Positions 1-64,000 of a DNA stretch of 64,000 nt are shown here, piece after piece (the first letter of the stretch is position 1; the number at the start of each line of letters is the position of its first letter). Location of the stretch: contig RQYE01000004.1 in assembly GCA_004010535.1 (NCBI GenBank), forward strand, positions 62,001-126,000, given 5' to 3'. The notes under the pieces were generated by a model. The model made no database searches. It was not told the origin of the DNA and saw nothing but the letters and a program-made list of their open reading frames with translations. Source of the DNA: Coriobacteriales bacterium OH1046 (GTDB taxonomy: Bacteria; Actinomycetota; Coriobacteriia; Coriobacteriales; Atopobiaceae). Made by a program: the position numbers and the translations under genes.

Positions 1-1055
1 TCGGCAAGGTGGACCGAGCACTCGGGCATCCCGATGAAATGGCAGGCATGGAAGGCGTTCACGGCAACGTTGAGGGCGCCCGTATCGGCAAGGCCCACAT
101 CCTCCGCAGCGAAGCGCGTGATGCGGCGCGCCACGTAGAGCGGGTCCTCCCCCGCTTCGAGCATGCGCGCGAGCCAGTAGACCGCCGCATCCGGATCGGA
201 GTTGCGCATGGATTTGTGCAGCGCCGAGATGATGTTGTAGTGCTCGTCGCCGAGTTTGTCGTAGAGGAGGCTGCGCTGGCCGGTGACCTGGGCCACGGTC
301 TCCCCATTCACCGTCACCGCGCCATCCCCGTCCTCGTCCCCGTTCAGCACCACCATCTCGAGCGTGGAAAGCGCCCTGCGGGCGTCGCCGTTGGAGAAGG
401 CGGCGATGGCGGCGAGAAGGTCGTCGGCTATGCGCACGCCCATCCCGCCGAAACCGCGCGGATCGCCGAGGGCGCGGCGCAGTAGGCCCGCCACCTCGTC
501 TTCGGTGAGGGCCTTCAAGACGAAGACCTTGCAGCGCGAGAGCAGGGCGCCGTTCACCTCGAAGGAAGGATTCTCGGTCGTGGCGCCGATGAGCGTGATG
601 GCGCCCTTCTCCACGAAGGGCAGGAAGGCATCCTGCTGCGCCTTGTTGAAGCGGTGGATCTCGTCAACGAAGAGGATGGTCGTGCGACCGAGGGCGCGCT
701 CGGCCTCGGCGCGCTTCATGACCTCGCGTATCTCCTTGATACCGCTCGTGACCGCCGAGAAGTCGATGAAGGCCGCGCGCGTCTGATGGGCGATCACGCG
801 CGCGAGCGTGGTCTTGCCCACGCCGGGAGGCCCCCAGAAGATCATCGAGGGCACCTGATCGGCCTCGATCATGCGGCGCAGCACCTTGCCCGGTCCGATA
901 AGAGATTGCTGGCCCACCATCTCGTCGAGCGTGCGCGGGCGCAGGCGCGCGGCGAGCGGTGCCGTGGGGTCGAACGCATCCTCCGAACGCGCAGCGGAAA
1001 GATCCTCATCGGCCATCGGGAAGAGCCGACCCTGCCCATCTACCATGTCCACCAT
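1..1055 (-). CDS. rarA: Replication-associated recombination protein A (RarA/MgsA), AAA+ ATPase, 3' end beyond the window
   Basis: RarA is a clamp-loader-like AAA+ ATPase that acts at stalled replication forks. The minus-strand frame is open from 1055 to the window edge, so only the C-terminus is missing. Visible motifs are Walker A GPPGVGKTT, Walker B ILFVDEIHRF and sensor 1 GATTENPSFE, followed by the family's NGDARRALS and C-terminal helical region (EDPLYVARRITRFAAEDVGLAD). I chose the ATG at 1055 because it keeps the short N-terminal GRLFP peptide; the ATG at 1016 (MADEDL) is the alternative. RarA orthologues often carry a clamp-binding-like hydrophobic peptide at the N-terminus. Family assignment is secure; the start is less so. 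Confidence 0.93.
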   Translation of the reverse strand, partial: MVDMVDGQGRLFPMADEDLSAARSEDAFDPTAPLAARLRPRTLDEMVGQQSLIGPGKVLRRMIEADQVPSMIFWGPPGVGKTTLARVIAHQTRAAFIDFSAVTSGIKEIREVMKRAEAERALGRTTILFVDEIHRFNKAQQDAFLPFVEKGAITLIGATTENPSFEVNGALLSRCKVFVLKALTEDEVAGLLRRALGDPRGFGGMGVRIADDLLAAIAAFSNGDARRALSTLEMVVLNGDEDGDGAVTVNGETVAQVTGQRSLLYDKLGDEHYNIISALHKSMRNSDPDAAVYWLARMLEAGEDPLYVARRITRFAAEDVGLADTGALNVAVNAFHACHFIGMPECSVHLA

Positions 1056-1355
1056 CCTGCATCCCTCGCAAAAGCGTACACGTGCTTTCCAGATACCCCG
1101 CCCGGCCCTCGGGCGCATCCGCAGCCCCGGCGACCGGCCAGCGCGGACACTATCCGCTCGTTGGAGGAAAGCAAGGCCATCTTCGCGTTCGTCCCATCAG
1201 CGCCATAGACATGATCAGCCTATCCATCGGAGTCCAATCATCGTCATCTCAATTGTTATAGCAGAATCGATCCTATAATCATGGAGTAACGGTCCTGCAG
1301 CAGAACGGGCTGCACCTACGTATATGATTGGAGCACGTTAGAGACAAGGGACGCC
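1056..1355. other. Divergent intergenic region, rarA / radical SAM gene
   Basis: No credible gene is seen in these 300 bases. The 3' half turns AT-rich, and a good -10 hexamer (TATAAT, 1274-1279) sits 77 bases before the radical SAM start with an imperfect TTGTTA 15 bases upstream of it. This is a weak promoter candidate for the plus-strand gene. Short open frames here are shadows of GC-rich sequence. Confidence 0.4.
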
Positions 1356-2249
1356 ATGACTGTTCAGATCAACGAAGTCGAGGCCAAGGGCATCATGACC
1401 GCCTCCAATCTGCCGGTTGCGGACTTCTCGGTCAACCCCTATGTGGGCTGCGCCTTCGCCTGCACGTACTGCTATGCGAGCTTCATGAAGCGCTTCACCA
1501 ACCATCGTGAGCCGTGGGGCGACTTCGTCGACGTGAAGTTCTGGCCGCCTATCAAGCATCCCGAGAAGCACGCCGGCAAGGAGGCGTTCCTCGGCTCGGT
1601 CTGCGACCCCTACCAACCCGCCGAGAAGACCTACGGCCGCACGCGGGCCCTGCTCGAAGAGCTTGCCGGCTCGGGCATCAGCATCAGCATAGCCACCAAG
1701 AGCGATCTGGTGCTGCGCGATCTCGACCTCATCAAGACCTTCCCCAATGCACGGGTGAGCTGGTCGATCAACACGCTCGATGAGGACGTGCGCCGTGCCA
1801 TGGACAAGGCCGTGCCCATCAGGCGCAAGCTCGACGCCATGCGGCGATTCTATGAGGCGGGCGTGCGCACCACGTGCTTCATCTCGCCCATCATGCCCGG
1901 CATCACCGACTGCAAGGAGATCATCCTCGAAGCCAAGGATATCTGCAACCTGGTGTGGCTCGAGAACCTCAACCTGCGTGGCGACTACAAGCCGCGGATC
2001 CTCAACTGGATCCACGCGACCCACCCCGGGTTGGATGGCCTATACGAGGGCATCTACCAGCATAGGGACCGCACCTACTGGAGCGGGCTCGACGATGAGA
2101 TGCGCGCGTTCTGCGCGGAGCAGGGTATGCCGTACGTGCGCGATGACGACTCGCAGTACGCGGAGTTCGGCAATCCACCCGTGGTGGTGAACTACTTCTT
2201 CCACGAGGAGCTCATCCCATCGGCCAAGAAGCGGGCGGCGCACGCATAG
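1356..2249 (+). CDS. Radical SAM protein, SplB-like family
   Basis: A 297-residue radical SAM enzyme. The cluster-binding motif CAFACTYCY (Cys32, Cys36, Cys39) has the CxxxCxxC spacing, preceded by the NPYVGC lead-in usual in the spore-photoproduct-lyase-like subgroup (Rv2578c and its relatives). Such proteins bind a 4Fe-4S cluster and cleave S-adenosylmethionine to a radical; the substrate of this subgroup is not known. The start is supported by an AAGGGA ribosome site 7 bases upstream. It converges on the ABC-F gene with only 8 bases between the stops. It is not a true spore photolyase on present evidence, because the organism group does not sporulate. Confidence 0.85.
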   Translation: MTVQINEVEAKGIMTASNLPVADFSVNPYVGCAFACTYCYASFMKRFTNHREPWGDFVDVKFWPPIKHPEKHAGKEAFLGSVCDPYQPAEKTYGRTRALLEELAGSGISISIATKSDLVLRDLDLIKTFPNARVSWSINTLDEDVRRAMDKAVPIRRKLDAMRRFYEAGVRTTCFISPIMPGITDCKEIILEAKDICNLVWLENLNLRGDYKPRILNWIHATHPGLDGLYEGIYQHRDRTYWSGLDDEMRAFCAEQGMPYVRDDDSQYAEFGNPPVVVNYFFHEELIPSAKKRAAHA

Positions 2250-2257
2250 GCCTTTTG

Positions 2258-3748
2258 CTATCGCACAGCCAATGCACACGCACCCTGAGCAGCTTGGGCG
2301 ATTTCCCACGTAACGGATGTCGTCGCAGCAAGCAGCGCAGCGTCATGCGATACCGCGAGCAATGCACCGGGGTATGCGGCGAGCACCCGCTCGAGCGCCT
2401 CGACCGAACCGAGGTCCAGATGGTTGGTGGGTTCGTCCATGATGATGAGCTCGGGCGCGTCGAGGATACCGAGGGCGAGCATGAGCTTGCGCAGCTCGCC
2501 GGGGCTGATCTCGTCCCCTTCGAGGATGCGCTCCGGCTCGGAGTTGAGCTGGGCGACGATCGAGAGCACGCGGCCTCGGTCGCTGCTCGTTAGGGCAAGC
2601 AGGCGTTCGAGCGCCGCCCGCTGCTGCCCATCGCTCGGTTCCTGCGGGATGTAGAGCACGCGTACGCCCACCGGGATACGGGACACCAGATGCTTCACGA
2701 GCGTGGTCTTGCCGCTGCCGTTATCGCCCGTAAGACCGATATGGTCATCGCGCGCGATGTAGAGCGGCGGCACCTCGAGGCGTTTCCCGCCCAGCGGGAG
2801 CTCGCATGCCTCCAGCCTCACCAACACGGGACGCCTGCTCGGCACGGCATCGAGCCAGATATCGGCATCGTAGCGCTTCTCGACACGCATCTGATCGAGC
2901 CTCTCGGATGCCCGCTCGAGTCGCACGGCCATGCGGCCCGACTGCTTGGCGGCAATGCCGTCGGTACCCCGGACGATGGCGACCCGCTTCTTCTCACGTG
3001 CGTCGCTGTCGTGCTTGCCGATACCGCGCAGGCTCTTCTTGCCCTCCTTGCGCACCGCCTCCTCGCGCCTGCGCCGCGCCTCGCGCTCGATGCGCCTCTT
3101 CTCGCGGCGGGCCTCCTCGCGCGCATGCAGGCCGGTTTCGCGCTCGAGCATTGCCTGACCGGATGCTTTCGTATAGCCGCCGGGACGCATGACAGAGGTG
3201 CCGCCCGACATGAACAGGCATTGCGCGCAGAGACGATCGAGCAGCTCGCGGTCGTGCGAGATGAGGATGCCGATACCCGAGAAGCCCTCGAGCGCGCGGG
3301 CGATCGCCGCACGCGTGGCAGCATCCACATGATTGGTGGGCTCGTCGAGCACGAGGATGTCGGGTCCTGCCCACAGGGCGCAGGCCACCTGCAGGCGTTT
3401 CTGCTGGCCTCCCGAGAGCGTGCCGAAGCGCCATGGCCAATCATCCTCGAGGCCGAGCTCCCGGCGCAGGCGCACTGCGGTACCGTCGTAGGAGGCCGCG
3501 AAATCTTCCAAGCCATCGGGCGGGATCGTCGCATCCTGCGGGCAGTAGGCGCATGCCAGCGCAGGCCCCACGCTGCCGGCATCGGGTGCGATATGGCCGC
3601 AGGCGATGCGGGCGAGCGTGGTCTTGCCGCAGCCGTTGTCGCCCACGACGCCGGTCCAACCTCGCGGAAACGTTGCCGTGATGCCGCGCAGGATAGGCTC
3701 CTCGGCCTGGGGATAGCGGTATTCGATGTTCGATAGATTGAGCTGCAT
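2258..3748 (-). CDS. ABC-F family ATPase (ribosome-protection / antibiotic-resistance type)
   Basis: A 496-residue soluble protein with two ABC domains and no membrane segment. The first has Walker A GDNGCGKTT, signature LSGGQQKR and Walker B VLDEPTNHVD; the second has GDNGSGKTT, SPGELRK and IMDEPTNHLD. They are joined by a long Lys/Arg/Glu-rich linker. This architecture defines ABC-F proteins, which act on the ribosome as translation factors or remove antibiotics (Lsa, Vga, Msr types). I placed the start at MQLNLS because AGAGGA lies 8 bases upstream; a start 21 codons earlier is possible. Family is certain, but resistance versus housekeeping cannot be decided from sequence. Confidence 0.9.
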   Translation of the reverse strand: MQLNLSNIEYRYPQAEEPILRGITATFPRGWTGVVGDNGCGKTTLARIACGHIAPDAGSVGPALACAYCPQDATIPPDGLEDFAASYDGTAVRLRRELGLEDDWPWRFGTLSGGQQKRLQVACALWAGPDILVLDEPTNHVDAATRAAIARALEGFSGIGILISHDRELLDRLCAQCLFMSGGTSVMRPGGYTKASGQAMLERETGLHAREEARREKRRIEREARRRREEAVRKEGKKSLRGIGKHDSDAREKKRVAIVRGTDGIAAKQSGRMAVRLERASERLDQMRVEKRYDADIWLDAVPSRRPVLVRLEACELPLGGKRLEVPPLYIARDDHIGLTGDNGSGKTTLVKHLVSRIPVGVRVLYIPQEPSDGQQRAALERLLALTSSDRGRVLSIVAQLNSEPERILEGDEISPGELRKLMLALGILDAPELIIMDEPTNHLDLGSVEALERVLAAYPGALLAVSHDAALLAATTSVTWEIAQAAQGACALAVR

Positions 3749-4128
3749 GGGGATGTCCTCTCGATGCATACCCGTATCGCGGGCCTGCCAAGGCGGCCCC
3801 TTTGCGAGCACGGGCGGATGATCATTGCATCGACTAGCCCCTCATGCACCTATCCCTTCTCGTGCCGGAGCTTGGCATATGGGCTCCGACGGGTTCTTCT
3901 CTCATCATAGGCGATTTCAGCGCGTTGGGGGCGAACCATGGTCAGCGATAAGGTCATCTTTCGTCGATCCCCTCACAATAACTACTCATATCAGACTTCC
4001 CGGTCCCACTGCATTTTGCCGATCGAAATGTGGTGGGATTCCCATTTCCCCAGATCAGAAGCTCGACAAGCAACTATCTTATGGGAATGTGTGGTGTCCT
4101 CGGGGGATACCCCCCCTATCGATCTGGA
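3749..4128. other. Intergenic region without a recognised gene
   Basis: About 380 bases between the ABC-F start and the decayed toxin-antitoxin locus. Several overlapping frames are open but none has a ribosome site plus recognisable protein. The central part (3990-4110) is AT-richer than its surroundings. The promoter of the ABC-F gene must lie in the first 100 bases, but I see no clear hexamers. Confidence 0.4.
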
Positions 4129-4624
4129 TCAGATCATCCCGAGCAGCTTGAGCGCCTGTCCGGGGGTGATGCAGGCGGGGGGAAAGCGCTCGAGCATCTT
4201 CCGGTCGTAGGTCACCACGTAGTCTGCGTCGCATGTTTTCGCCGCTGCGATGACGAGGTTATCCTCGAAATCGCAGCGGGTGTTCCTCAGCATCCAGGCA
4301 AGATCGCATCCGGCAAGCGATGGGAGAGCCACAACCGCTATCTCCGTCATCTTCCTCACGCACACCCATGCTGCGGGAGCGAAGGAGCTGCCCGGAACAT
4401 CCCGTCCGTCTGCTGGGGCAGCTCCGCGCATTCTGCGCGGCACAAGGAAGAAGACATCCTCGAGCGTGGTGGGAGCATTCTGGCACTTCCTGCGCGCGGG
4501 CAGCATATTCCCTCATGCTGCAGACGGCCTCGCTCGGCGTGAGGCCGGCACGGGCGAACACCGCATCGCCCCGCGCCTTGAGGCCGGGGTCGATACGCGT
4601 GTTGAGCTGGACGGTAGCTGGCAT
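4129..4624 (-). pseudogene. Decayed RelB/DinJ antitoxin joined to a truncated PIN-domain toxin
   Basis: Read on the minus strand from 4624, the first ~35 residues (MPATVQLNTRIDPGLKARGD, then a TPSEAV segment) are the ribbon-helix-helix start of a RelB/DinJ antitoxin. The frame then loses sense after SMREYAARAQ. A second, shifted frame ends at 4129 with a typical PIN-domain C-terminus (DFEDNLVIAAAKTCDADYVV, YDRKMLERF, ITPGQAL). The antitoxin C-terminus and the first half of the toxin, with its first acidic catalytic residues, are missing. I read this as an internal deletion plus frameshift that fused remnants of a type II pair; neither product should work. Confidence 0.7.
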
Positions 4625-4727
4625 AGACAGCCTCCCCGCACGGTTGCCATCCGCATGGCAACCTATGCCAGGCAGATCGGGACAGGAGGGTCGCTCCGAA
4701 TAGAAGGGGCCACTCTCCTCCTACTAA

Positions 4728-4855
4728 CTGCGGTATTCACGATCACCGCAATCGGTGCCCCTTGCGTTTGAAACCGACATGCTTCCTACCTGCGCGTTCA
4801 CGATTACCGCAATCTTTCTCGCCATGGAAAACTGCGGGGATCGCGAATACCGCAC
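4728..4855. repeat. Three copies of a ~24-bp dispersed intergenic repeat, two direct and one inverted
   Basis: Copies lie at 4728-4752 and 4790-4813 (direct, sharing TTCACGAT then ACCGCAAT) and 4832-4855 (inverted, CTGCGGGGATCGCGAATACC). The first and third copies can pair to form a stem. The block sits between the TA remnant and the end of the GyrI-like gene. It may be a repetitive extragenic element or a transcription end for the downstream gene; there is no coding potential. Confidence 0.55.
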
Positions 4856-4890
4856 ATGCAGGGATCGCCTTTGCGGGAGCATATCCCACA

Positions 4891-5523
4891 TCAGCAGGCA
4901 CGCACCGGATGTCTGATGACCGTCCTGAGCTTCCCGGGTGCGGTGCGGCGCGCATCCGAGAGGTAGATCTCGTGGTGGCGGCGCGCATCCGAGAAGTCCG
5001 GCTCGTAGCCCTGCCCGGCGATAAACGCATGCATGGCATCCACGGTCGCGGGCTCGTCGTCATAGGATCCGCTGTGCATGCACTGCACGCAGAGGCCCTC
5101 CTCGATTGCCAGGAACTCCGCTGCGGAGAAGTCCGTCCTCTTCTTGCGCGCGGCCTCCGCCACCGCCCAGTCGAACTCCCCGCGCGTGACGAACTCGGGC
5201 AGGCGGATGCAGCTGATCCATTGGAAGTCCTGTTTGCGGGTATAGTCCACGCCCACGACGCCATCCTGCCACCAGAAGCCCTCGAGCGGCGGCACCACGT
5301 ACTCGAAATAGCCGTCCATGGCATGACCTGCTTTAGGCGACATCTTGATGGTGAAGGCGATACCGTAGAGCAGCCCTAGCGCGCTTTGGTATGCCCCTCC
5401 CTCCTCGTTGGGGTCGCCATGGCCGCGCACGGCGACGAAGTTCATCGCAGGCACCCGCACGATACCCGGCTTTGCGGGCGGCAGGTAGAACTCCCTGTAT
5501 TCCTTCTTGTAGTCGAACGGCAT
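4891..5523 (-). CDS. GyrI-like small-molecule-binding domain protein
   Basis: A 210-residue protein beginning MPFDYKKEYREFY, a common opening of stand-alone GyrI-like (SOUL/AraC-effector type) proteins. The conserved parts are MNFVAVRGHGDPN, the LLYGIAFTIKM helix, PPLEGFWWQ and KQDFQWISCIRLPEFV. It has no DNA-binding domain. Relatives bind small hydrophobic ligands; no substrate is known for this one. The start is set by a strong GGAGGGGG ribosome site 12 bases upstream; the frame continues 15 codons further without one. It is likely monocistronic. Confidence 0.8.
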   Translation of the reverse strand: MPFDYKKEYREFYLPPAKPGIVRVPAMNFVAVRGHGDPNEEGGAYQSALGLLYGIAFTIKMSPKAGHAMDGYFEYVVPPLEGFWWQDGVVGVDYTRKQDFQWISCIRLPEFVTRGEFDWAVAEAARKKRTDFSAAEFLAIEEGLCVQCMHSGSYDDEPATVDAMHAFIAGQGYEPDFSDARRHHEIYLSDARRTAPGKLRTVIRHPVRAC

Positions 5524-5652
5524 GGCAGCCAGTCCCCCTCCCCGTATGGTGAAGCGCAAGCGATTCACCGGAGCATTCTAGTACCGCTCTGCCGGATGCT
5601 CGCGCAGATACGTCCTGAAGATGACCGGATATTCACATAGATTCGCCATCGC

Positions 5653-6441
5653 TCACATGAGCAGCGCCCGGTAGATCTCCTCGTCGCTTGCAAGGAACAC
5701 GTTGAAGATCGCCGTCATGTCCACCCCATGCCCGTCGAGCCAGCCCCGTACGGTCTCGACGGCGATACGGGCGGCCTCCTTTTGCGGGAAGCCGAACACG
5801 CCCGTGGAGATGCAGCAGAACGCGATGGAGCGCACCCCGCTGCGGGCGGCCAGATCGAGGCAGCTGCGGTAGCACGAGGCGAGCTGTATGCGGTGGCGGG
5901 CGCTGGGGTGACCTGCGGCGATGGGTCCCACGGTATGGATGATGTGCTTGGCGGGCAGGTTGTATGCCGGTGTGATCTTCGCCGCACCCGTGGGCTCCTC
6001 ATAGCCCTGCTCCTCCATGAGACGAGCGCACGCCAGACGCAGCTGCACGCCCGCGAAGGTGTGGATGGCGTTGTCGATGCAGTGGTGGCCCGGAACCCAG
6101 CAACCGAGCATCTGGCTGTTGGCGGCGTTCACGATAGCGTCGGCAGCGAGCGCGGTGATGTCGCCGCGCCAGAGGCGCAGCCGTGGATCGACCGCCGACG
6201 GCGCACTATCCCCGATCTCCGCGACGCCCTGCTCGGCTATCATCCCCTGCAGCAGCTCGTCCTGCCCGGCGAGGAACGCCTCGCTCGCGGGAAGGGCGGG
6301 CCGCGTGTTCACGAGGGCGCGGAATGTGGGGAACAGCTCGTCAACCGACGAATCGGCTTCGCTCTCCATGCGCATGCCCCGCTCCGCGCAGAGCTCGGGG
6401 ATAAGCGAGAGCAGCAGCTCGCGTTTCCTCTCATCAGTCAT
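5653..6441 (-). CDS. Zinc-containing macrodomain protein-ADP-ribose hydrolase
   Basis: A 262-residue protein with an ~85-residue N-terminal extension and a macrodomain (WRGDITALAADAIVNAANSQ). The motif LGCWVPGHHCIDNAIH carries the Cys/His/Cys zinc ligands that define the Zn-Macro subclass, as in the S. aureus and S. pyogenes SirTM-linked proteins. ISTGVFGFP is the second phosphate-binding loop. These enzymes reverse ADP-ribosylation laid down by SirTM. The partner sirtuin is 1.5 kb upstream on the same strand, but an ATPase gene lies between them. The usual GcvH-like carrier and lipoate ligase of the canonical operon are absent from the window. Start at MTDERKR; GTG at 6453 is too close to its own ribosome site. 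Confidence 0.92.
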   Translation of the reverse strand: MTDERKRELLLSLIPELCAERGMRMESEADSSVDELFPTFRALVNTRPALPASEAFLAGQDELLQGMIAEQGVAEIGDSAPSAVDPRLRLWRGDITALAADAIVNAANSQMLGCWVPGHHCIDNAIHTFAGVQLRLACARLMEEQGYEEPTGAAKITPAYNLPAKHIIHTVGPIAAGHPSARHRIQLASCYRSCLDLAARSGVRSIAFCCISTGVFGFPQKEAARIAVETVRGWLDGHGVDMTAIFNVFLASDEEIYRALLM

Positions 6442-6663
6442 GGCCGACCGCACCCTCCGTCCTTTTGCCCCGCATCAAGGATACGCCCTCACGGGGATGC
6501 GGTGCAGGATCTGGCAGATGGGCGGCGGGAGTCGGCCATGGGGATCCGGGGCCGTGGCGGTCGCCGTCGCCATAGCCCGGTTCGTATCGTGCCGCAGCAT
6601 AGAGGGGCACCGAACCGCCATGCGGGAGTATAAGAGGTGGAGATGCGAGCGCGTATTCCACTA

Positions 6664-7821
6664 TCACCTCATGAGCCAATCCCGAACCGACCAGACCCTC
6701 ATGCCGCAGATGCCGAACGATTCGTCTCCCCGCGTGACAACGCATCTCCGCTCAACGGGTATCCCCAGGTCATCGCCCACTACCGGAAGGTGTCGCAGAA
6801 AGCTCTCGCGAAAGCCCATCTGGGACTTGATCTCCACCAGCTCGCTGCCGGAGGGGTCGGTACCATCCACCAGATCGATCTCGATCTTCGACTCATCGCG
6901 GTAGTAGCACAACCGGGGCGCACGTCCCGCATTGAGATGGCGCTTCGCCGTCTCGCTCACAACGAGGTTCTCGAAGATCGCACCGCGCATCTCGCTGTCT
7001 CGGAGCTGCTCGGCAGTCTCGATTCCCAGAAGATGGCAGAGCAGGCCCGTGTCGCAGAAATAGAGCTTGGGTGTCTTGGTGAGGCGCTTGCGCAGGTTGG
7101 CGTGGTAGGGCTGTAGCCTGAAGATAACGTAGCTTGCCTCGAGTATCGAGAGCCACGAGTCGACAGTCGCACGGGCGATGCCCAAATCGCTCGCAAGGCG
7201 CGAGACATTCAGGAGCGCCCCGCACGACTGCGCACAGAGGATAAGCAGCTTGCGAAGCAAATCGACATTTCTCGCGTCGATGTATTCGGACACGTCCCGT
7301 TCGACATAGGTCGCAAGGTAGTTCTCGAAATAGATGCGACCGGGAATGCTTACGTCGTAGAGGCGTGGGTACCCCCCGCGCAGCATGAAGTCGCCTGGCG
7401 TCAGCCCGTCCACCGCCGTTGCCGCCTCGCGATACGAGAGGGGCATGAGCCTCACCAAGCCCACGCGACCGGCTAGAGACTGGGTGATCCGTTTGAGCAG
7501 CAGAAAGTTCTGCGACCCCGAGAGGATATATTGACCCGCAGTTCCCCGCTCGTCTGAGGCGACTTGTATGGCACTGAAGAGTTCCGGCACCCGTTGGGCC
7601 TCATCGATGATCATCTTGTCAGGACGCTCTCGGATGAAATCCGAAGGACTCGCCATCACACGCTCGTATATGGGCTGATCCTCGAGATTCACGTAGGCGT
7701 AGTCGGGAAAGAGCGCTCTGACGAGCGTGGACTTGCCGCTTTGCCGCGGCCCCATGACCGAGACCACAGGAAACCATGAAGCGCTGTCCAAGACGAAGTT
7801 CGAGATATCACGCTTGATCAT
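6664..7821 (-). CDS. AAA_14 / DUF4143 ATP-binding protein
   Basis: A 385-residue protein: Walker A GPRQSGKST, Walker B MIIDEAQRVP, and sensor QYILSGSQNF in the AAA_14 half, then DUF4143 (REAATAVDG onward) with a winged-helix-like middle and a terminal nuclease-fold-like part (DLVDGTDPSGSELVEIKS). The family is abundant in gut anaerobes and archaea and its job is unknown. It separates the macrodomain and sirtuin genes, which suggests insertion into an older pair. Tandem 23-bp repeats lie just upstream. A GGGGG ribosome site precedes the ATG. A second, partial family member is at the right end of the window. Confidence 0.88.
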   Translation of the reverse strand: MIKRDISNFVLDSASWFPVVSVMGPRQSGKSTLVRALFPDYAYVNLEDQPIYERVMASPSDFIRERPDKMIIDEAQRVPELFSAIQVASDERGTAGQYILSGSQNFLLLKRITQSLAGRVGLVRLMPLSYREAATAVDGLTPGDFMLRGGYPRLYDVSIPGRIYFENYLATYVERDVSEYIDARNVDLLRKLLILCAQSCGALLNVSRLASDLGIARATVDSWLSILEASYVIFRLQPYHANLRKRLTKTPKLYFCDTGLLCHLLGIETAEQLRDSEMRGAIFENLVVSETAKRHLNAGRAPRLCYYRDESKIEIDLVDGTDPSGSELVEIKSQMGFRESFLRHLPVVGDDLGIPVERRCVVTRGDESFGICGMRVWSVRDWLMR

Positions 7822-7906
7822 GTCGCCCCCAGATACCGCAGCCGTCCCGTTCGGTAGCTATTGCTATCGGAGAAAATCCACGATTGCAAGATACCATTAA
7901 CCATAG

Positions 7907-7962
7907 TTGCAAAGTCTATGCTACCTAAATTGCAAAGTCTATGCTACCTAAATTGCAAAGTA
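7907..7962 (-). repeat. Exact 23-bp tandem repeat (2.4 copies) upstream of the DUF4143 ATPase
   Basis: Two perfect units (7907-7929, 7930-7952) and the first ten bases of a third. On the minus strand each unit carries ACTTTGCAATTTAGG, and degenerate TTGCAA copies continue toward the gene (near 7883). They lie 85-140 bases before the ATPase start and end a few bases from the sirTM stop. The position and roughly two-turn period suggest operator sites. No function has been shown. Confidence 0.7.
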
Positions 7963-7965
7963 TCC

Positions 7966-8862
7966 TTATATAGCAGCCGGAACGGGACCATCCTCACATG
8001 GAGCCTGCATGGTCGCCAGCAGCCCGTTCAGGACTGCATCGATATCGTCGTCGATGAGGATGGACCTGGTGCGTATCTCGGGCGGAGCATACGTCTCCCC
8101 GAGATTCACGCATGCATAAGTCGCGTCGCCGTTATCGAAGACGGAGCGCCAGAACGGGTACTTGATGATGCCGGGCGTGTTGGCACCCACCCCGAGCTCG
8201 AGGAAGAGCACGCGGCCCGTGGTATGCGCGGCGATGAAGCTGCGGTAACGGCGTGCCGCCTCATGCCAGCCCTCGTCCTCGACGAAGGTATTATCGGCGC
8301 GCAGGTTCATGCCCATGGGCTCGCCGCATATGGGACAGTACGGCACGAGCCCGGAGGGCACGCGCATGCCATGCTGCTCCTCAACCATGCGCTTCACGGT
8401 CGCGTAGTTGTCGTAGGTCTTGGCATGGCAGGGCACGCTGCACTGCCAGAGGCCGTAGTCGCCCTGGGTGTAGAAGAGCCGGTCCTTGGGGAAACCCGCC
8501 TTCTGGAACTGGTGGTCAACGTTGGTCGTGATCACGGAGAAGTCCTTATCGCCGAGCAGTCCGAGCAGCTTGGCATAGCTGTCCTTGGGTGCGGGCTCGT
8601 AGCGGTTGCACCAGATGTAGCGGCTCCAATAGGCCCATTGCTCCTCGAGTGCGGCATAGGGGTAGAAGCCGGCGGAATACATATCATGGAAGCCGTAGCG
8701 CTCGATGAAATCGCCGAAAAGCCGCTCGAAGCGCTCGCCCTCATAGGTCAGGCCCGCCGAGGTTGAGAGCCCGGCTCCCGCGCCGACCACGATGGCATCG
8801 GCGGCAGCAATGGCCTCCGCCAGCGTATTTATCGGTCCTGTCAGCTTAGCTTGCACCGTCAT
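7966..8862 (-). CDS. SirTM-class sirtuin (protein ADP-ribosyltransferase, Sir2 family class M)
   Basis: A 298-residue Sir2-fold protein. It shows the NAD-binding GAGAGLSTSAGLTY, the TTNVDHQFQKAG core, YTQGDYGLWQC, a Cys pair (CPICGEP) and LGVGANTPGIIKYPFW. These fit the SirTM class, which mono-ADP-ribosylates proteins using NAD rather than acting as a deacetylase, and is normally encoded beside a zinc macrodomain. That partner is encoded at 5653-6441. The start MTVQAK at 8862 follows AGAGGTG; the frame is open 21 codons further. In the best-known operons the target is a lipoylated GcvH-like carrier. None is present here, so the target is open. Confidence 0.92.
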   Translation of the reverse strand: MTVQAKLTGPINTLAEAIAAADAIVVGAGAGLSTSAGLTYEGERFERLFGDFIERYGFHDMYSAGFYPYAALEEQWAYWSRYIWCNRYEPAPKDSYAKLLGLLGDKDFSVITTNVDHQFQKAGFPKDRLFYTQGDYGLWQCSVPCHAKTYDNYATVKRMVEEQHGMRVPSGLVPYCPICGEPMGMNLRADNTFVEDEGWHEAARRYRSFIAAHTTGRVLFLELGVGANTPGIIKYPFWRSVFDNGDATYACVNLGETYAPPEIRTRSILIDDDIDAVLNGLLATMQAPCEDGPVPAAI

Positions 8863-8947
8863 ATCACACCTCTCGGCCGGTATCCCTGAGCTTGGCGGAT
8901 TGCGTACGCAGCTGCAACCCGCCAAGAGCTCAGCTTTTGCAGACCGC

Positions 8948-9583
8948 CTACCTGCTCACCACCGAGACGCGCTCTGCGCCATGATGCCCGCTTTCCGCTA
9001 GGTCGACCATTGCGATAGCATAATCCGCATACGAGAGCGTCGACTCGCCAGCAGCGTTGAGGGCAAGCTCCTCTCCGGCCAGCGTGTACGCGCCGCTGCG
9101 TGCGCCCTCGGCTTGGAAGTCCGCAGCCGGGGAGACATAGGTCCACTTGAGTCCCTCGGAGGCGCGCAGGTATGCAAGGCCCTCGCCATGCGCATCCGAG
9201 AGCGGCTTCCAGTCATCGGGGAAATCCGGGCCCATATCGACGGTTACTGTGTGCTCGGGGTTAATGTAAAGCGATCCGGCACCGCCCACGACGAGCAGGT
9301 GCACGTCGGTACCGGACAGAACATCCGCCAGGTGGATCATCACTTCGGGGATGTTTCTGATGGTCTCGGGCGTCCAACCGCCCACGGCATCGATGACGGC
9401 ATCGAAACCGATAAGATCCTCCTGCGTGAGCTCGAGGGCATCCTTGCTCAGCACATTCTGGGCAGCGCTGCTGTTCCCGGCACGCACGATGGCGGTGACA
9501 TCGAGGCCCCGCGCGACCGCCTCCGCCGCGATGAGCTTGCCGGCAGCACCATTAGCGCCTACGATTGCGATCTTCTTCGACAT
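8948..9583 (-). CDS. NAD(P)-binding SDR-type oxidoreductase (NmrA/YwnB-like)
   Basis: A 211-residue atypical short-chain dehydrogenase. It has an N-terminal Rossmann glycine motif (GANGAAGKLIAAEA) and the FDAVIDAVGG and LLVVGGAGSLY strands. A later WTYVSPAADFQ segment is usual in NAD(P)H-binding reductase-like proteins. The substrate is unknown. It is divergent from an HxlR regulator, the common arrangement for redox or electrophile-responsive SDR genes, and is likely controlled by it. Confidence 0.82.
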   Translation of the reverse strand: MSKKIAIVGANGAAGKLIAAEAVARGLDVTAIVRAGNSSAAQNVLSKDALELTQEDLIGFDAVIDAVGGWTPETIRNIPEVMIHLADVLSGTDVHLLVVGGAGSLYINPEHTVTVDMGPDFPDDWKPLSDAHGEGLAYLRASEGLKWTYVSPAADFQAEGARSGAYTLAGEELALNAAGESTLSYADYAIAMVDLAESGHHGAERVSVVSR

Positions 9584-9603
9584 GTTCGTTCCCTTCTCAC
9601 GAA

Positions 9604-9706
9604 ACGTTTATCTTGACGATATCAGTATGCTAATATCGATATAAAGAAGAAAGTAGGCACAATAAAGTATTGTAGGTACCTATTAGTAACTATCGTCTTC
9701 AACATC
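9604..9706. promoter_or_regulatory. Divergent control region with two palindromes (SDR / HxlR)
   Basis: AT-rich spacer with an inverted repeat CGATAT-N10-ATATCG (9617-9638) and a perfect 10-bp palindrome TAGGTACCTA (9673-9682). A TTGACG hexamer lies at 9613-9618. HxlR proteins are winged-helix dimers that bind such short inverted repeats, so these are plausible operators for the adjacent regulator. Confidence 0.5.
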
Positions 9707-10075
9707 GTGTCTAAGAAGAAGGAAATGCCGAAGAAGTCGAAAACAATGCTGGATACGCTTCCTGAATGTCCCGTTGAGACCACGCTTATGCTTATCGGCA
9801 GCAAGTGGCAGACGCTCATCCTGCGCGACCTTCTCGCCAACGGGGTGATGCGCTTCAAGGAGCTCCAGCGTTCCGTGGGAGGCATCTCGCAGAAGGTCCT
9901 CACATCCAACCTCCGCACCATGGAAGGGCACGGTATCATCCATCGCGAGGTCTTCGCCGAGGTGCCGCCGCGTGTGGAATATTCCCTCACGCCTTTGGGC
10001 AAAAGCCTGCAGCCCATCGTCGAGGCCCTGCGCATCTGGGGCGAGGGCTACAAGGAATCGCTGAGGGAGGGCTGA
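9707..10075 (+). CDS. HxlR-family winged-helix transcriptional regulator
   Basis: A 122-residue MarR-like winged-helix protein of the HxlR family. The conserved Cys near the N-terminus (PECPVETTLMLIGSKWQ), the recognition region (MRFKELQRSVGGISQKVLTS) and the wing (VPPRVEYSLTPLG) are all visible. The single cysteine fits redox or carbonyl sensing in several relatives. I kept the GTG at 9707; ATG at 9725, which has AGAAGGAA close upstream, is a fair alternative. It faces the SDR gene and probably represses it. Confidence 0.88.
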   Translation: MSKKKEMPKKSKTMLDTLPECPVETTLMLIGSKWQTLILRDLLANGVMRFKELQRSVGGISQKVLTSNLRTMEGHGIIHREVFAEVPPRVEYSLTPLGKSLQPIVEALRIWGEGYKESLREG

Positions 10076-10179
10076 CGCGAGCTATCGGCGCGAAGGCCGA
10101 TGCGACGCGATAATACTTCTTGCTGAACTTGCTCCTCATTAATGGGTCGTTGATTCGGAAGCACTACGGAGGCGGCAAT

Positions 10180-11097
10180 ATGGGCAATCGAAATCGTCAT
10201 GGTAGCGGGCAAATCAAAGTAAGCTTTTGCGATCAGGTCGACGATGATCTGCTCCGCTTCGCCGTGATTGCTGCGAGAACGGATGGACGATGGGTGTTTT
10301 GCAAGCATAGAGACCGGGACACCTGGGAGATGCCCGGCGGGCACAGGGAGACGGGAGAAGGGATCTTGGCCACCGCACAGCGCGAGCTGTACGAGGAAAC
10401 GGGTGCCGTCGACTACAGCATCCAACCTGTCTGCGCGTATTCTGTCGCTGCACCTGGGAGCTTTGCTGGGCAGGAGACCTTCGGGATGCTGTATTTCGCC
10501 GACGTGAAGGCGTTCGAGCCCGATCTGCATAGCGAGATCGAGCGAGTCGTCATACAGGATGAGCTTCCAACGGCATGGACCTATCCCGACATCCAGCCTC
10601 GTCTGATCCATGAGGTGCAGTACCGCATATGCGCGAAGCTTATCGTTCCGAAGTACGATGACCTTTGGTTCCGCCAGGAGATGATGGCCGATCCGGATAC
10701 CATGGGCTACAACAACGCTTGGGGTGGGACGGTTCCCTTCCCGCAGAAGGATTGGGCGTCGTGGTATGACCGTTGGGTCGCCGATCCGGAGGACAGGCGC
10801 TTCTATCGCTCTGTTGTCGATCGGATCAGCGGTACCTTTGTCGGAGAGGCAGCCTACCATAGGGACGAGGGGCGTTCCATCTGGTACGCGGACGTGCTCA
10901 TCGCGGCAAAGCACCGCCGCAGGGGGTATGGGCGGGCCGCCCTCCGTTTGCTGTGCGATGCCGCGAGGGAAAGGGGCGTGGATATCTTGCGGGACCATAT
11001 CGCCATCGGCAACCCGGCCATCGAGATGTTCCTGAGTCAGGGCTTCACCGAGGAATACAGGACGGATGAAACCATCATGCTGAAGAAGGAGCTGTGA
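10180..11097 (+). CDS. Nudix hydrolase-GNAT acetyltransferase fusion
   Basis: A 305-residue two-domain protein. Residues ~1-150 form a Nudix domain with a perfect Nudix box (GHRETGE, then RELYEETGA), expected to hydrolyse a nucleoside-diphosphate-linked substrate with a divalent metal. Residues ~165-305 form a GNAT fold with the acetyl-CoA loop KHRRRGYGRAALR and a usual C-terminal FLSQGFTEEY. The start has GGAGG 7 bases upstream. The stop is next to the start of the S66 peptidase gene, so the two are probably translationally coupled. The natural substrates are unknown; the domains may act on the same small molecule. Confidence 0.85.
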   Translation: MGNRNRHGSGQIKVSFCDQVDDDLLRFAVIAARTDGRWVFCKHRDRDTWEMPGGHRETGEGILATAQRELYEETGAVDYSIQPVCAYSVAAPGSFAGQETFGMLYFADVKAFEPDLHSEIERVVIQDELPTAWTYPDIQPRLIHEVQYRICAKLIVPKYDDLWFRQEMMADPDTMGYNNAWGGTVPFPQKDWASWYDRWVADPEDRRFYRSVVDRISGTFVGEAAYHRDEGRSIWYADVLIAAKHRRRGYGRAALRLLCDAARERGVDILRDHIAIGNPAIEMFLSQGFTEEYRTDETIMLKKEL

Positions 11098-11099
11098 GG

Positions 11100-12128
11100 A
11101 TGGTTGGAGCAGTCGGTATCGTGAGCCTCTCGAGCGGCATTATGGGGGAGCCTTTCATCGGCCATGAAGTGGAGATAGGACTCCAGCGTCTCCGGGCATA
11201 TGGGCTGACGGTCAAGTTCATGTCCCATGCGCTGAAGGGGCTCGACTACCTGAGGGAGCATCCGGAGAAGCGGGCGGAGGATCTTCTGCAGGCATTTCGG
11301 GATCCGGAAGTCGCCATGATCCTCTGCGCCATCGGCGGGGATGATACGTATCGGCTCTTGCCGTATCTGTTCGATCACCATGAGCTGAAAGATGCCGTCT
11401 CCGGGAAGGTGTTCCTCGGCTTCTCCGATACGACCATCAATCACTTCATGCTGCACAAAGTCGGCCTGCGCACGTTTTATGGGCAGTCGTTCCTCGCCGA
11501 TGTCTGCGAGCTCGGCCCGGAGATGCTCCCCTACAGCCGGAAATACTTTGAAGAGCTGATCTCGACAGGGGGGATTCGGGAAATCAGCCCCAGCGCGGTC
11601 TGGTACGAAGAGAGGAAAAGCTTCGATCCGTCGCAGGTCGGCATAGAGCTGACCGCTCGCCCTGATCGAGGATTCGAGCTGCTCCAGGGGCAACCGGCTT
11701 TCTCCGGAAAGATCCTCGGCGGGTGCATCGACTCTCTCTACGATCTCTTCAGCGGGGAACGCTATGCGGATATGCCTATGCTCTGTGAGAAATACCAGCT
11801 GTTCCCCAGCTTGGAGGACTGGAAGGGGCGGATCCTCCTTCTGGAATCGAGCGAGGAGAAGATGTCGCCCGACACATACCGGAGGGCATTGGAGTATCTC
11901 AAGGGCACCGGGTTGTTCGACGTGGTCTCCGGCGTCTTGGTCGGCAAGCCGATGGACGAGGCCTACGAGCATGAGTACCAGCAGCTGCTGATCGACGTCA
12001 TCGAACAGCCGCAGCTTCCTATCGTCTGCAATATCAACATCGGCCACGCCCAGCCACGCTGCATCATCCCCTTCGGCGTCGAGGCGTTCGTCGATGCGGA
12101 ACGACAGAGCATTCGGTTCGCTGCCTGA
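11100..12128 (+). CDS. S66-family carboxypeptidase, MccF-like (microcin C7 self-immunity type)
   Basis: A 342-residue serine peptidase of family S66 (LD-carboxypeptidase / MccF). Visible are GIVSLSSGIMGEP, CAIGGDDTYRLLPYL, the nucleophile elbow GFSDTTINH, GGCIDSLYDL, and the C-terminal NINIGHAQPRCIIPFG with the catalytic His. MccF-type members cleave peptidyl-nucleotide antibiotics; LD-carboxypeptidases trim murein. The MccF-like GGDD and GFSD spellings favour the first group. It starts two bases after the previous stop, with GAAGGAG inside the upstream gene. Its pairing with a Nudix-GNAT enzyme fits detoxification of nucleotide-like antibiotics. Confidence 0.85.
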   Translation: MVGAVGIVSLSSGIMGEPFIGHEVEIGLQRLRAYGLTVKFMSHALKGLDYLREHPEKRAEDLLQAFRDPEVAMILCAIGGDDTYRLLPYLFDHHELKDAVSGKVFLGFSDTTINHFMLHKVGLRTFYGQSFLADVCELGPEMLPYSRKYFEELISTGGIREISPSAVWYEERKSFDPSQVGIELTARPDRGFELLQGQPAFSGKILGGCIDSLYDLFSGERYADMPMLCEKYQLFPSLEDWKGRILLLESSEEKMSPDTYRRALEYLKGTGLFDVVSGVLVGKPMDEAYEHEYQQLLIDVIEQPQLPIVCNINIGHAQPRCIIPFGVEAFVDAERQSIRFAA

Positions 12129-12190
12129 ACGACCTTGTGGAGACGCTCGGGAAATACACGAGCTGAGGGGGGAGACCGGCCTAGAACCCC

Positions 12191-12853
12191 TTACCCAAGG
12201 CTCCCATGGGACAGGTCCAAGGTACGGTCGCATTTCGCCGCCATCTCCATATCGTGGGTAACCACCAGCAGCGTCTTACCGGCGGCATGGGTGGCGGAAA
12301 TCAGAGAGTCCATGACCGTGTTCGCCATCCTCCCGTCCAAGGATCCTGTGGGCTCGTCGGCCAAGATCAGGTTGCCCGGCTTCAAGATGGCCCGGCTTAT
12401 GGCCACGCGCTGCTTCTCCCCACCGGAGAGCTCGTTCACCGTGGAGTCCAGCTTGTCCTCCATACCGAGCTGCCCCAACATCCGCTGGATCCGGGAGGCC
12501 TTCTCGTCTTTATCCAGCTTGGCATAGTGCAAGGACAGGAGGAGGTTTTCGCGGACCGACTTGGAGTCTATCAGGGCGAAGGACTGGAAGAGGTAGTTGA
12601 TCTCGTTGCGGCGCAGAAGCATCGCGGCTCGACCGTTTATCCTCGGGTACCTCTTCCCCGACAGGTGCACCGACCCCGAGTCGGGCGCATCGAGCAGGCC
12701 CAATATGTTCAGCAGGGTGGTCTTTCCGCACCCGGAGGGACCGATGACCGCCACGGTCTCCCCCTTCTGGACATCGAAGCTGAGCTCGGAGAGAACCCTG
12801 TGCCGACCAAAGGACTTCGAGAGGGATTCCACGTGGATGTAGGGACGCATCAT
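12191..12853 (-). CDS. ABC transporter ATPase, lactococcin-972 bacteriocin group
   Basis: A 220-residue ATPase of the MacB/LolD type: Walker A GPSGCGKTT, Q-loop YLFQSFALID, signature LSGGEKQR and Walker B LILADEPTGSLD. The phrase RRNEINYLFQSFALIDSKS is characteristic of ATPases linked to lactococcin-972-type bacteriocin systems. The start (a double ATG, 12853/12850) overlaps the permease stop and has GAAGGAG just upstream. Its partner permease is frameshifted, so the complex is probably not made. No bacteriocin precursor gene was found nearby. Confidence 0.85.
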   Translation of the reverse strand: MMRPYIHVESLSKSFGRHRVLSELSFDVQKGETVAVIGPSGCGKTTLLNILGLLDAPDSGSVHLSGKRYPRINGRAAMLLRRNEINYLFQSFALIDSKSVRENLLLSLHYAKLDKDEKASRIQRMLGQLGMEDKLDSTVNELSGGEKQRVAISRAILKPGNLILADEPTGSLDGRMANTVMDSLISATHAAGKTLLVVTHDMEMAAKCDRTLDLSHGSLG

Positions 12854-15040
12854 TGCTCCTTCGACACGGTTTCCAACACGATGCCCACGGATCTCCTGCG
12901 CACCACACCGAGGATGACGAGGTTCGAGATGGCGAGCAGCGCGGCGCCGACCAGCATCCCGGCATTGCATCTGAGTACGCCGCAGAAGACGACGCCCGCC
13001 ATGGTGGCGAGGTCCACGAAGAGGATCTCCGCCCGATAGGTGTCCCACGCGCCGAATCCCAACACGTACTTCACCCCGATCTCCCGAGCGCGCATCCTAT
13101 TGACCACATCGATGAGGCAGGCGACCAGAACGGCTACGGTGACCATCAGTATGAGCAGAACGGCCGAGAAGAGGGCGAACAGCTCTTCAAGGCTCTTCTG
13201 GAGACCGTCGATGTAGTTCTCCACGGTGGCGAACCGAGCCCTGAGGGGGCCCGCACCCAAAGGGATCGTCCCCTCATCGCCCAAGAGCTCGGAGGCACCC
13301 TCCTCGCTGAGCTTTATGTAGCTGTTCTCCAGGCCTGCCGCGATCAGGCTCTCCGATTCGAAGGGGGCCATATTGCTCGCCGTTATGACGGCTATGACGA
13401 AGTTATCTGCCATGACCGGCTGCTCCGCATCGGCGCTCCAGGTGAACAGCTGCTGACTGCCGTCATAGGTTGAGAACGCGTACGTGGGGTTCTCCGTGAA
13501 TGCGGTGGTAATGTTGGAGTCACGTGGCTTGCGGGCCTCGATCAGGAGCTGCTTCAACGCATCGGCCTGAGAGGGGTCCAAGGACTCCGGCAGGAGGTAT
13601 ACGCGCGTCCCGCTCTCGGCCCTCGCCATATCGGCATCGGAAATCTCTATCCCGATCTGCCTGAGGTAGGAAGGGGACGCTGCCACATACCAGAAGGGCT
13701 CGGGAAAGGGACCCTCGGACAGGTAGGCTTGTATGGTAGCACCCCCATAGTAGGTGGTCCTCACCAAGAAGACCCCCTCGTCGTGCTCGTGTGCGGCGTA
13801 CCATGTGTACAGGTCCCCGGCAAGGCTCATGGGATCGCCCGTGAACAGGGCGTCGTCCAACCTGAAATCCCGCAGCACGCACCAGTCGGCATACTCGCTC
13901 CAAGAGGAGCGGGTCTGGATAATGTTCCGATACATGGCGAGGGGCTGATCGATATACAGGCACCCGCCGAAGATGGCGGAAAGGCAGATGAGGTAGACCG
14001 CAGCAGTCAGGATGTAGAACCCGCGCCTGGAGTAGCGGCTGGCTATGGCGTCGACCGGCCTGACGGAGGCAAGGGGAACGGCGGCGATGCCCACGGAGGC
14101 CAGCGCTACGAGAACCGCAGGCGCTATGGATGCACAGGCGTACCCGATGACCTCGGTGCTGGGTGCGAAACCATCCAAGACCAGATACGTACCCAGCACG
14201 CCGAGGAGAACGACCGCAATGGTCTGCGCGACCTGCAAGGAGAAGAGCTTGAGGACGAAATCGCGCTTGCTCCAGCCGAGCATCATGTACACGCCCAGCG
14301 TTCTCAACTCGAGCAGCGCATATTCTCAACTCGAGCAGCGCATAGGTTGCCATAAGCAGGCAGAACACTATGGAGAGCAGGGCGAACGCCCCGGCGCTGA
14401 GCACATAGATCAGACCGGGGATCGAGGTCGAACCCGACATCCTGACGATCAGGCTCTCCCTGCTCACGCCAACAGATGAGGATGCATCATCCAGCAGTTT
14501 CTGGAACTCCGCATCGTCCAAGCCGATGACCGTGCAAGAGTTCCCGAGAATGTCCCCCGAATCAAGCTTGTCCACGCGGAAGTAAACGCCGGACCGTATG
14601 CTGGGCATGTCCGCAACGCGATCGAAGGCGTCGTTACCGTATCCCGCATAGCCGTCGGGACCGGCGGCGGCGACCTTCTGCACCAGCGTCTTATCCACCA
14701 CGGGTGTGCCCAGTATGACGAGGGGATCGAGGGAGATCCCGCTTATGTCGGGCGAGGCGAACACGCTGAAGGTATACAGGTAGGAGCCCGACTGCTGGGA
14801 CGTCTTGCGCTTGCTTACCACAAGGAAGTCATGATCCACCGAGAAGTCCTGCAGCGTGGACACGAACACGCTTTGCTGCTCGTCAGTGAGCTGGGAGGTG
14901 AATATCTCGGGCTGCCCGGATGGCCACGAGCCGACCTCTCTGGATACCAAGCCCTCCAAGACCCCCTTGGCGCAGATGATGGAGGAGATGCTGAGACAGA
15001 CTATGAGTATCAGGCTGAATACGGAATGGGCTTTCTTCAT
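12850..15040 (-). pseudogene. FtsX-like permease (bacteriocin-associated integral membrane protein), frameshifted
   Basis: The gene starts at 15040 with a signal-anchor (MKKAHSVFSLILIVCLSISS), a ~190-residue extracellular part and a membrane segment ending MATYALLELR. There a 22-bp tandem duplication (14301-14344) shifts the frame, and the frame then runs on as nonsense. Removing one copy restores the FtsX-type text LLELRTLGVYMMLGWSK and a ~722-residue protein, running through further membrane segments to the stop at 12850. This is the length expected for permeases of lactococcin-972-type systems. As assembled it is inactive; a slip that removes one copy would restore it. Confidence 0.88.
14301..14344. 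repeat. Exact 22-bp tandem duplication causing a frameshift
   Basis: Two identical 22-base units, 14301-14322 and 14323-14344, with no spacer and no mismatch. 22 is not a multiple of 3, so the permease frame is lost here. Perfect identity means the event is recent, or that the locus switches. Confidence 0.95.
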
Positions 15041-15365
15041 TATAAAGCACCGCCATTGAGGAGCTGATCATGCAATATCAAGAGGTAGTGCCTAGCAGTT
15101 AGATGAACACCTACTACCTGCAGTTCCAATAAGGCTCCAGGGGATCAAGGTGAATTATAGGCTTTGCCGTTATCAGCCTGAGTCAAACCAAGCCCTCGGA
15201 CGGCGAATGGTCTTGACCGCTTCGCCTGCATCGTCCATGTTTTGACCTTGGGATGACGGAGCGACCCATGTTAAAACCCTAGATGATGGCAGGCTGAGCG
15301 CGTTGGAAAGAGGGTATCATGAGATACCCTACTATCTTCCAAGAGAAGGGTGTTCCGTGCTGTAC

Positions 15366-15442
15366 TCGCGAACCGTACGGTTTAGCGTCAGCGTGTATCG
15401 TGAAACGTGCTGATATTTCGCGTACGATTCGCGAAACGTACG
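15366..15442. promoter_or_regulatory. Three phased operator-like sites, consensus TCGYGAAACGTACG
   Basis: Copies start at 15366, 15398 and 15429, spaced 32 and 31 bases (three helical turns). The first overlaps a perfect palindrome AACCGTACGGTT (15371-15382); the third is part of TTTCGCG-N7-CGCGAAA (15416-15436). Phasing suggests cooperative binding of a dimeric regulator. The regulated gene is unclear. Confidence 0.5.
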
Positions 15443-15499
15443 ATAACGGTGGTCGTAGTCATTGCTGTTGTTGTTTCAAGCATTGAACTGGCGGGCCAC

Positions 15500-15563
15500 G
15501 ATTATGATATCCGAGAGCATGGAAGGGGCGGCCGCGCGCTTCCATGCTCTCGGATTATGATAT
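15500..15563. repeat. 17-bp perfect inverted repeat flanked by 11-bp direct repeats
   Basis: Arms at 15509-15525 and 15539-15555 (ATCCGAGAGCATGGAAG and its complement) enclose a GC-rich 13-base loop. GATTATGATAT occurs at 15500-15510 and again at 15553-15563. The layout resembles a tiny mobile hairpin with a target duplication. No poly-T tract follows, so a simple terminator is less likely. Confidence 0.6.
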
Positions 15564-15712
15564 TGTCTCAAGCGAATGGATCATTGCGGTATGCACAGCG
15601 TTTACCAGCATGAAGATGAGCTAGCCCTAATTTGAGAACAGCGAGAATGACATGAAGACCCCGAGCCTCATCAAACACCTCGCGGACCTCGGCGGAGAGC
15701 TGTAGGCCCAAG

Positions 15713-16108
15713 ATGGACGAAGCCGCCATCAACGAGGACGTCCTGCGCTTCTTCCGGGGACACGAGGAGGCCCTGCCCATCTACGAGGCCTTCCACGAGA
15801 GGCTTGCAGCAGAGCCGGGATACGAGCGCCGCGCCGTGCAGAAGACGCAGATCTCCTACTACATGCGGCATTTCTTCGCCTGCGTCTCGTTCACGCCGGT
15901 CCGCCGCAAGGCGTATCGACCCGAGATATGGCTCACGGTGAGCTTCGGACTCGATCATCGCATCGACTCCCCGCGCATAGACGGCGCGGTGGAACCCTAT
16001 CCCAACCGCTGGACGCACCATGTCATGCTGGGAGATGCCGCCGAGGTTGATGACGAGCTCATGGCATGGATTGCCGAGGCCGCATCCTTCTCGGCCGCCA
16101 AACGTTAG
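15713..16108 (+). CDS. DUF5655 domain protein
   Basis: A 131-residue protein matching the DUF5655 pattern: an acidic N-terminus (EDVLRFFRGHEEALPIYEAF), the RAVQKTQISYY block, a strand pair FFACVSFTPVRRK, SFGLDHRIDSPRI, YPNRWTHHV and a C-terminal DELMAWIAEAA helix. Its function is unknown. The ribosome site is weak. The short open frame just before it may be a lost N-terminal piece. Confidence 0.75.
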   Translation: MDEAAINEDVLRFFRGHEEALPIYEAFHERLAAEPGYERRAVQKTQISYYMRHFFACVSFTPVRRKAYRPEIWLTVSFGLDHRIDSPRIDGAVEPYPNRWTHHVMLGDAAEVDDELMAWIAEAASFSAAKR

Positions 16109-16121
16109 TGCGGAAGCGCCG

Positions 16122-16664
16122 TCATGCTCCCCTAGCGGGCATCCAGCATGCAAGACCCCAGTGCTCGAAGTCCCACCGCTCGTCGTACTCGTTGCACTCG
16201 TAATCGACATAGACGAGCTCGCCGCCCTGCACGACGAAGTTCGTCGGGTAGTAATCGATGTTGAGACCCGCTGCCTGGGCTTGGGCTGCCATCGCACGTA
16301 CCTGCGGGAGGTACTTCTCGGCAGAACCCTCGGCCTCGATGGTCTCCGCAATCGTCGGCCCGTCCGCATACTCCTTCACGAGCCGCTCCGCATCACGGTC
16401 GAGCGCTATCAGCCGGGGTATGCGCACCCCCGCAGCGCACAGCCGCGCGTAGTCGCGCTCTTCGGCTGCGATCTTGTCCCCGAACACGTAATAATCGCAG
16501 GGCTCGTGGTGTATCTGCTTGAGCACGAAACGCATGCCATCGTGCTCGGCCAGATAAGAGTATCCCCCCTTGCCGTGACCGAGCAGGCGCACGATGCGAT
16601 AGGGAATGCCGCAAACGGCGACATCGCCTTCGAGCTGAGCCGGATCGGATCCTTGCCACGACAT
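16122..16664 (-). CDS. Small protein-kinase-like (Bud32/RIO-like) protein
   Basis: A 180-residue protein with a compact kinase fold. It has a glycine-rich loop LGHGKGGYSYLAE, the ATP-anchoring lysine in FVLKQ and a helix-C-like glutamate (DKIAAEERDY). The catalytic loop reads LNIDYYPTNFVV (Asp and Asn kept, HRD His lost), and the DFG equivalent is VYVDYE. This resembles Bud32 or InaA/RIO-type kinases more than Hanks kinases. Substrate unknown. Two ATGs follow the GGGAGG site; the second (16664) has normal spacing. Confidence 0.7.
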   Translation of the reverse strand: MSWQGSDPAQLEGDVAVCGIPYRIVRLLGHGKGGYSYLAEHDGMRFVLKQIHHEPCDYYVFGDKIAAEERDYARLCAAGVRIPRLIALDRDAERLVKEYADGPTIAETIEAEGSAEKYLPQVRAMAAQAQAAGLNIDYYPTNFVVQGGELVYVDYECNEYDERWDFEHWGLACWMPARGA

Positions 16665-16702
16665 CCCCATGACCTCCCGCTATGCAGCCGCTCGCATCCT
16701 CA

Positions 16703-17887
16703 TCATACATTGCCCTGCTCAGATAGGCGCGCATGGTCGGAGACGACCACCGTGTGGCTGTAATGGCTATGCGGGAACGCATCCCACTCCCTCTGGACGT
16801 GCATGAAGAACAGGAACGTCGCCACGGGGATCGCCAGACTCGCCGCGATCATGAGCACCCTGTACCATAGCTCCATATCCTCGGCGAAAAGAACCACGAC
16901 GAAGGCGGCCATGGATTCTATGCAGGCGAGCAGCACGATCGGCTCCACGCAGAAGAGAAGGATGTTTCGCCCCAAGAGCTGGACGAACGAAGCGGTCTTC
17001 AACCCATACTCGTCCATCGTGCGCAACTTGAGGATCGCCTGCCCGAGCGTGCGACCCTTCAAGATGGAAGGGATCACCGCAAAATAAAGGAGGAAGAAAC
17101 CCAGCAGGACAAGAGCCGTATGAGCCTTAAGTGCATCCTCGAATACGCTGTTCGCGATACCGAGCGCTGCAGAGCACACCAGCACATCGAGCAGCATCGA
17201 GAAGACCTTGCGCGACAGTGTGACGCTTCTGCCCTTCAGATAGGAGAGCCGGTCGATCTCCTCGCGCGAAGGCAGGAAGCGGACGATCAGCGGCTCCAAC
17301 GCATACCCGAGTCCCGAACCGAGCGTGTTGTTGATGAGGTCATCCATCTCCGTGAACCGGTATGGTTTGGCGTAGAGACCGTAGAGGCCGCTCAACTGCG
17401 TGAGCTCGAAGAAGAGGCTTGCGAGAAAACCTATGAGAAGCGTTTTCCTCAAGCTCAAGCGGAAGTAATAGCGCAGGTAGAAGCCCAGCGGCATCAACAA
17501 CACGATGTTGGCGAGCATCTGGAACATGTCGCCCGAGGTAAGGAATCGCCGCCACGCCTCGCCATTCGCAAACGATTGGGGATCGGAGAACGTGAGGCCC
17601 GACTCGAGCAGCGCCTCATAGAGATCCCGGTAGGGAATCCATCCTATCGGATGCGTCTCCATGGCTGCAACGGTATCGAAATCGGGCATCGGCAGCACGG
17701 TCAGCAGATACGCGCACATGCAGTAGAGGATGAACGAGTAGACGACCATGACGTGCATCACGGCGATGCCGCCGTAGCGGCGGTAATTGAAGATGATGAA
17801 GGGCAGGGTGAAGAGCACCGCGATGAACGGGAAGACGAGGATCGCCACGATGATCGGCTCGGAATAGAAGCCCAGCATGCTCAGCAC
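16703..17887 (-). CDS. VanZ-RDD fusion membrane protein
   Basis: About 394 residues. The N-terminal half (to ~215) is a VanZ-like domain with four to five hydrophobic helices and the typical NIVLLMPLGFYLRY, FFELTQLSGLYG and DLINNTLGSGLGY. The C-terminal half (~225-370) is an RDD domain with RKVFSMLLDVLV and the RTLGQAILKLR loop. VanZ proteins give low-level teicoplanin resistance in some species; VanZ-RDD fusions are common in Coriobacteriia and their role is not known. GTG at 17887 has GAAGGAG at 9 bases; ATG at 17878 is the alternative. Confidence 0.85.
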   Translation of the reverse strand: MLSMLGFYSEPIIVAILVFPFIAVLFTLPFIIFNYRRYGGIAVMHVMVVYSFILYCMCAYLLTVLPMPDFDTVAAMETHPIGWIPYRDLYEALLESGLTFSDPQSFANGEAWRRFLTSGDMFQMLANIVLLMPLGFYLRYYFRLSLRKTLLIGFLASLFFELTQLSGLYGLYAKPYRFTEMDDLINNTLGSGLGYALEPLIVRFLPSREEIDRLSYLKGRSVTLSRKVFSMLLDVLVCSAALGIANSVFEDALKAHTALVLLGFFLLYFAVIPSILKGRTLGQAILKLRTMDEYGLKTASFVQLLGRNILLFCVEPIVLLACIESMAAFVVVLFAEDMELWYRVLMIAASLAIPVATFLFFMHVQREWDAFPHSHYSHTVVVSDHARLSEQGNV

Positions 17888-18006
17888 GGAACAGCACTCC
17901 TTCGGCTTGTGGGGATGGCGTGGCCTGCGCCACCACACCATGGTAGGTTACCGATTGCGCCGGCTCAATTGCCGCAGAAGATCCCGTCCTTACATATCTG
18001 TAAGGA

Positions 18007-19158
18007 TCACCTGCCAAGGCGCCCAGAGGGCTGGCCGGACTGCAGGGCGATGGCGGCACTGCCGCTCTCGTGCCACGCGATGAGGTAGTCCACCACGAGG
18101 CCGTAGGATTTGACACCGGACTCCTCGCCGAAGCTGCGGAGATAGCCGTCATTGACCGCCGTGCCCACCTCCTCGAAGGGACCTTCGTAGGCGTCGTAAT
18201 GGGCGCGCGTGGCCGCACGATCCGAGAATACCAGGACAGCCCCCTCATAGAGGTCGCTGGCGGCAATCTCCTCGAGCAGCTCTTGGGCACATTCGGGACT
18301 CGCAGCATAGAGGGCATCGAAGCAGTAGACGAACGCGTGGTAGTAGCCGGAGTAGATGAAGCGCGCATCGTCGCTCGCCTCGCAGGCGAGGAATGCGGCG
18401 AAATTGGCCTCCTCCTCGCTCGCGATGGCCAGCCGATGGGCCGCCTCATGGCACATCGTGAAAGGCCGGTCGGCATCGGCGCAGTTGAGCGGCACGGCAG
18501 GCTCGCCCGTGGGTGCCCAGAAGATACCGATATGCCCGCTGTAGAGCAGGGGTTCTCCCCATGCCAGCAGCGCCTTCACGGGGGAATGCGACCCGTAGAA
18601 GATATCGTGGCGTTCCTCGAGGACGGCATACGAGGAGCCTGCGATGCTCGCGATCTCGAAGAAATCCTGGCGCACGAGACGGCCTTCTGCGTCACGTGGG
18701 ACGAGCGGGGCCGATCGCGCGGCCTGCTCGAGGTAGAAAGCTGTGGCATCGGCAAGCTCGTCGATCGTGCTCTCGCGCGTATCAAGTCCTATCTCCTGGG
18801 CAAGCGGCGGAGCATAATGGTTGAGCGCCCAGCCGCCCACAAAGGAGAAGAGCGTTGCGGAAAGCGCGAGAGCGACAAGCGAGAGCCAGAGCGCGAAGCC
18901 GCATCGCTTGAAGATGCAGCGTACGAGCGCGATGAGTGCGGCCACGGCGAGCACGAGCACGCCGATATCCCACAGCGCGAACGGCACGATACCCGTAACA
19001 CCTGCCAAGAGCGCGATCCACGCCTTGGAGAAGTTCCGATACAGGGGGAAGAGCGCATCGCTGAACTGCGCGAACAGCCACATGAGCGCGGGGCAGGCCG
19101 CAAGCAGGACCCCCGCGATGATGAAGCATATGCGTGCGGGCGATCTCTTCTCGTCCAT
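18007..19158 (-). CDS. DUF3810 membrane-anchored putative zinc peptidase
   Basis: A 383-residue protein with three N-terminal membrane helices (CFIIAGVLLAACPALMWLF; the ALLAGVTGIVPF region; ALWLSLVALALSATLF) and a large outer domain. The motif HEAAHRLAIASEEEANF is a gluzincin-type HExxH followed by a downstream Glu, so metallopeptidase activity is likely. That fits the DUF3810 family. SGYYHAFVYCFDALY and GTAVNDGYLRSFG are other family blocks. No substrate is known. The start at MDEKRS lacks a close ribosome site. Confidence 0.85.
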   Translation of the reverse strand: MDEKRSPARICFIIAGVLLAACPALMWLFAQFSDALFPLYRNFSKAWIALLAGVTGIVPFALWDIGVLVLAVAALIALVRCIFKRCGFALWLSLVALALSATLFSFVGGWALNHYAPPLAQEIGLDTRESTIDELADATAFYLEQAARSAPLVPRDAEGRLVRQDFFEIASIAGSSYAVLEERHDIFYGSHSPVKALLAWGEPLLYSGHIGIFWAPTGEPAVPLNCADADRPFTMCHEAAHRLAIASEEEANFAAFLACEASDDARFIYSGYYHAFVYCFDALYAASPECAQELLEEIAASDLYEGAVLVFSDRAATRAHYDAYEGPFEEVGTAVNDGYLRSFGEESGVKSYGLVVDYLIAWHESGSAAIALQSGQPSGRLGR

Positions 19159-19275
19159 AGGGCCGATCCCTGCCTCCAAACCTTCACTGAGGGGATTGTA
19201 CCGCTCCGCACCCAAGGCTAGCCGGACCGATCCCATGAGAGTCGTGTGCGAGGAGATCAATCGTTTGCTTATCGC

Positions 19276-19304
19276 TTTATCTAATCTGGTCTATTTGTTA
19301 TAGT
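19276..19304 (+). promoter_or_regulatory. Candidate promoter of the GntR/DUF1648 operon
   Basis: TATAGT (19299-19304) with TTTATC 17 bases upstream, in an AT-rich stretch 27 bases before the GntR start. Around it lies an imperfect dyad (CTAT...ATAG, 19291-19314), a plausible self-operator for a YtrA-type GntR repressor. Confidence 0.45.
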
Positions 19305-19330
19305 ACATATATAGCAGATTGGAGCACGCA

Positions 19331-19744
19331 ATGCTGATCGACATCGATAACGCCTCAGAAGAGCCGATCTATCGGCAGATCCGCACCCAAATCATCTCTG
19401 CCGCCGCTACGGGAGAGCTCGCTCCCGGCGATACCCTCCCCAGCGTGCGTTCGCTTGCCGGCGACCTCGGCGTGAACATGCACACCGTGAACAAAGCCTA
19501 TGCAGTCCTGCGCGATGAGGGTTACGTGTCCATGTTCGGCAGGAGCGGCGCGACCGTCGCGGATCCGACACGCACGATGAGCGCGGCCAAAGCACAGGAG
19601 CATCGCGATCGCATCGCCTCGGAGCTTGCGCGCCTCGCCCTCGAGTTCAAGGCGCGCGGAGGCTCGCGTGCGGAGTTCCTCGAGCTTGCGGGTATGCAGG
19701 CAGACAGGGTATTCCCCAACGACGGAGAGGGAGATCGGAAATGA
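19331..19744 (+). CDS. GntR-family regulator, YtrA subfamily
   Basis: A 137-residue regulator with the usual opening EEPIYRQIRTQIISA, the winged helix-turn-helix LPSVRSLAGDLGVNMHTVNK and a short C-terminal helix, as in the YtrA subgroup. These proteins repress transporter or cell-envelope stress operons that contain their own gene. The stop overlaps the next start (ATGA at 19741), so the DUF1648 membrane protein is its likely co-transcribed partner. GGAGC lies 6 bases before the ATG. Confidence 0.9.
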   Translation: MLIDIDNASEEPIYRQIRTQIISAAATGELAPGDTLPSVRSLAGDLGVNMHTVNKAYAVLRDEGYVSMFGRSGATVADPTRTMSAAKAQEHRDRIASELARLALEFKARGGSRAEFLELAGMQADRVFPNDGEGDRK

Positions 19745-20847
19745 CCGGCACCATCGTCACCTTGATCCTGCTCGTGGCGCTTGAGAGCGCCATCCTTGCA
19801 GCCACGCCCTTCCTCATGCCGCCAACCGAGTGCTTCACGGTAACGGTGCCGCCCTCCGCCAAGGCAGACCTGCGGGTGAGGGCGCTCTATCGCAGCTACG
19901 CTCTCATCATGGCCGCGCTCGCCGCCATCGGCATACTCGCCATGGCCATCGCACTGCCGCGAGCCGACGAAGGCACGGCCACCGTGACCGTCACCGCTGC
20001 GACGCTCCTTCCCATCGTCGCATCCTTCGCGCTTATGCTGTCTGCCCGCGCTCGCGTCCGAGCGCTCAAGCGGGCCGAGGGCTGGACGGCAGAAACCGCC
20101 CGATCGGCTGCCGTCGTAGCGGATGCCTCGATCCCCCAACCCATCCCGCTCGCGTGGGAGCTGCTCCATCTGATCTTGGTCGCAGTGCTTGCCGCCTATG
20201 CGCTGCTCTCCTACGATCGTCTGCCAGCATTGATCCCCCTGCATGCGAGCTTCGATGGAACGGTCGACAGCTACGCCGAGAAGAGCTTGGGCACGGTGCT
20301 CTTCCCCGCCCTCATGGCTGCGTTCATGGGCATCGTGTTCGCCTTCGTCCACTGGGGAATCCTGCGGTCGAAACGTCCGGTCGATCCAGCCGCGCCTATG
20401 ACATCGGCACTCGCCTATGGGCGGTTCGCCCGCACGCAGAGCATCGTGATGCTCGTGGGCGGTCTTGCGCTCAGCGCCTGCACGGGCACCATGTTCTTCC
20501 TATCTACCATAGGGTCCGTCTCGCTCGGAACTGCAGGGATCATCACCGCCATCGCAGTGCTGGCCTTCGCAGGAGCCGAGATCTGGGTGGCCGTCCGTCT
20601 CGGGCAATCCGGCGGTCGTCTCGCAGCCGAGCTCAGGGTCGGCGACGAGCTCGCCCATGACGAGGACTCCCATTGGAAGCTGGGTTCGTTCTACGTCAAC
20701 CCCGATGATCCGAGCATCTTCGTGCCCAAGCGCTTCGGCGTGGGTTGGACCACGAACTTCGGCAGGCCGGCGACATGGTTGCTCATCGCCCTGTTCGTCG
20801 CGCTCACCGTCGGCTTCATCTTTGCCGTGGACGCGCTCATGGGATAG
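19741..20847 (+). CDS. DUF1648 / DUF5808 membrane protein
   Basis: A 368-residue protein with about eight hydrophobic helices. The DUF1648 core (YDRLPALIPLHASFDGTVDS) lies mid-protein and the C-terminal DUF5808 motif (HWKLGSFYVNPDDPSIFVPK) follows before a last helix. Such proteins (SdpI-like relatives) are often encoded with YtrA-type GntR or ArsR repressors and may sense or resist membrane-active toxins. Here the start is coupled to the GntR stop. No direct evidence of substrate. Confidence 0.85.
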   Translation: MTGTIVTLILLVALESAILAATPFLMPPTECFTVTVPPSAKADLRVRALYRSYALIMAALAAIGILAMAIALPRADEGTATVTVTAATLLPIVASFALMLSARARVRALKRAEGWTAETARSAAVVADASIPQPIPLAWELLHLILVAVLAAYALLSYDRLPALIPLHASFDGTVDSYAEKSLGTVLFPALMAAFMGIVFAFVHWGILRSKRPVDPAAPMTSALAYGRFARTQSIVMLVGGLALSACTGTMFFLSTIGSVSLGTAGIITAIAVLAFAGAEIWVAVRLGQSGGRLAAELRVGDELAHDEDSHWKLGSFYVNPDDPSIFVPKRFGVGWTTNFGRPATWLLIALFVALTVGFIFAVDALMG

Positions 20848-20868
20848 GGACGGCTCCAAGAGCGGGCT

Positions 20869-20897
20869 ATCATCCCCTGTTCATATACCAGATGCGC
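20869..20897. repeat. Left 29-bp direct repeat of the AbiE island (attachment-site-like)
   Basis: Identical over 29 bases to 22669-22697, which is the 3' end and stop codon of coaX. This copy is orphaned, lying 21 bases after the DUF1648 stop. Bases beyond both ends differ between the two copies. Confidence 0.9.
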
Positions 20898-20999
20898 CAT
20901 CATATTTTGGTCATCAGCAGCTCTATGCGATCTCTGACCTTGATGCGGTCTAAGACGAAATGGCACAGGAACCACAGGGGCGATTGATAGTGGGCAACG

Positions 21000-21989
21000 C
21001 TAATTTATGAGCGTCTCGAGTTCGGCCATGTAAGCCACGACATCATCGAAGGCGGGTACCTCGCCGAAGATCATCGGACGCATCGCATCGTAGTCTGCTT
21101 GGAGTTCGGAGAGCCGTGCTTTCTGCGGGGAGAGTCTCAGCGTGCCGGGCTTGGCTTCGGCCAACTTCGCCCAAGGCGTACGATAGAATTTTTCCTTGAA
21201 GGCGACAACGTGCGCCAAGAGGCCGGGCTGGGCTATGGCACGTTCGGCAACCTCCGAGTGCCCCAGTCGATACATATCGTAATAGTGGCGCGCGTAGCGC
21301 CGGGGCATGCCCTTGCTGTCGGGTCGGTTCGCTTCTTGGTGCAGTATGGTCGCTTTCTCCCAGAAGCTGCGCTCTGGCACGGCGGTGATTGCAGTCGTTG
21401 TCGGGTCAGAGAAGAGCTGCGGATACGGTTCGGACAAATACGGGGAGATCGTAGCTGGAGCCGAAGGCGACCAAGCGGCGAGCGGGCCGATTTCAAGTTT
21501 CACCACATCAAGTGTCGCCTCGGATGAGAAGAGCCTTGGATAGGCGAACAGCACTGTCTCCTCCTCTCCACCCATACGCACGTCGGCCTCGCTTCCCAGC
21601 TCCTCAGAAAGGCCGGCCTTGAGCGATGGGGCGAAGACGCCTGCGAGATAGGCGTTTGTGCGCTCGACAGCCTGAAGCTTGAACTTGTCCTGCTTGCTAT
21701 TCGACCGCGCTTCCCACGGCTCATCTATGCCATACCCGATGAGTCGCCAGTCTAGGATGAGATCGATATCCTCCGAGAAGCGCTCGATGATGCGGTAAGC
21801 CTTGGAGAGACTCGTACCACCTTTGAAGATGATCGATCCTGCGAACTCGCTACGGTGGAACAGGTAGTTAAGCAGGTAGCACACCCACAGATCCTTCTCG
21901 ATGATAGCTTCCGAAAGGCCCATCTCAGATGCACCCAACTCGATGAGTGCGGCCCGCTCATCATCCGGCATGGTGACGACGTTCAGCAT
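21000..21989 (-). CDS. AbiEii-type nucleotidyltransferase toxin
   Basis: A 329-residue toxin of the AbiEii/AbiGii nucleotidyltransferase family. Visible are the FKGGTSLSKAY active-site loop (GS motif region), the FSEDIDLILDW acidic motif that supplies the catalytic Asp residues, and the later RYARHYYDMYRLG and FKEKFYRTPW blocks. In known AbiE systems (type IV) the toxin adds nucleotides to tRNA or otherwise blocks growth after phage infection. The chosen ATG at 21989 overlaps the antitoxin stop by seven bases; a start 14 codons earlier also exists. Confidence 0.88.
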   Translation of the reverse strand: MLNVVTMPDDERAALIELGASEMGLSEAIIEKDLWVCYLLNYLFHRSEFAGSIIFKGGTSLSKAYRIIERFSEDIDLILDWRLIGYGIDEPWEARSNSKQDKFKLQAVERTNAYLAGVFAPSLKAGLSEELGSEADVRMGGEEETVLFAYPRLFSSEATLDVVKLEIGPLAAWSPSAPATISPYLSEPYPQLFSDPTTTAITAVPERSFWEKATILHQEANRPDSKGMPRRYARHYYDMYRLGHSEVAERAIAQPGLLAHVVAFKEKFYRTPWAKLAEAKPGTLRLSPQKARLSELQADYDAMRPMIFGEVPAFDDVVAYMAELETLIN

Positions 21990-22606
21990 CCCTTGGCCTC
22001 TCTCATCTTCTTCGCGAACTCGAAAATCCATGCCGTCGATCCACGCGTCTCATCGTAGAACGTGTCGATCTCGTCGGTAGACAGACGCTCTGCGACCCGG
22101 TGCACCACCTGATCGTCAACGGCATCCTTGCCGAGCGCCTTGAGTGCTTGGATGACAAGGCAGGTAAGCGGCGAACAATCGAGCAGGTCGCGATTCGCGC
22201 GGTGCTTCATGACTATCTTGAACCTACCGTACCCATAGCTCTTGTACGGTCCACTGCTGACGTACTCGTAGACTGCGGGAACCTGTACGTCGAGGCCTAA
22301 GCGATTGAGCGCGGCATCGCCCGAAGGGACGATTATCCACCTGTTGTTACGCGCGATGGCATGTGCGATGGCGTCGGGAGAGGGCGGGACGTCGACACCG
22401 AGTGCATTAACGTGCTTGGGCTTTGCGTACACACCGCGCATAGCGCGCATGATGTCGCCGCGCCGCGCCATGCGCGAAAGCACGGCGTTGGTGTTGTCGA
22501 CACTAGCGATGTCGTGGAAGTCCGAAGGCACGAAAACCGTTCCTGACTCGGCTTCTGCGATCCGCTGCTCTATCTCGCGTGCTGTGGACAAAAGTACCTT
22601 CCTCAT
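21983..22606 (-). CDS. AbiEi-like antitoxin / DUF6088 winged-helix protein
   Basis: A 207-residue protein: an N-terminal winged helix (VLSRMARRGDIMRAMRGVYA) and a C-terminal domain with IVPSGDAALNRLGLDVQVP and CSPLTCLVIQALKALG, typical of DUF6088/AbiEi antitoxins. These repress their own promoter and counter AbiEii. The start has no ribosome site. A TATACT -10-like hexamer ends about 14 bases before it, and a TGTCA...TGACA dyad (22611-22640) spans that hexamer, so the message may be nearly leaderless and autoregulated. Confidence 0.82.
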   Translation of the reverse strand: MRKVLLSTAREIEQRIAEAESGTVFVPSDFHDIASVDNTNAVLSRMARRGDIMRAMRGVYAKPKHVNALGVDVPPSPDAIAHAIARNNRWIIVPSGDAALNRLGLDVQVPAVYEYVSSGPYKSYGYGRFKIVMKHRANRDLLDCSPLTCLVIQALKALGKDAVDDQVVHRVAERLSTDEIDTFYDETRGSTAWIFEFAKKMREAKGC

Positions 22607-22668
22607 AATATGTCAGAATTAGTATATATTTTTTATGACACTTAGGCAAGCAGAACATCGCCCGCAAA

Positions 22669-22697
22669 ATCATCCCCTGTTCATATACCAGATGCGC
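22669..22697. repeat. Right 29-bp direct repeat, inside the coaX 3' end
   Basis: Encodes the last residues of CoaX (ARIWYMNRG and stop) on the minus strand and matches 20869-20897 exactly. If excision occurs it should leave one copy and an intact coaX. Confidence 0.9.
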
Positions 22698-23458
22698 GCG
22701 AGGCCGTGCAATGTGAGCCCCTCATCGACGGTTGCCTCGTGGCTGAGCAGCCCTGCAACAAGCTCTGCATTGCTCCCGGTGACGACCACCAAAGCGTTGC
22801 AGCCCAGCTCGTCGAACACCTGGTCGAGGAGGCCGTCGATACGCGCCGCCTCGCCAAACAGCAGACCCGATTGCATGGCCTCATACGTGTTTCTCCCAAT
22901 GGCCGAGGAGGGCGCGCGCAGCTCGACCAAGGGAAGGCGCGCCGCAGCTCTTCCAAGCGCATGCATGCCCAGCATGAGTCCGGGCGCGATTATGCCGCCG
23001 GCAAACGATCCCGTGCCGTCCACAACCTCGATGTTGGTGGTCGTTCCCAAGCTCACGACCACGACAGGCGCACCGTAGCGCTCCTGAGCTGCCGCGACAT
23101 TGGCAACCCGGTCGGCACCGACACCCGACGGGTCATCCTGGCGCATCCGCACCCCGCATCTGAGGCCCGGACCCACCACGAGCGCACGCGTGGCCGCCAT
23201 GCCCGAGAGCGCCCGGGCCCACACGTTGGCGTGAGCCGGCACCACGCACGAGAGGATGGCCCCGTCGGGGGTGCGGTAGCCGCCCAGAATCTCGTCTACG
23301 ACCGAGCATGCCTTCGCACGGGCCTCGTCCTCGGTGATGGCAGCCGGGGTGGCAGCATCCCATGTTCCCAAAAGATCCCCACCCGAAAAGAACCCGAAGC
23401 GTGTGAGGCCATTGCCCACATTGACGGCAAGGACGGTCTTCCCGCTCTGCTCGGCCAT
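22670..23458 (-). CDS. coaX: Type III pantothenate kinase-like protein with two active-site Asp residues replaced
   Basis: A 262-residue ASKHA-fold protein clearly of the CoaX/Baf family: GADRVANVAA, GTTTNIEVVDG, GGIIAPGL and ARLPLVEL are conserved. The phosphate-loop Asp of the usual DVGNT motif is Asn here (AVNVGNGLT), and the Asp of the DxGT motif is Ser (VVVVSLGTTT). The Asp of GADR is kept. In characterised enzymes all three Asp residues matter for catalysis, so kinase activity is in doubt. Start at MAEQSG has GGGGGT upstream. Divergent from the OPT transporter. It could be a regulatory paralogue, with another PanK elsewhere. Confidence 0.85.
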   Translation of the reverse strand: MAEQSGKTVLAVNVGNGLTRFGFFSGGDLLGTWDAATPAAITEDEARAKACSVVDEILGGYRTPDGAILSCVVPAHANVWARALSGMAATRALVVGPGLRCGVRMRQDDPSGVGADRVANVAAAQERYGAPVVVVSLGTTTNIEVVDGTGSFAGGIIAPGLMLGMHALGRAAARLPLVELRAPSSAIGRNTYEAMQSGLLFGEAARIDGLLDQVFDELGCNALVVVTGSNAELVAGLLSHEATVDEGLTLHGLARIWYMNRG

Positions 23459-23573
23459 ATCGTGTACCCCCAATTCGCCGGCAAGCTCGCGTGTCCGTCT
23501 CAACTATACTGTAACCATCCGAGACGTAACCCGACTCCCCGCCAAGGGGGAGCGGATATGCGAAGGGACGAAC

Positions 23574-25235
23574 ATGGGCATTGAGAACGACGGCCGCTCT
23601 TCCGGGCGCGGGCAGCTGAGCGTGGCGGGCATCATCATCGGCCTCGTAGGCTGCATCATCATCACGGCATCATCGGTCTACACCGCGCTCAAGATGGGAG
23701 CGCTGCCTTGGCCGACCATCTTCACCTCCATCACCTCGCTCGTGCTTCTCCGCGCGTTCGGCCATAGGAGCCTGAACGAGGCCAACGTCACGCAGATCAT
23801 CATGTCTGCCGGCTCCATGGTGGCGGGCGGCCTCGCCTTCACCATCCCGGGCATCTGGATCCTCGGCCTTGCCGATGAGGTCAGCTGGGTCGATATGCTC
23901 CTCGTCGCCCTTGCGGGAACGCTTCTGGGTCTCGTGTGCACCGCCCTCATCCGCAGGCGCCTCGTCGAGGAGTCGAACCTCGAATATCCCATCGGCGTCG
24001 CGGCTGCCGAGACCCTCAACGCGAGCAACGCGGGAGGTGCCACGGGCGCCAAACTCTTCGGCTCCATGGCGCTCGCGGGCCTCTGGAGCGTGGCCCGCGA
24101 TGTGCTGGGCATCATCCCGGCCATGCTCTGCACGCTCCCCATCCCAGGCGTGAGCTTCGGCATCTACAACTCGCCCATGATGCTCTCGGTGGGTTTCCTC
24201 GTGGGCGGCGTTGCAGTCGTATTCTGGTTTGCCGGTGCCCTGCTCGGCAACTTCGGCATCACCGTGGGCGGCACCGCAGCCGGTCTTTGGGACGTTGCCA
24301 CGGCACAGGGCATCGTCTCGAGCCTGGGTATGGGCCTCATGATGGGCTCGGGCCTCGGTGTGGTGGTACGCGACATCCTGCCCCAGTTGGCCGGATACCT
24401 GCGCGGTCGCGAGGGTATGGGGCTCGGCCGCAAAGATCTCCGCAAAGGCGATGCGGGCATCCTCGGCCTGTTCGTCGCCATCGCGGCGCTTCTCATCGGC
24501 CTCGGCCTCGGGCTCGGTCCTGTCGCGACGGTCATCATCGTGGCGCTCAGCTTCGTGACCACCATCATGAGCGCGCAGTCGGTGGGACAGACCGGCATCG
24601 ATCCCATGGAGATCTTCGGCCTCATCGTGCTGCTCGCGGTAGCAGCTACCTGCGATATCGGCCAAGCGAGGCTCTTCTTCGTGGCGGGCATCATCGCCGT
24701 GGCCTGCGGGCTGGGCGGCGACATCATGAGCGATTTCAAGACCGGCCAGATCATAGGGACCGACCCGCGCAAGATGTGGATCGGCCAGGCCATCGGCGCG
24801 CTTCTCGGCACGGTTGTCTCGGTCGCGGTGATGGTCGCCCTCGTGGGCGCCTACGGCACGGGTGCCTTCGGCCCCGGCCAGCTGTTCGTCTCGGCCCAAG
24901 CCTCGGTCGTGGCGACCATGGTCTCGGGCATCCCCAGCGTGCCCTCGTTTGCCATCGGCCTCGCGGCAGGCATCGTCCTCTATTGCCTGGGACTTCCCTC
25001 GATGATGATCGGTCTAGGCGTCTATCTGCCGTTTTACCTGTCGCTCTCGGCATCTCTCGGCGCACTCGCCAAGCTGGCCTACGACAAGCTGCACAAGGAA
25101 GCTGGAAAAGGCCGCGACGCCGAGCTCAGCCACGATGATACCGGTGTCATCGTGGCGTCGGGCTTTTTGGGCGGCGAGTCGATCGTGGGAGTCGTCATCG
25201 CGCTGGTCACGGTGATCGCAGGTCTTACGGGATAG
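23574..25235 (+). CDS. OPT-family oligopeptide/metal-chelate transporter
   Basis: A 554-residue, very hydrophobic protein with about 14 membrane segments. Family marks include SSVYTALKMGALPWP near the N-terminus, NEANVTQIIMSAGSMVAGG, LEYPIGVAAAETLNA, and the late CGLGGDIMSDFKTGQIIGTD with PRKMWIGQ. OPT carriers move small peptides or metal chelates by proton symport. The start (MGIENDG) has AAGGGA 7 bases upstream. A small stem (CTCCCC/GGGGAG, 23535-23552) lies in its leader. Confidence 0.88.
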   Translation: MGIENDGRSSGRGQLSVAGIIIGLVGCIIITASSVYTALKMGALPWPTIFTSITSLVLLRAFGHRSLNEANVTQIIMSAGSMVAGGLAFTIPGIWILGLADEVSWVDMLLVALAGTLLGLVCTALIRRRLVEESNLEYPIGVAAAETLNASNAGGATGAKLFGSMALAGLWSVARDVLGIIPAMLCTLPIPGVSFGIYNSPMMLSVGFLVGGVAVVFWFAGALLGNFGITVGGTAAGLWDVATAQGIVSSLGMGLMMGSGLGVVVRDILPQLAGYLRGREGMGLGRKDLRKGDAGILGLFVAIAALLIGLGLGLGPVATVIIVALSFVTTIMSAQSVGQTGIDPMEIFGLIVLLAVAATCDIGQARLFFVAGIIAVACGLGGDIMSDFKTGQIIGTDPRKMWIGQAIGALLGTVVSVAVMVALVGAYGTGAFGPGQLFVSAQASVVATMVSGIPSVPSFAIGLAAGIVLYCLGLPSMMIGLGVYLPFYLSLSASLGALAKLAYDKLHKEAGKGRDAELSHDDTGVIVASGFLGGESIVGVVIALVTVIAGLTG

Positions 25236-25339
25236 GCGACCTGCGTGGATTCACGGCGGGAACCCGTCTGCAGCGTCCGTGGCATGGGGGACCCTGTGTC
25301 CACGGGATATTGGCACAGGGCAGCCCGGAGAGCCTCTCC

Positions 25340-25425
25340 CACGAACATCCCAACCAAAACGCGAACATGCTGGGGATGATCATGAACATCCCGGGGATGT
25401 TCGTGTCTGTATTGGGATGTTCGTG
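25340..25425. repeat. Nested inverted repeats built from a GAACATCC motif
   Basis: Outer arms CACGAACATCCCAA (25340-25353) and its exact complement (25412-25425) enclose an inner palindrome GAACATCC-CGG-GGATGTTC (25384-25402) and a further GAACAT...GGGGAT copy. The block lies between the convergent OPT and hydrolase genes, so it may end transcription from both sides or form a structured RNA. No T-tract. Confidence 0.65.
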
Positions 25426-25476
25426 CAAGGCGGGCTCTTCGGGTTGTGAGAAGCCGACAAGCACCCCCGCCCCTGC

Positions 25477-26325
25477 TCACGCTTGTGCGCGGATAAACTC
25501 CTCGATGATGCGGTTCACCTCGTCGGGCTTGTCGGTATTCGCGTTGTGGCCCGCGCCCTCGATCCAGACAAGTTCGAGACCCTCCCCTGCAGACCATCTC
25601 CGATTGAAGGACTTGACATCGCCCGCATGGTCCTTCTCGCCGCAGATAAGGACAGCCGGGCAGTCGATATCATAGGAGCGTTCCGCCTCGATGGCGTCGG
25701 CGAGCAGCTTATAGCCGAAAGCAGCCAGATCGCAGTATTCGCGCTTGTCGTATCCGTCCATGAAGGAACGCATGAGCTCACGGCCGTATGCGGTCTCGGC
25801 AGTACCTGCGGCACCCCACGCCTTGAGCAGCTTCCAGGGGATAGCCTGATACATGCCCTTGGTGTGCCTGAGGGCGACAAGCTCCCATGTTGGATAATAG
25901 CTGCGCTTGAGCGGTGCGGAATCTATCGAGACGAACCCGCCGGCCTTGCCCGGGAACAAATCGATGAAAGCCTGTGCGACGTATCCTCCCATTGACTGCC
26001 CCACGAGGATGGGGCGCATAACACCCTCCACCTCGAGAATGCTATGAAGCCAGAGCGCCATATCATCCATAGCGAAGTCGAGCCTGAACGGGCGCGACCC
26101 ACCGTGTGCGGGCGGGTCCCACACAAGGCAGTTCGCACGGCCGCAGAAGTGCTCGAGTTGGCATTCGAAGAGGCGGTGGTCGGCCGTGAGGCCGGGCAGG
26201 AAGACAAGCCACGGACACCCGGAGCGCACCGTCCCGCCCACCCAGTAGACGATGGTGCCGCCCGGCGTGTCGAACGTGCGGCGCCGCATGCCGGGTACGG
26301 ATCCGTCGAGGTTTTCGGCAGTCAT
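25477..26325 (-). CDS. Alpha/beta-fold hydrolase
   Basis: A 282-residue hydrolase. The oxyanion-side LPGLTADHRLF, the WDPPAHGGSRP loop, the nucleophile elbow VGQSMGGYVA (Ser), the acid in GEKDHAGD and the His in GAGHNANTD give a complete catalytic triad. These enzymes hydrolyse esters or related bonds; the substrate is unknown. A strong GGGAGGAA precedes the ATG. It has no partner in an operon. Confidence 0.85.
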   Translation of the reverse strand: MTAENLDGSVPGMRRRTFDTPGGTIVYWVGGTVRSGCPWLVFLPGLTADHRLFECQLEHFCGRANCLVWDPPAHGGSRPFRLDFAMDDMALWLHSILEVEGVMRPILVGQSMGGYVAQAFIDLFPGKAGGFVSIDSAPLKRSYYPTWELVALRHTKGMYQAIPWKLLKAWGAAGTAETAYGRELMRSFMDGYDKREYCDLAAFGYKLLADAIEAERSYDIDCPAVLICGEKDHAGDVKSFNRRWSAGEGLELVWIEGAGHNANTDKPDEVNRIIEEFIRAQA

Positions 26326-26515
26326 GGTTCCTCCCTAGTTGGAATCCGTGAGCTTAGCCGTTGGCGCCCTTCATTGCAAAAGACGGGCTTACCCACATTC
26401 TACGCCCGCTTCATCTGAAGCTACTTCATGCAGGGCAATGCAAGGGCGGGATAATGAGGGACCGTCTGCCAGCCGATGCCTGCTACAATGCGGTTGCTGA
26501 GGAAAGGAAGCTGCC

Positions 26516-26983
26516 ATGTCGATCGAGCGGGCACGTGCATATCTGGCCGAGCGCGGTCTGGAAGACCACATCATGGAGTTCGAGCAGTCCAGCGCCACCG
26601 TCGAGCTCGCCGCCCAAGCCGTAGGTTGCGAGCCCGCATGCATTGCCAAGACCCTCTCGTTCCACGTGGGCGGACGCGTTGCCCTCATCCTCTTCGCCGG
26701 GGATGCGCGTATCGACAACCAGAAGTTCAAGCTGCGGTTCCATGTTAAAGCCAAGATGCTTCGAGCCGAGGAGGCCGAGGAACTCATCGGCTGCGGTGTA
26801 GGCGGCGTCTGCCCCTTCGGTGTGAACGCGGGCTGCGATATCTACCTCGATGATTCGCTCAAACGCTTCGATACGGTCTACCCCGCCGCCGGCAATGCGG
26901 CAAGTGCGGTCCGCCTCACGCTCGAAGAGCTCGAGCGTGCCTGCAGCCCCTGCGCATGGGTCGATGTCTCCAAACTTTCCTGA
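26516..26983 (+). CDS. YbaK/EbsC-family aminoacyl-tRNA deacylase
   Basis: A 155-residue single-domain protein of the YbaK/ProX fold: TVELAAQAVGCEPACIAKTL with the conserved Lys, VALILFAGDARIDNQKFK, and GCGVGGVCPFGVN. YbaK-type proteins remove wrongly attached amino acids from tRNA in trans (for example Cys-tRNAPro). GAGGAAAGGAAG lies before the ATG. It is likely a single-gene transcript, ending at the repeat block downstream. Confidence 0.88.
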   Translation: MSIERARAYLAERGLEDHIMEFEQSSATVELAAQAVGCEPACIAKTLSFHVGGRVALILFAGDARIDNQKFKLRFHVKAKMLRAEEAEELIGCGVGGVCPFGVNAGCDIYLDDSLKRFDTVYPAAGNAASAVRLTLEELERACSPCAWVDVSKLS

Positions 26984-26990
26984 CCCGCGG

Positions 26991-27118
26991 GGAATGCACG
27001 GAAAGGACCGTCCCTGCTGTGCATTGTGTGGCTATCGGGCCGCATGCACAGGGAGGACCGTCCCTACTGTGCATTGACGCCTTTTTGCACAGGGAGGACC
27101 ATCCCTACTGTGCATTCC
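26991..27118. repeat. Array of three 29-bp imperfect palindromes
   Basis: Units at 26995-27023, 27045-27073 and 27086-27114 share TGCACAGGGAGGACCGTCCC followed by TACTGTGCA, and each can fold on itself. The whole array is bounded by GGAATGCAC and its complement GTGCATTCC. It lies between convergent genes (YbaK, oxidoreductase gamma), as REP/BIME-like elements do. Confidence 0.75.
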
Positions 27119-27128
27119 CCGTGCTGGG

Positions 27129-27680
27129 TCAGGCGGCTGAGACGTAGCCCTTCCCCGCCTCGATGGCAGCTTTGTTGGCGTCGAAGAGATGGGCCTTCCG
27201 TGCGGGGATCACATGGCGGAGCGCCTCATCGATGGTCTCTTCTCCCACGCAGCCCGTCTCGCGCAGCACCGTGCCCAAAAGGACCATGTTGGCAAGGTCA
27301 TGCATGCCCCTATCGGCTGCCATCTGAGTTGCCGGCACGTAGAAGACGTCGACATCGGTGCGCTCTACCTTACGGGTGACGAGGGTCGAGTCGACGAAGA
27401 TCTTCCCGCCGGGCGCGACCAGCGGCTCGTACTTATCCAACGAGGGCGCGTTCATCACGACGAGCACGTTGGGATGCTGCACGATGGGCGAACCCACCGG
27501 CGTGTCGCTCAGGATGACGTTGCAGTTGGCGGTGCCGCCGCGCATCTCGGGACCGTAGGAGGGCAGCCAGCTCAGCTCGCGGCCCTCCAGAAGCCCGGCA
27601 TATGCGAGCACCTTGCCCGCGAACAGCAGGCCCTGCCCGCCGAAGCCTGCGATAACGATCTCGTGGTCGGCCATCGTCAT
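27129..27680 (-). CDS. 2-oxoacid:ferredoxin oxidoreductase, gamma subunit
   Basis: A 183-residue subunit with the gamma-domain signature ([38 protein letters not shown]). It bridges the alpha and beta subunits in 2-oxoacid:ferredoxin oxidoreductases, which interconvert a 2-oxoacid and CoA with an acyl-CoA, CO2 and reduced ferredoxin. Its start overlaps the beta stop by four bases (ATGA), so the two are coupled. It is the last gene of the operon. The separate subunits and order (Fd, alpha, beta, gamma) match VOR/KOR enzymes, not the single-chain pyruvate enzyme. Confidence 0.92.
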
Positions 27681-28414
27681 GCCTCCTTATCGCGATACAC
27701 ACCGAGCGGGTACTCCGGGATCATGGCCTCGTCGATCCACTCGAGCGCCTTCTGCGGCGTCATGCCCCAGTTGGTGGGGCAGGTCGAGAGGACCTCGACG
27801 AGCGAGAAGCCCTTGCCCTCGACTTGGTTCTGGAAGGCCTTCTTGATGGCCCGCTTGGCAATGCGCACGTTCTTGACGTTGTTGACCGTGACGCGCTCCA
27901 GATAGGCGGGCGCATCGAGCGTGGCGAGCAGCTCGCAGACCTTGATGGGGTAGCCTTGGCTTGCAGGATCGCGTCCATACGGCGAGGTCTGGGTGACCTG
28001 TCCGATAAGCGACGTGGGGGCCATCTGCCCACCGGTCATGCCGTAGATGGCGTTGTTGATGAAGATCACGGTGATGTTCTCGCCGCGGGCAGCGGTGCTC
28101 ACCGTCTCGCACAGGCCGATGGAAGCCAAGTCGCCGTCGCCCTGATAGGTGAACACCACGCTCTCGGGCAGGGCGCGCTTCACGCCCGTGGCCACTGCAG
28201 GAGCCCTGCCATGGGAGGCCTCGATCATGTCGCAGGCGAAATAGTTGTAGGCAAGCACGCTGCAGCCGACCGGGGCGATGCCGATGGTCTTGCCCTCGAC
28301 GCCCAGCTCATCGATGGCCTCGGCCACCAGACGGTGGATGATGCCATGCGTGCAGCCGGGACAGTAATGGAACGGCACATCCGCCAGCGCCTTGGGCTTC
28401 TCGAAGACGATCAT
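27677..28414 (-). CDS. 2-oxoacid:ferredoxin oxidoreductase, beta subunit (thiamine-diphosphate binding)
   Basis: A 245-residue subunit with [10 protein letters not shown] at the N-terminus (the Cys pair that helps hold the 4Fe-4S cluster in this class) and the thiamine-diphosphate motif GDGDLASIG...NNAIYG. The loop GGQMAPTSL contributes to the active site. Three bases separate it from the alpha gene. With the VOR-like gene order, branched-chain 2-oxoacids or 2-oxoglutarate are the likely substrates. Sequence alone does not settle which. Confidence 0.92.
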
Positions 28415-28416
28415 GC

Positions 28417-29481
28417 CTATCGCCCCCCTTCCGCAAGCGCGCGGATATGATCGAGCACCTCATCGGACGTGGGGATCATGCCGCCCACGCGATAGCACAG
28501 ATCGACCGGCTTCCTGCAGCGGATGGCAAGCTCCAGGTCGTCCTTCATCTGGCCCATGTTCAGCTCCACGCAAAGGAACGAATCGACCTTGTCTGCGGCT
28601 GCGAGCAGCGGCTCCGCAGGGAACGGCCACAGGGTGATGGGCCTGATCATACCCACCTTGATGCCTTCCGCGCGGGCGGCCACGATGGCATTGCGCGAGA
28701 TGCGGGCGGTGATGCCGTAGGATACGATGCAGATCTCCGCATCCTCCATCCGGTACTCCTCCCACGCGCACTCGTTCTTCTCGATCTCGGCGTAGCGCTC
28801 GAAGCGCTCGACGTTCTTCTCCTCGAGCCGCTCGGGAGAAAGCTCGAGGGAGTTGATGATGTTGTGGGGGCGCTTCATCCCGGTGCCCACGGCAGCCCAC
28901 GGGTTGTCGGTGCCGAAGGCCTCATGCTCCTCGGGAAGCTCCACGGGCTCCATCATCTGGCCCATGGTGCCATCGGCCAGAAGCATGGCGGGCATGCGGT
29001 ACTTCCATGCAAGATGCAGGGCGCGGCCGGTGAGATCGGCCATCTCCTGCACGGAGGCGGGAGCGAAGACCAGCACGTGGAAATCGCCATGGCCGGGGCC
29101 GCGGGTAGCGAGGAAGTAATCGGACTGGGAGGGCTGGATACCGCCCAGACCGGGACCTCCGCGCTGGACATCCACGATGAGCGCGGGGAGGTCGGCGCCG
29201 GCAAGATACGAGATGCCCTCGCATTTGAGGGAGATGCCGGGACTCGAAGAGGAGGTCATGGAGGGCTTGCCGGTGGAGGCCACGCCATAGACCATGTTGA
29301 TGGCCGCGATCTCGCTCTCGGCTTGCAGGAAGGTGCCGCCTATCTTGGGCATCTTCTTGGCCATGTATGCGGCGACCTCGGTCTGCGGGGTGATGGGATA
29401 TCCGAAGTAATGCCTGCAGCCTGCGAGGATGGCGGCTTCGGCGATCGCCTCGTTTCCCTTCATCAGCACTTTCTCTTTCAT
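28417..29481 (-). CDS. 2-oxoacid:ferredoxin oxidoreductase, alpha subunit (VorB/KorA type)
   Basis: A 354-residue alpha subunit joining the pyrimidine-binding domain ([33 protein letters not shown]) and the domain II part ([13 protein letters not shown]...RPITLWPFP). [17 protein letters not shown] is a typical VOR/KOR block. The start is set at [10 protein letters not shown] because GGAGGTG sits 6 bases upstream; three codons more are open. The protein is annotated as 3-methyl-2-oxobutanoate dehydrogenase subunit in related genomes. Confidence 0.92.
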
Positions 29482-29493
29482 GTTCCCCACCTC

Positions 29494-29700
29494 CTAGCGT
29501 TCCACGGTGATGACGCAGTCGGGGCACATGGTTGCGCACGCAGCGCAGCCGATGCACTCCTCGGGCTTCATCAGCTTGACGGGAGCGTAGCCTTTCTGGT
29601 TCAGATGCGTGTTGGAGAGCTCGAGGATGTGCTTGGGACACGCGGCCACGCACAGGCCGCAACCTTTGCACAGCTCCTCCTTAAAGGTTAATCTCGCCAT
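29494..29700 (-). CDS. 2x[4Fe-4S] ferredoxin (delta) subunit
   Basis: A 68-residue bacterial-type ferredoxin with two clusters (CKGCGLCVAACP and CIGCAACATMCP). In VOR/KOR enzymes this delta subunit carries electrons from the thiamine centre to soluble ferredoxin. Its start (29700) lies inside the preceding NTPase gene by 20 bases with GGAAGGGA upstream, so it is translated from within the same message. Confidence 0.93.
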   Translation of the reverse strand: MARLTFKEELCKGCGLCVAACPKHILELSNTHLNQKGYAPVKLMKPEECIGCAACATMCPDCVITVER

Positions 29701-30382
29701 AATGCATCCCTTCCTTCTCCATATAGTAGAGTCCGAGAATCGATAGGGGGAAAAGCGCATCGATGCTGCCCTGCAATGCGGGGGCGAGGCGCTTCTCCAC
29801 GGAGGTCATCTTGATCGGCAGACCGGTGCGGCTGGAAAGCTCATCGGCGTAGGCACGGCTCGCGAGCACATCCTCGGGCGTGGTCGCCGCGCCAAGATTC
29901 GTGTTGTTCACGATGCCCGTGAAGGGCAGGACGCAGGCGCGCTCGATCTCCTGGAATACGGAAAGCGTGTCCTCCACCGTGCGCGTCAGCGGTCGTGCGC
30001 CGTTAACCACGAAGAGCATCTCGTAGTCGTTCTCCGCGCGGATGGCGGGCACATAGCGACCCAAGGCCAGAGCACCGCGATCATCACCGCCCACATCGAG
30101 CACGCCGTAGCATGCGCGCCCCTCCACGAGGGCGTAGATCTCCTTGGGCATCGCGGGCACATCGAGGTTGCTGTTAGCATATGCGGAGGAGATCAGGGAG
30201 ATGCCGTGCTCAGCGAGCTCATCCTCGGCATCCTTGGTGCGGAAATAGGGGTTGACGATGTCGAGATCGGCAACCGTCACGGGAAGCCCCTGATCACGAA
30301 GCCAATATGCCCAGTTCAGCGCAAGATTGGTCTTGCCGCTGCCGTAGTGTCCCGCAAAGAGTGTCAGCCGACGGTAGTCCAT
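29681..30382 (-). CDS. ParA/MinD-like P-loop NTPase of the oxidoreductase operon
   Basis: A 233-residue P-loop protein. FAGHYGSGKTNLALNWA is a deviant Walker A (GHYGSGKT), DLDIVNPYFR is the switch/Walker A' Asp, GVLDVGGDDRGALALG is the Walker B region and FVVNGARPLTR the specificity part. It resembles Mrp/MinD ATPases and cobyrinate-synthase-like proteins that often sit beside VOR/KOR genes. It could handle Fe-S delivery or partner assembly; no function is established. It overlaps the ferredoxin start and follows the ligase by six bases. Confidence 0.8.
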   Translation of the reverse strand: MDYRRLTLFAGHYGSGKTNLALNWAYWLRDQGLPVTVADLDIVNPYFRTKDAEDELAEHGISLISSAYANSNLDVPAMPKEIYALVEGRACYGVLDVGGDDRGALALGRYVPAIRAENDYEMLFVVNGARPLTRTVEDTLSVFQEIERACVLPFTGIVNNTNLGAATTPEDVLASRAYADELSSRTGLPIKMTSVEKRLAPALQGSIDALFPLSILGLYYMEKEGMHYGEINL

Positions 30383-30388
30383 GGTCGC

Positions 30389-32668
30389 CTACAGCTGGTT
30401 GCGGATGATCTTGCCGCTGATGGTCTTGGGCAGCTCATCGCGGAACACGACGATGCGCGGATACTTGTAGGGAGCCGTATGGATCTTGACGTACTCCTGG
30501 ATCTCCTTCCTCAGGGCATCGGTTCCCTCCACGCCTTCCACGAGCACGATGCTGGCTTTGACAACCTGGCCGCGCATCTCATCGGGAGCAGCGGAGACGC
30601 CGCATTCGAGCACGTACGGGAGCTCCATGATGACGTTCTCGATCTCGAAGGGCCCGATGCGATAGCCGGAGGACTTGATGACGTCGTCTGCGCGGCCCAC
30701 GAACCAGAAGAAACCGTCCTCGTCGCGCCAAGCAACATCGCCGGTGTGGTAGTAGCCGTCATGCCACACGACACGGGTCTTATCCTCGTCCCGGTAGTAT
30801 CCTAGGAACAGGCCGCGCGGGCTCAGGCCGTTCCCATCCGCTTTGATGGCGATCTCTCCGTTGACGCCATCCTCGACGCTGTTGCCATCGGCATCGAGGA
30901 TATCCACCTCGTAGCCCGGGGTGGGCTTGCCCATGGAACCGGGCTTGATGGGTTGGCCGCCCAGGTTGGCGATGGTCAGCGTGGTCTCCGTCTGGCCGAA
31001 GCCCTCGGCAACGCGCAGGCCCGTGGCCTTCTCGAACTGATGGAACACCTCCGGGTTCAACGCCTCGCCTGCCGTGGTGGCATGGCGGATGCTGCTGAGG
31101 TCGAATCTGCCGAGATCCTGTTTGATGAGCATACGGTATATCGTGGGGGGCGCGCAGAAGGTCGTGATGTTGTACTTCTTGAACAGGGGCAGGATCTTCT
31201 CGGCGCTGAAGCGGTCGAAGTCGTAGACGAAGACCGCGCCCTCGCAGAGCCACTGCCCGTAGAGCTTGCCCCAGAGCGCCTTGCCCCAACCCGTCTCGGA
31301 GATGGTGAAGTGCAGGCCATCGCTCTCGACCAGATGCCAGTATTTCGCGGTGACGTAATGGCCCAGAGCGTATTTGTAGCTGTGCAGCGCGATCTTGGGA
31401 TAGCCGGTGGTGCCGGAGGTGAAGAACATCAGCATGGGGTCGTCGCCGCAGGGAGAATCGGCCTTGCGACGGTAGCGTCTCGTAAAGAGGCTGTACTCGG
31501 CATCGAAATCATGCCAGCCGGGGCGGCTGCCGCCCACCATGATCCTGGTGAGATGCACCTTTGCACCGCTCTCCCCCAACTCCGCCTGATGGGCGGTATC
31601 GTCGTCGGCGGTGCAGATGATCGCACTCACGCCCGCCGCCTTGAAACGGTAGGCGAAATCGTGCTCGAGGAGCTGGGCCGTGGCGGGGATGGCGATGGCG
31701 CCGATCTTATGCAGGCCGAGGACGGCGAACCAGAACTGATAATGGCGCTTGAGCACCAGCATCACGCGATCCCCCCGGCGGATGCCGAGCGAGGTGAAGT
31801 AGTTGGCAGCCTGGGACGAGGCGTCTTTGATGTCCTTGAAGGTGAAGCGGCGCTCGGTCATATCATCGGCCACATGGATCATGGCCAGCTTCTCCGGGCG
31901 TTTCCGCCCGAGCTCGTCAACGATATCGAACGCGAAGTTGAAGCTGTCGTCGTTGACGAAGGAGAGGGATGTGAGCGTATGGTTCCCGTCTTCTTCGACC
32001 TGGATGAACTTGCGGGCGAGAAGGGGCTCCGGCGCACTGCCCTGAACTGCGGAAGTGAGGATGCCGGGTTTCTGCGCGCTCTCATCCGCCGCCATGATCA
32101 TGGCGAGGAACACGCAGCTCCTGCCATCGATGGCGATCATGCCATGCGGGGTGGAGCTGTCGTAGAAGATGCTATCGCCCTCGTGCAGGATCTCGGTATG
32201 GTTGCCCACCCGGATCTTCATGGCACCGCTGATCACCAGGTCGAATTCCTGACCGCCATGGGTGGTGGTATGGATGGGCTGGTCTTGGAGCGCCTCGGAA
32301 TAGGTGTAGGTGACCCAGTAGGGCGTGGCGATCTTGTTGCGGAAGAGCGCGGCCATATTCTGGATCATGATGCCGTCCTCGCGGGCGGTGACGAGGCCGT
32401 TGTCCTTGCGGGTGATGGTATAGCTTGAGAGCCGGGGGCTGTGGCCTTCCAGGAGCTGGATCAGCTCGACTCCCAAAACGCGGGCGCACTTGTGCAGGAA
32501 GGTGAAAGGGAGGTCGATCGCCCCCTTCTCGTATTCCAGATACTGATCCCCCGTGATGCCGGTGAGCCGGGCCATCTCCTCCACGGAGTAGCCCATGATC
32601 TCCCTCAGCTCGCGGATGCGGAGCGCCACATCCATGAGCTGGTTGGAAGACGTCGTTTGAACCTGCAT
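30389..32668 (-). CDS. XRE regulator-cupin-acyl-CoA synthetase fusion
   Basis: A 759-residue three-part protein. Residues ~10-75 are an XRE helix-turn-helix (IRELREIMGYSVEEMARLTG). Residues ~115-190 are a cupin (THGGQEFDLVISGAMKIRVG, LHEGDSIFYDSSTPHG) of the kind fused to XRE regulators. From ~225 to the end is an AMP-forming acyl-CoA synthetase (MLMFFTSGTTGYPK, GFGQTETT, YYHTGDVAWRD, PKTISGKIIR) close to the medium-chain/aromatic class. So one chain carries a DNA-binding sensor and a CoA ligase. The start MQVQTT has AAGGAGAGGG directly upstream. It starts 162 bases after the previous ligase gene. Confidence 0.9.
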   Translation of the reverse strand: MQVQTTSSNQLMDVALRIRELREIMGYSVEEMARLTGITGDQYLEYEKGAIDLPFTFLHKCARVLGVELIQLLEGHSPRLSSYTITRKDNGLVTAREDGIMIQNMAALFRNKIATPYWVTYTYSEALQDQPIHTTTHGGQEFDLVISGAMKIRVGNHTEILHEGDSIFYDSSTPHGMIAIDGRSCVFLAMIMAADESAQKPGILTSAVQGSAPEPLLARKFIQVEEDGNHTLTSLSFVNDDSFNFAFDIVDELGRKRPEKLAMIHVADDMTERRFTFKDIKDASSQAANYFTSLGIRRGDRVMLVLKRHYQFWFAVLGLHKIGAIAIPATAQLLEHDFAYRFKAAGVSAIICTADDDTAHQAELGESGAKVHLTRIMVGGSRPGWHDFDAEYSLFTRRYRRKADSPCGDDPMLMFFTSGTTGYPKIALHSYKYALGHYVTAKYWHLVESDGLHFTISETGWGKALWGKLYGQWLCEGAVFVYDFDRFSAEKILPLFKKYNITTFCAPPTIYRMLIKQDLGRFDLSSIRHATTAGEALNPEVFHQFEKATGLRVAEGFGQTETTLTIANLGGQPIKPGSMGKPTPGYEVDILDADGNSVEDGVNGEIAIKADGNGLSPRGLFLGYYRDEDKTRVVWHDGYYHTGDVAWRDEDGFFWFVGRADDVIKSSGYRIGPFEIENVIMELPYVLECGVSAAPDEMRGQVVKASIVLVEGVEGTDALRKEIQEYVKIHTAPYKYPRIVVFRDELPKTISGKIIRNQL

Positions 32669-32830
32669 TCCCTCTCCTTCTATCGAACCCGTCTGGAGCC
32701 GGTAGGCTGCGGACGGGAACGCTCGCATGCGGCGCATCTGCCGAGACGGCATGAACCTCTAGATTATCAGCTCAAGCCCGCCGATGCGGCGGGAAGATCC
32801 GTGCAACGCGCAGCACATGAAACGAACTTC

Positions 32831-35305
32831 TTACGCAAGGCCGAGTTTTCTGGCAGCCTCCTCGCGCATCTTGTACTTGAGCACCTTGCCCGCCGCGTTC
32901 ATGGGGAAGCCCTCCACGAACTCGATGTAGCGGGGTACCTTGTGGCGGGCCATGCGATCCTCGATGTAGGAGCGCATCTCGTCCTCCGTCATGCTCTCCC
33001 CCTCCTTGAGCACGATGCAGGCATACGCCTCTTCCCCGTATTTGCTGTCCTGCACGCCGATGACCTGGGCATCCCGCACTTTGGGGTGGGTGTGGATGAA
33101 CTCCTCGATCTCCCTGGGGTAGATGTTCTCCCCACCGCGGATGATCATGTCCTTCAGACGGCCCGTGATGCGGTAGTTTCCCTGCTCGTCGCGGCAGGCG
33201 AGATCACCCGAGTGGAGCCAGCCGTCGGCATCGACGGTCTCCTCGGTGGCCTTGGGCATCTTGTAATAGCCCTTCATGGTGTTATAGCCCCGGGAGCAGA
33301 ACTCGCCGCTCTCGCCATCCGCAAGCTCGCGGCCCGTCTCGGTGTCGATGATCTTGCATTCCACGTGGGAGAAGCTGTAGCCCACGGTATCGCAGCGCAG
33401 ATCGATTGGATCCTCCCAAGCGCTCATGGTGCTGCCGGGAGCCGACTCGGTCTGGCCGTAGACGCTCACGATGCCCCGCATGTTCATCTCATCGGGGCGT
33501 GCGGCGCGGCGCATGAGCTCGGGCGGGCAGCCGGAACCGGCCATGATGCCGGTACGCATGTGCGAGAAGTCGGTCTTGCGGTAATCCGGATGGTTGAACA
33601 GGGCGATGAACATGGTGGGGACGCCGTTGAAGCAGGTGATCTTCTCCTGCTGGATGCAGGCGAGCGACGATTTGGCCGAGAAGTACGGCAGGGGGCAGAG
33701 CGTGGCGCCGTGGGTCATGGACGAGGTCATCGAGAGCACCATGCCGAAGCAGTGGAACATGGGCACCTGGATCATCATGCGGTCGGCGGTGGAGAGCCCC
33801 ATGCGGTCGCCGATGCACTTGCCGTTGTTGACCACGTTGTAGTGGGTGAGCATGACGCCTTTCGGGAATCCCGTGGTGCCGGAGGTGTACTGCATGTTGC
33901 ACACATCGTCGGGGCGGACCCGGGCGGCCATGCCGAGGATCACCTCTTGGGACACCATCTCGGAGCGGGCCATGGCCTCCTCGAAGGTGAGGCAGCCGGG
34001 CATGTTGAAACCGACGGTGATCACGTTGCGCAGAAAGGGCAGCCTCGTGCAGTGGAGCGGCGTCTCCTTGTCGTGGGTCGCGATCTCGGGGCAGAGCTCG
34101 TTGATGATCCGGCGGTAGTTCGAATCCAAGGCGGAATCGATCATCACCAGGGTATGGGTGTCGGACTGGCGCAGCAGGTATTCGGCCTCATGGATCTTGT
34201 AGGCGGTATTGACGGTCACGAGCACGGCACCGATCTTCACCGTTGCCCAGAAGGCGATGTACCAGGCGGGCACATTGGTGGCCCAGATGGCCACCTTGGC
34301 TCCCGGACGCACGCCGAGCGATACCAGGGCGCGTGCGAAGGCATCCACGTCCTCGCGGAATTCCCCATAGGTGCGGGTGTAGTCGAGCGTGGTGTATCTG
34401 AAGGCGTACTGGTCGGGGAACTCCTCGACCATGCGGTCGAGCACCTGCGAGAAGGTCAGGTCGATGAGCTCGTCCTTCTTCCACACGTACTCGCCGGTGC
34501 CGTCGTGGTTGGGATAGAGGCGCTTCTTCTTGCCGCGCGTCTGCCCGAAGCGGCTCATGTAGTTCTCGTAGTGCGGGAGGATGATACCGTGGTCGTCCAT
34601 GCCCTCCAACCATTGGGGCTTCCACTCGAGCGAGACGAAGCCGTCGTAGTCGATGGATGCCAGGGCCCTCACCATCTCGGGAATGGGGAGGGTGCCCTCG
34701 CCGATGATGGTGTACTCGCCCCGATCGTCGGAGTCGCGCAGGTGGACATGGCGCACGTAGGCGCCCAGGTTCTTGATGGTGGCATCGGCATCCTCGCCGT
34801 GATCGCGGTAGGGGTGGTGGATCTCCCAGAGCACCGCGAGGTGATCGCTTGCGAAGCCGTCCATGAGCGCGCGCAGGCGACCGGTATCGGAATAGATGCC
34901 GGTGGTCCTGATGAGGACCGACACGCCCGAGGCTTCGGCATGGGCGAGCAGCACGCGGAGGTGCTCGCGGATCTCCTCCTCGTCATCCACGTAAGCGGGA
35001 GCGGACACGCAGGGGATCTGCATCGCACGCGCCGTGTCGATCAGCGCGCGCAGGCGTTTTACGCTCTCCGCATCCGAAAGGTCGCAGGAGCTGTCGAGGC
35101 AGGGGATGCCCAGGCCGCGCTCGCGCAGCTGGCGCGCCGTGGCCACGAGGTTGTAGCGGTCGAAGGGGCCGCCGCGCTGGACGAGGTCGTCGCGCTTGTG
35201 GAGATCGTAGACCTCGACACCCCCGAGATCGGCATCCGAGGCCGCCTCGAGCGCTTCCTCCCAACCCAAGTGCTGCCAGCCGCGCGTGGAGAATGAGAGT
35301 CTCAT
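32831..35305 (-). CDS. TIM-barrel (xylose-isomerase-like)-acyl-CoA synthetase fusion
   Basis: An 824-residue fusion. Residues 1-~250 form an AP-endonuclease-2/sugar-isomerase-like TIM barrel (LSFSTRGWQHLGWEEALEAA, GGVEVYDLHK, VLWEIHHPYRDHG, RHVHLRDSDD, YDGFVSLEWKP) with the metal-ligand Glu and His residues. Residues ~285-824 are an AMP-forming ligase (MQYTSGTTGFPKGVMLTH, YGQTESAPG, WLHSGDLACRD, RGGENIYPREIEE, NAAGKVLKYKMRE). The barrel is not part of normal ligases. It could make or modify the acid that the ligase activates. The start overlaps the stop of the synthase-like gene by four bases. Confidence 0.9.
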   Translation of the reverse strand: MRLSFSTRGWQHLGWEEALEAASDADLGGVEVYDLHKRDDLVQRGGPFDRYNLVATARQLRERGLGIPCLDSSCDLSDAESVKRLRALIDTARAMQIPCVSAPAYVDDEEEIREHLRVLLAHAEASGVSVLIRTTGIYSDTGRLRALMDGFASDHLAVLWEIHHPYRDHGEDADATIKNLGAYVRHVHLRDSDDRGEYTIIGEGTLPIPEMVRALASIDYDGFVSLEWKPQWLEGMDDHGIILPHYENYMSRFGQTRGKKKRLYPNHDGTGEYVWKKDELIDLTFSQVLDRMVEEFPDQYAFRYTTLDYTRTYGEFREDVDAFARALVSLGVRPGAKVAIWATNVPAWYIAFWATVKIGAVLVTVNTAYKIHEAEYLLRQSDTHTLVMIDSALDSNYRRIINELCPEIATHDKETPLHCTRLPFLRNVITVGFNMPGCLTFEEAMARSEMVSQEVILGMAARVRPDDVCNMQYTSGTTGFPKGVMLTHYNVVNNGKCIGDRMGLSTADRMMIQVPMFHCFGMVLSMTSSMTHGATLCPLPYFSAKSSLACIQQEKITCFNGVPTMFIALFNHPDYRKTDFSHMRTGIMAGSGCPPELMRRAARPDEMNMRGIVSVYGQTESAPGSTMSAWEDPIDLRCDTVGYSFSHVECKIIDTETGRELADGESGEFCSRGYNTMKGYYKMPKATEETVDADGWLHSGDLACRDEQGNYRITGRLKDMIIRGGENIYPREIEEFIHTHPKVRDAQVIGVQDSKYGEEAYACIVLKEGESMTEDEMRSYIEDRMARHKVPRYIEFVEGFPMNAAGKVLKYKMREEAARKLGLA

Positions 35306-36720
35306 GCCTCGGCCTCCTCGTACGCGATCTTGTTCAGCGCGTTCACGTAGGCTTGGATGCTGGAGCCCACGATATCCATCGAGATGCCGCGCCCCGAGTA
35401 GAGCCTGCCGTTCGAGAGCAGGCGGACAACCGTCTCGCCCATGGCCTCGTGGCCCTCGGTGACGGCGCGGATCTGGAAGTCATCGAGCTCGTAATGATGG
35501 TGCGTGATCTGCTCGATAGCCAGAAACGCCGCATCGATGGGGCCATCTCCCAGGGACACGCCCTCGGAGACCTCGCCGTGGTGGCTGATCTTGAGGTGCG
35601 CCATGGCGGAGATGTCGTTGCCGGTGTTGATGACATAGCTCTCCACCTGATAGGTGGGGGGAACCTGGAGCGCCACCGATGCGATGATGGCATCGAGCTC
35701 GCGGGCACCGACCCGCTCCTTGTGCTTCAAGACGTCCTGGACGGCCTCCCACACGGCTTGGCCATCCTCGCTGTTGAGCTCGTAACCCATCTCGCGTGCG
35801 GCCTTGAGCACCTCCGACACGCCATCGCCGAAGGAAAGCGCCAGATCGGGTGCCGTATCCTGCACGCCATCGTCGAACGGGGACGTCTTGTTCCTACGCG
35901 TGCTGCAGAGCCAGTCGATCTGGCTCACGATGCGGCGGAGCTCCACCATGTGCAGGCCGCATCCACCCTCGAAGAGCTCCCCGCGGGCGGAGATGACCGC
36001 CGCGATGGTGGCGAGCGAGGCGGTGTTGCCGCCGACGGCGCAGACCTTCACCTCGCGGGCGCCTGCCTGCAGGGCGGCGATCTCGCAGGCATCTGCCATG
36101 GCCATGGTATCGGCAACGGAGACGCCCACGGCAACGTCGGAGAGGGCCGGGATGTCCTTGTAGAGCGATGCCAAGAACGCGGCGAACTCGTCGCCGAGCA
36201 TGGTGCCTGCCGCATCGCAGATCGTGACGGTGGTAGCGCCGGCGGCAAGGGCGGTCTCGATGGCGGTCCTCAGAAAGGCGGGGTCGCTGCGGGTCGCGTC
36301 CTCGGCGATGAACTCCACATCGGGCGTGCGCTCCGCACAGGCAGCCACGACGGTCTCGATGCAGGCGAGCATGTCATCGGGCTTCTTGCGGGAGAGATAC
36401 TCCATCTGCACCGTGCTCACCGGAGCCGTCACTTGGAGGCGGGGATAGCGTGCGTCCTTGAGCGCGTCCCATGTTTCCCCGACGCTCTCGACGCTCAGAT
36501 CGACCGGCACGGCCAGCACGCTGTCCTTCACGGCAGATGCGATGGACTTCACGCGAAGGGCATCTGAACGTGCGGAGCTCAAGCCCTCGAGCTCGATGAC
36601 GGACACGCCGAGCTTGTCGAGCAATTTGGAGATCTCGAGCTTGCCCTTGAACGAAAGGGCTGCATCGCCGCTCTTCGCGATCTGCTTCATGGTGATGTCG
36701 CTGATTCGGATGCCGTCCAT
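35302..36720 (-). CDS. Isopropylmalate-synthase-like protein with lost active-site residues and an intact LeuA regulatory domain
   Basis: A 472-residue protein. The first ~300 residues align with the LeuA/homocitrate synthase TIM barrel (FIAEDATRSDPAFLRTAIET), and ~340-470 form a full LeuA dimerisation/allosteric domain (VPPTYQVESYVINTGND, GDGPIDAAF, GRGISMDIVGSS). The N-terminal TLRDGEQ is replaced by TMKQIAKSGDA, and the HCHND metal motif by VSVADT. Canonical chemistry (acetyl-CoA condensation) should therefore fail. It may sense leucine-like molecules or use other residues. It is the first gene of the operon; its stop overlaps the fusion ligase start. Confidence 0.85.
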   Translation of the reverse strand: MDGIRISDITMKQIAKSGDAALSFKGKLEISKLLDKLGVSVIELEGLSSARSDALRVKSIASAVKDSVLAVPVDLSVESVGETWDALKDARYPRLQVTAPVSTVQMEYLSRKKPDDMLACIETVVAACAERTPDVEFIAEDATRSDPAFLRTAIETALAAGATTVTICDAAGTMLGDEFAAFLASLYKDIPALSDVAVGVSVADTMAMADACEIAALQAGAREVKVCAVGGNTASLATIAAVISARGELFEGGCGLHMVELRRIVSQIDWLCSTRRNKTSPFDDGVQDTAPDLALSFGDGVSEVLKAAREMGYELNSEDGQAVWEAVQDVLKHKERVGARELDAIIASVALQVPPTYQVESYVINTGNDISAMAHLKISHHGEVSEGVSLGDGPIDAAFLAIEQITHHHYELDDFQIRAVTEGHEAMGETVVRLLSNGRLYSGRGISMDIVGSSIQAYVNALNKIAYEEAEA

Positions 36721-36953
36721 GGGTCTTCCAGCCTTTCAAAATCCCGATGTTCCTCGAACTCGTGCAGCCGCGCGGCCCTATGTAATTGGTTAACTGTATT
36801 TCTAAGCCCTGCATCAGTGGGCATTTGTCACCGAATCGTTACCGGAGAAGGCTCGCTTTCCCGTGCTTTGCAGGGTAGATCCCGAAGCTGTTCTTGGGCC
36901 GATGATCCGTTTACGCGCTACCATAGGAGCATCCGCACCTAGAGGGAGCTCCC

Positions 36954-37742
36954 ATGAAGATCACCGCACTGATCGAGAACACGACTGCCCGCGAGGGATG
37001 CCTCGCCGAGCACGGCCTGAGCCTTCTCATAGAGGCGAACGGTCGCGTTGCGCTCTTCGATGCGGGCCAGAGCGGGGGTGCCTTCGTCAATGCGGCAAGG
37101 CTCGGCATCGATCTCGCATCCGTCGATGCGGCGATCCTCTCGCACGGACACTACGACCACGCGAACGGCTTCCCCGCCTTCTTCGGGCGCAATGCGACCG
37201 CCCCCCTCTACGTGCATGCGGGCTACGACCTTCCCCACTTCCATGGCGAGAAGTACATCGGCGTGGCACCCGAGCTGCGGGAATGCCACCGCATCATCAA
37301 GGCGGACGATCGGGAGGATCTGGGTGGAGGCTTCACGATCATCTCCTATGCGGATCGCGAACCTGTGATCCCCATCGATTCGGATGGCCTTGAGGAGGAT
37401 GCCGGCTCTGGCCGCATACCCGAGCAGTTCCTCCACGAGCAGTACCTCATCGTCGAGGAAGGACCGATCCGCATGCTCGTGAGCGGCTGCTCGCATCGCG
37501 GCATCGCCAATATCATGCGCTGGAGCGCAGACGAGGGCATAACGCACGTCATCGGCGGTTTCCACCTCATGCGCACCCCTGCGGACGATCCGCGCATCGA
37601 GGCGGTCGCCCGCGAGCTGCTCTCCCACCCCGCATACTATCTGACCTGCCATTGCACCGGTGCGGAGCAGTACAAGCGGCTGAAGGAGCTCATGGGCGAG
37701 CGTCTCGGCTATCTCGCCGCAGGGGATGCGGTCGCATTCTAG
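36954..37742 (+). CDS. MBL-fold metallo-hydrolase
   Basis: A 262-residue metallo-beta-lactamase fold protein. The metal motif LSHGHYDHANGFP (HxHxDH) is complete, with later ligands in VSGCSHRGIANI, GGFHLM and a C-terminal CHCTG. This arrangement is common in the group annotated with the dihydropteridine-related phosphate synthase of methanogens, but there is no evidence here for that role. AGAGGGAG lies 5 bases before the ATG. It is divergent from the long operon and probably transcribed alone. Confidence 0.82.
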   Translation: MKITALIENTTAREGCLAEHGLSLLIEANGRVALFDAGQSGGAFVNAARLGIDLASVDAAILSHGHYDHANGFPAFFGRNATAPLYVHAGYDLPHFHGEKYIGVAPELRECHRIIKADDREDLGGGFTIISYADREPVIPIDSDGLEEDAGSGRIPEQFLHEQYLIVEEGPIRMLVSGCSHRGIANIMRWSADEGITHVIGGFHLMRTPADDPRIEAVARELLSHPAYYLTCHCTGAEQYKRLKELMGERLGYLAAGDAVAF

Positions 37743-37752
37743 GCGGGCGTCC

Positions 37753-38316
37753 CTAGAGGAAGAGCAGGTGGGCCAAGAGGTTTACCGCTCCGCAGCCGAG
37801 CATCACGGGCAGCGGGCTTATCTTCTTCTGATTGATGAGGTAGAACGCCCCGCAGATGACCGCAACCGAGAAGATGCCGGTTGCTAGATCGGGGGCGACC
37901 CCCTCGGGCAGAAGCGCATTCAAGCCGAGCTTGATGAAGGTCGAGGCGATGAGCGCGACGGCCATGCATTTGAGCGAGACCATGGCACCTTCCATGAGCG
38001 CGGAGTCGTGGAACCTCCTGTACAGCACCAGCAGGATCATCACGAAGATGCAGGGGATGATGATGCAGCCCACGGTGGCGGCGATGGCTCCGGGGATACC
38101 CGCGACCCGCATGCCCACGAAGGTCGCGCTATTGATGAGGATGGGACCGGGCGTGATCTCGTCGATGGCGATGAGGTCGGCGAACTCCCCATACGTCATC
38201 CAGCCCTGCACGACCACGGCCTCCTCCTCGACCAGCGGGATGGTCGCATAGGCGCCTCCGAAGGCGATGGCGCTGACCTTCATGAACGCGAGCACGATAC
38301 GGATCAGCAGGCCCAT
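37753..38316 (-). CDS. Chromate-transporter (CHR) family half-protein, second of a pair
   Basis: A 187-residue half-size CHR protein with about six membrane helices. It has the family motif AFGGAYATIPLVEEEAV with GWMTYGEFADLIAIDEITPGP, then NSATFVGMRVAGIPGA. Half-size members work as hetero-pairs encoded side by side. The start (ATG at 38316) shares its last base region with the stop of the companion gene, so they are coupled. Chromate efflux is the textbook role; sulfate-like or other anions are possible in anaerobes. Confidence 0.88.
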   Translation of the reverse strand: MGLLIRIVLAFMKVSAIAFGGAYATIPLVEEEAVVVQGWMTYGEFADLIAIDEITPGPILINSATFVGMRVAGIPGAIAATVGCIIIPCIFVMILLVLYRRFHDSALMEGAMVSLKCMAVALIASTFIKLGLNALLPEGVAPDLATGIFSVAVICGAFYLINQKKISPLPVMLGCGAVNLLAHLLFL

Positions 38317-38900
38317 CAGCTCTCCTCCCTCTTCGCGATCAGGGAGGCTTTGATAACGCCGGCGAGGGCGCAGGCGATCGCAAGATAGAGGATGGACCAG
38401 CCGGAAAGCCTCACGTAGAGGAATGCGAGGATCATGATGATGAGGGGATACGCCCCGCGTCCCTTCGTGACGTTGACGAAAAGCCCGATGATGACATCGA
38501 GCAGCATGCCCACCACGCCGAGCTGCATGCCGCGCATGAAGAGGTATACGAACTCATTGCTGACGATGACCTGGTAGAACGCCGTGACGATGATCATCAC
38601 GACGAGCGGAGGCAGGATGCAGCCCACGACTGCTGCAAGCGAGCCCAAAAAGCCCGCGCTCTGGTAGCCCACGACCATCGAGGCATTGACGGCCATGGCA
38701 CCGGGCGCGCTCTGGACGATGGCGATGAGATCCGCCATCTCGTCCTCGGTGAACCATTCGCGTTTGTTGACGAAGTCATCCTTCATCACGGCGAGGATAG
38801 CATAGCCGGAGTTGGCGGTCATGCTGATGGTGAAGGTGGCGAGGAACAGCGGCAGGAGCTTGCCAAGCCTGCTGCTCCTATCCTTGCCGTCTCGACTCAT
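38316..38900 (-). CDS. Chromate-transporter (CHR) family half-protein, first of a pair
   Basis: A 194-residue companion of the downstream CHR gene, again with six helices and the motifs NSGYAILAVMKDDFVNKREWF and ADLIAIVQSAPGAMAVNASM. The opposite inside/outside charge pattern of paired half-proteins is expected but not checked. The ATG at 38900 has AAAGGAA six bases upstream; a start six codons earlier is open. Confidence 0.88.
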   Translation of the reverse strand: MSRDGKDRSSRLGKLLPLFLATFTISMTANSGYAILAVMKDDFVNKREWFTEDEMADLIAIVQSAPGAMAVNASMVVGYQSAGFLGSLAAVVGCILPPLVVMIIVTAFYQVIVSNEFVYLFMRGMQLGVVGMLLDVIIGLFVNVTKGRGAYPLIIMILAFLYVRLSGWSILYLAIACALAGVIKASLIAKREES

Positions 38901-38979
38901 CGCATTCCTTTGGGCCATCCGTCATCCAACGCCGTACAGTATAGGACAAGGACGGGCGCGATAGTGGCGAATCAGGCGC

Positions 38980-39435
38980 TCAGCCAAGCTCGCCGAGCAT
39001 CTGCGCTGGGTTATCCGCTGCCGCAACCTTGTCGAAGGCACGCACGATGGTGCCCTCCTCGTCGATGAGATAGGTCGTGCGGACGACGCCCAGGGAAACC
39101 TTGCCGTAGAGTTTCTTCTCCTTCCAGACGTCATATGCCTGGATGGCGATCTTCTCGGTATCGGAGAGCAGGGTGAAGGGCAGGCCGTATTTCTCCTCGA
39201 AACGCTTATGCGAGGCGACGCTATCCTTGCTGATGCCGATGACCACGGCCCCCTTCTCCCGGAACTGCGGGTACAGCTCTCCGAAGGAGCAGGCCTGCTT
39301 GGTGCAGCCCGCCGTCATGTCCTTGGGATAGAAATACAGGACCACCTTCTGCCCGCGCCAATCCGAAAGCGAGCGCATCTCGCCGTTCTGATCGGGCAGG
39401 GAGAATTCAGGCGCCTTGGTTCCGACTTCCAGCAT
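38980..39435 (-). CDS. bcp: Thiol peroxidase / peroxiredoxin of the BCP (PrxQ) type
   Basis: A 151-residue peroxiredoxin. The peroxidatic Cys in the TAGCTKQAC context with the resolving Cys five residues later is the BCP/PrxQ pattern. FYPKDMTAG precedes it, and VVRTTYLIDEEGTI is the usual C-terminal strand. It reduces hydrogen peroxide and lipid peroxides with thioredoxin. Start at MLEVGTKAPEFSL has GGAGG eight bases upstream. It is a single gene, consistent with oxidative defence in an anaerobe. Confidence 0.93.
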   Translation of the reverse strand: MLEVGTKAPEFSLPDQNGEMRSLSDWRGQKVVLYFYPKDMTAGCTKQACSFGELYPQFREKGAVVIGISKDSVASHKRFEEKYGLPFTLLSDTEKIAIQAYDVWKEKKLYGKVSLGVVRTTYLIDEEGTIVRAFDKVAAADNPAQMLGELG

Positions 39436-39833
39436 CGCAGGCCTCCGATCGATCGTCCGGTTCGGGCATGATGACAGTATGACAGGAAGGATGCCCTGCC
39501 GCATCCCCCGGCAACGGACCCGATGCAAGCGACGGAGCGGAGGGCGAACGGAGCAGCGCGAGCCGCAGGCCGAGTTCCAGGTCCTGTCAACCCCCTCTAT
39601 TCCGGATGCCCCACAAAACTCCGGTTTGTATGCTCCGAGCATACAAGCTGCAAAATCTTTCGGTTTATACTAGGAACGGAACCGCAGAAGGCGGGAGAAG
39701 GAATTGCAGGCGATGCTTTTTCAGATAGAGCTTTGACAGGCGGATAGAGGACAAAGAACGCGGCCACTGCGTAGGAAGTGGTGGGTACCACGCCCGAAAC
39801 AAGTGGCGGAAAGAGTACACGAGGTAGAAGGGC

Positions 39834-41114
39834 ATGGATAACATCGGTAAGACATTCAAAGGCCTGCCGCTGGAAGAAGATGCTTCTGCAGACGTGGCTG
39901 CAGAGTCGGCAGATACCCAGGTTGCGCCAGAGCCTGTAGACCCGACGGCCGTCCAAGCTGCACCCGAGCCCGTAGACCCGGCAGATGCTCAGGTTGCGCC
40001 AGAGCCTGTAGACCCGACGGCCGCCCAAGCCGCACCCGAACCCGTAGACCCGACGGCCGTCCAAGCTGCACCCGAGCCCGCCGAAGTTCCACCCGCGCCC
40101 GAGGCCGTACCTGCAGCGCCAGCTCCCAAGAAGGCCAAGCCATGGATGCTGGCGATCGGGATCCTCGCTGCCATCGGCATCATAGCCGGTATCGCCTTCG
40201 CGATCTTCGAATCGAAACGCGCCGAGGCGTACGAGCAGGCGATGGCGTATTACAATACGGGCCAGTATACGGAGGCCGCAGAGGCCTTCGAAGAGCTCGG
40301 GGACTACGAGGATTCCGAGACGTGGCACGAGAAGGCCACCCTCTGGCTTCAGGCGCAGGCGGCGGAGGCCCGCGCCGGCGAGGATCCCGCTGCTTGGGAA
40401 AGCGCCGCCTCGATCTACAGGTCGATTGGGGACAGCAGGGCCGCCGCGGCAGCCACGAACTGCCTCGATGCGGCCTCCTACTACACGGCCAAGGGCCTGA
40501 TGGCGGAAGGGAAGTGGACCGAGGCCGGCGAGCTCCTCTCCGATCTCGCAGACAAAGGCTACCAAGATGCCGGCGACCTGAGGATGGAGTGCGCCGTTCA
40601 CGTAACCTACGAGGAGGCCGAAGCGCTCTATGCGGAGGGACGCTACTACGATGCGTACGTGACGTACAACTCCATCTCCGAGGCATCCTACGAGGACCTG
40701 CCGGATATGGGCGAGAAGGCGCAGTCGTGCATCCAGAGCTTCCCGGAGGCCGGCGTTGTATACAGGAACGGCGATTATCCCGATCAGAATTGCGAGCTCT
40801 CCATCGACAACTCGGGGCACTCGAATGCCTACTACAAGCTCTATATGGGCGATACCCTGATCTTGACGGTATTCATCCCGGAGGACGGCTATGCGACGTT
40901 CATGCTCCCGGCCGGGACATATCGGATGAACAAGGGCTATGGCACCATGTGGTTCGGCACGGATGACATGTTCGGCGATGAGGGATCCTATTGGAGGTGC
41001 AACTTCGGCGGCAGCGAGGAATTCACGCTCGAAGCTTGGTCCGGATACGAGATCACATCAGGCGGAGGGGGAACGCCGATAAGCACCGACTCATCCGATC
41101 GTGGATCGATATAG
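39834..41114 (+). CDS. Membrane protein with Pro/Ala/Asp repeats and TPR-like outer domain
   Basis: A 426-residue protein. Residues 29-76 are four 12-residue repeats of the form QxAPEPVDPTAV, followed by a Pro/Ala-rich stretch. One membrane helix (AIGILAAIGIIAGIAFAIF) lies at ~105-123 after a KKAKPW cytoplasmic cap. Beyond it is a TPR-like array (YYNTGQYTEAAEAFEELGDY, CLDAASYYTAKGLMAEGKWT, AEGRYYDAYVTYNSIS). The C-terminal ~130 residues form a separate beta-rich domain (SIDNSGHSNAYYKLYMGD, FMLPAGTYRMNKGYGTMWFG). Function unknown; it is a type II-like anchored surface protein. Confidence 0.75.
   Translation: MDNIGKTFKGLPLEEDASADVAAESADTQVAPEPVDPTAVQAAPEPVDPADAQVAPEPVDPTAAQAAPEPVDPTAVQAAPEPAEVPPAPEAVPAAPAPKKAKPWMLAIGILAAIGIIAGIAFAIFESKRAEAYEQAMAYYNTGQYTEAAEAFEELGDYEDSETWHEKATLWLQAQAAEARAGEDPAAWESAASIYRSIGDSRAAAAATNCLDAASYYTAKGLMAEGKWTEAGELLSDLADKGYQDAGDLRMECAVHVTYEEAEALYAEGRYYDAYVTYNSISEASYEDLPDMGEKAQSCIQSFPEAGVVYRNGDYPDQNCELSIDNSGHSNAYYKLYMGDTLILTVFIPEDGYATFMLPAGTYRMNKGYGTMWFGTDDMFGDEGSYWRCNFGGSEEFTLEAWSGYEITSGGGGTPISTDSSDRGSI
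39918..40061 (+). repeat. Four in-frame 36-bp coding repeats (12-residue units)
   Basis: Four near-identical 36-bp units encode Q-V/A-APEPVDP-T/A-A-V-like text, with a fifth degenerate unit after 40061. Nucleotide identity between units is high, so copy number is likely to vary between strains by slippage without frameshift. Confidence 0.85.
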
Positions 41115-41163
41115 GCAGGGAGTTGCACCGGGATTAGGAAGCCTGGAAGCCGAGATGCATGCG

Positions 41164-41198
41164 CCGCCGCCTTTGGATAGCCAGTCCAGAGGCGGCGG
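41164..41198. terminator. GC-rich hairpin between the convergent TPR protein and glycosyltransferase genes
   Basis: CCGCCGCCTTTGGA pairs with TCCAGAGGCGGCGG around a seven-base loop, one mismatch/bulge. It lies 50 bases after the plus-strand stop and 72 bases past the minus-strand stop. There is no long T-tract. Confidence 0.6.
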
Positions 41199-41269
41199 TA
41201 TCTGTCACCGGTTCAACGACAGGGCTGGGGAAAAAGCACTTCATATTTTCTGCGGGATCCGTCTCGAAA

Positions 41270-42670
41270 TCACGCGCTCCGTGTTCTCGCCTTCTCAACC
41301 AAGGAAACGTACTTCTTTTTTTGCATCCTCTTGCCTATAGGCGTGGACAGTATGCCGGCTGCTATGCCCATGATCCACACGTATTCCCAGCTGATAAGGA
41401 ATCCAATCAGATTTATCGCCGCAATGACAATCAGCCAGTACGCCGATTGGAACTTGCCATTCGCTTTATCCAGTTCTCCTAAAATATCGATGCCATCCGA
41501 GGAATGAGGAGCATGTTCTATAAATTCTGCTGCTCCTGCAGCTCCCGCACAAGAACGGAAATCGGAGCCGCATTCCTCGGCGGCGTGTTCGTATGCGGTA
41601 TTGTCCAGGACTTCCTGCACAGCAGATCGGATGCCATCGACAGAATCGTCATTCAGCATAAGTCCGGCATTCATCTCCGTGACTCTTCTTGCTACAGCCT
41701 TTTGCTCGCTCGTCTGCGGATAGAGAATCATCGGCGTGGCCATGTACAGGCTTTCAGAAACGCTGTTCATGCCGCAGTGCGTGATAAAAACATCTGCACC
41801 GGATAGAATATCGAGTTGATCGACATGAGGGTGCACGTGAATATTGTCGGGCAACGTTCCCAAAGCATCACGGTCTATCGCATTTCCGCAGGATATGATG
41901 ACATCGATATTCTGTCCCTTTAATGCATCGATGCACTTTGCATAGAAATCCGGTCTGTCATTGATGACCGTTCCCATAGAGATATAAACAAGTGGCCGCG
42001 TTTTATCCTTATTCGGATCGGCTTTTGAGAATACGGATGGGCCGACAAAAACATAATGGTCGGAAAAGCTCTCAACATATGGTTGAAACCGCCTTGAGGT
42101 GTAGACGATCGAATCTGTATTGTTATCGCTTCGGACCAGCGATAATGCTCCTTCCACATGGTAGCCGTATGGCTCAAGTGTTTTCAGTTCCTTCGACACT
42201 CTCGGAAGTCCGAAGATCATATCCGCCAATTCCCCAAGCGTATTCCCCATGTACTGCGAGGACATCTGATTAAAGGCGAACGTGCTGGTAGAGACCACCA
42301 TCGGTACGTTATGCTTCCAAGCATTCAGCTTGCCCCAAAAACATACGGAGTCCGTATATACAACATCGGGGCGGAAGGTTTTAAATTCCTCATCGAGAAA
42401 ACCGTCCATAGAACATGTGATGCGGATATCCTGCACAGTCATTTCTGTGGTGGATACGTTTTTAAGTCCCTTCTCTTCTTGCTCCGCCAGATCGGGAAGA
42501 TAGGAATCACAGGATATAAAATCCGCTCCGGTAGAGCGGATGCTCGTTTCAAACTCATTGAATGAGTAGAACCTGACCGTATTCCCGCATTGTACAAGTT
42601 CGGCGGCAACTGGAAGCATAGGATTGGTATGACCGTGCGCAGGAATACAGAAAAAGGCGATTCTCTTCAA
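41270..42670 (-). CDS. MGT/UGT-family glycosyltransferase with C-terminal membrane helices
   Basis: A 466-residue GT-B glycosyltransferase of the macrolide/UDP-glycosyltransferase family. Visible are FFCIPAHGHTNPMLPVAAEL, the nucleotide-sugar motif HPHVDQLDILSGADVFITHC then GMNSVSESLYMATPMI, and SEQKAVARRVTEMNAG. After ~residue 400 there are two hydrophobic segments (AYWLIVIAAINLIGFLI; YVWIMGIAAGILSTPIG), unusual for this family. Base composition is clearly lower in GC than in neighbouring genes, suggesting import from Firmicutes. The start overlaps the AbrB stop by four bases, so the pair is one operon. The acceptor may be a macrolide-like or lipid molecule. Confidence 0.88.
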   Translation of the reverse strand: MKRIAFFCIPAHGHTNPMLPVAAELVQCGNTVRFYSFNEFETSIRSTGADFISCDSYLPDLAEQEEKGLKNVSTTEMTVQDIRITCSMDGFLDEEFKTFRPDVVYTDSVCFWGKLNAWKHNVPMVVSTSTFAFNQMSSQYMGNTLGELADMIFGLPRVSKELKTLEPYGYHVEGALSLVRSDNNTDSIVYTSRRFQPYVESFSDHYVFVGPSVFSKADPNKDKTRPLVYISMGTVINDRPDFYAKCIDALKGQNIDVIISCGNAIDRDALGTLPDNIHVHPHVDQLDILSGADVFITHCGMNSVSESLYMATPMILYPQTSEQKAVARRVTEMNAGLMLNDDSVDGIRSAVQEVLDNTAYEHAAEECGSDFRSCAGAAGAAEFIEHAPHSSDGIDILGELDKANGKFQSAYWLIVIAAINLIGFLISWEYVWIMGIAAGILSTPIGKRMQKKKYVSLVEKARTRSA

Positions 42671-42885
42671 TCGCCATCACCATCCTTTTCCTGAAATGCC
42701 GCACCAAATAATTCGGCAAAGGCTCCTTTCGGAGGAATGGCGATTCCCCGCTCGATATCGCCAAGAAGAAGCAATGTATCTCCCGGCTTGATTCCAAAGA
42801 TATCCCGTGCCTGTTTCGGTATTACGATCTGTCCCTTTTCCCCGACAGTGGCTGTCCATGCATATTTCCCGTCCGGTCCGTTCAT
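42667..42885 (-). CDS. AbrB/SpoVT-type swapped-hairpin regulator
   Basis: A 72-residue DNA-binding protein with the AbrB fold core (ATVGEKGQIVIPKQARDIFG then IKPGDTLLLLGDIERGIA). AbrB/glycosyltransferase pairs occur in several clostridia. GAGGTGAAG precedes the ATG at 42885; a longer frame to 42924 starts inside the promoter and is rejected. It probably controls its own operon through the dyad at 42900-42928. Confidence 0.88.
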   Translation of the reverse strand: MNGPDGKYAWTATVGEKGQIVIPKQARDIFGIKPGDTLLLLGDIERGIAIPPKGAFAELFGAAFQEKDGDGD

Positions 42886-42899
42886 TTTCTTCACCTCAT

Positions 42900-42939
42900 A
42901 AGTATGATTTGTATAATAAATCATACTTCATTTTTTCAA
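42900..42939 (-). promoter_or_regulatory. Promoter and dyad operator of the AbrB-glycosyltransferase operon
   Basis: On the minus strand a -35 TTGAAA (42939-42934) and a -10 TTATAC (42916-42911) are spaced 17 bases. The -10 sits in an 11-bp perfect inverted repeat AAGTATGATTT / AAATCATACTT (42900-42910, 42918-42928) with a seven-base loop. A protein bound there would block polymerase. Confidence 0.75.
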
Positions 42940-43192
42940 AGTATCAATGGGTCTCGAAAAACCACATGGGCGATCTTCAATCTTGGCCACAGGAGCCGCA
43001 GGATCGATACCGGATTATCGGGCATGGACTGGAGAGCATCCTCGTCGCGTACGCTGCGCGCCCGAAGGCTGCAATCCCGAAAGGCGTAACTCGAGACGCG
43101 CTTTGGGCAACTCGGTTGCACGGGAGCCCTTTTCTCCCCCATAAGGCGTTAGACTGCAATCGCCAGGCTCGCAACAGGAAAGGCGGGGCAAC

Positions 43193-43648
43193 GTGAATGT
43201 TCGCATGATAGAGGAGCCCGGTTGCCGGGAAATCGAGGTGACCGTGCGCTCGGCACCAGGCGACTCACGTGCCGCACGCATCGCCGAGCGCGTGCGGAGC
43301 ATGTTCGGCCGGCTCGTCGGCTACGCCGATGGCGGCTCGATAGATAGGCTCGTCGTGCCGCTCGAGAGCGTGATCAGCATCGAGACCGCCGAGAAGCGCG
43401 CTTGGATCCACACGGTCGGCGGTAAAAGGCTCGAGAGCCCCATGAGGCTCTACGAGCTCGAGGATGCCCTCGAGGGGACCGAGTTCGTGCGCGTCTCGCG
43501 TCAGGCGCTCGTCAACCTCGATCACGTCATGGGCATCAGACCCGAGCCCAACGGCAGGCTGGCGCTCAAGATGGGCAACGAGGACATCGTCATCGTCTCG
43601 CGCAGCTACGTATCCGACCTCAAGGGAAGGATCGGCATCACACACTAG
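43193..43648 (+). CDS. LytTR-domain DNA-binding regulator
   Basis: A ~151-residue protein whose C-terminal 100 residues are a LytTR domain: VVPLESVISIETAEKRAWIH, SPMRLYELEDAL, FVRVSRQALVNLDHVMGI and VSRSYVSDLKG. There is no receiver domain, so it belongs to the small LytTR regulators paired with DUF3021 membrane proteins. The pair probably forms an inhibitory-membrane-protein/regulator switch. The GTG at 43193 is used; ATG at 43205 is the alternative. Confidence 0.88.
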   Translation: MNVRMIEEPGCREIEVTVRSAPGDSRAARIAERVRSMFGRLVGYADGGSIDRLVVPLESVISIETAEKRAWIHTVGGKRLESPMRLYELEDALEGTEFVRVSRQALVNLDHVMGIRPEPNGRLALKMGNEDIVIVSRSYVSDLKGRIGITH

Positions 43649-43690
43649 TGCACCCAGTATTGCCCCATGCGATCGAAGGAGGATCCCATC

Positions 43691-44179
43691 ATGGCAAGGA
43701 ACAGAGAGCAGGACGGATTTCTGAGCGGGTACGACAACCGCAACATCGGCAGTGCCGTGGGTATGGGGCTCCTCACGGGCAGTCTCATCACCGTGATCAT
43801 GCTGGTGCTGTCGATAGCCGTAGGAGCCGCGATCTCCGGCTTGAGCGATTGGATGAGGTATTACCTCAGCTACATCGTCGCCGGTCTTGCCGGCGGCATC
43901 CTGCAGCAGCTGTGGTTCAACTACCACCCCACCATGAGGTTCGCCTACAGCGCACGGCTCCTCGGATTCGGCATAACCTACTATGTCGTGCTCGCTGCCT
44001 GCGCATACTTCGGAAGCTGGCTGCCTGCCGGCAATCCCTGGGCGTGGGCGACCTTCTCGATCATATTCCTCGTGATATTCGCAGCGGTGACCTTCATCAT
44101 CGGAGTATCGCTCAAGAAGCGCGGCATCGAGTACACGGAGAGGCTCGACGAGTACCATGCGAAGCGAAGGGGTGAATAG
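43691..44179 (+). CDS. DUF3021 membrane protein
   Basis: A 162-residue protein with four hydrophobic segments: VGMGLLTGSLITVIMLVLSI; YYLSYIVAGLAGGILQQLWF; LLGFGITYYVVLAACAYF; ATFSIIFLVIFAAVTFIIG. The pattern and the upstream LytTR gene identify DUF3021. Such proteins are known as membrane partners that restrain the neighbouring LytTR regulator in streptococci and lactobacilli. GAAGGAGG lies before the ATG. Confidence 0.82.
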   Translation: MARNREQDGFLSGYDNRNIGSAVGMGLLTGSLITVIMLVLSIAVGAAISGLSDWMRYYLSYIVAGLAGGILQQLWFNYHPTMRFAYSARLLGFGITYYVVLAACAYFGSWLPAGNPWAWATFSIIFLVIFAAVTFIIGVSLKKRGIEYTERLDEYHAKRRGE

Positions 44180-44699
44180 GCCGCAGATGGGCGCTGCTCC
44201 GGCGCTATGGCTGGATATCCCCCGCCACACCGGAGGCAGACAGGACGATCCGGTCATGGCGACTGCGTCTCAGCCGAACCCGGCGGTCGCCACGCCGTCA
44301 TCGGGCGCATCCACCAGCGCGAAGAGATAGAAGCGGGCGGGCCCGTCTCGGCAAACGCGGAGCAGATGCGCAGGCGCACCTCCTCGATCTGCTTTTCTGA
44401 GGAAACCGCCGAGGAGAGCAGGCAGATGTTCGCCGGCGTACATGCGCGGGGCGACGCTTATGGTAACCTCCACCTCGGCGCCATCGTGCTCGCCCCCTCC
44501 CTTCTCGGCTGCATAGAAGCCTTGTAGAGAAGAAGGCCGAGTTCCCCATACATACATGGGGGTATCAAATGAGCCGGTATGGAGAAGTCCAGCGAACTAC
44601 TTGTGCGGGGCTCACGAACCAGAGCCAGAAAAATACTGTCAAACATTGCTGTTTGATCGCTGGAGAAAAGTTTACCAACCATTCCCGTGTAAAATTTCT
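44180..44699. other. 520-bp region without a convincing gene
   Basis: Open frames exist on both strands (plus 44207-44527; minus 44557-44270). Neither has a ribosome site nor a recognised family, and they overlap each other. A segment of the minus frame (VEVTISVAPRMYAGEHLPAL) reads like protein and may be a relic. A small dyad TCAAAC-ATTGCT-GTTTGA lies at 44639-44656, about 50 bases before the Abi promoter. Confidence 0.35.
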
Positions 44700-44728
44700 T
44701 TGACGTCAATTCGTGTGGTAGATTATAG
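44700..44728 (+). promoter_or_regulatory. Strong promoter of the Abi_2 locus
   Basis: TTGACG (44700-44705) and TTATAG (44723-44728) with a 17-base spacer. This is near-consensus spacing and one of the best promoters in the window. Transcription should begin around 44734-44736, exactly at the 5' side of the structured leader. Confidence 0.75.
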
Positions 44729-44733
44729 ATAGC

Positions 44734-44793
44734 GAACCCGCCATGCCTCTCTCCCGACGTCAACCGGGATGATTGCAAACTTGGCGGGTGTTC
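44734..44793 (+). ncRNA. Structured leader RNA of the Abi_2 gene (abiF-ncRNA-like)
   Basis: The RNA can form an outer stem, GAACCCGCCA (44734-44743) with TGGCGGGTGTTC (44782-44793), enclosing a small inner hairpin TCCCG/CGGGA (44752-44756, 44765-44769). A pyrimidine run TTCCTTTTCC follows before the coding start at 44811. A conserved RNA upstream of Abi_2/abiF genes has been described; this structure, its position and its own promoter fit that. I have not compared it to a covariance model. Confidence 0.55.
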
Positions 44794-44810
44794 CTTTTCC
44801 GGGGGATTGC

Positions 44811-45752
44811 ATGGAATACGCGAAGCTGTGGCTCTCATACGATGAACAAGCAGACAGACTGGCAGAACGAGGCCTTGGCTTCGACAGGGATGATCTTGTC
44901 GAGCACCTTGCGGACGTTGGGTACTACCGCCTAAGCGGATACTGGTATATCTACAAGCAGGACTCCGATGTCCAAGGCGAATCGTTCACCGAAGGGACGA
45001 CGTTCGCCAAGGTTTGGGACTTATACACCTTCGATCGCCAGCTCAGGCTCATCACGCTCGACGCTATCGAACGCGTCGAAATATACATGCGCACCCAGCT
45101 TGCATATCGCCTTGCAGAGCAGTCTGGACCGTTCGGCTTCTTGAACCGCTCGACACTTCCCAACATTGATCAGAAGGCATACGGTCATTTTATGTCTAAG
45201 TGCTTCACAGCATATGACCGCTCGAAGACACTATTCATCGAGCATTTCAAGAAAAAGTATGGTGACTCCCACGGACTACCACCGTACTGGACACTCGTCA
45301 ATATCATGGACTTCGGCATGATGCTCACGCTGTTTCGGGGCTCCCCGAATGTCGTCAAGAAAGGCATTGCCGACGAGATCGGGATTCCCGCAGGGGTGTT
45401 TGAATCGTGGCTCCTCACCTTGAACACCGTACGCAACGCATGCGCGCATCACGATCGCTTGTGGAACAAGAGATTGGGTAATCGGGCCAAGATTCCACGT
45501 GGTCGCAAGTACCCCGAGTGGCATAAGCCTTACAAGGTCCAAAACAGCACAACGTTCTGCCTGCTCACCATCCTTGGATACCTTCTTGGGCGAATCGCCC
45601 CAAATTCGTCTTGGCACAGCAAGGTGATTCAACTCCTACGCGATCGCAATGAAGAGGACCTGCGGCGCATGGGATTCTACGAAGGATGGGAAGAGTGCCC
45701 GATTTGGAAGAAGTGGATGCAGGGTGGAGAGAACTCTGCCGGCAAAGTCTGA
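44811..45752 (+). CDS. Abi family protein (AbiD/AbiF, Abi_2)
   Basis: A 313-residue abortive-infection protein of the Abi_2 family. The N-terminus carries LSYDEQADRLAERGL then DVGYYRLSGYWYIYKQ, followed by FAKVWDLYTFDRQLRLI and IERVEIYMRTQLAY, all typical. The HEPN-type catalytic RxxxxH motif is seen in VRNACAHHDRLWNKRL, so RNase activity is likely. Abi_2 proteins protect bacteria against phage by stopping growth of infected cells. The base composition is slightly AT-rich and no recombinase is nearby. The start MEYAKLW is preceded by GGGGG; a longer frame runs into the leader RNA. Confidence 0.92.
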   Translation: MEYAKLWLSYDEQADRLAERGLGFDRDDLVEHLADVGYYRLSGYWYIYKQDSDVQGESFTEGTTFAKVWDLYTFDRQLRLITLDAIERVEIYMRTQLAYRLAEQSGPFGFLNRSTLPNIDQKAYGHFMSKCFTAYDRSKTLFIEHFKKKYGDSHGLPPYWTLVNIMDFGMMLTLFRGSPNVVKKGIADEIGIPAGVFESWLLTLNTVRNACAHHDRLWNKRLGNRAKIPRGRKYPEWHKPYKVQNSTTFCLLTILGYLLGRIAPNSSWHSKVIQLLRDRNEEDLRRMGFYEGWEECPIWKKWMQGGENSAGKV

Positions 45753-45940
45753 CACGAGCTCAGGAGGAGGAAGGCTACCTTCTTCACGGACGTAAGCCAA
45801 GCGTAGTACGACAGGAACTCATGTCGTGACGAAAACTTTTATGGGAATAAGCAGAGATGGGCACATCCGGATTTGCTGGAGAGAAGGATGCGCTTGGACA
45901 CATGGCAGCGTGAAAACTTACGATCGGAGAAGCTGCAGGC

Positions 45941-46275
45941 ATGAAGAGGGCAGTGCTTTCGCTGGCAGCTATATCTATGCTGATCCTTCTGACAGCCTGC
46001 GGAAAGAAAGGGGCCACGCCCGACTGCGAACAGGCGATGGGCATTATCATCGTCAATGATCGGGGGCCATGGGGCAAGAAACGCAGCCGGTCCCGCCTCC
46101 AAGGCCGACGTCGGCGGCGATACGATCGAGGCAGAGGCGACAACCGCCCTCGAGCGTTTCCGCCAACGGAGCCGCAGTTATCGGGGGCATCGGTTGCGCA
46201 ACGAAGGCTGGCGCGCGTGGAGAGGATCGCGAAATGGAAATATCCGCATCTCTGTGCTATTAGTTATCTTGTAAA
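45941..46275 (+). pseudogene. Truncated lipoprotein gene
   Basis: From 45941 a clear lipoprotein signal is seen (MKRAVLSLAAISMLILLTAC, lipobox LTAC) and ~20 more residues (GKKGATPDCEQAMGIIIVND). The frame then continues as Arg-rich nonsense. Coding-like text reappears in another frame (ASKADVGGDTIEAEATTAL), so a frameshift around 46060-46080 is likely, and the C-terminus is lost before the TetR gene. A GGAGAAG site precedes the ATG. The product is unknown. Confidence 0.5.
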
Positions 46276-46350
46276 AAAGGCAGCAGGTTGCTACGCCAAA
46301 AAAACTGCCCCGGCATACGCCGTGGCGCAGAGACGGAAGGGGGGATTCCC

Positions 46351-46926
46351 ATGTCGCAGATCACCAAACGGGCATTGGAGGCATCCCTTAAAAACATGCT
46401 CCTTCAAAAGCCTTTGGATAAAATCACCATCAATGATATCGCGAAGGACTGCGGCATCAACCGCATGACATTCTATTACCATTTCAAAGACATCTACGAT
46501 CTGGTGGAATGGTCCTGTGCCGAGGATGCGGCCAAGGCTTTAGCGGGGAATAAGACGTACGATACTTGGCAGCAGGGCTTTCTGCAGATATTCGAGGCGG
46601 TCAAAGATAACAAGCCCTTTATCATGAATGTGCATCACTCCGTCAGCAGGGAGCAAGTGGAGCGCTATTTATATGAGGTCACCTACGGGCTGCTTCTGAA
46701 TGTTGTAAACGAGGAAGCCGCCGACGATCCGGTGAGTGAGGAAGATAAGTCCTTCATCGCCCACTTCTATAAGTATGCATTTGTGGGGCTGATGTTGGAC
46801 TGGATCCGGGGGGACATGAAGGAAGACCCGAAAGAGATCGTCAACCGTCTTTCGTTGCTGATGCAGGGCAATTTCTCCCGGGCACTGAAAGCGTACTGTA
46901 CGGGAGAACCTAAGCAAATCCGGTGA
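46351..46926 (+). CDS. TetR/AcrR-family regulator (DhaS-like C-terminus)
   Basis: A 191-residue regulator. The N-terminal helix-turn-helix ITINDIAKDCGINRMTFYYH with FKDIYDLVEWS is typical of the TetR_C_8 (DhaS-like) group. GGAAGGGG precedes the ATG. It is upstream of, and co-directional with, the oleate hydratase gene, with a perfect 49-bp palindrome between. It likely controls fatty-acid response or the hydratase. The sequence is AT-richer than neighbours, suggesting transfer with the hydratase gene. Confidence 0.88.
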   Translation: MSQITKRALEASLKNMLLQKPLDKITINDIAKDCGINRMTFYYHFKDIYDLVEWSCAEDAAKALAGNKTYDTWQQGFLQIFEAVKDNKPFIMNVHHSVSREQVERYLYEVTYGLLLNVVNEEAADDPVSEEDKSFIAHFYKYAFVGLMLDWIRGDMKEDPKEIVNRLSLLMQGNFSRALKAYCTGEPKQIR

Positions 46927-46941
46927 TTTGATAAAAATCCA

Positions 46942-46990
46942 AGCAGAAATGCCGCCATGATAAAACTTTTATCATGGCGGCATTTCTGCT
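46942..46990. repeat. 49-bp perfect palindrome between tetR and oleate hydratase
   Basis: Two 24-base arms around one central base at 46966. The core is CCGCCATGATAAAA on the left. It could be the tetR terminator (though the only T-run lies at the loop, not after the stem) or a wide operator upstream of the hydratase start 70 bases away. Confidence 0.9.
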
Positions 46991-47059
46991 GATTGCGGGC
47001 GTTTTTGCATGCCGGAATAATTACATAAACCAAAGGCGAGTTCTATGGAGGTGTTCGCT

Positions 47060-48835
47060 ATGTATTATTCAAGCGGTAACTATGAGGCATTTGCACGTCC
47101 CGAAAAGCCGGAAGGCATCGAGCACAAGTCGGCATACCTGATCGGCAGCGGCTTGGCCTCGCTTTCTGCGGCTTGCTTCCTTGTCAGAGACGCCCAGATG
47201 CCCGGAAGCCACGTCCATGTTCTGGAGCGGGATTCTCGCCCCGGCGGCGCCCTGGACGGCGACCAGATAACGAACGTCGGCTATGTCATGCGTGGCGGCC
47301 GGGAGATGGACAATCACTTCGAGTGCATGTGGGATCTGTTCCGTTCCATCCCGTCTATCGAAACCGATGGCGTCAGTGTCCTGGATGAATACTATTGGCT
47401 GAACAAGAGCGACCCCAACTACTCCCTGTGCCGGGCGACCCAGAATCGGGGCGAAGACGCGCAGACCGGCAATAAGTTCGGCCTGTCGGACAAGGGCAGC
47501 ATGGAAATCATGAAGCTGTTCATGACTCCGGACGAACAGCTTGCCAATGTGAAAATGACCGAGCTGTTCGATGAAGAGGTTTTCAATACCAACTTCTGGA
47601 TGTACTGGCGCACCATGTTTGCCTTCAAGGATGACCAGAGTGCTCTGGAGATGAAGCGCTATATGCAGCGCTACATCCACCACATCGGTGGACTTCCGGA
47701 CTTTACCGCGCTGCGGTTCACAAAGTACAACCAGTATGAGTCTATGGTGCTTCCCATGGTCAAGTATCTGGAAGAACATGGGGTGCAGTTCCACTATGGC
47801 ATCAAGGTCATGAACGTCCTCTTCGACATCCATGACGGCAAAAAGCTGGCGAAGACCATCGTGCTGGAACGTGAAGGGCAGGCCGAGCATATCGATCTGA
47901 CCGAGAATGATCTGGTATTTTATACCAACGGCAGCAATGTTGAAAATTCAACTTACGGTAGCCAAACAAAGGCCACGGGCATGGATGGCGAGATTCACGA
48001 GGGCGGATCCTTCGATTTGTGGAGAAAAATCGCAGCGCAGGATCCCGCCTTCGGCCGCCCCGATAAGTTCTGCACCGACCCTGAGGACAGCAACTGGGTC
48101 AGCGCCACGGTCAATACGCTGGACGAGAGGATCCTGCCCTACATACGGAATATCTGCAAGCGCGACCCTCTGTCCGGCAAGGTGGTCACGGGCGGTATCG
48201 TCACAGTCAAGGATTCCAGCTGGCTTCTCAGCTGGACGATCAACCGCCAGCCCCAGTATCGTGATCAACCGAAGGGACAAGTGCTGGTATGGCTGTATGG
48301 AATGTTCTCCGATCGCCCCGGCGACTTCGTAAAACAGCCCATGCGGGACTGCACCGGCATGGAAATCTGCGAAGAATGGCTCTATCATCTGGGTGTTCCA
48401 GAAGATCAGATTGAAGAGCTGGCAAAAAACAGCGCCAACACCGTTCCCGTGATGATGCCTTTTGCCAGCGCCTATTTCCAGCCGCGCGAATCCGGTGACA
48501 GGCCTTCTGTCGTACCGAGCGGCTCTGTTAACTTTGCCTTTATCGGCAATTTTGCAGAAACACCCCGAGATACGGTTTTCACCACGGAGTATTCTATCCG
48601 CACCGCCATGGAAGCCGTCTACACCCTTCTGGATGTCGACCGAGGCGTTCCGGAAGTCTGGGGCAGCGTCTACGACATCCGCGATCTGCTGAATGCCACG
48701 GTCGCCCTGCGGGATGGGAAGAAGATCACCGACATGGAGCTCGGCCTCAAAAAGAGAATCGCACTGAAAGAGGCTCTGAAGAAGATCGAAGGTACGGAGG
48801 TTGAAAAACTTCTGGAAGAACACGAGGTGATCTAG
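47060..48835 (+). CDS. ohyA: Oleate hydratase (FAD-dependent)
   Basis: A 591-residue oleate hydratase, the usual length. It has the FAD-binding SAYLIGSGLASLSAACFL and the adjacent LERDSRPGGALDG. The catalytic Glu loop is RGGREMDNHFECMWDLF; later blocks are FYTNGSNVENSTYG, SWTINRQPQY and CTGMEICEEWLYHLG. The enzyme adds water to oleic acid to give 10-hydroxystearic acid, which protects against free fatty acids in gut and skin bacteria. It needs FAD but no net redox change. The ATG at 47060 follows GGAGGTG; TetR upstream is its likely regulator. The lower GC content suggests transfer. Confidence 0.95.
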   Translation: MYYSSGNYEAFARPEKPEGIEHKSAYLIGSGLASLSAACFLVRDAQMPGSHVHVLERDSRPGGALDGDQITNVGYVMRGGREMDNHFECMWDLFRSIPSIETDGVSVLDEYYWLNKSDPNYSLCRATQNRGEDAQTGNKFGLSDKGSMEIMKLFMTPDEQLANVKMTELFDEEVFNTNFWMYWRTMFAFKDDQSALEMKRYMQRYIHHIGGLPDFTALRFTKYNQYESMVLPMVKYLEEHGVQFHYGIKVMNVLFDIHDGKKLAKTIVLEREGQAEHIDLTENDLVFYTNGSNVENSTYGSQTKATGMDGEIHEGGSFDLWRKIAAQDPAFGRPDKFCTDPEDSNWVSATVNTLDERILPYIRNICKRDPLSGKVVTGGIVTVKDSSWLLSWTINRQPQYRDQPKGQVLVWLYGMFSDRPGDFVKQPMRDCTGMEICEEWLYHLGVPEDQIEELAKNSANTVPVMMPFASAYFQPRESGDRPSVVPSGSVNFAFIGNFAETPRDTVFTTEYSIRTAMEAVYTLLDVDRGVPEVWGSVYDIRDLLNATVALRDGKKITDMELGLKKRIALKEALKKIEGTEVEKLLEEHEVI

Positions 48836-49003
48836 CCGTCGAAGAAACGCACGATAGCCTTTTGGTCTCAGGTTTCAATCAGCGACCATGAAGCGCCATG
48901 ATGGAAGAGCGATCAGCGATAAGCTGGTCGCTCATCGCGTGTCGTCCGTCCTGGCACCAGAGCATCATCGTCCCCAGCTGCGTATGGAGCGCCCCACCGA
49001 ATG

Positions 49004-49035
49004 CCCGCGGCACCTATCCGGATAGGTGCCGCGGG
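49004..49035. terminator. 32-bp perfect GC-rich palindrome, likely bidirectional terminator
   Basis: CCCGCGGCACCTATCC and its exact complement, head-to-head with no loop, 170 bases after the hydratase stop and 90 bases past the lacB stop. It separates convergent genes. No poly-T follows on either strand. Confidence 0.6.
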
Positions 49036-49125
49036 TGGGCTACGCTGCAGGCATCGCATTCGATAAGAGCCTATGCGCCTTGCCCCTCGATGTACCGAGC
49101 GTGATGGCCGGTGCCGTGGCAGCGC

Positions 49126-49653
49126 CTAGTCCTCGTACTCCCCGCGATCCCACTTCTCGAGGAACTCATCGAAGAAGTGCGGATCGGACTGGGCGGATGC
49201 GGCATGCTCCACGGCGTCGATCTTCGCCACCAGGGCATCGGACTCGGGCGTGGGCTCATACTCCGCCGCGAGGAAGGCCTCGGCGATGTCGTTGATGAGG
49301 AACTCGCCCACGATGCGTCCGCCAAAGCCGCACACATTGGCGTCGAGGTGCCTGCGCGCCCAGACGGCCGTCGTCATATCGCGCACGAGAGCACACCGGA
49401 CCCCGGGCACCTTGTTGACGGCATTGGTGATGCCGATCCCCGTGCCGCACAGCACGATGCCGGCATCGGCCTCGCCCGAGGCCACCAGCTCGCCCACTCT
49501 CTTGCCATATATGGGATAGTGCGTGCGCGTGTTGTCGTACGTACCGCAGTCTATGACCGTGTGCCCGTGCGCTTTGAGCGAGTCGGAAAGGCGCATCTTG
49601 GTATCGGTGACAATATGATCGCAACCTATGGCGATGACCTGTGATTTTGCCAT
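49126..49653 (-). CDS. lacB: Galactose-6-phosphate isomerase, LacB subunit
   Basis: A 175-residue RpiB-fold protein of the LacB type: [15 protein letters not shown], the phosphate site [15 protein letters not shown] and [17 protein letters not shown]. The LacAB complex converts D-galactose-6-phosphate to D-tagatose-6-phosphate in the tagatose branch of lactose breakdown. It lies 54 bases after lacA, which supplies the partner subunit. GATAGGAGACAGC precedes the ATG. The order lacR-lacA-lacB is as in the Firmicutes lac operon. Confidence 0.92.
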
Positions 49654-49707
49654 GCTGTCTCCTATCTATCTCGTGAGTCGGTTCGTTTGATGCCGAGGAT
49701 GGGAGAG

Positions 49708-50130
49708 CTACGCCATCTTGCCCAGCATATCGACGCGGATCTGATGGCGACCGCCCTCATAGCTGGCGGCAAGAAACTCCCGCACGACGTTGAGGGCAAG
49801 CCCCTCCCCCAGAATCTGCGATCCCAAGCAGATCATGCGGGCATTGTTGTGCTGACGAGTCATGTAGGCGGAGCGCTCATCAGAGATCTCGGCGGCGACC
49901 ATGCCCTTCACCTTGCAGGCTGCCATGAAGCTGCCCGCCCCGTAGGCATCGGCGACGATGCCTTGGCTCTCGGGATCGTCTAGGAGCTCGTGGGCGACCA
50001 CGAGCGCTGCGTCCACGCAGTCCGCCTGCGTTCCCTTGTCAACAACCTCATAGCCGTACGCATCCAGGTGGTGGGCTATGCACCTCTCGAGAGCCTGTCC
50101 CTCGGCATCGGAGGCCAATACAACCTTCAT
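49708..50130 (-). CDS. lacA: Galactose-6-phosphate isomerase, LacA subunit
   Basis: A 140-residue RpiB-fold LacA. Conserved text includes KVVLASDAEGQALERCIA, GIVADAYGAGSFMAACKVKG, and RQHNNARMICLGSQILGEG. It pairs with LacB; LacA alone lacks activity in characterised systems. GAGGAAG precedes the ATG. Both subunit genes are read from the lacR side of the divergent lac region. Confidence 0.92.
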   Translation of the reverse strand: MKVVLASDAEGQALERCIAHHLDAYGYEVVDKGTQADCVDAALVVAHELLDDPESQGIVADAYGAGSFMAACKVKGMVAAEISDERSAYMTRQHNNARMICLGSQILGEGLALNVVREFLAASYEGGRHQIRVDMLGKMA

Positions 50131-50206
50131 TGCACTTCCTCTCTCGTATGTGGTTTTCTATGCGTCGCGCACGTCCGGGATGCGCTTCGGGATGTCGGTC
50201 GAGTGG

Positions 50207-50986
50207 CTATGCGGTTATGACCTTGGTGTACTGCTTGAGCTCGTGCAGCTGCTCCGCAGTGACGAGACCGTCGGTGATAAGCACATCCACGTTGGCGAGG
50301 TCGTAGAAACCGAAGAAGTCGCGGCGGCCCAGCTTGCTCGAGTCGGCAAGGAGGCAGCGCCTGTCGGCGTGATCGAGTGCCAGCTTCTGCAGCGTTCCCT
50401 CCGGGGTGTTGGAGGTCGAAACCATGTTCTCGAAGATTCCATTGAGGCCGATGAATGCCGTGCCGATTCCCAGCGTGGAGATGCCCTGCTCGGCGAGGGG
50501 GCCCACGAAGGCGCCCGTGCTGGCACGGTAGGCTCCACCGACGACGAAGAGCTCGATGCCCTCGCGGTTGCGCAGGATGTCGATCACGGGCAGGCTGTTG
50601 GTGATGACGCGCAGGCGCATGAGCGGAAGTATGCGCGCGAGCATCTCGACGGTAGTTCCCGTCCCCAGAAAGACCGTGCTTCCCTCATCCACATATGCGA
50701 GTGCCTCGGCAGCTATCTGCGCTTTCTCGTGCACATGGGCGCTGCCCTTCTCGCTGTGCGTCAGCTCGCGCGGGATGGCGACGCCTCTCACGCCCGCCAC
50801 ACTGCGGGCGCCGCCATGCACGCGCACCACGCGCCCCTCGCTGGAGAGCTCGGCGAGATCGCGGCGCACGGTCATCTCCGACACCGAGAGCTTCGCGGCG
50901 ATCTCCCCCGTGGTGACCGTATTGAGCTCATCTATGAGGCTGCAGATGGCCTCTCGTCTCTCGCCCTTGAGCATCTTCTCTCGCAT
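50207..50986 (-). CDS. lacR: DeoR-family lactose regulator (LacR-like)
   Basis: A 259-residue DeoR-type repressor: N-terminal helix-turn-helix (NTVTTGEIAAKLSVSEMTVR, RRDLAELSSEGRVVRVHGG) and a sugar-phosphate-sensing ISOCOT domain (GSTVFLGTGTTVEMLAR, TNSLPVIDILR, FVVGGAYRASTGAFVG, LLADSSKLGRRDFF). Tagatose-6-phosphate is the known LacR inducer in lactococci. I placed the start at 50986, after GGGAG; 51016 and 50974 are other in-frame ATGs. Binding sites are proposed between lacR and lacF. Confidence 0.85.
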   Translation of the reverse strand: MREKMLKGERREAICSLIDELNTVTTGEIAAKLSVSEMTVRRDLAELSSEGRVVRVHGGARSVAGVRGVAIPRELTHSEKGSAHVHEKAQIAAEALAYVDEGSTVFLGTGTTVEMLARILPLMRLRVITNSLPVIDILRNREGIELFVVGGAYRASTGAFVGPLAEQGISTLGIGTAFIGLNGIFENMVSTSNTPEGTLQKLALDHADRRCLLADSSKLGRRDFFGFYDLANVDVLITDGLVTAEQLHELKQYTKVITA

Positions 50987-51078
50987 CTCCTGCTCCCTTT
51001 TGCTTGGTTTGAACATTAACGATAGGAACCAAACATTTCAAGCACCATCAAACATGTGTGTATTTGAGATATCGTCTC

Positions 51079-51181
51079 TGTTCGCACAACGAACAACAAT
51101 GCGGAAATATACTTCCAAAACAGCAAAATTACAGGTTCATCACTACAATATCACTGTTCGTACGTCCTCGGCGCGCGAACA
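51079..51181. promoter_or_regulatory. Two inverted TGTTCG/CGAACA repeats between lacR and lacF
   Basis: TGTTCG-N5-CGAACA at 51079-51095 and TGTTCG-N15-CGAACA at 51155-51181 lie in the 354-base spacer between the divergent starts. Similar half-sites (TGTTTG-like) occur at LacR operators in Gram-positive bacteria. Two sites about 80 bases apart could support a loop that silences both arms. No strong promoter hexamers were recognised; the rest of the spacer has no gene. Confidence 0.55.
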
Positions 51182-51340
51182 GCGGCATAGATCGCTCCAC
51201 GCAAAACTCATATGAGCGAATATGTTCATGACAAACAAAATAGGACAGAAAGAAAGGAGGAGCTCTGCGGAAGATCCCTACCGGGAGGGGTCGACCGTTC
51301 TACATAGCACAGGCCATTGAATACAAGCGGAAGGAAAGAT

Positions 51341-51646
51341 ATGAACAAGGAAGAGGTTGCAAACATCGGTTTCGAGATCGTGGCATACTCGGGAGACGCG
51401 CGCTCAAAGCTTCTTCTCGCGCTCAAGGATGCAAAAACAGGCAACTTGGGAGAGTGCGACAAGCTCATCGCAGAGGCAAAGGAACTCCTGGCCGATGCGC
51501 ATAGGGTCCAGTTCGACCTCCTGAGCCGCGAGGCCAAGGGCGAGACCGCCGAGCTGGGCTTCATCATGGTCCACGCCCAAGACCACCTCATGACGACGCT
51601 GCTCCTTGCCGACATCATCACTACGCTCCTCGACGTCTACCGCTAG
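51341..51646 (+). CDS. lacF: PTS lactose/cellobiose-family IIA component
   Basis: A 101-residue IIA protein, all helical: ANIGFEIVAYSGDARSKLLL, CDKLIAEAKELLADAHRV, and the phosphorylated His region IMVHAQDHLMTTLL. It accepts phosphate from HPr and passes it to IIB. GGAAGGAAAG precedes the ATG. It is the first gene of the plus-strand lac operon, 77 bases before the permease gene. Confidence 0.93.
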   Translation: MNKEEVANIGFEIVAYSGDARSKLLLALKDAKTGNLGECDKLIAEAKELLADAHRVQFDLLSREAKGETAELGFIMVHAQDHLMTTLLLADIITTLLDVYR

Positions 51647-51723
51647 GAGAGCGAGCGCACAGAAGCGCTGGCGCCAGCACCAGGTGCAGGATTTCCCCCT
51701 ATACGTTTGAAGAGAGGATCATT

Positions 51724-53475
51724 ATGGAACGCCTTATCGCGCTCGTCGAAAAGGGCAAACCCTTCTTCGATGCCGTCGCGCGCAACAGGTACCTCAAGGC
51801 CATCCGCGACGGCTTCATATCGGTCATGCCGATCATCATCTTCTCGTCGCTGTTCTTGCTTATCGCAGACATTCCCGTGCTCTGGGGCTATGAGTGGCCC
51901 CAGGAGATAAAAGCCTTCCTCATGAAGCCGTATAACTACTCCATGGGGATCGTCGGGCTGCTGGTCGCCGCCACCACGGCCAAGCACTTCACCGATGCGC
52001 TCAACCGCGACATGCCCAAGACCAACCAGATCAACTCCGTATCCACGATGCTCGCCGCTGTGGTGGGCTTTGCCATCCTCGCCTCCGGCAGCGTTGTGGA
52101 GCAACTTGCCGATGGCACGTCGCTCACGGGGCTCGACACATCCTACCTGGGTTCCAAGGGGCTTCTCACCGCCTTCTTGACGGCATTCGCCGTCGGCGGC
52201 ATCTACAAGTTCCTGATCTCCCACAATGTGACGCTCAAGATGCCCGAACAGGTACCGCCCAACATCTCCCAGACGTTCAAGGACATCATCCCCTTTGCGG
52301 CGACGACCATCGTGTTCTGGCTCTTCGATCACTTCTTCCGCCTCGCCTTCGGCTTCTGCTTGGCCGAGGGCGTCATCCGCGTCTTCCAGCCGCTCTTCTC
52401 GGCTGCCGACACCTACCCCGGGCTCGCGATCGTCTATGGCGCGATCGGGCTGTTCTGGTTCGTCGGCGTCCATGGCCCGTCGATCGTCGAGCCTGCCATC
52501 GGTGCCATCGCCTTCTACAACGTGGCCAACAACCTCGCACTGGTCCAAGCCGGCGAGCATGCCGCCAGCATCATCACGCCCGGCACCCAGTACTTCGTCA
52601 TCACCATGGGCGGCACCGGTGCGACCCTCGTGATCACGCTGATGATCGCCTTCCTGTCGAAGTCGAAGCAGCTGCGGGCCATCGGGCGCGCCTCTACGGT
52701 GCCCGTGCTCTTCGGCGTCAACGAGCCCATCCTCTTCGGCGCGCCGTTCGTGCTCAACCCCATCTTCTTCATCCCCTTCGTCCTCGTCCCGGTCTTCAAC
52801 GTCTGGATCTTCAAGATCTTCGTGGACGTGCTGGGGATGAACAGCTTCACCTACGTGCTCCCCTGGGTCACGCCGGCACCGCTGGGCATCATCCTCGGCT
52901 GCGCCATGCAGCCGCTCGCGGTGATATACGTGCTCGTCGCACTGGTTGTCGACTTCGCGGTCTACTATCCCTTCTTCAGGGTGTACGATCGCCAGCTCGT
53001 GGAGCAGGAGCGTGCCGGGGTGGTTGAACCCCAAGAGGCGGAGCCCCACGAGAAGCCCATCGAGGCTGCCATGCAGCCTGCGGACGAGAGCCCTGCAGCA
53101 CCCGATGCAGCTCCCGAGAAGGACGCAGCCGTCCCGCAGGGCTCGACACTCGACGGCAAGCGCGTGCTCGTCCTGTGCGCAGGCGGGGGCACGTCCGGCC
53201 TTCTCGCCAACGCCCTCACCAAGGCGGCCGAGGATCATGGCGTGGGCCTCGAGGCCGTAGCCGGCGCATACGGCGCCCACCTGGATATCATGGGAGATTA
53301 CGATCTCGTGATCTTGGCTCCGCAGGTCGCCTCCTACCTGCCGGACCTTCAGAAGGATGCGGAGCGCATGGGGGTCGCCACGGCAGCCTGCGGCGGCAAG
53401 GAGTACATCGATCTCACGCGTGATGGGGAGAAGTCCCTGCGCTTTGTCACCGAATCCCTCAAGGGAGGCGAGTAG
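51724..53475 (+). CDS. lacE: PTS lactose-specific IICB component
   Basis: A 583-residue permease of the Lac family. Residues 1-~430 are the IIC transport domain (FFDAVARNRYLKAIRDGFIS, WFVGVHGPSIVEPAIGA, PVLFGVNEPILFGAPFVLNP). A Pro/Ala/Glu linker spans ~430-495. The IIB domain carries the phosphorylated Cys in RVLVLCAGGGTSGLLAN. It imports lactose as lactose-6'-phosphate. The long flexible linker with Pro/Ala repeats is typical of IICB fusions. Only two bases separate it from lacG. Confidence 0.93.
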   Translation: MERLIALVEKGKPFFDAVARNRYLKAIRDGFISVMPIIIFSSLFLLIADIPVLWGYEWPQEIKAFLMKPYNYSMGIVGLLVAATTAKHFTDALNRDMPKTNQINSVSTMLAAVVGFAILASGSVVEQLADGTSLTGLDTSYLGSKGLLTAFLTAFAVGGIYKFLISHNVTLKMPEQVPPNISQTFKDIIPFAATTIVFWLFDHFFRLAFGFCLAEGVIRVFQPLFSAADTYPGLAIVYGAIGLFWFVGVHGPSIVEPAIGAIAFYNVANNLALVQAGEHAASIITPGTQYFVITMGGTGATLVITLMIAFLSKSKQLRAIGRASTVPVLFGVNEPILFGAPFVLNPIFFIPFVLVPVFNVWIFKIFVDVLGMNSFTYVLPWVTPAPLGIILGCAMQPLAVIYVLVALVVDFAVYYPFFRVYDRQLVEQERAGVVEPQEAEPHEKPIEAAMQPADESPAAPDAAPEKDAAVPQGSTLDGKRVLVLCAGGGTSGLLANALTKAAEDHGVGLEAVAGAYGAHLDIMGDYDLVILAPQVASYLPDLQKDAERMGVATAACGGKEYIDLTRDGEKSLRFVTESLKGGE

Positions 53476-53477
53476 CC

Positions 53478-54920
53478 ATGGCTGCCGAGCATCCGCTATC
53501 TGCAAAGGCCTTACCGGTGGACATCCCCCGGGACTTCATCTTCGGCGCCGCCACGGCAGCCTACCAGTGCGAGGGAGAGACCCTCACGCATGGCAAGGGC
53601 AAGGTCGCATGGGATGACTATCTAGCCGAGAAAGGGCTCTTCTCCGCCGATCCGGCAAGCGACTTCTACCATCGCTACCCGGAGGATCTGAAGCTCTGCC
53701 GCAAGTACGGCATCGACGGCATCCGCATCTCGATCGCTTGGTCGCGCATCTTCCCCAAGGGCACGGGCAAGGTCAATCTCGAGGGAGTGATCTTCTACCA
53801 TCATCTCTTTGCGGAGTGCAAGGCGCAGGGTGTGGAGCCGTACGTGACGCTGCACCACTTCGACACGCCGGATGCCCTCTACAGCGAGGGAGACTTCCTC
53901 AACCGCACGACCATCGACGCCTTCGAGCGTTATGCGCGCTTCTGCTTTGAGGAGTATCCGGAGGTAACCAACTGGTTCACCTTCAACGAAATCTGGGCGG
54001 CCGTCTCGAACATGTACATAGAAGGCACCTGGCCGCGCGGCCAGCGCTACCGCCTCGACCTGGCGTTCCAGGCCATGCACAACATGATGGTCGCACATGC
54101 GCGGGCAGTCCTTGCCTTCGACGAGCTGGGGCATCGGGGCAAGATCGGCGTGGTGCACGCGCTCTCGACCAAGTACCCCGACGATCCGGCCAACCCCGGT
54201 GACGTTGCGGCTGCTGCGGCCGAGGACGTGCTCAACAACCAGTTCCTGCTCGACGCAACCTTTGACGGATCCTATTCGGATGATAGCTTGGCCTGCGCGC
54301 ACCATCTGGCCGGCATCGCCGGTGGGTCGCTCGTGCTGCCTGAGGAGGATCTCAGCCAGATCAAGGCTGCGGCACCCCTCAACGACTGCTTGGGCATCAA
54401 CTATTACCAGAGCAACTTCCTGAAGGCGTACGACGGCCCCAACGACCTGCATCACAACGCGACAGGCGAGAAGGGCACCGAGCGCTACGCCTTGGCAGGC
54501 GTAGGCGAGCGCGTCAGCCATCCCGAGATCCCGCGCACGGACTGGGATTGGCTCATCTATCCCCAAGGGCTCTACGACCTGATCATGCGCATCAAAGACC
54601 AGTGGCCGCACTACGGGGCCATCCTCGTCACCGAAAACGGCATGGGCGCGAAGGACGAGCTCATCGACGGCGAGGTGCATGATGCGGAGCGCATCGACTA
54701 CATCCGCCAGCACCTGAGCTGGACTCTCAAAGCCCGGAGCGAGGGTGCCAACGTGCGCGGATACTTCGTGTGGTCGCTTATGGACATGTTCTCATGGACC
54801 AACGGCTACAACAAGCGCTATGGCCTCTTCTACGTGGACTTCGACACGCAGGAGCGCATCCCCAAGGATTCGGCTGCATGGTACGCCAAGGCTTCGAAGG
54901 AAAGGCGTCTCGACGGGTAA
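53478..54920 (+). CDS. lacG: 6-phospho-beta-galactosidase, GH1
   Basis: A 480-residue GH1 enzyme: DFIFGAATAAYQCEGE at the start, the acid/base TFNEIWA and the nucleophile VTENGMG, both Glu retained. It hydrolyses lactose-6-phosphate to glucose and galactose-6-phosphate, the substrate of LacAB. Because the upstream permease is of the Lac type and lacAB are divergent, galactoside rather than glucoside specificity is favoured. LacC and LacD, needed to finish the tagatose branch, are not in this window. The next feature is a strong hairpin that ends the operon. Confidence 0.92.
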   Translation: MAAEHPLSAKALPVDIPRDFIFGAATAAYQCEGETLTHGKGKVAWDDYLAEKGLFSADPASDFYHRYPEDLKLCRKYGIDGIRISIAWSRIFPKGTGKVNLEGVIFYHHLFAECKAQGVEPYVTLHHFDTPDALYSEGDFLNRTTIDAFERYARFCFEEYPEVTNWFTFNEIWAAVSNMYIEGTWPRGQRYRLDLAFQAMHNMMVAHARAVLAFDELGHRGKIGVVHALSTKYPDDPANPGDVAAAAAEDVLNNQFLLDATFDGSYSDDSLACAHHLAGIAGGSLVLPEEDLSQIKAAAPLNDCLGINYYQSNFLKAYDGPNDLHHNATGEKGTERYALAGVGERVSHPEIPRTDWDWLIYPQGLYDLIMRIKDQWPHYGAILVTENGMGAKDELIDGEVHDAERIDYIRQHLSWTLKARSEGANVRGYFVWSLMDMFSWTNGYNKRYGLFYVDFDTQERIPKDSAAWYAKASKERRLDG

Positions 54921-55005
54921 GAGGGGCCGGCGCTCTGCCTAGGACTTGAGACCATGCGGACTGCCGCGAATCGTTGGGCAGGAAGCGTCTGCAGACCGTG
55001 CGCCT

Positions 55006-55038
55006 CCGCCCCGCTCGCATTATCCGCGAGCGGGGCGG
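55006..55038 (+). terminator. 13-bp-stem hairpin after lacG
   Basis: CCGCCCCGCTCGC (55006-55018) pairs perfectly with GCGAGCGGGGCGG (55026-55038) around ATTATCC, 86 bases after the lacG stop. It is very stable but has no T-run; Rho may be needed. Confidence 0.7.
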
Positions 55039-55386
55039 ATGGTGCCGGAATCGTCAAACATGTGCGCTCATGAATTCCGAGAAACTCGGGGCACCATCGC
55101 CATCTCCTGGCAGCGTCTCCTAAACTCGGTCACCACGTCCTTGGGCAGCAGCTGCGCAGTGCTACCTGTCACGTGCACGTCGACGTCGGGCATGGAAACG
55201 AGGCCTATGATGACGCGCTATCCCTCGTCCGAGCTCCCCGAAAGGCCTGGTGCGTCCAAGCATGGCCATCGGGGTTGTTCTCCGCCTCCGATCATCTTGG
55301 AGCTGCTGCTCTCAACCCTCTCCTTGGATCCCAGTTGGCAGATGAGCATGTTGAGCTGCACGAGCTCGTCAGCTCCCAAGGCCATG
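55039..55386. other. Region with a possible gene relic
   Basis: No complete gene. A minus-strand 41-codon frame, 55193-55068 (MPDVDVHVTGSTAQ...), has the polarity of the next gene and reads like protein; it may be the C-terminal relic of a second lipoprotein. A further minus frame ending at 55218 overlaps the lipoprotein stop and is probably a shadow. Confidence 0.35.
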
Positions 55387-56265
55387 TCACCCATCTCCCA
55401 GGAGGTTGCCGGTCGCGCTCCATGAGTAGCCGCCAGCATCAAGGGCTTCTCGCGCCCACTCGATCGTGAGCTCGGCGCCATCGAGCGGCCGGGTGATCTG
55501 GTCCGCCGACCAGATCACCCGCACGTCGAGTGCGTCGAGCACGTCGTTCATCCTCACAACACGAGCGTTGAAGTCCTCCTCGGAGAGCTGGCTCTCGGGA
55601 GAGATGAAGATCCACAGATGGCCCGAGACGAATACCCCCGCCTCCTCGAGGGTGGCGTCCGGTGGGATCTCGCGCTCCACGCCTTGCGGGTCGGTGCCCA
55701 CGTTCGGGTACTGCTTGTCGAGCATCTCGGCCTCCATCACCCACGACCCCTCTGGAAGGTCGCCGAAGGCATCCCGGGCTGCCGCCGTGAGCCTTCGCTC
55801 GTACTCCTCGTGGAGCCTCAGGTAGAGGTAGTTGTCCGCCCAGCGGGGGTCATCCGTGTAGAGAACCGACGCGACGCAGGTCTCCCCGGCGTACTCGCCT
55901 GTCTCGACGGCGCAGGTCACGGTATGGGGATCGCGCATCAGACCGGTGGAGAGCCTCACCTCGGTGGCACGGAACGTCTCGCCGTAGCGCGCCGAGAGGT
56001 GGTCCTCGGCGAGCTCGGCATAGCGGACGTTCCTCTTCGACCGCGTCGAGGGCCACTCTCCCTCTCGCATCGAGGCGAGCACGTCCTCCGGGGCGCCCAA
56101 GCTCTGCGCCACCTCGATGTCGCGCTCCGTGACCTTGTCGTCCATGTCAACAACCTCCCGCGCAGTACCGCCGTCGTTCATCGTCGACTGCGTGGCGCAG
56201 CCCGGCATGGCAGCCAGGGAGAGGGCGAGCAGGCCAGCCATTAGAGCCTTGGAAGCCCTTATCAT
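55387..56265 (-). CDS. Uncharacterised lipoprotein
   Basis: A 292-residue protein with a lipoprotein signal (SKALMAGLLALSLAAMPGC; Cys ~22) and a mature domain with no family I recognise. Notable blocks are EDHLSARYGETFRATEVRLS, DDRWADNYLYLR-like DDPRWADNYLYLRLHEEYER and VSGHLWIFISPESQ. GGAGGTGG lies six bases before the ATG at 56265, which rejects the longer frame. It is probably anchored on the outer face of the membrane and transcribed alone. Confidence 0.75.
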   Translation of the reverse strand: MIRASKALMAGLLALSLAAMPGCATQSTMNDGGTAREVVDMDDKVTERDIEVAQSLGAPEDVLASMREGEWPSTRSKRNVRYAELAEDHLSARYGETFRATEVRLSTGLMRDPHTVTCAVETGEYAGETCVASVLYTDDPRWADNYLYLRLHEEYERRLTAAARDAFGDLPEGSWVMEAEMLDKQYPNVGTDPQGVEREIPPDATLEEAGVFVSGHLWIFISPESQLSEEDFNARVVRMNDVLDALDVRVIWSADQITRPLDGAELTIEWAREALDAGGYSWSATGNLLGDG

Positions 56266-56324
56266 CACGAGCCACCTCCCCCTACCCGATCCGTCAGAAT
56301 ACGCGGTGCCGATCTTGGCGAGCC

Positions 56325-57198
56325 TTGACCTTATCTGGTGCGATGATACTTCCATCGGGTACTGCACGGCTTTCATTGCCATTATACGATGCGGCAGATC
56401 TCACGCACGCTTTGAGGCCCACGTGCGACGGCGTCCGGGAGATCGGCATCGACGTCGATGGCCTCCTCATAGCCGAGGGTAAAGTCGAGTTTGTTGAAGG
56501 ACCCGTACTCTGCCTCGCCGGATCGCACGACGATGAATTCTATGGAGCCGATCTTGAGCTAACTATATATGGAAGATTCTCAATCCAAATATGCAATATA
56601 GAGACCTTCGTACGTAAGTTTTTACCTCCCGGCGTATATCGCTATTCTTTTGACGATAAGAACGTGAGAGCGCAAATCGTTGCAGAGTTCATGCAATCAT
56701 TCATCGTAGCCGTCAATTCCCTTTCCGCCGAATACAGGATTTCCCAGCTTCCATCACAGGCAAACACCATTTCAAAAAACCGTTGTGAACGATGATCATA
56801 ATGCGGGTACGTGGCCGGAGCGTTTCGGCTTCGAAATCAAGAGTGTCTCGATCGAGAACATCGAGTTCACGCCCCAATCTCGCGAGCCTGTCCAACAGTA
56901 CTCGTCAAATAGGATGAACGTTGCAGCTTATGAGGGTGTTTCGCAGCAAGCAGCGAATAAGACAGCGCAGCAGCGTATCGCGCAGGGCATCCAGAACAAC
57001 GGATTGGGCGACGGCGGCGGTCTTCTCTTTGGGATGAATATGGCTCAAGGGATGAACTCCAGCGGTCAGATGAACGCCCCGTCAATGAGCTTGGAGGAGC
57101 AGATCGAGATCGTGAAGAAGCTTAAGGGACTGCTTGATGCCGGCATCCTCTCACAAGAGGAATTCGACACAAAGAAACGGGAAATTATGGGTCTGTAA
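56325..57198 (+). pseudogene. Broken SPFH-domain protein with C-terminal SHOCT domain
   Basis: Two adjacent frames are pieces of one gene. The first (to 56795) holds the middle of an SPFH protein (FYGADLELTIYGRFSIQI, FLPPGVYRYSFDDKNVRAQI, YRISQLPSQANTIS). The second (from 56785) holds the conserved NAGTWPERFGFEIKSVSIEN, IEFTPQSREPVQQYSSN and QGIQNNGLGDGGGLLFGMNM, then a SHOCT tail (LKGLLDAGILSQEEFDTKKR). A frameshift near 56780 separates them. The first ~150 residues of the normal protein are missing. Intact members are cytosolic SPFH proteins; this one is dead or made as a fragment. Confidence 0.75.
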
Positions 57199-57311
57199 AT
57201 CTCGCGTTTTTGTACAGGCCAGCACTGGTCAGCTATCCTATACGAGCATCGACCGCCACCATGGAGACGCAGAGCTTCCAAATTGACCTTGGGACAATCG
57301 CATAACCTCAC

Positions 57312-57359
57312 GGGTTCGTGGGTTACGATCCGTCTTACCGGACCACAACCCACGAACCC
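57312..57359. terminator. 13-bp inverted repeat overlapping the Fic gene 3' end
   Basis: GGGTTCGTGGGTT (57312-57324) and its complement (57347-57359), with a 22-base loop holding a TCCG/CGGA pair. It lies between the convergent SPFH relic and Fic gene and covers the last Fic codons. It could stop transcription from both sides. Confidence 0.6.
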
Positions 57360-58291
57360 GACCGGGCACTCCCCTCCCTTACCAGAACACCCTCCTCCTT
57401 GAGCTCGGCCACGATACGTTCCGCGCTCCTTTTGGAGCATCCGAGCTCTTCCGACAGTGCTGCTACGTTCCCATCCGGATTCCCCTCAAAGTACGAGAGC
57501 GCCCGAGCCTTGGCGAGGTCATGCCCGTCTCCGGGTTTTGCGAACGGGACAATGGATTCTCGTATGCATTCGAGCATGAACTCGACGAACGTCTCACTCG
57601 ACCCTAGAGTGTCGGATTGCGCGAGGGCGGCATAGTATCCTGCCTGGCGTTTGCAAATTGCGCTCTCCACGGGCAGCCATGCCAGAACAGACCTCCATCG
57701 GGAAAGGAGCAGCGTATGCCAGAGCCTGCCGATCCTGCCGTTGCCGTCCGCGAAGGGATGGCAGAACTCGAACTCGAAATGGAACACGCAGGAAGCAAGC
57801 AGCGGGTGCACGGTCGTCGTCCTCAGCCAGCCGAAGATGTCGGCCATCACTTCCGGAACGTATGCTGCGGGAGTCCCTGCGTGGATCAGGGTGTCGCCGT
57901 CGAACACGCCAACGTTTCCAGAGCGGAATCGTCCTGCCCCGTCAACGAGCCCCTCCATCATCGCGCGGTGGGCCATAAGGAGATCTTCGATCGAATAAGG
58001 ATCGAGATCCGGAATCAGGTCGTAGGCGCGCTTGGCATTCTCGACTTCGAGGATGTCGCGCCTGTCTCCGAGCACGCGTTTTCCATCGATGATGGCCGTG
58101 ACCGCCTGTTCGTTAAGCCCGTTCCCCTCGATCAGGAGAGAGGAATGGATGGTCTTTATCCTGAGCTCGCGATGCAAAGTCGGGCTTTTTGCGAGAGGTG
58201 CCTGCGGCGAGATCATTCCCACGAGTTCGGCGATCTCCATGCACAGAGCATCAATTCTGTCGTTGCGTTCAAATGGCGGTTCGTAAGACAT
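57335..58291 (-). CDS. Fic-family AMPylase with N-terminal self-inhibition helix
   Basis: A 318-residue class II Fic protein. The inhibitory helix with motif SLLIEGN is near residue ~52, and the Fic core is CHPFADGNGRIGRLWH (HxFxDGNGRxxR, complete). A C-terminal winged helix (NVAALSEELGCSKRSAERIV) follows. Fic proteins transfer AMP from ATP to Ser, Thr or Tyr of target proteins; the helix keeps them off. Start has GGGAGACCCC upstream. The upstream dyad and the winged helix suggest autoregulation. All key residues are present, so it should be active. It lies next to other ADP-ribose/nucleotide-transfer genes, none of them in its operon. Confidence 0.92.
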   Translation of the reverse strand: MSYEPPFERNDRIDALCMEIAELVGMISPQAPLAKSPTLHRELRIKTIHSSLLIEGNGLNEQAVTAIIDGKRVLGDRRDILEVENAKRAYDLIPDLDPYSIEDLLMAHRAMMEGLVDGAGRFRSGNVGVFDGDTLIHAGTPAAYVPEVMADIFGWLRTTTVHPLLASCVFHFEFEFCHPFADGNGRIGRLWHTLLLSRWRSVLAWLPVESAICKRQAGYYAALAQSDTLGSSETFVEFMLECIRESIVPFAKPGDGHDLAKARALSYFEGNPDGNVAALSEELGCSKRSAERIVAELKEEGVLVREGSARSGSWVVVR

Positions 58292-58307
58292 GGGGTCTCC
58301 CTTCTTT

Positions 58308-58346
58308 TACCGCCACAATTATACCGTCATTGGCGGTATAATTCGA
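58308..58346 (-). promoter_or_regulatory. Fic promoter with operator dyad
   Basis: Minus-strand -10 TATAAT (58323-58318) lies inside a dyad TACCGCCA (58308-58315) / TGGCGGTA (58331-58338). A weak -35 TCGAAT is 17 bases upstream (58346-58341). A second half-site CGGTAT is interleaved. A regulator, probably the Fic C-terminal winged helix, could bind here. Confidence 0.65.
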
Positions 58347-58619
58347 GGATCGCCTCCATATGATGCGAACGATCCAGTTGATGATCAATATGCATATCAT
58401 TCAGGCAAATCCGCAATCGCTTTTCCTGTTTAGACGCTATTCCCACACATTCAGGGAGCGAGCTTGTCCATGAGGCCTCTTTCTCCCCTTACGTTACGCA
58501 TGTAGTATATCGATTTGATAGGCTTCGATTTTTTCCTGATGCGGAGGCTGCTATGGACCGGAAGCCAGCACTGCGCGACTGTGTATACGGTCAGGCCGTA
58601 GGCGGTGCGCTGGGCGTGC

Positions 58620-60106
58620 GGTAGTGTCGTGAAAGTTGGTGTAACGGCCCTTTGATCGGACTCCGGCCAGCGCCCGAACCCTCGACCAACCGTATCCTAC
58701 GCCGCCTCCAGCTTCTCCGCAAGCTCGAGGCTGGACTCTATCGCCCTCCTCGCCACGAGCTGCCACCCCGCCGCCTGCTCCGGCGTCGGCTCGGGGGCAG
58801 GCGCTCCCTCCTCGTAGAGCTCCGCCATGCGCGCCTGCGAGAAGCACCTCGCATCGGCCCAGGACTCGTCCCGGTCGCACATGACGGCCCCCGCAAGGCG
58901 CATGAGCGATGCGGTGCTCGGGAACACCTGCACGACCCGCGACCGGCGCTTCAGCTCCCTGTTCGTCCTCTCCTGCAGGTTGTTGGTCCTGATGCGCTTC
59001 CAGTGCGACGGCGGGAGGTCCAGGCAGGCCAGGGCGTCGGGCTCCGCCTCCTCGAGGATCCCCGCCGCCTCGGGGCAGCAGGACGAGAGCATCCCCACGG
59101 CGATGTGGTAGGCGGCCCGGACCGCCCCGGCCTCCCTGAGGCGGAAGACCGGCGCCACTATGCGCGCGACCCGCCTGGCGGCCTTGCGCGAGCCCGCGGC
59201 GCGGATGCAGTCGCGCATGAGGTGCACGGCGCACCGCTGCCATGCGGCGCCCTGGAACACCCCGCCGATCGCCCTCCTCAGGCCCGCGTGGGCGTCGGAG
59301 GCGGCGAGCCGGACGCCGTCGACGCCGCGGGAGCGCACCGTGCGCAGGAACGCGAGCCACGAGTCGTAGCTCTCGGTGTCGACGACGCCGATGCCCAGCA
59401 CGTGCCGCCAGCCGTCCGAGTCGCATCCGATCGCCGTGACGACGGCGGTGGAGGCGACCCGGCGCTCCCTGCGGCACTCGACGTAGGCGGCGTCTATCCA
59501 GACGTAGGGCATCGCGAGGTCCCCGAGCGGCCTCGCCGACAGCTCCTCGACCTCGGAGTCCAGGTGCTCGCAGATGGCGCTGGCCTGGTCCTTCGAGAGC
59601 CGCCCTATGCCCATGGCCCGCGCGACCCCCTGCACCTTCCCGGTGCTCGTCCCGGTGGCGTACATCTCCGCCACCGCGGCCACGACCGCCCTGTCGACCC
59701 TCCGGTAGCGCTCGAGCACGTCCTCGGGGAAGAAGGTGCCGGAGCGGAGCTTCGGGATCCTGAGCGTGAGCGTGCCCACGCATGTGGCGAGCCTGCGCTC
59801 CCTGTACCCGTTCCCGACGCCGCCGGTATCCCCGCAGAGCTGCTCCGCCTCGGCCGCCATGATCTCGTTGACGACGGACTCGGCCAGCGTCCTCAGCAGC
59901 TCCTGCATGTTGACGAAGCCGTCCTCGAAGCGCGGTATCGCCAGCGCCGCCCCCGGGGCGGCGATGTCTGCTATGCTTTCCATTGCGGTCACTTGCCTTT
60001 CTCTCGAACCTGATTTGTCGCGATCTCAGATTCTAGGCGGTGGCCGTCGTCCTTTCAAACGGCCGCCCTGCGGCCGACCGCTTACACCAACATTTCCGAC
60101 ACGATC
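58620..60106. mobile_element. IS256-family insertion sequence with terminal inverted repeats and 8-bp target duplication
   Basis: Length 1487 bp. Left end GGTAGTGTCGTGAAAGTTGG and the complement of the right end GATCGTGTCGGAAATGTTGG share most of ~25 positions (GTGTCG and GTTGGTGTAA are exact). GGGCGTGC flanks it at 58612-58619 and 60107-60114. The IS is complete and its transposase intact, so it may still move. It has interrupted an ADP-ribosylglycohydrolase gene. Confidence 0.92.
58697..59992 (-). CDS. IS256-family (mutator) transposase
   Basis: A 431-residue DDE transposase. The three acidic residues lie in MPYVWIDAAYVE, LAASDAHAGLRRAIGG and TNRELKRRSRVVQVFP, as in the IS256 family. Other family blocks are YRERRLATCVGTLTLRIPK, YATGTSTGKVQGVARAMG and WQRCAVHLMRD. 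GTG at 59992 is used; ATG at 59983 is the alternative. The reading frame is intact and GC-rich like the host, so the element is native to this clade. Confidence 0.93.
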   Translation of the reverse strand: MTAMESIADIAAPGAALAIPRFEDGFVNMQELLRTLAESVVNEIMAAEAEQLCGDTGGVGNGYRERRLATCVGTLTLRIPKLRSGTFFPEDVLERYRRVDRAVVAAVAEMYATGTSTGKVQGVARAMGIGRLSKDQASAICEHLDSEVEELSARPLGDLAMPYVWIDAAYVECRRERRVASTAVVTAIGCDSDGWRHVLGIGVVDTESYDSWLAFLRTVRSRGVDGVRLAASDAHAGLRRAIGGVFQGAAWQRCAVHLMRDCIRAAGSRKAARRVARIVAPVFRLREAGAVRAAYHIAVGMLSSCCPEAAGILEEAEPDALACLDLPPSHWKRIRTNNLQERTNRELKRRSRVVQVFPSTASLMRLAGAVMCDRDESWADARCFSQARMAELYEEGAPAPEPTPEQAAGWQLVARRAIESSLELAEKLEAA

Positions 60107-60833
60107 GGGCGTGCCCTACGAGTTCAACCCGCGCGGCACCTTCGCATGCACGGGTATGGTCGGATATGGGACGCATCGCAAGCCCGCGGGCACTTGGAGC
60201 GACGACACGTCGATGGCGCTTGCCACCTGCGATAGCATCCGCAGGCTCGGACGCATCGACACGACCGACATGCGGCAACGCTTCGAACGCTGGTACCACG
60301 GCGGCGCTTACACGGTAGACGGCCTCTTCGACGTGGGCGGCTGCACGGCGGATGCCATCAGGTCCGGCCGTGGCCGGACCGGCGAGTACGACAACGGCAA
60401 CGGTTCGCTCATGCGCATCCTCCCGCTGGCCTTCACGGGCGCCGCCGATGGCGAGGTCCGGGCCGTTTCGGCCATCACGCATGCGCACCGCGTTTCATGC
60501 GACTGCTGCGTGGACATGGTGCGCATAGCACGCCAGCTCATCGCCGGGGAGACGCCCGCGGACGTTGCGGGCGACCTTTCGGGCGTTCCCGAGGACGAGA
60601 TCCGCTCAGGCGGCTTCGTCTGCGACACCCACCGGGCGGCTCTCTGGTGCCTCGTGAACACGGGCTCCTACGCCGAATGCGTGCTTGCCGCCGTGAACCT
60701 AGGCGAGGACACCGACACCACGGCTGCCGTCGCAGGGGGTCTGGCGGGCATCGTCTACGGTATCGCGTCCATCCCCTCCGCCTAGATGGACACGCTCCTC
60801 GGCAAAGACGTCATCGAGGCCTGCCTGTTCTGA

Positions 60834-61274
60834 GTACAAAAAGAGAAGACGGCGCATCGAACGAGGCGCCACTCCAATTGGGCTAATGCGTGCTGAAGCT
60901 ACTAGAGCCGTGTAACGGTTGCCGAATGAGGGCTACCCGCACTTTACCGTCACCACTCCCCCGATTTTATGCAGTCAGCATTGTCGCCGACCTGCACTGA
61001 TAATCGGAAGCGAGGAGTTCGCCCGATGGGGGCGATAATTCCTTACGGGTTCGGGAGCGCGGTGGCTCGCTGACCTGCTGCCGCAAATAGGTTGACCTCA
61101 ATTCCCAACCTGCCCCGCGCCCCGCCCGTGGTCCAGGGGATGCCGATGACCTGGCAGGAGCATGGGCGCAGCCTCTCAAGACGCGAGCAGCTTGATTGCA
61201 GTTCTCCCGTCAGCGCATTGTCTCGCCGCCCCGAGGACCGCGGGGATGGAGGACTTCGGAGAGGAGCGGCTGGC
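60834..61274. other. Intergenic region between two decayed genes
   Basis: 440 bases with no gene. Short frames overlap the IS110 remnant and are not supported. Nothing else is recognised; parts may be flanks or ends of the IS110 element. Confidence 0.4.
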
Positions 61275-61814
61275 ATGACCGCAGCCGAAATCGACACCCA
61301 TAAGGATACGCACGCCGTATGCATCGTCGGCAAGCTCGGGAGGATGCTGGGATCCGACGAGTTCCGTGCTGTCGCTCGTCTGCATTTGGCGGGAATCCAA
61401 GGCCGCCGCAGACAAACTGGAGGGGCGCATAGGAGCCGTACCCGCGGAGAACGCTCCCGCCCTCCTCTCCATCTTCGGCTGCGGGCGCCGATCTCCGCCG
61501 TCGGCGGCAACCCGGAGCGTCTCGGGTCGGAGGTCGCGTTCGCGAGCCTGTGCGGCACATCGCCCGTCGAGGCGTCGAGCGACAGGACTTGCCGGCACAG
61601 GCTCGACCGGGGTGGGAATCGCCAGACCAACGCCGCGCTCCACAGGATAGCCGCTGTGTGTCTCAGATACGACGGACGGACCCAAGGGTACGCCGCAGGG
61701 AGACAGTCGGAGGGCAAGCCGGAGAAGGAGGTCCTCCGGTGCCTGAAGCGCCACATCGCACGGGAGGTGTACGGGGCGCTGTCGAATCCCAAAGGAGGCG
61801 CAAACGCCTATTGA
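61275..61814 (+). pseudogene. Decayed IS110-family transposase
   Basis: The N-terminal RuvC-like start is seen (AAEIDTHKDTHAVCIVGKLG, with the first catalytic Asp) and the C-terminal Transposase_20 part is present (GGNPERLGSEVAFASLCGTS, the Ser of the CGTSPVEASS active region, GNRQTNAALHRIAAVCLRYD). About half the protein between them is deleted, and there are frame changes (SKAADKLEGRIGAVPAENAP lies in another frame). IS110 elements transpose by a RuvC/Ser mechanism. No intact ends were found. Confidence 0.8.
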
Positions 61815-61909
61815 CATCTATAGGAGCGTTGGAAAGGCTGTTTGGTTGCATGCAACTGACTGCATTATTAATGCTTTAATGCTGGCTGAGCTGCAGGTAA
61901 GATTAAACC

Positions 61910-62497
61910 TCATTGCCCGTCGAGATATGCCGCAGTCGCGTCGGTGAGGGGCTGCTGCAGCCTGATGAAGTCGGTCGAGGCTTCCGAGAGCGGCCGGTCC
62001 GTCTCCTCGAACCAGCGAAGCGTGAATCCGATCAGTGCCCAAGCACCCCATGCGCATGCGAGTCGGTGGCCGCGCTCCCGATTGCCGGTGATGATCGGCT
62101 GGGCGACGTCCATGTACACGTCTTCCAAGGATTTAGCGAGGTATGCGGCGATTGTTCCACCAGCAGCGGGAAGGAGTGCTCGGAGCACCGCCTCGTGACG
62201 CGCCAAGGCTTCGGCTATGGCCACGGCGAGCAGAGGGTCCGATGCTCTGTTTTCCGTGAACCGTTCCACGGAGGCTGCCGATGCCATACGGATGTCAACA
62301 GCGATTTCATCCACAAGCGATTGACAGAGTGTTGGAACGCCGGCGTAGTGAAGGTAGAAAGCGTTGCGGCTGATTTTCGCTCGTTCGCATATCTCGATGA
62401 CAGAGGGGTTGGGGTTCCCCCCTCCGGCAATCGAGAGAAATGCCCGGCGGATAGCCGTCTCCGTGCGTTTGAAGCGCAGATCATTCTTGTTGGGCAT
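61910..62497 (-). CDS. TetR-family regulator
   Basis: A 195-residue TetR protein. The helix-turn-helix is SVIEICERAKISRNAFYLHY; the ligand domain (EALARHEAVLRALLPAAGGT, CAWGAWALIGFTLRWFEETD) is divergent. GAGGAATT precedes the ATG. It is divergent from a winged-helix/ferritin gene pair, 220 bases away, which is the likely target. Confidence 0.88.
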   Translation of the reverse strand: MPNKNDLRFKRTETAIRRAFLSIAGGGNPNPSVIEICERAKISRNAFYLHYAGVPTLCQSLVDEIAVDIRMASAASVERFTENRASDPLLAVAIAEALARHEAVLRALLPAAGGTIAAYLAKSLEDVYMDVAQPIITGNRERGHRLACAWGAWALIGFTLRWFEETDRPLSEASTDFIRLQQPLTDATAAYLDGQ

Positions 62498-62512
62498 AAT
62501 TCCTCGGTCTCA

Positions 62513-62588
62513 TACGTGACATTTTTATTAGCTATGCAACTTAGATGACAGATTTGATCCTTGTGCCAATTGAACATTTTACGTGACA
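62513..62588. promoter_or_regulatory. Repeated TACGTGACA sites between TetR and the winged-helix/ferritin genes
   Basis: Exact nine-base copies at 62513-62521 and 62580-62588, with an ATGACA half-site at 62545-62550 between them. The region is AT-rich and must hold both promoters. The paired sites may be operators of the TetR protein or a redox regulator. Confidence 0.45.
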
Positions 62589-62717
62589 GTTGTATTTTAG
62601 AGCACATATTCCAGCCAGTCGAGTAAGGAGGCCATCATTTCCAAGATAGTCCCCGTTGCTTTCCCGCATAGGACGTACGCACCAAACGGAGCGCGCTTTT
62701 AGAAAGGAGGTATCGAA

Positions 62718-62900
62718 ATGGAAGCAACCGAACTGGTACTGCAGACCATGCGCGATGCGGGGGAACCCCTGAATGCAGGCAAGATCGCCGCAGCAAGCGG
62801 CCTTGACCGCAAAGTAGTGGACAAGGCCATGGCGGAACTCAAGAGGTCGGGCGCCATCGTGTCGCCCATCCGCTGCAAGTGGGAACCTGCGAACAAATAA
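62718..62900 (+). CDS. Small winged-helix protein
   Basis: A 60-residue single winged helix: VLQTMRDAGEPLNAGKIAAA, the recognition helix SGLDRKVVDKAMAELKRSG and a short wing (AIVSPIRCKWEP). A very strong ribosome site (AAAGGAGGT) precedes it. Small proteins of this sort sit beside rubrerythrin and ferritin genes in Coriobacteriia and clostridia, and this one is 42 bases before a ferritin-like gene. It is probably a transcription factor of that stress locus. Confidence 0.82.
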   Translation: MEATELVLQTMRDAGEPLNAGKIAAASGLDRKVVDKAMAELKRSGAIVSPIRCKWEPANK

Positions 62901-62941
62901 CCGAGTAAGATTATTAGCAATTCAGCGTAAGGAGATATTTC

Positions 62942-63424
62942 ATGGCAGACAAGACAGCCGAGATTCAGGCACTTCAGTTGGTTGTAACAGGACTTTCCAG
63001 CCAGAGCTTTGGGCATCGTATCCAAGGACTCGTGTTCGGTTCGAAGGGGTTGGCAGCGCTTGCGGACAAGTACGCGGCGCATGCCGAAGAGGAAATGGTC
63101 TGGCTGGAGAAATTCGCCAACCGCATCCTCGACCTAGGCGGCGAAGTAAAGATTGAGGCGACCCCTGAAGTTCAGGTGTACGACGACATCGTCGAGTACC
63201 TCAAGCGCGAGAAGCAGATCTCAGAAGACGGAATCGCACAGGTGACCGAGCTTATGCCCGCCCTCGCCGCCGACTTCGTAGCTTACGAGGACATGAAGGC
63301 CTACCTCATCGATGAGGACGCCGACCTGCAGGAAACCAATCAGGACCTAGAACTCATCGAGCTCATCGGTATCCAGAACTGGCTCGTCCAGAAGCTCGCC
63401 GGGAGCGGTGAGGCAACGGTGTAG
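62942..63424 (+). CDS. Ferritin-like / bacterioferritin-type protein
   Basis: A 160-residue four-helix ferritin-like protein. Helix A-B residues include GSKGLAALADKYAAHAEEEM then VWLEKFANRILDLGGEVKIE with iron-ligand Glu and His as in bacterioferritin (the RIxxLGG turn is typical). A later EDADLQETNQDLELIELIGI helix gives further Glu ligands. It lacks the obvious heme Met context. AAGGAGATATT precedes the ATG. It follows the winged-helix gene closely and probably stores or scavenges iron or peroxide. A weak hairpin ends the unit. Confidence 0.85.
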   Translation: MADKTAEIQALQLVVTGLSSQSFGHRIQGLVFGSKGLAALADKYAAHAEEEMVWLEKFANRILDLGGEVKIEATPEVQVYDDIVEYLKREKQISEDGIAQVTELMPALAADFVAYEDMKAYLIDEDADLQETNQDLELIELIGIQNWLVQKLAGSGEATV

Positions 63425-63724
63425 AGCGTGTGGGAAGCCACATACATCTGCCTTCTTAAATCTTTTTCGCCCCGGCCATTCCAATGGAGTGACCGGGGCA
63501 ATGTAGTTGATGCGACTACTTGCTACTAGATGCCAAGGGAATGCACTAGATAGACTCATTCCCGCTCGAGTACGAGTTTGTGAACCGCTTCGCATCCTTG
63601 CGCTACTGGTAACCGCAGCGGATGCCGCAAAGCTGAAATCCGCATGCGTTCTTATACTCAAACGATAATCACGGGGTATTGCCGTTCTTTCAGCAGCTAA
63701 TGGCTTCTAAGTTGTAGCAACTCG
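63425..63724. other. 300-bp spacer between the ferritin and DUF4143 genes
   Basis: Between the convergent ferritin and DUF4143 genes. It holds the GCCCCGG hairpin (63469-63499) and no gene. Minus frames here are shadows. Confidence 0.5.
63469..63499 (+). terminator. Imperfect hairpin after the ferritin-like gene
   Basis: GCCCCGG (63469-63475) pairs with CCGGGGC (63493-63499), extended by CATTCCA/TGGAGTG with mismatches. It lies 45 bases after the ferritin stop. Its T-tract (CTTTTTC) is before, not after, the stem on the plus strand. Confidence 0.5.
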
Positions 63725-64000
63725 CTAGAAAAGCCTGTTCTCCGCCATGAACTCCAAGGCGTTCACGTGCTTGATTCCGTTGCAGCGCTGGATCATGTCG
63801 CTCCGCGTGACGACGTACTTCGGGTAGTTGTCCTTGACCCGCTCGAGCGGGCGGTACTCGCGGTCCTCGGTATCGCGGCTCTCCATGATGGTGAGCGCCA
63901 CCTGAGCATAGGCGTAGTCCAACTCTGGAGAGCGCATCACGAAGTCGCACTCGAGCTTGCCGATTCGGCCGACGCCGACCTCGTAATCCAGGCTGCGCGC
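63725..64000 (-). CDS. C-terminal part of a DUF4143/AAA_14 ATP-binding protein, 5' end beyond the window
   Basis: The minus frame open at the window edge ends at 63725 with the DUF4143 C-terminus: DYEVGVGRIGKLECDFVMRS, YAYAQVALTIMESRDTEDRE, YRPLERVKDNYPKYVV and NGIKHVNALEFMAENRLF. These are the nuclease-fold-like tail motifs of the family (GxxExDFV...YxQVALT...REYRPLExxxDNYPKYV). The Walker motifs lie outside the window. It is a second, distinct member compared with the one at 6664-7821. Confidence 0.88.
   Translation of the reverse strand, partial: ARSLDYEVGVGRIGKLECDFVMRSPELDYAYAQVALTIMESRDTEDREYRPLERVKDNYPKYVVTRSDMIQRCNGIKHVNALEFMAENRLF

Follow-up and report, generated by a model that had tools for sequence, protein, structure and literature searches.

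How does a single AbiE toxin-antitoxin operon come to lie between two identical copies of the 3' end of coaX? This question is raised by a locus of Coriobacteriales bacterium OH1046 that is located in the window, i.e. the whole stretch of 64,000 nucleotides analysed here (contig RQYE01000004.1, positions 62,001 to 126,000). From left to right, the locus is composed of the following features:

19741 to 20847, plus strand: DUF1648/DUF5808 membrane protein gene, the host gene of the left flank, convergent with coaX
20869 to 20897, no strand: left 29-bp direct repeat, a copy of the coaX 3' end and putative attachment half-site
20898 to 20999, no strand: non-coding island end downstream of abiEii, 102 bp, 50% GC
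21000 to 21989 (end approximate), minus strand: abiEii, nucleotidyltransferase-type toxin (PF08843), by Pfam and PADLOC
21983 to 22606, minus strand: abiEi, DUF6088-type AbiEi antitoxin/repressor, by Pfam and PADLOC
22611 to 22640, minus strand: putative palindromic operator upstream of abiEi, TGTCATAA-N14-TTCTGACA
22641 to 22668, no strand: island end between operator and right repeat, 28 bp
22669 to 22697, no strand: right 29-bp direct repeat, the coaX tail
22670 to 23458, minus strand: coaX, type III pantothenate kinase, intact host gene

The structure can most likely be read as the trace of an integrated island, which either shrank to one AbiE operon or never contained more than that. A preliminary description of this DNA had already proposed that exact repeats flank nothing but the AbiEi/AbiEii pair, that the right copy is the 3' end of a preserved coaX gene, and that the whole forms a minimal element of about 1.8 kb without a recombinase. 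These points were confirmed. The two 29-nt copies detected by a repeat search of the window are 100% identical and spaced 1800 bp apart, and the alignment of their flanks revealed that the identity comprises exactly 29 bp, with no extension beyond either edge of either copy. The right copy contains the last eight codons of coaX (R-I-W-Y-M-N-R-G), the stop codon and one base past it, and the coaX gene is intact (Pan_kinase, E = 3e-48). The left copy starts 21 bp after the stop codon of the DUF1648 gene. Between the repeats there are only abiEi and abiEii, without integration or transfer genes. The element is self-contained, with its own putative operator and a bicistronic pair. Its GC content is 56.9%, compared to 65.8% for coaX and 65.0% for the DUF1648 gene. 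A wide distribution of the repeat over the genome, which the same description had named as an argument against an island, was not observed: in the 2.38-Mb genome, only the two island-flanking copies were found when up to three mismatches were allowed.

That the repeat arose by chance or as an assembly artefact has hardly any probability. A 20-mer of the core has two matches in the window, while 0.00 are expected from shuffled sequences. Among 140 genomes of the family, the 29-mer occurs besides the index genome (G000) only in G001 (JAKPQM010000128.1), where it is likewise present twice and 1800 bp apart, in an arrangement identical to that of the index genome; the recurrence in a second assembly makes an artefact unlikely. 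Since none is expected by chance and two separate assemblies agree, this explanation is refuted as far as the data allow.

The cargo is readily classified. AbiEii matches the Pfam AbiEii family (E = 6.8e-33) and the PADLOC model (E = 2e-95), and AbiEi matches DUF6088 (E = 7.5e-32) and the PADLOC AbiEi model (E = 3e-55). The start of abiEii overlaps the end of abiEi, and the nucleotidyltransferase block GGTSLSK...SEDIDL of AbiEii (SEDxDL in its general form) is intact across relatives. An AbiEi protein and an AbiEii nucleotidyltransferase are encoded in one operon, as is typical of type IV AbiE toxin-antitoxin systems. As judged from family membership, the pair may have a role in defence. AbiEi would be expected to repress its own promoter and to counter the AbiEii nucleotidyltransferase, with abortive infection and/or self-stabilisation as the presumable outcome; all these activities are predictions from the sequence. 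AbiEi of S. suis binds inverted repeats in its own promoter (PMC11062541). Upstream of abiEi in two related cassettes (L043 and L044) there is a palindrome, TGTCAGAA-N14-TTCTGACA, that is related to the one of the island, and a similar one is present in a third (L045). The BLAST homology to the cassettes L042 to L044 begins at position 22640, the outer edge of the operator, and stops at the stop codon of abiEii, which identifies operator plus operon as the conserved unit. The island end at 22641 to 22668 shows no homology to other AbiE cassettes, and the end at 20898 to 20999 has no convincing relative outside of G000 and G001.

These nearest AbiE homologs occur at unrelated sites. L042 and L043 adjoin a tyrosine integrase, the pair of Olsenella intestinalis (L044) stands alone, and L045 adjoins genes that, by reading, are restriction-modification-like. 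The distribution of the AbiEi subfamily is patchy, with 34 of 395 genomes of the order, and across the phylum the AbiEi Pfam family was detected (E ≤ 1e-15) in two of 396 genomes, one of which is the index genome. No AbiEi relatives were found in viral contigs with the query used. In an entry labelled 'Bacteriophage sp.' (MT836543.1), the ORFs that come after an AbiE pair are conjugation-like by reading, and this entry is possibly a conjugative element and no phage.

The comparison of G000 and G001 gives information on the inheritance of the island. The differences amount to 13/1771 in the island, 50/4883 in the left flank, 16/761 in coaX and 102/3567 in the right flank. Because the island is not more divergent than its flanks, it appears to have been inherited vertically since the two lineages split, and a single insertion before this split, followed by vertical inheritance, is the simplest reading. 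An independent transfer of the island between the two genomes was considered and rejected, as the divergence gives no support for it. Signs of a present-day mobility of the island were not seen.

A further possibility is that the duplicated tail is a scar of gene replacement, where an incoming coaX-AbiE block would have replaced a resident coaX and left the last 29 bp of the old gene beside DUF1648. Such an event would be consistent with the occurrence of the OPT-linked coaX, which within the genus is restricted to G000 and G001; the other three genus genomes have one coaX match each, with only 37-39% identity, and the adjacency of DUF1648 and coaX is likewise seen only in G000 and G001. However, two of these three genomes are only 68% complete. 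Moreover, the two copies are identical, and their similarity breaks off sharply after 29 bp without remnants of a decayed coaX beyond it. We regard a replacement scar as very unlikely.

Some further features of the genome and the window are worth mentioning. The genome has another coaX paralog at G000:C15:26228-26971, with 41% identity to the coaX of the window. The interval between the OPT transporter and hydrolase genes (window positions 25340-25425) is a near-continuous inverted repeat of two 43-nt arms that are 79% complementary and have no spacer. Positions 26988-27121 contain three direct repeats of approximately 31 nt (TGCACAGGGAGGACCGTCCCTACTGTGCATT), each of them palindromic, within a larger inverted repeat. 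It is here, at approximately position 27025, that the long alignment with G001 is interrupted.

The preliminary description had interpreted the repeats by the logic of attachment sites in gene 3' ends. One part of this was supported, since the repeat edge coincides with the coaX stop codon and the repeat is unique in the genome, but the empty or differently filled sites that were to be looked for in related genomes did not turn up. Neither the 29-mer search in 140 genomes of the family nor the coaX matches in 297 genomes of the order revealed an island-free relative with the same coaX; the only relative that has it, G001, possesses the same island. At 40 other coaX loci of the order, up to approximately 19 kb downstream (less in a few cases due to contig ends), there is no repeat of the coaX tail and no integrase or AbiE match. 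Given the lack of tail repeats at these loci, coaX is not established as a used attachment site. The suggested search for an integrase elsewhere that uses the 29-bp core was equally negative, as neither the 140 genomes of the family nor viral contigs, phages and plasmids revealed an integrase-bearing element with this core. Core and circular junction gave nothing credible in IMG/VR viral contigs, phages and plasmids; one phage match to the core (E = 0.1) is located inside a coding sequence and was dismissed as chance.

With no core in other elements and no hotspot at coaX, the interpretation as attachment sites rests on local logic, namely the size of the repeat and its end at the stop codon. 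The att repeats of tyrosine-recombinase elements are 8-60 bp long (PMC5704250), a range that includes 29 bp. There is no reason why a random duplication should stop within one base of the stop codon, whereas this is expected of an element that restores the gene end, which favours an att core. We infer from this that the repeats may be the attachment sites of a recombinase.

The best explanation, in which we have about even confidence, is a 1.8-kb island resembling a cis-mobilizable element (CIME) that would have been inserted site-specifically at the coaX 3' end, its recombinase having been lost or never present. AbiEi/AbiEii and their own operator would have entered by site-specific recombination across the 29-bp core, and the insertion would have restored the end of coaX and left the old tail on the far side. 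The lack of a recombinase might mean that deletions left nothing of the element but its cargo, or that the element was non-autonomous from the start, and the island would now be passed on vertically. In favour of such an island, the repeats are exact, sharp at both ends and terminate one base past the coaX stop. The restriction of the repeat to two genomic copies, the GC content below that of the flanking genes, the patchy distribution of the AbiEi subfamily and the tyrosine integrase next to L042 and L043 are further points in its favour. Since AbiE stabilises an ICE in S. suis (PMC11062541), it is also plausible as the surviving cargo of an integrative element. On the other side, there are no empty site in the genomes searched, no integrase-bearing parent and no other element at the 40 coaX loci. 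Furthermore, the related pairs L042 to L045 have no flanking repeats of at least 18 bp, and the comparison of G000 with G001 gives no hint that the island moved independently.

Other AbiE loci of the order have to be considered here. We examined 34 of them, and 24 pairs were given a score for flanking direct repeats within 1.2 kb. Out of these 24 pairs, a small sample for which the threshold was chosen after the hits had been seen, three score at least 25; of 2548 intervals drawn at random from the same collection, approximately 0.9% do. Apart from the index locus, the three are G332 (85 nt at 93%, part of approximately 175 bp covering the 3' end of an HTH gene) and G153 (31 nt at 94%, part of approximately 130 bp). 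Together with G359, there are three DUF6088-type AbiE loci in the order besides the index locus that possess flanking direct repeats. In G153 (contig C110, locus L156), imperfect direct repeats of about 130 bp at 849-981 and 2722-2865 surround the AbiE pair; the duplicated sequence comprises the promoter and the 5' end of an AAA ATPase gene next to it. In G359 (contig C179, locus L126), three copies of a repeat of about 365 bp (5265-5629, 9208-9572 and 9792-10157) are distributed around the AbiE locus; they lie further out than in the scored loci, and the AbiEii match is incomplete there. In G332 and G259, a repeat of about 170 bp, consisting of the 3' end of an HTH_17 gene and downstream sequence, separates different AbiE-family pairs. 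This repeat ends in the palindrome CGGTGCCAATTTGGCACCGT, and the homology between cassettes switches exactly at the repeat end. The positions are:

L144, 7126-7297 and 9830-10002: repeats of about 170 bp
L173, 2175-2324, 12959-13070 and 17099-17270: repeats of about 170 bp
L174, 7378-7545: repeat of about 170 bp
G332:C49, 117259, 121465, 124101 and 125599: CGGTGCCAATTTGGCACCGT palindromes delimiting cassettes
G332:C9, 50277 and 52977: CGGTGCCAATTTGGCACCGT palindromes delimiting cassettes

The loci in G332 and G259 are possible AbiE cassette arrays, and these findings support the view that insertion or exchange of AbiE pairs goes along with flanking duplications. They are no proof of a shared mechanism, because such a palindrome is lacking in the coaX core and the repeat in G153 covers a gene start.

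These loci also lend weight to a serious rival for the origin of the 29-bp duplication, which we consider a real, if tentative, possibility. AbiE DNA that carried a short identity to the coaX tail might have been acquired without any recombinase by single-crossover (Campbell-type) or by repair/template-switch recombination, and the direct repeats would be leftover short homology and no att sites. The longer imperfect repeats around other AbiE pairs of the order, not all of which represent gene 3' ends (G153, G332), fit such an acquisition, as does the frequency of repeats this strong, approximately 1% of random 1.6-kb intervals versus 3 of 24 AbiE pairs. The searches gave neither a recombinase nor another element that uses the core, which points in the same direction. 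However, 29 bp are short for RecA-type recombination. Moreover, the repeat is exact, lacks a degenerate extension and terminates at the stop codon, which is more in keeping with an att core that restores the gene end than with random homology.

Taken further, the AbiE pairs of Coriobacteriia might be minimal stand-alone cassettes that exchange between short repeats with a recombinase acting in trans, the coaX island being the smallest and cleanest case and the arrays of G332 and G259 the multi-copy form. We regard this as rather improbable. The repeat-flanked AbiE loci, including these arrays, are a more interesting lead than the coaX island, and together they raise the question whether AbiE modules have been moved as unit cassettes. 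If its repeats are attachment sites, the coaX island comes close to the smallest size that an integrated island can have. A single toxin-antitoxin operon with its operator, plus two sites of 29 bp, would then be its minimal make-up, and AbiE alone could persist once an element has lost everything else.

Among known systems, the dif/pdif modules of Acinetobacter, where toxin-antitoxin genes lie between Xer sites (PMC6449649), share with the coaX island the small size, the lack of a recombinase and sites of about 28 bp. In contrast to these modules, the coaX island has two direct copies at the end of a chromosomal gene and no array, and no third copy of the 29-mer is present in the genome. When the core was compared by eye with the E. 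coli dif site, which served as reference instead of the dif of the host, a similarity to part of the XerC side was seen, but nothing that convincingly corresponds to the XerD half. By this inspection alone, a dif/Xer module was judged unlikely. With type IV AbiE systems, including the one on an ICESa2603-family element of S. suis (PMC11062541), the island has in common the same two protein families, the overlapping genes and a palindrome upstream of abiEi, here a putative operator. It differs from them in its DUF6088-type AbiEi and in that the pair stands alone, outside of any ICE. CIMEs are decayed ICEs or IMEs that have kept attL and attR and lost the genes for integration and transfer (PMC5704250). 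The coaX island differs from them in its size of 1.8 kb, its single operon and its target gene coaX, and no parent ICE or IME with the same core is known. However, like a CIME it consists of cargo only, without a recombinase or transfer gene, between short direct repeats, and the end of the target gene is restored on one side. With its putative att sites, the coaX island therefore resembles a CIME in working terms.

Follow-up and report, generated by a model that had tools for sequence, protein, structure and literature searches.

A second CoaX protein with two lost aspartates and a hairpin-led transporter gene suggest a change from processing to sensing of vitamin B5 in Coriobacteriales

Catalysis by type III pantothenate kinases (PanK-III, CoaX) is held to need three aspartates. 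Baf of Bordetella, a PanK-III homologue, is implicated in gene regulation. A description of Mycobacterium tuberculosis CoaX presents it as a non-kinase regulator of pantothenate supply that, as long as pantothenate is absent, promotes PanB depupylation (PMC12288473), and a panC-panD-coaX grouping is reported for the same organism (PMC7770189). At the RNA level, the pan motif of Weinberg et al. (2010) is a hairpin located upstream of pantothenate genes, with features presented as suggestive of binding by a dimeric protein (PMC2864571). 

We analysed a stretch of 64,000 nucleotides from Coriobacteriales bacterium OH1046, referred to below as the window. It encodes a PanK-III paralogue, CoaX2, divergent from a gene for an OPT-family transporter preceded by a leader hairpin (Table 1). 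Searched with the Pfam profile PF03309, CoaX2 scored 164.6 bits against a cut-off of 24.7 and thus belongs to the family; its best PDB sequence match was 2h3g (E 6.2e-41). The AlphaFold model of the protein, with a pLDDT of 92.6, adopts the PanK-III fold, matching solved PanK-III chains with Z-scores of 23 to 31. The top match was M. tuberculosis CoaX (9b78, Z 31.2, 32% identity), B. anthracis CoaX (2h3g) scored 30.9, and the values for 9b78, 2h3g and 3djc all fall within 1 Z. The structure of a putative Baf (PDB 2nrh) matches at Z 18.3, and the profile TIGR00671 carries the name baf; CoaX2 resembles Baf of Bordetella as a PanK-III homologue with a proposed regulatory role. The open reading frame gives 262 amino acids from its ATG, an alternative longer reading starting from a TTG at 23503.

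Aligned with characterised PanK-III, CoaX2 reads VNVGNG where the solved chains have DVGNT, the same VGADR, and VVSLGTTT where they have VDFGTAT. Asp is replaced by Asn at position 13 and by Ser at position 136, Asp116 is retained (codons checked), and the first motif has also lost its Thr (GNG). These readings bear out the initial annotation, which had proposed Asn for Asp in the first motif and Ser for Asp in DxGT with the GADR Asp and the rest of the fold kept; the second coaX that it suggested looking for was found intact in the same genome. The protein shares with PanK-III (PF03309; PDB 2h3g, 3bf3) its fold, length, GADR and Gly-rich motifs and 35 of 38 near-invariant residues. It differs from them in lacking two of the three Asps of DxGN, GADR and DxGT that characterise an active enzyme, in coexisting with a separate intact CoaX and in being tied to a transporter gene. 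As far as its residues tell, the window CoaX2 would be catalytically inactive. M. tuberculosis CoaX (PDB 9b78, 9cku) has the same fold but differs from the window protein in that neither motif has lost its Asp (DVRNT, DFGSS). According to its description it acts on Dop/PanB depupylation (PMC12288473), whereas the window CoaX2 is tied to a transporter leader. A sequencing or assembly error was ruled out as the source of Asn13 and Ser136, because both motifs are letter-identical in a second assembly (G001, 99% identical) and in a protein of another genus (G017, 69%), and both substitutions recur in G155, G158 and G162 of one further genus.

Table 1. Features of the coaX2-OPT locus (positions in the window)
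Feature	Position	Strand	Basis
coaX2, PanK-III paralogue, Asn13 and Ser136 replacing Asp	22670..23458	-	ORF, PF03309, alignment with PanK-III
Ser136 codon	23051..23053	-	Asp in 63/63 intact CoaX2 and 22/22 CoaX1
Asp116 codon, GADR	23111..23113	-	kept in 150/150 CoaX2 rows covering the position
Asn13 codon	23420..23422	-	Asp in 63/63 intact CoaX2 and 22/22 CoaX1
-10-like box TATACT, towards OPT	23505..23510	+	pattern count in relatives
Leader element (model R1, 68.5 bits)	23510..23573	+	covariance model, alignment, folding
Hairpin: GUA/UGC stem, internal loop, CCG/CGG, bulged A, 6 further pairs covarying across relatives	23526-23561	+	fold
Shine-Dalgarno-like GAAGGGA	23562-23568	+	directly 3' of hairpin
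OPT-family transporter (PF03169), candidate pantothenate importer	23574..25235	+	PF03169, context

Two PF03309 genes over the cut-off were found in the genome of the window, the other copy (CoaX1; G000:C15:26228, locus L001) being the intact one. CoaX2 of the window is closer to proteins of other genomes (49-99% identity) than to this paralogue (41%), and the CoaX1 and CoaX2 sets split in a tree with a support of 100/100. Using E-value thresholds that are an arbitrary choice, CoaX2 was detected in 67 of the 140 genomes of the family (1e-55) and in 161 of the 395 genomes of the order (1e-60). CoaX1 is likely the working pantothenate kinase of the genome, because the type I kinase CoaA gave no match over the cut-off in 60 genomes, own included, in a search that reached this cut-off in just 4 of 14 control genomes. 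CoaA as a stand-in kinase was rejected: 21 of the 60 genomes, again own included, have matches, every one below the cut-off. Regarding de novo synthesis of pantothenate, no PanC was found in the genome of the window, and PanC is present in 8 of the 140 family genomes. The PanB match of the genome is over the Pfam cut-off with 142 bits, compared with 327-394 in five other genomes of the same search. De novo synthesis was not retained for this genome, which is without PanC and has a low-scoring PanB match of ambiguous role. The association between absence of PanC and presence of CoaX2 was too weak to be used.

Among 41 genomes examined with PF03309, all 29 bearing CoaX2 have a second match, although in G154 it is merely a fragment of 32.5 bits. 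This systematic pairing would be expected if CoaX2 with Asn and Ser were a structural partner of CoaX1, the dead subunit of a heteromer completing or tuning the live active site. PanK-III works as a dimer, which also speaks for such an arrangement. A precedent is described in type II PanK, with PanK1/PanK2 of Plasmodium and Toxoplasma (PMC8366970). We nevertheless find a heteromer improbable, as it does not account for the linkage of CoaX2 with the hairpin and with OPT, PanF and panBCD, presented below. In G154 the fragment (G154:C70:2337-2495) is the sole other PF03309 match and CoaX2 is intact; the assembly may have split CoaX1, or the genome may lack it, and CoaX2 may be the working kinase there.

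The protein had initially been taken as a single oddity. Its residues stand, its singularity does not: it is one of 16 degenerate members, with one or both Asps lost, among 148 fully scored CoaX2, and its clade is associated with a transporter gene and an RNA hairpin. The first 71 CoaX2 proteins comprise 63 with all three Asps and 8 degenerate ones, namely six with the Asn/Asp/Ser pattern (G000, G001, G017, G155, G158 and G162), one with Asp/Asp/Ser (G106) and one with Asp/Asp/Gly (G085). The CoaX2 of 81 further genomes comprise 69 intact, 8 degenerate (G240, G194, G347, G339, G327, G352, G300 and G190) and 4 without a full score, leaving 77 fully scored. All three Asps are thus present in 132 of the 148, and these proteins may be active kinases, judging from their motifs. 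The GADR Asp is never lost in the rows covering it (Table 1), and CoaX1 is intact in 22 of 22 cases. The G190 protein (L220) is extremely diverged, with a branch of 3.95 and still 128 bits to PF03309; the Gly-Thr of its DxGT is gone too, and hairpin and OPT still adjoin it.

After removal of the motif columns, a tree of 96 CoaX2 and 11 CoaX1 required six transitions between the intact and the degenerate state. Since the branches of G190 and G300 are long and support is weak at many forks, we count the independent losses of Asp as several and not as exactly six. The seven degenerate CoaX2 of the same kind as the window protein group in a single clade, with a support of 99/94 when the motif columns are kept and an SH-aLRT of 86 when they are dropped. 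The intact G154 protein is sister of this clade without the motif columns (82) and a deeper branch with them. Asn13 arose twice or reverted, because G106 keeps Asp13.

We then considered that the CoaX2 of this lineage might simply be a redundant gene being lost, the Asps before the gene. Related genomes do keep OPT-A without CoaX2, and a decayed hairpin is found in G146. However, the selection data argue against it. The dN/dS ratios (Nei-Gojobori) of close degenerate pairs were 0.079 for G000-G001 and 0.127, 0.148 and 0.102 for G155, G158 and G162 among themselves; the ratio was 0.151 for G000-G017, where dS is near saturation, and higher, 0.276 (about 0.28), for G017-G106. By comparison, 12 intact CoaX2 pairs gave 0.10-0.38, the top value resting on two differences, and the CoaX1 of the G000-G001 pair gave 0.30. 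The degenerate CoaX2 are thus under ordinary purifying selection, with ratios no higher than those of the intact copies and with intact reading frames. We also defined a near-invariant set of 38 positions, conserved in at least 97% of the 63 intact CoaX2 and in at least 90% of the 22 CoaX1. All six Asn/Ser proteins keep 35 of these 38, so that only the two catalytic Asps and one conservative position (Leu10 to Val, in 3 of the 6) are changed, and several genera share the same changes. The pattern is that predicted for a protein having lost phosphotransfer with its pocket and fold kept; a decaying gene would look otherwise. Given the low dN/dS of the degenerate pairs, similar to that of intact copies, gene loss appears very improbable.

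When 19 CoaX2 neighbourhoods of 11-15 kb were compared, an OPT-family transporter was the sole companion common to all, any other gene cluster occurring in at most 5 of the 19. OPT and CoaX2 are head to head in all 71 loci, their starts being about 96-633 bp apart in 70 of them and separated by a gap of about 1.5 kb in G088. By contrast with this, no OPT was found within about 1.5 kb of CoaX1 in 22 CoaX1 loci. The longest OPT reading frame of the window begins at 23334, within coaX2; in view of the Shine-Dalgarno-like run and of the relatives, the ATG at 23574 is the likelier true start. In G241, G242, G243 and G300, the hairpin, OPT and CoaX2 follow each other in that order on a single strand. 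The surroundings of six CoaX2 genomes without hairpin were read (L183-L188: G225, G279, G280, G310, G319 and G254) and no adjacent OPT was found. Five of them (L184-L188) encode a CoaX2 that keeps the three Asps and lies near no OPT and no hairpin, and G225 has the same context with an unscored motif. It follows from these six genomes that CoaX2 has some role apart from OPT.

Just downstream of coaX2, at 21000-22606 of the window, lie genes for an AbiEii-like nucleotidyltransferase (PF08843) and a DUF6088 protein (PF19570), likely a type IV toxin-antitoxin pair from their family assignments; among 20 loci compared, this pair is common to G001 only. Between G000 and G001, dS is 0.066 for CoaX2 (L004/L005) and 0.227 for CoaX1 (L001/L118), and the OPT of G146, from another genus, is 98% identical to that of the window. 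The lower dS of CoaX2 and the identity of the G146 OPT together suggest that the coaX2-OPT region was recently exchanged between genomes.

The gap between CoaX2 and OPT was analysed by counting k-mers, and a conserved block was detected in 33 of 36 non-redundant loci. In the consensus fold of 35 loci, a GUA/UAC stem is followed by an internal loop and by CCG/CGG pairs; beyond a bulged A, six more pairs close a loop whose length varies greatly. In the corresponding alignment, 7 of the 12 pairs changed on both sides, a number reached in 0 of 500 shuffles, and 99.5% of the cells were paired against 92.8% in shuffles, versions slid along the alignment scoring far lower. The paired positions of the leader hairpin thus covary, as is required of a structured RNA. 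The first ATG or GTG is mostly located 14-17 nt downstream of the conserved block, after the Shine-Dalgarno-like run. Within 45 nt upstream of the hairpin, a TAYAHT box was found in 43 of 69 loci, compared with 1.85 expected from shuffles; in 38 of the 43, the distance from the start of the box to the hairpin is 18-23 nt. From the position of this -10-like box, transcription towards OPT probably begins near the hairpin.

To our knowledge, the pan motif is the nearest described RNA, and we know of no reader of it. Both have a conserved bulged A in a hairpin before pantothenate genes; as described, the pan motif has two bulged As and occurs mostly in tandem, whereas the leader hairpin has one and is single-copy (PMC2864571). 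They share the bulged-A hairpin plan only. No match at the gathering score of Rfam 15 was found in the window or in nine loci, and a scan of the region (301 bases) down to E 10 listed none over the hairpin and no pan match. The snoRNA matches in the region were discarded: their scores fall far short of the gathering level, and they lie downstream of the hairpin.

A covariance model, R1, was built from 35 sequences, nearly all taken from the 71 CoaX2 loci, and it matches 71 of these 71 loci. Letter patterns were weaker than the model: a loose one matched 70 of the 71 together with false matches, and a strict one missed L019 and L075. Over the order, R1 gave one match per genome in 170 of 395 genomes, and 152 of the 161 genomes with CoaX2 also have the hairpin. 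Of the 18 genomes with a hairpin only, 14 have a CoaX2 after all, under the threshold or elsewhere (that of G190 very diverged). The other four are G146, with a remnant, G207, at a contig end, and G302 and G355, which are incomplete genomes. This rescue of sub-threshold CoaX2 was made in hairpin-positive genomes only, so that the count of genomes with neither is an upper bound. CoaX2 does not adjoin the hairpin in G241, G242, G243, G300, G306, G327 and G352. Conversely, nine genomes have CoaX2 without hairpin, a number unchanged with laxer search filters.

Genomes having OPT-A but no CoaX2 were specifically considered. Among 21 such loci, 20 have no hairpin, a 12-bit chance match aside, and G146 exhibits a 28.8-bit remnant before OPT together with a single PF03309 gene; G084, a fragment, is a further OPT-A genome without CoaX2 outside these 21 loci. 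Of these 21 genomes, nine were searched with PF03309, and each gave one copy only. In a tree of OPT from 36 loci with and 21 without CoaX2, the joint state changes seven times. Such co-loss alone does not prove dependence, because CoaX2 and hairpin usually adjoin and a single deletion removes both.

The hairpin precedes OPT in 30 of the 30 loci L142-L171, in 11 of 12 pattern-bearing loci of a second set and in 14 of 15 of a third one. In G365, an OPT match lies some 390 bp downstream of the hairpin, inside a long reading frame. In G347, the hairpin precedes genes for a DUF997 protein and the sodium/pantothenate symporter PanF (TIGR02119, 455 bits for a cut-off of 328), with a divergent CoaX2. 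In G352, the hairpin, a Rossmann/DUF2520 gene (PF10728, 118 bits), panB, panC, panD and coaX2 form a single run (L227:3972-7973), which resembles the grouping panC-panD-coaX reported for M. tuberculosis (PMC7770189). Both these CoaX2 lack the first Asp. These two exceptions, one genome for each target, name the pathway, and their common denominator is pantothenate supply. The genomic tie to pantothenate supply comes from these two members of the clade, the window itself having OPT only.

These targets are also those anticipated for the main rival explanation, in which the hairpin is a small riboswitch binding pantothenate or a metabolite of the CoA pathway and CoaX2 is a fellow member of the regulon, an accessory kinase trapping imported pantothenate whose activity was lost in some lineages. 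The hairpin is compact and covarying; some of its unpaired letters are invariant, and a Shine-Dalgarno-like run adjoins it. It stands before OPT, PanF or panBCD, and most CoaX2 keep all their Asps. However, the hairpin is nearly limited to CoaX2 genomes, even without adjacency, and missing or decayed at the OPT-A loci devoid of CoaX2. Moreover, a mere trapping kinase would not account for degenerate CoaX2 persisting under purifying selection. We thus hold the riboswitch explanation to be rather unlikely.

On balance, we consider it probable that the window CoaX2 is a non-catalytic pantothenate sensor controlling pantothenate supply via OPT, most likely by binding the hairpin, with CoaX1 as the enzyme of the CoA pathway. 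In this scheme, CoaX1, encoded elsewhere, would do the kinase job; pantothenate would bind in the retained pocket of CoaX2, with its GADR Asp and Arg and its conserved Thr and Gly residues, and the absence of the other two Asps would abolish phosphotransfer. The target of the sensor would be the divergent OPT-family gene, where it would most likely bind the leader hairpin beside the Shine-Dalgarno-like run and gate translation. We infer that the hairpin is the target of CoaX2 because it nearly always accompanies CoaX2, even when the two are apart. Likewise, pantothenate as the ligand of CoaX2 and the cargo of OPT, binding to RNA and the direction of control are inferred from this context. Most of the CoaX2 proteins are acidic (median pI 5.1, range 4.5-7.8), which counts against RNA binding; the nine CoaX2 genomes without hairpin and the large majority of CoaX2 with all three Asps also count against the proposal.

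In the literature searched on PanK-III/OPT, pantothenate transport, the pan motif and pantothenate riboswitches, we recognised no description of the OPT-CoaX2 pair or of the hairpin. More tentatively, it is possible that CoaX2 proteins across the order are RNA-binding pantothenate sensors reading a bulged-A hairpin before genes of pantothenate uptake or synthesis, that OPT-A transports vitamin B5, a function so far not recognised for it, and that the pan motif elsewhere might have a CoaX reader too. The leader hairpin adds a structured RNA without Rfam 15 match, with few target genes and with CoaX2 as a candidate protein partner. Orthologues of known B5 transporters are reported in 75% of predicted B5 auxotrophs (PMC6593275), and OPT is a candidate for a missing vitamin B5 transporter. 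Finally, the persistence of a second and apparently dead pantothenate kinase in some bacteria has been stated as an unanswered question (PMC8366970); a CoaX2 that senses pantothenate would offer a reason for keeping it.
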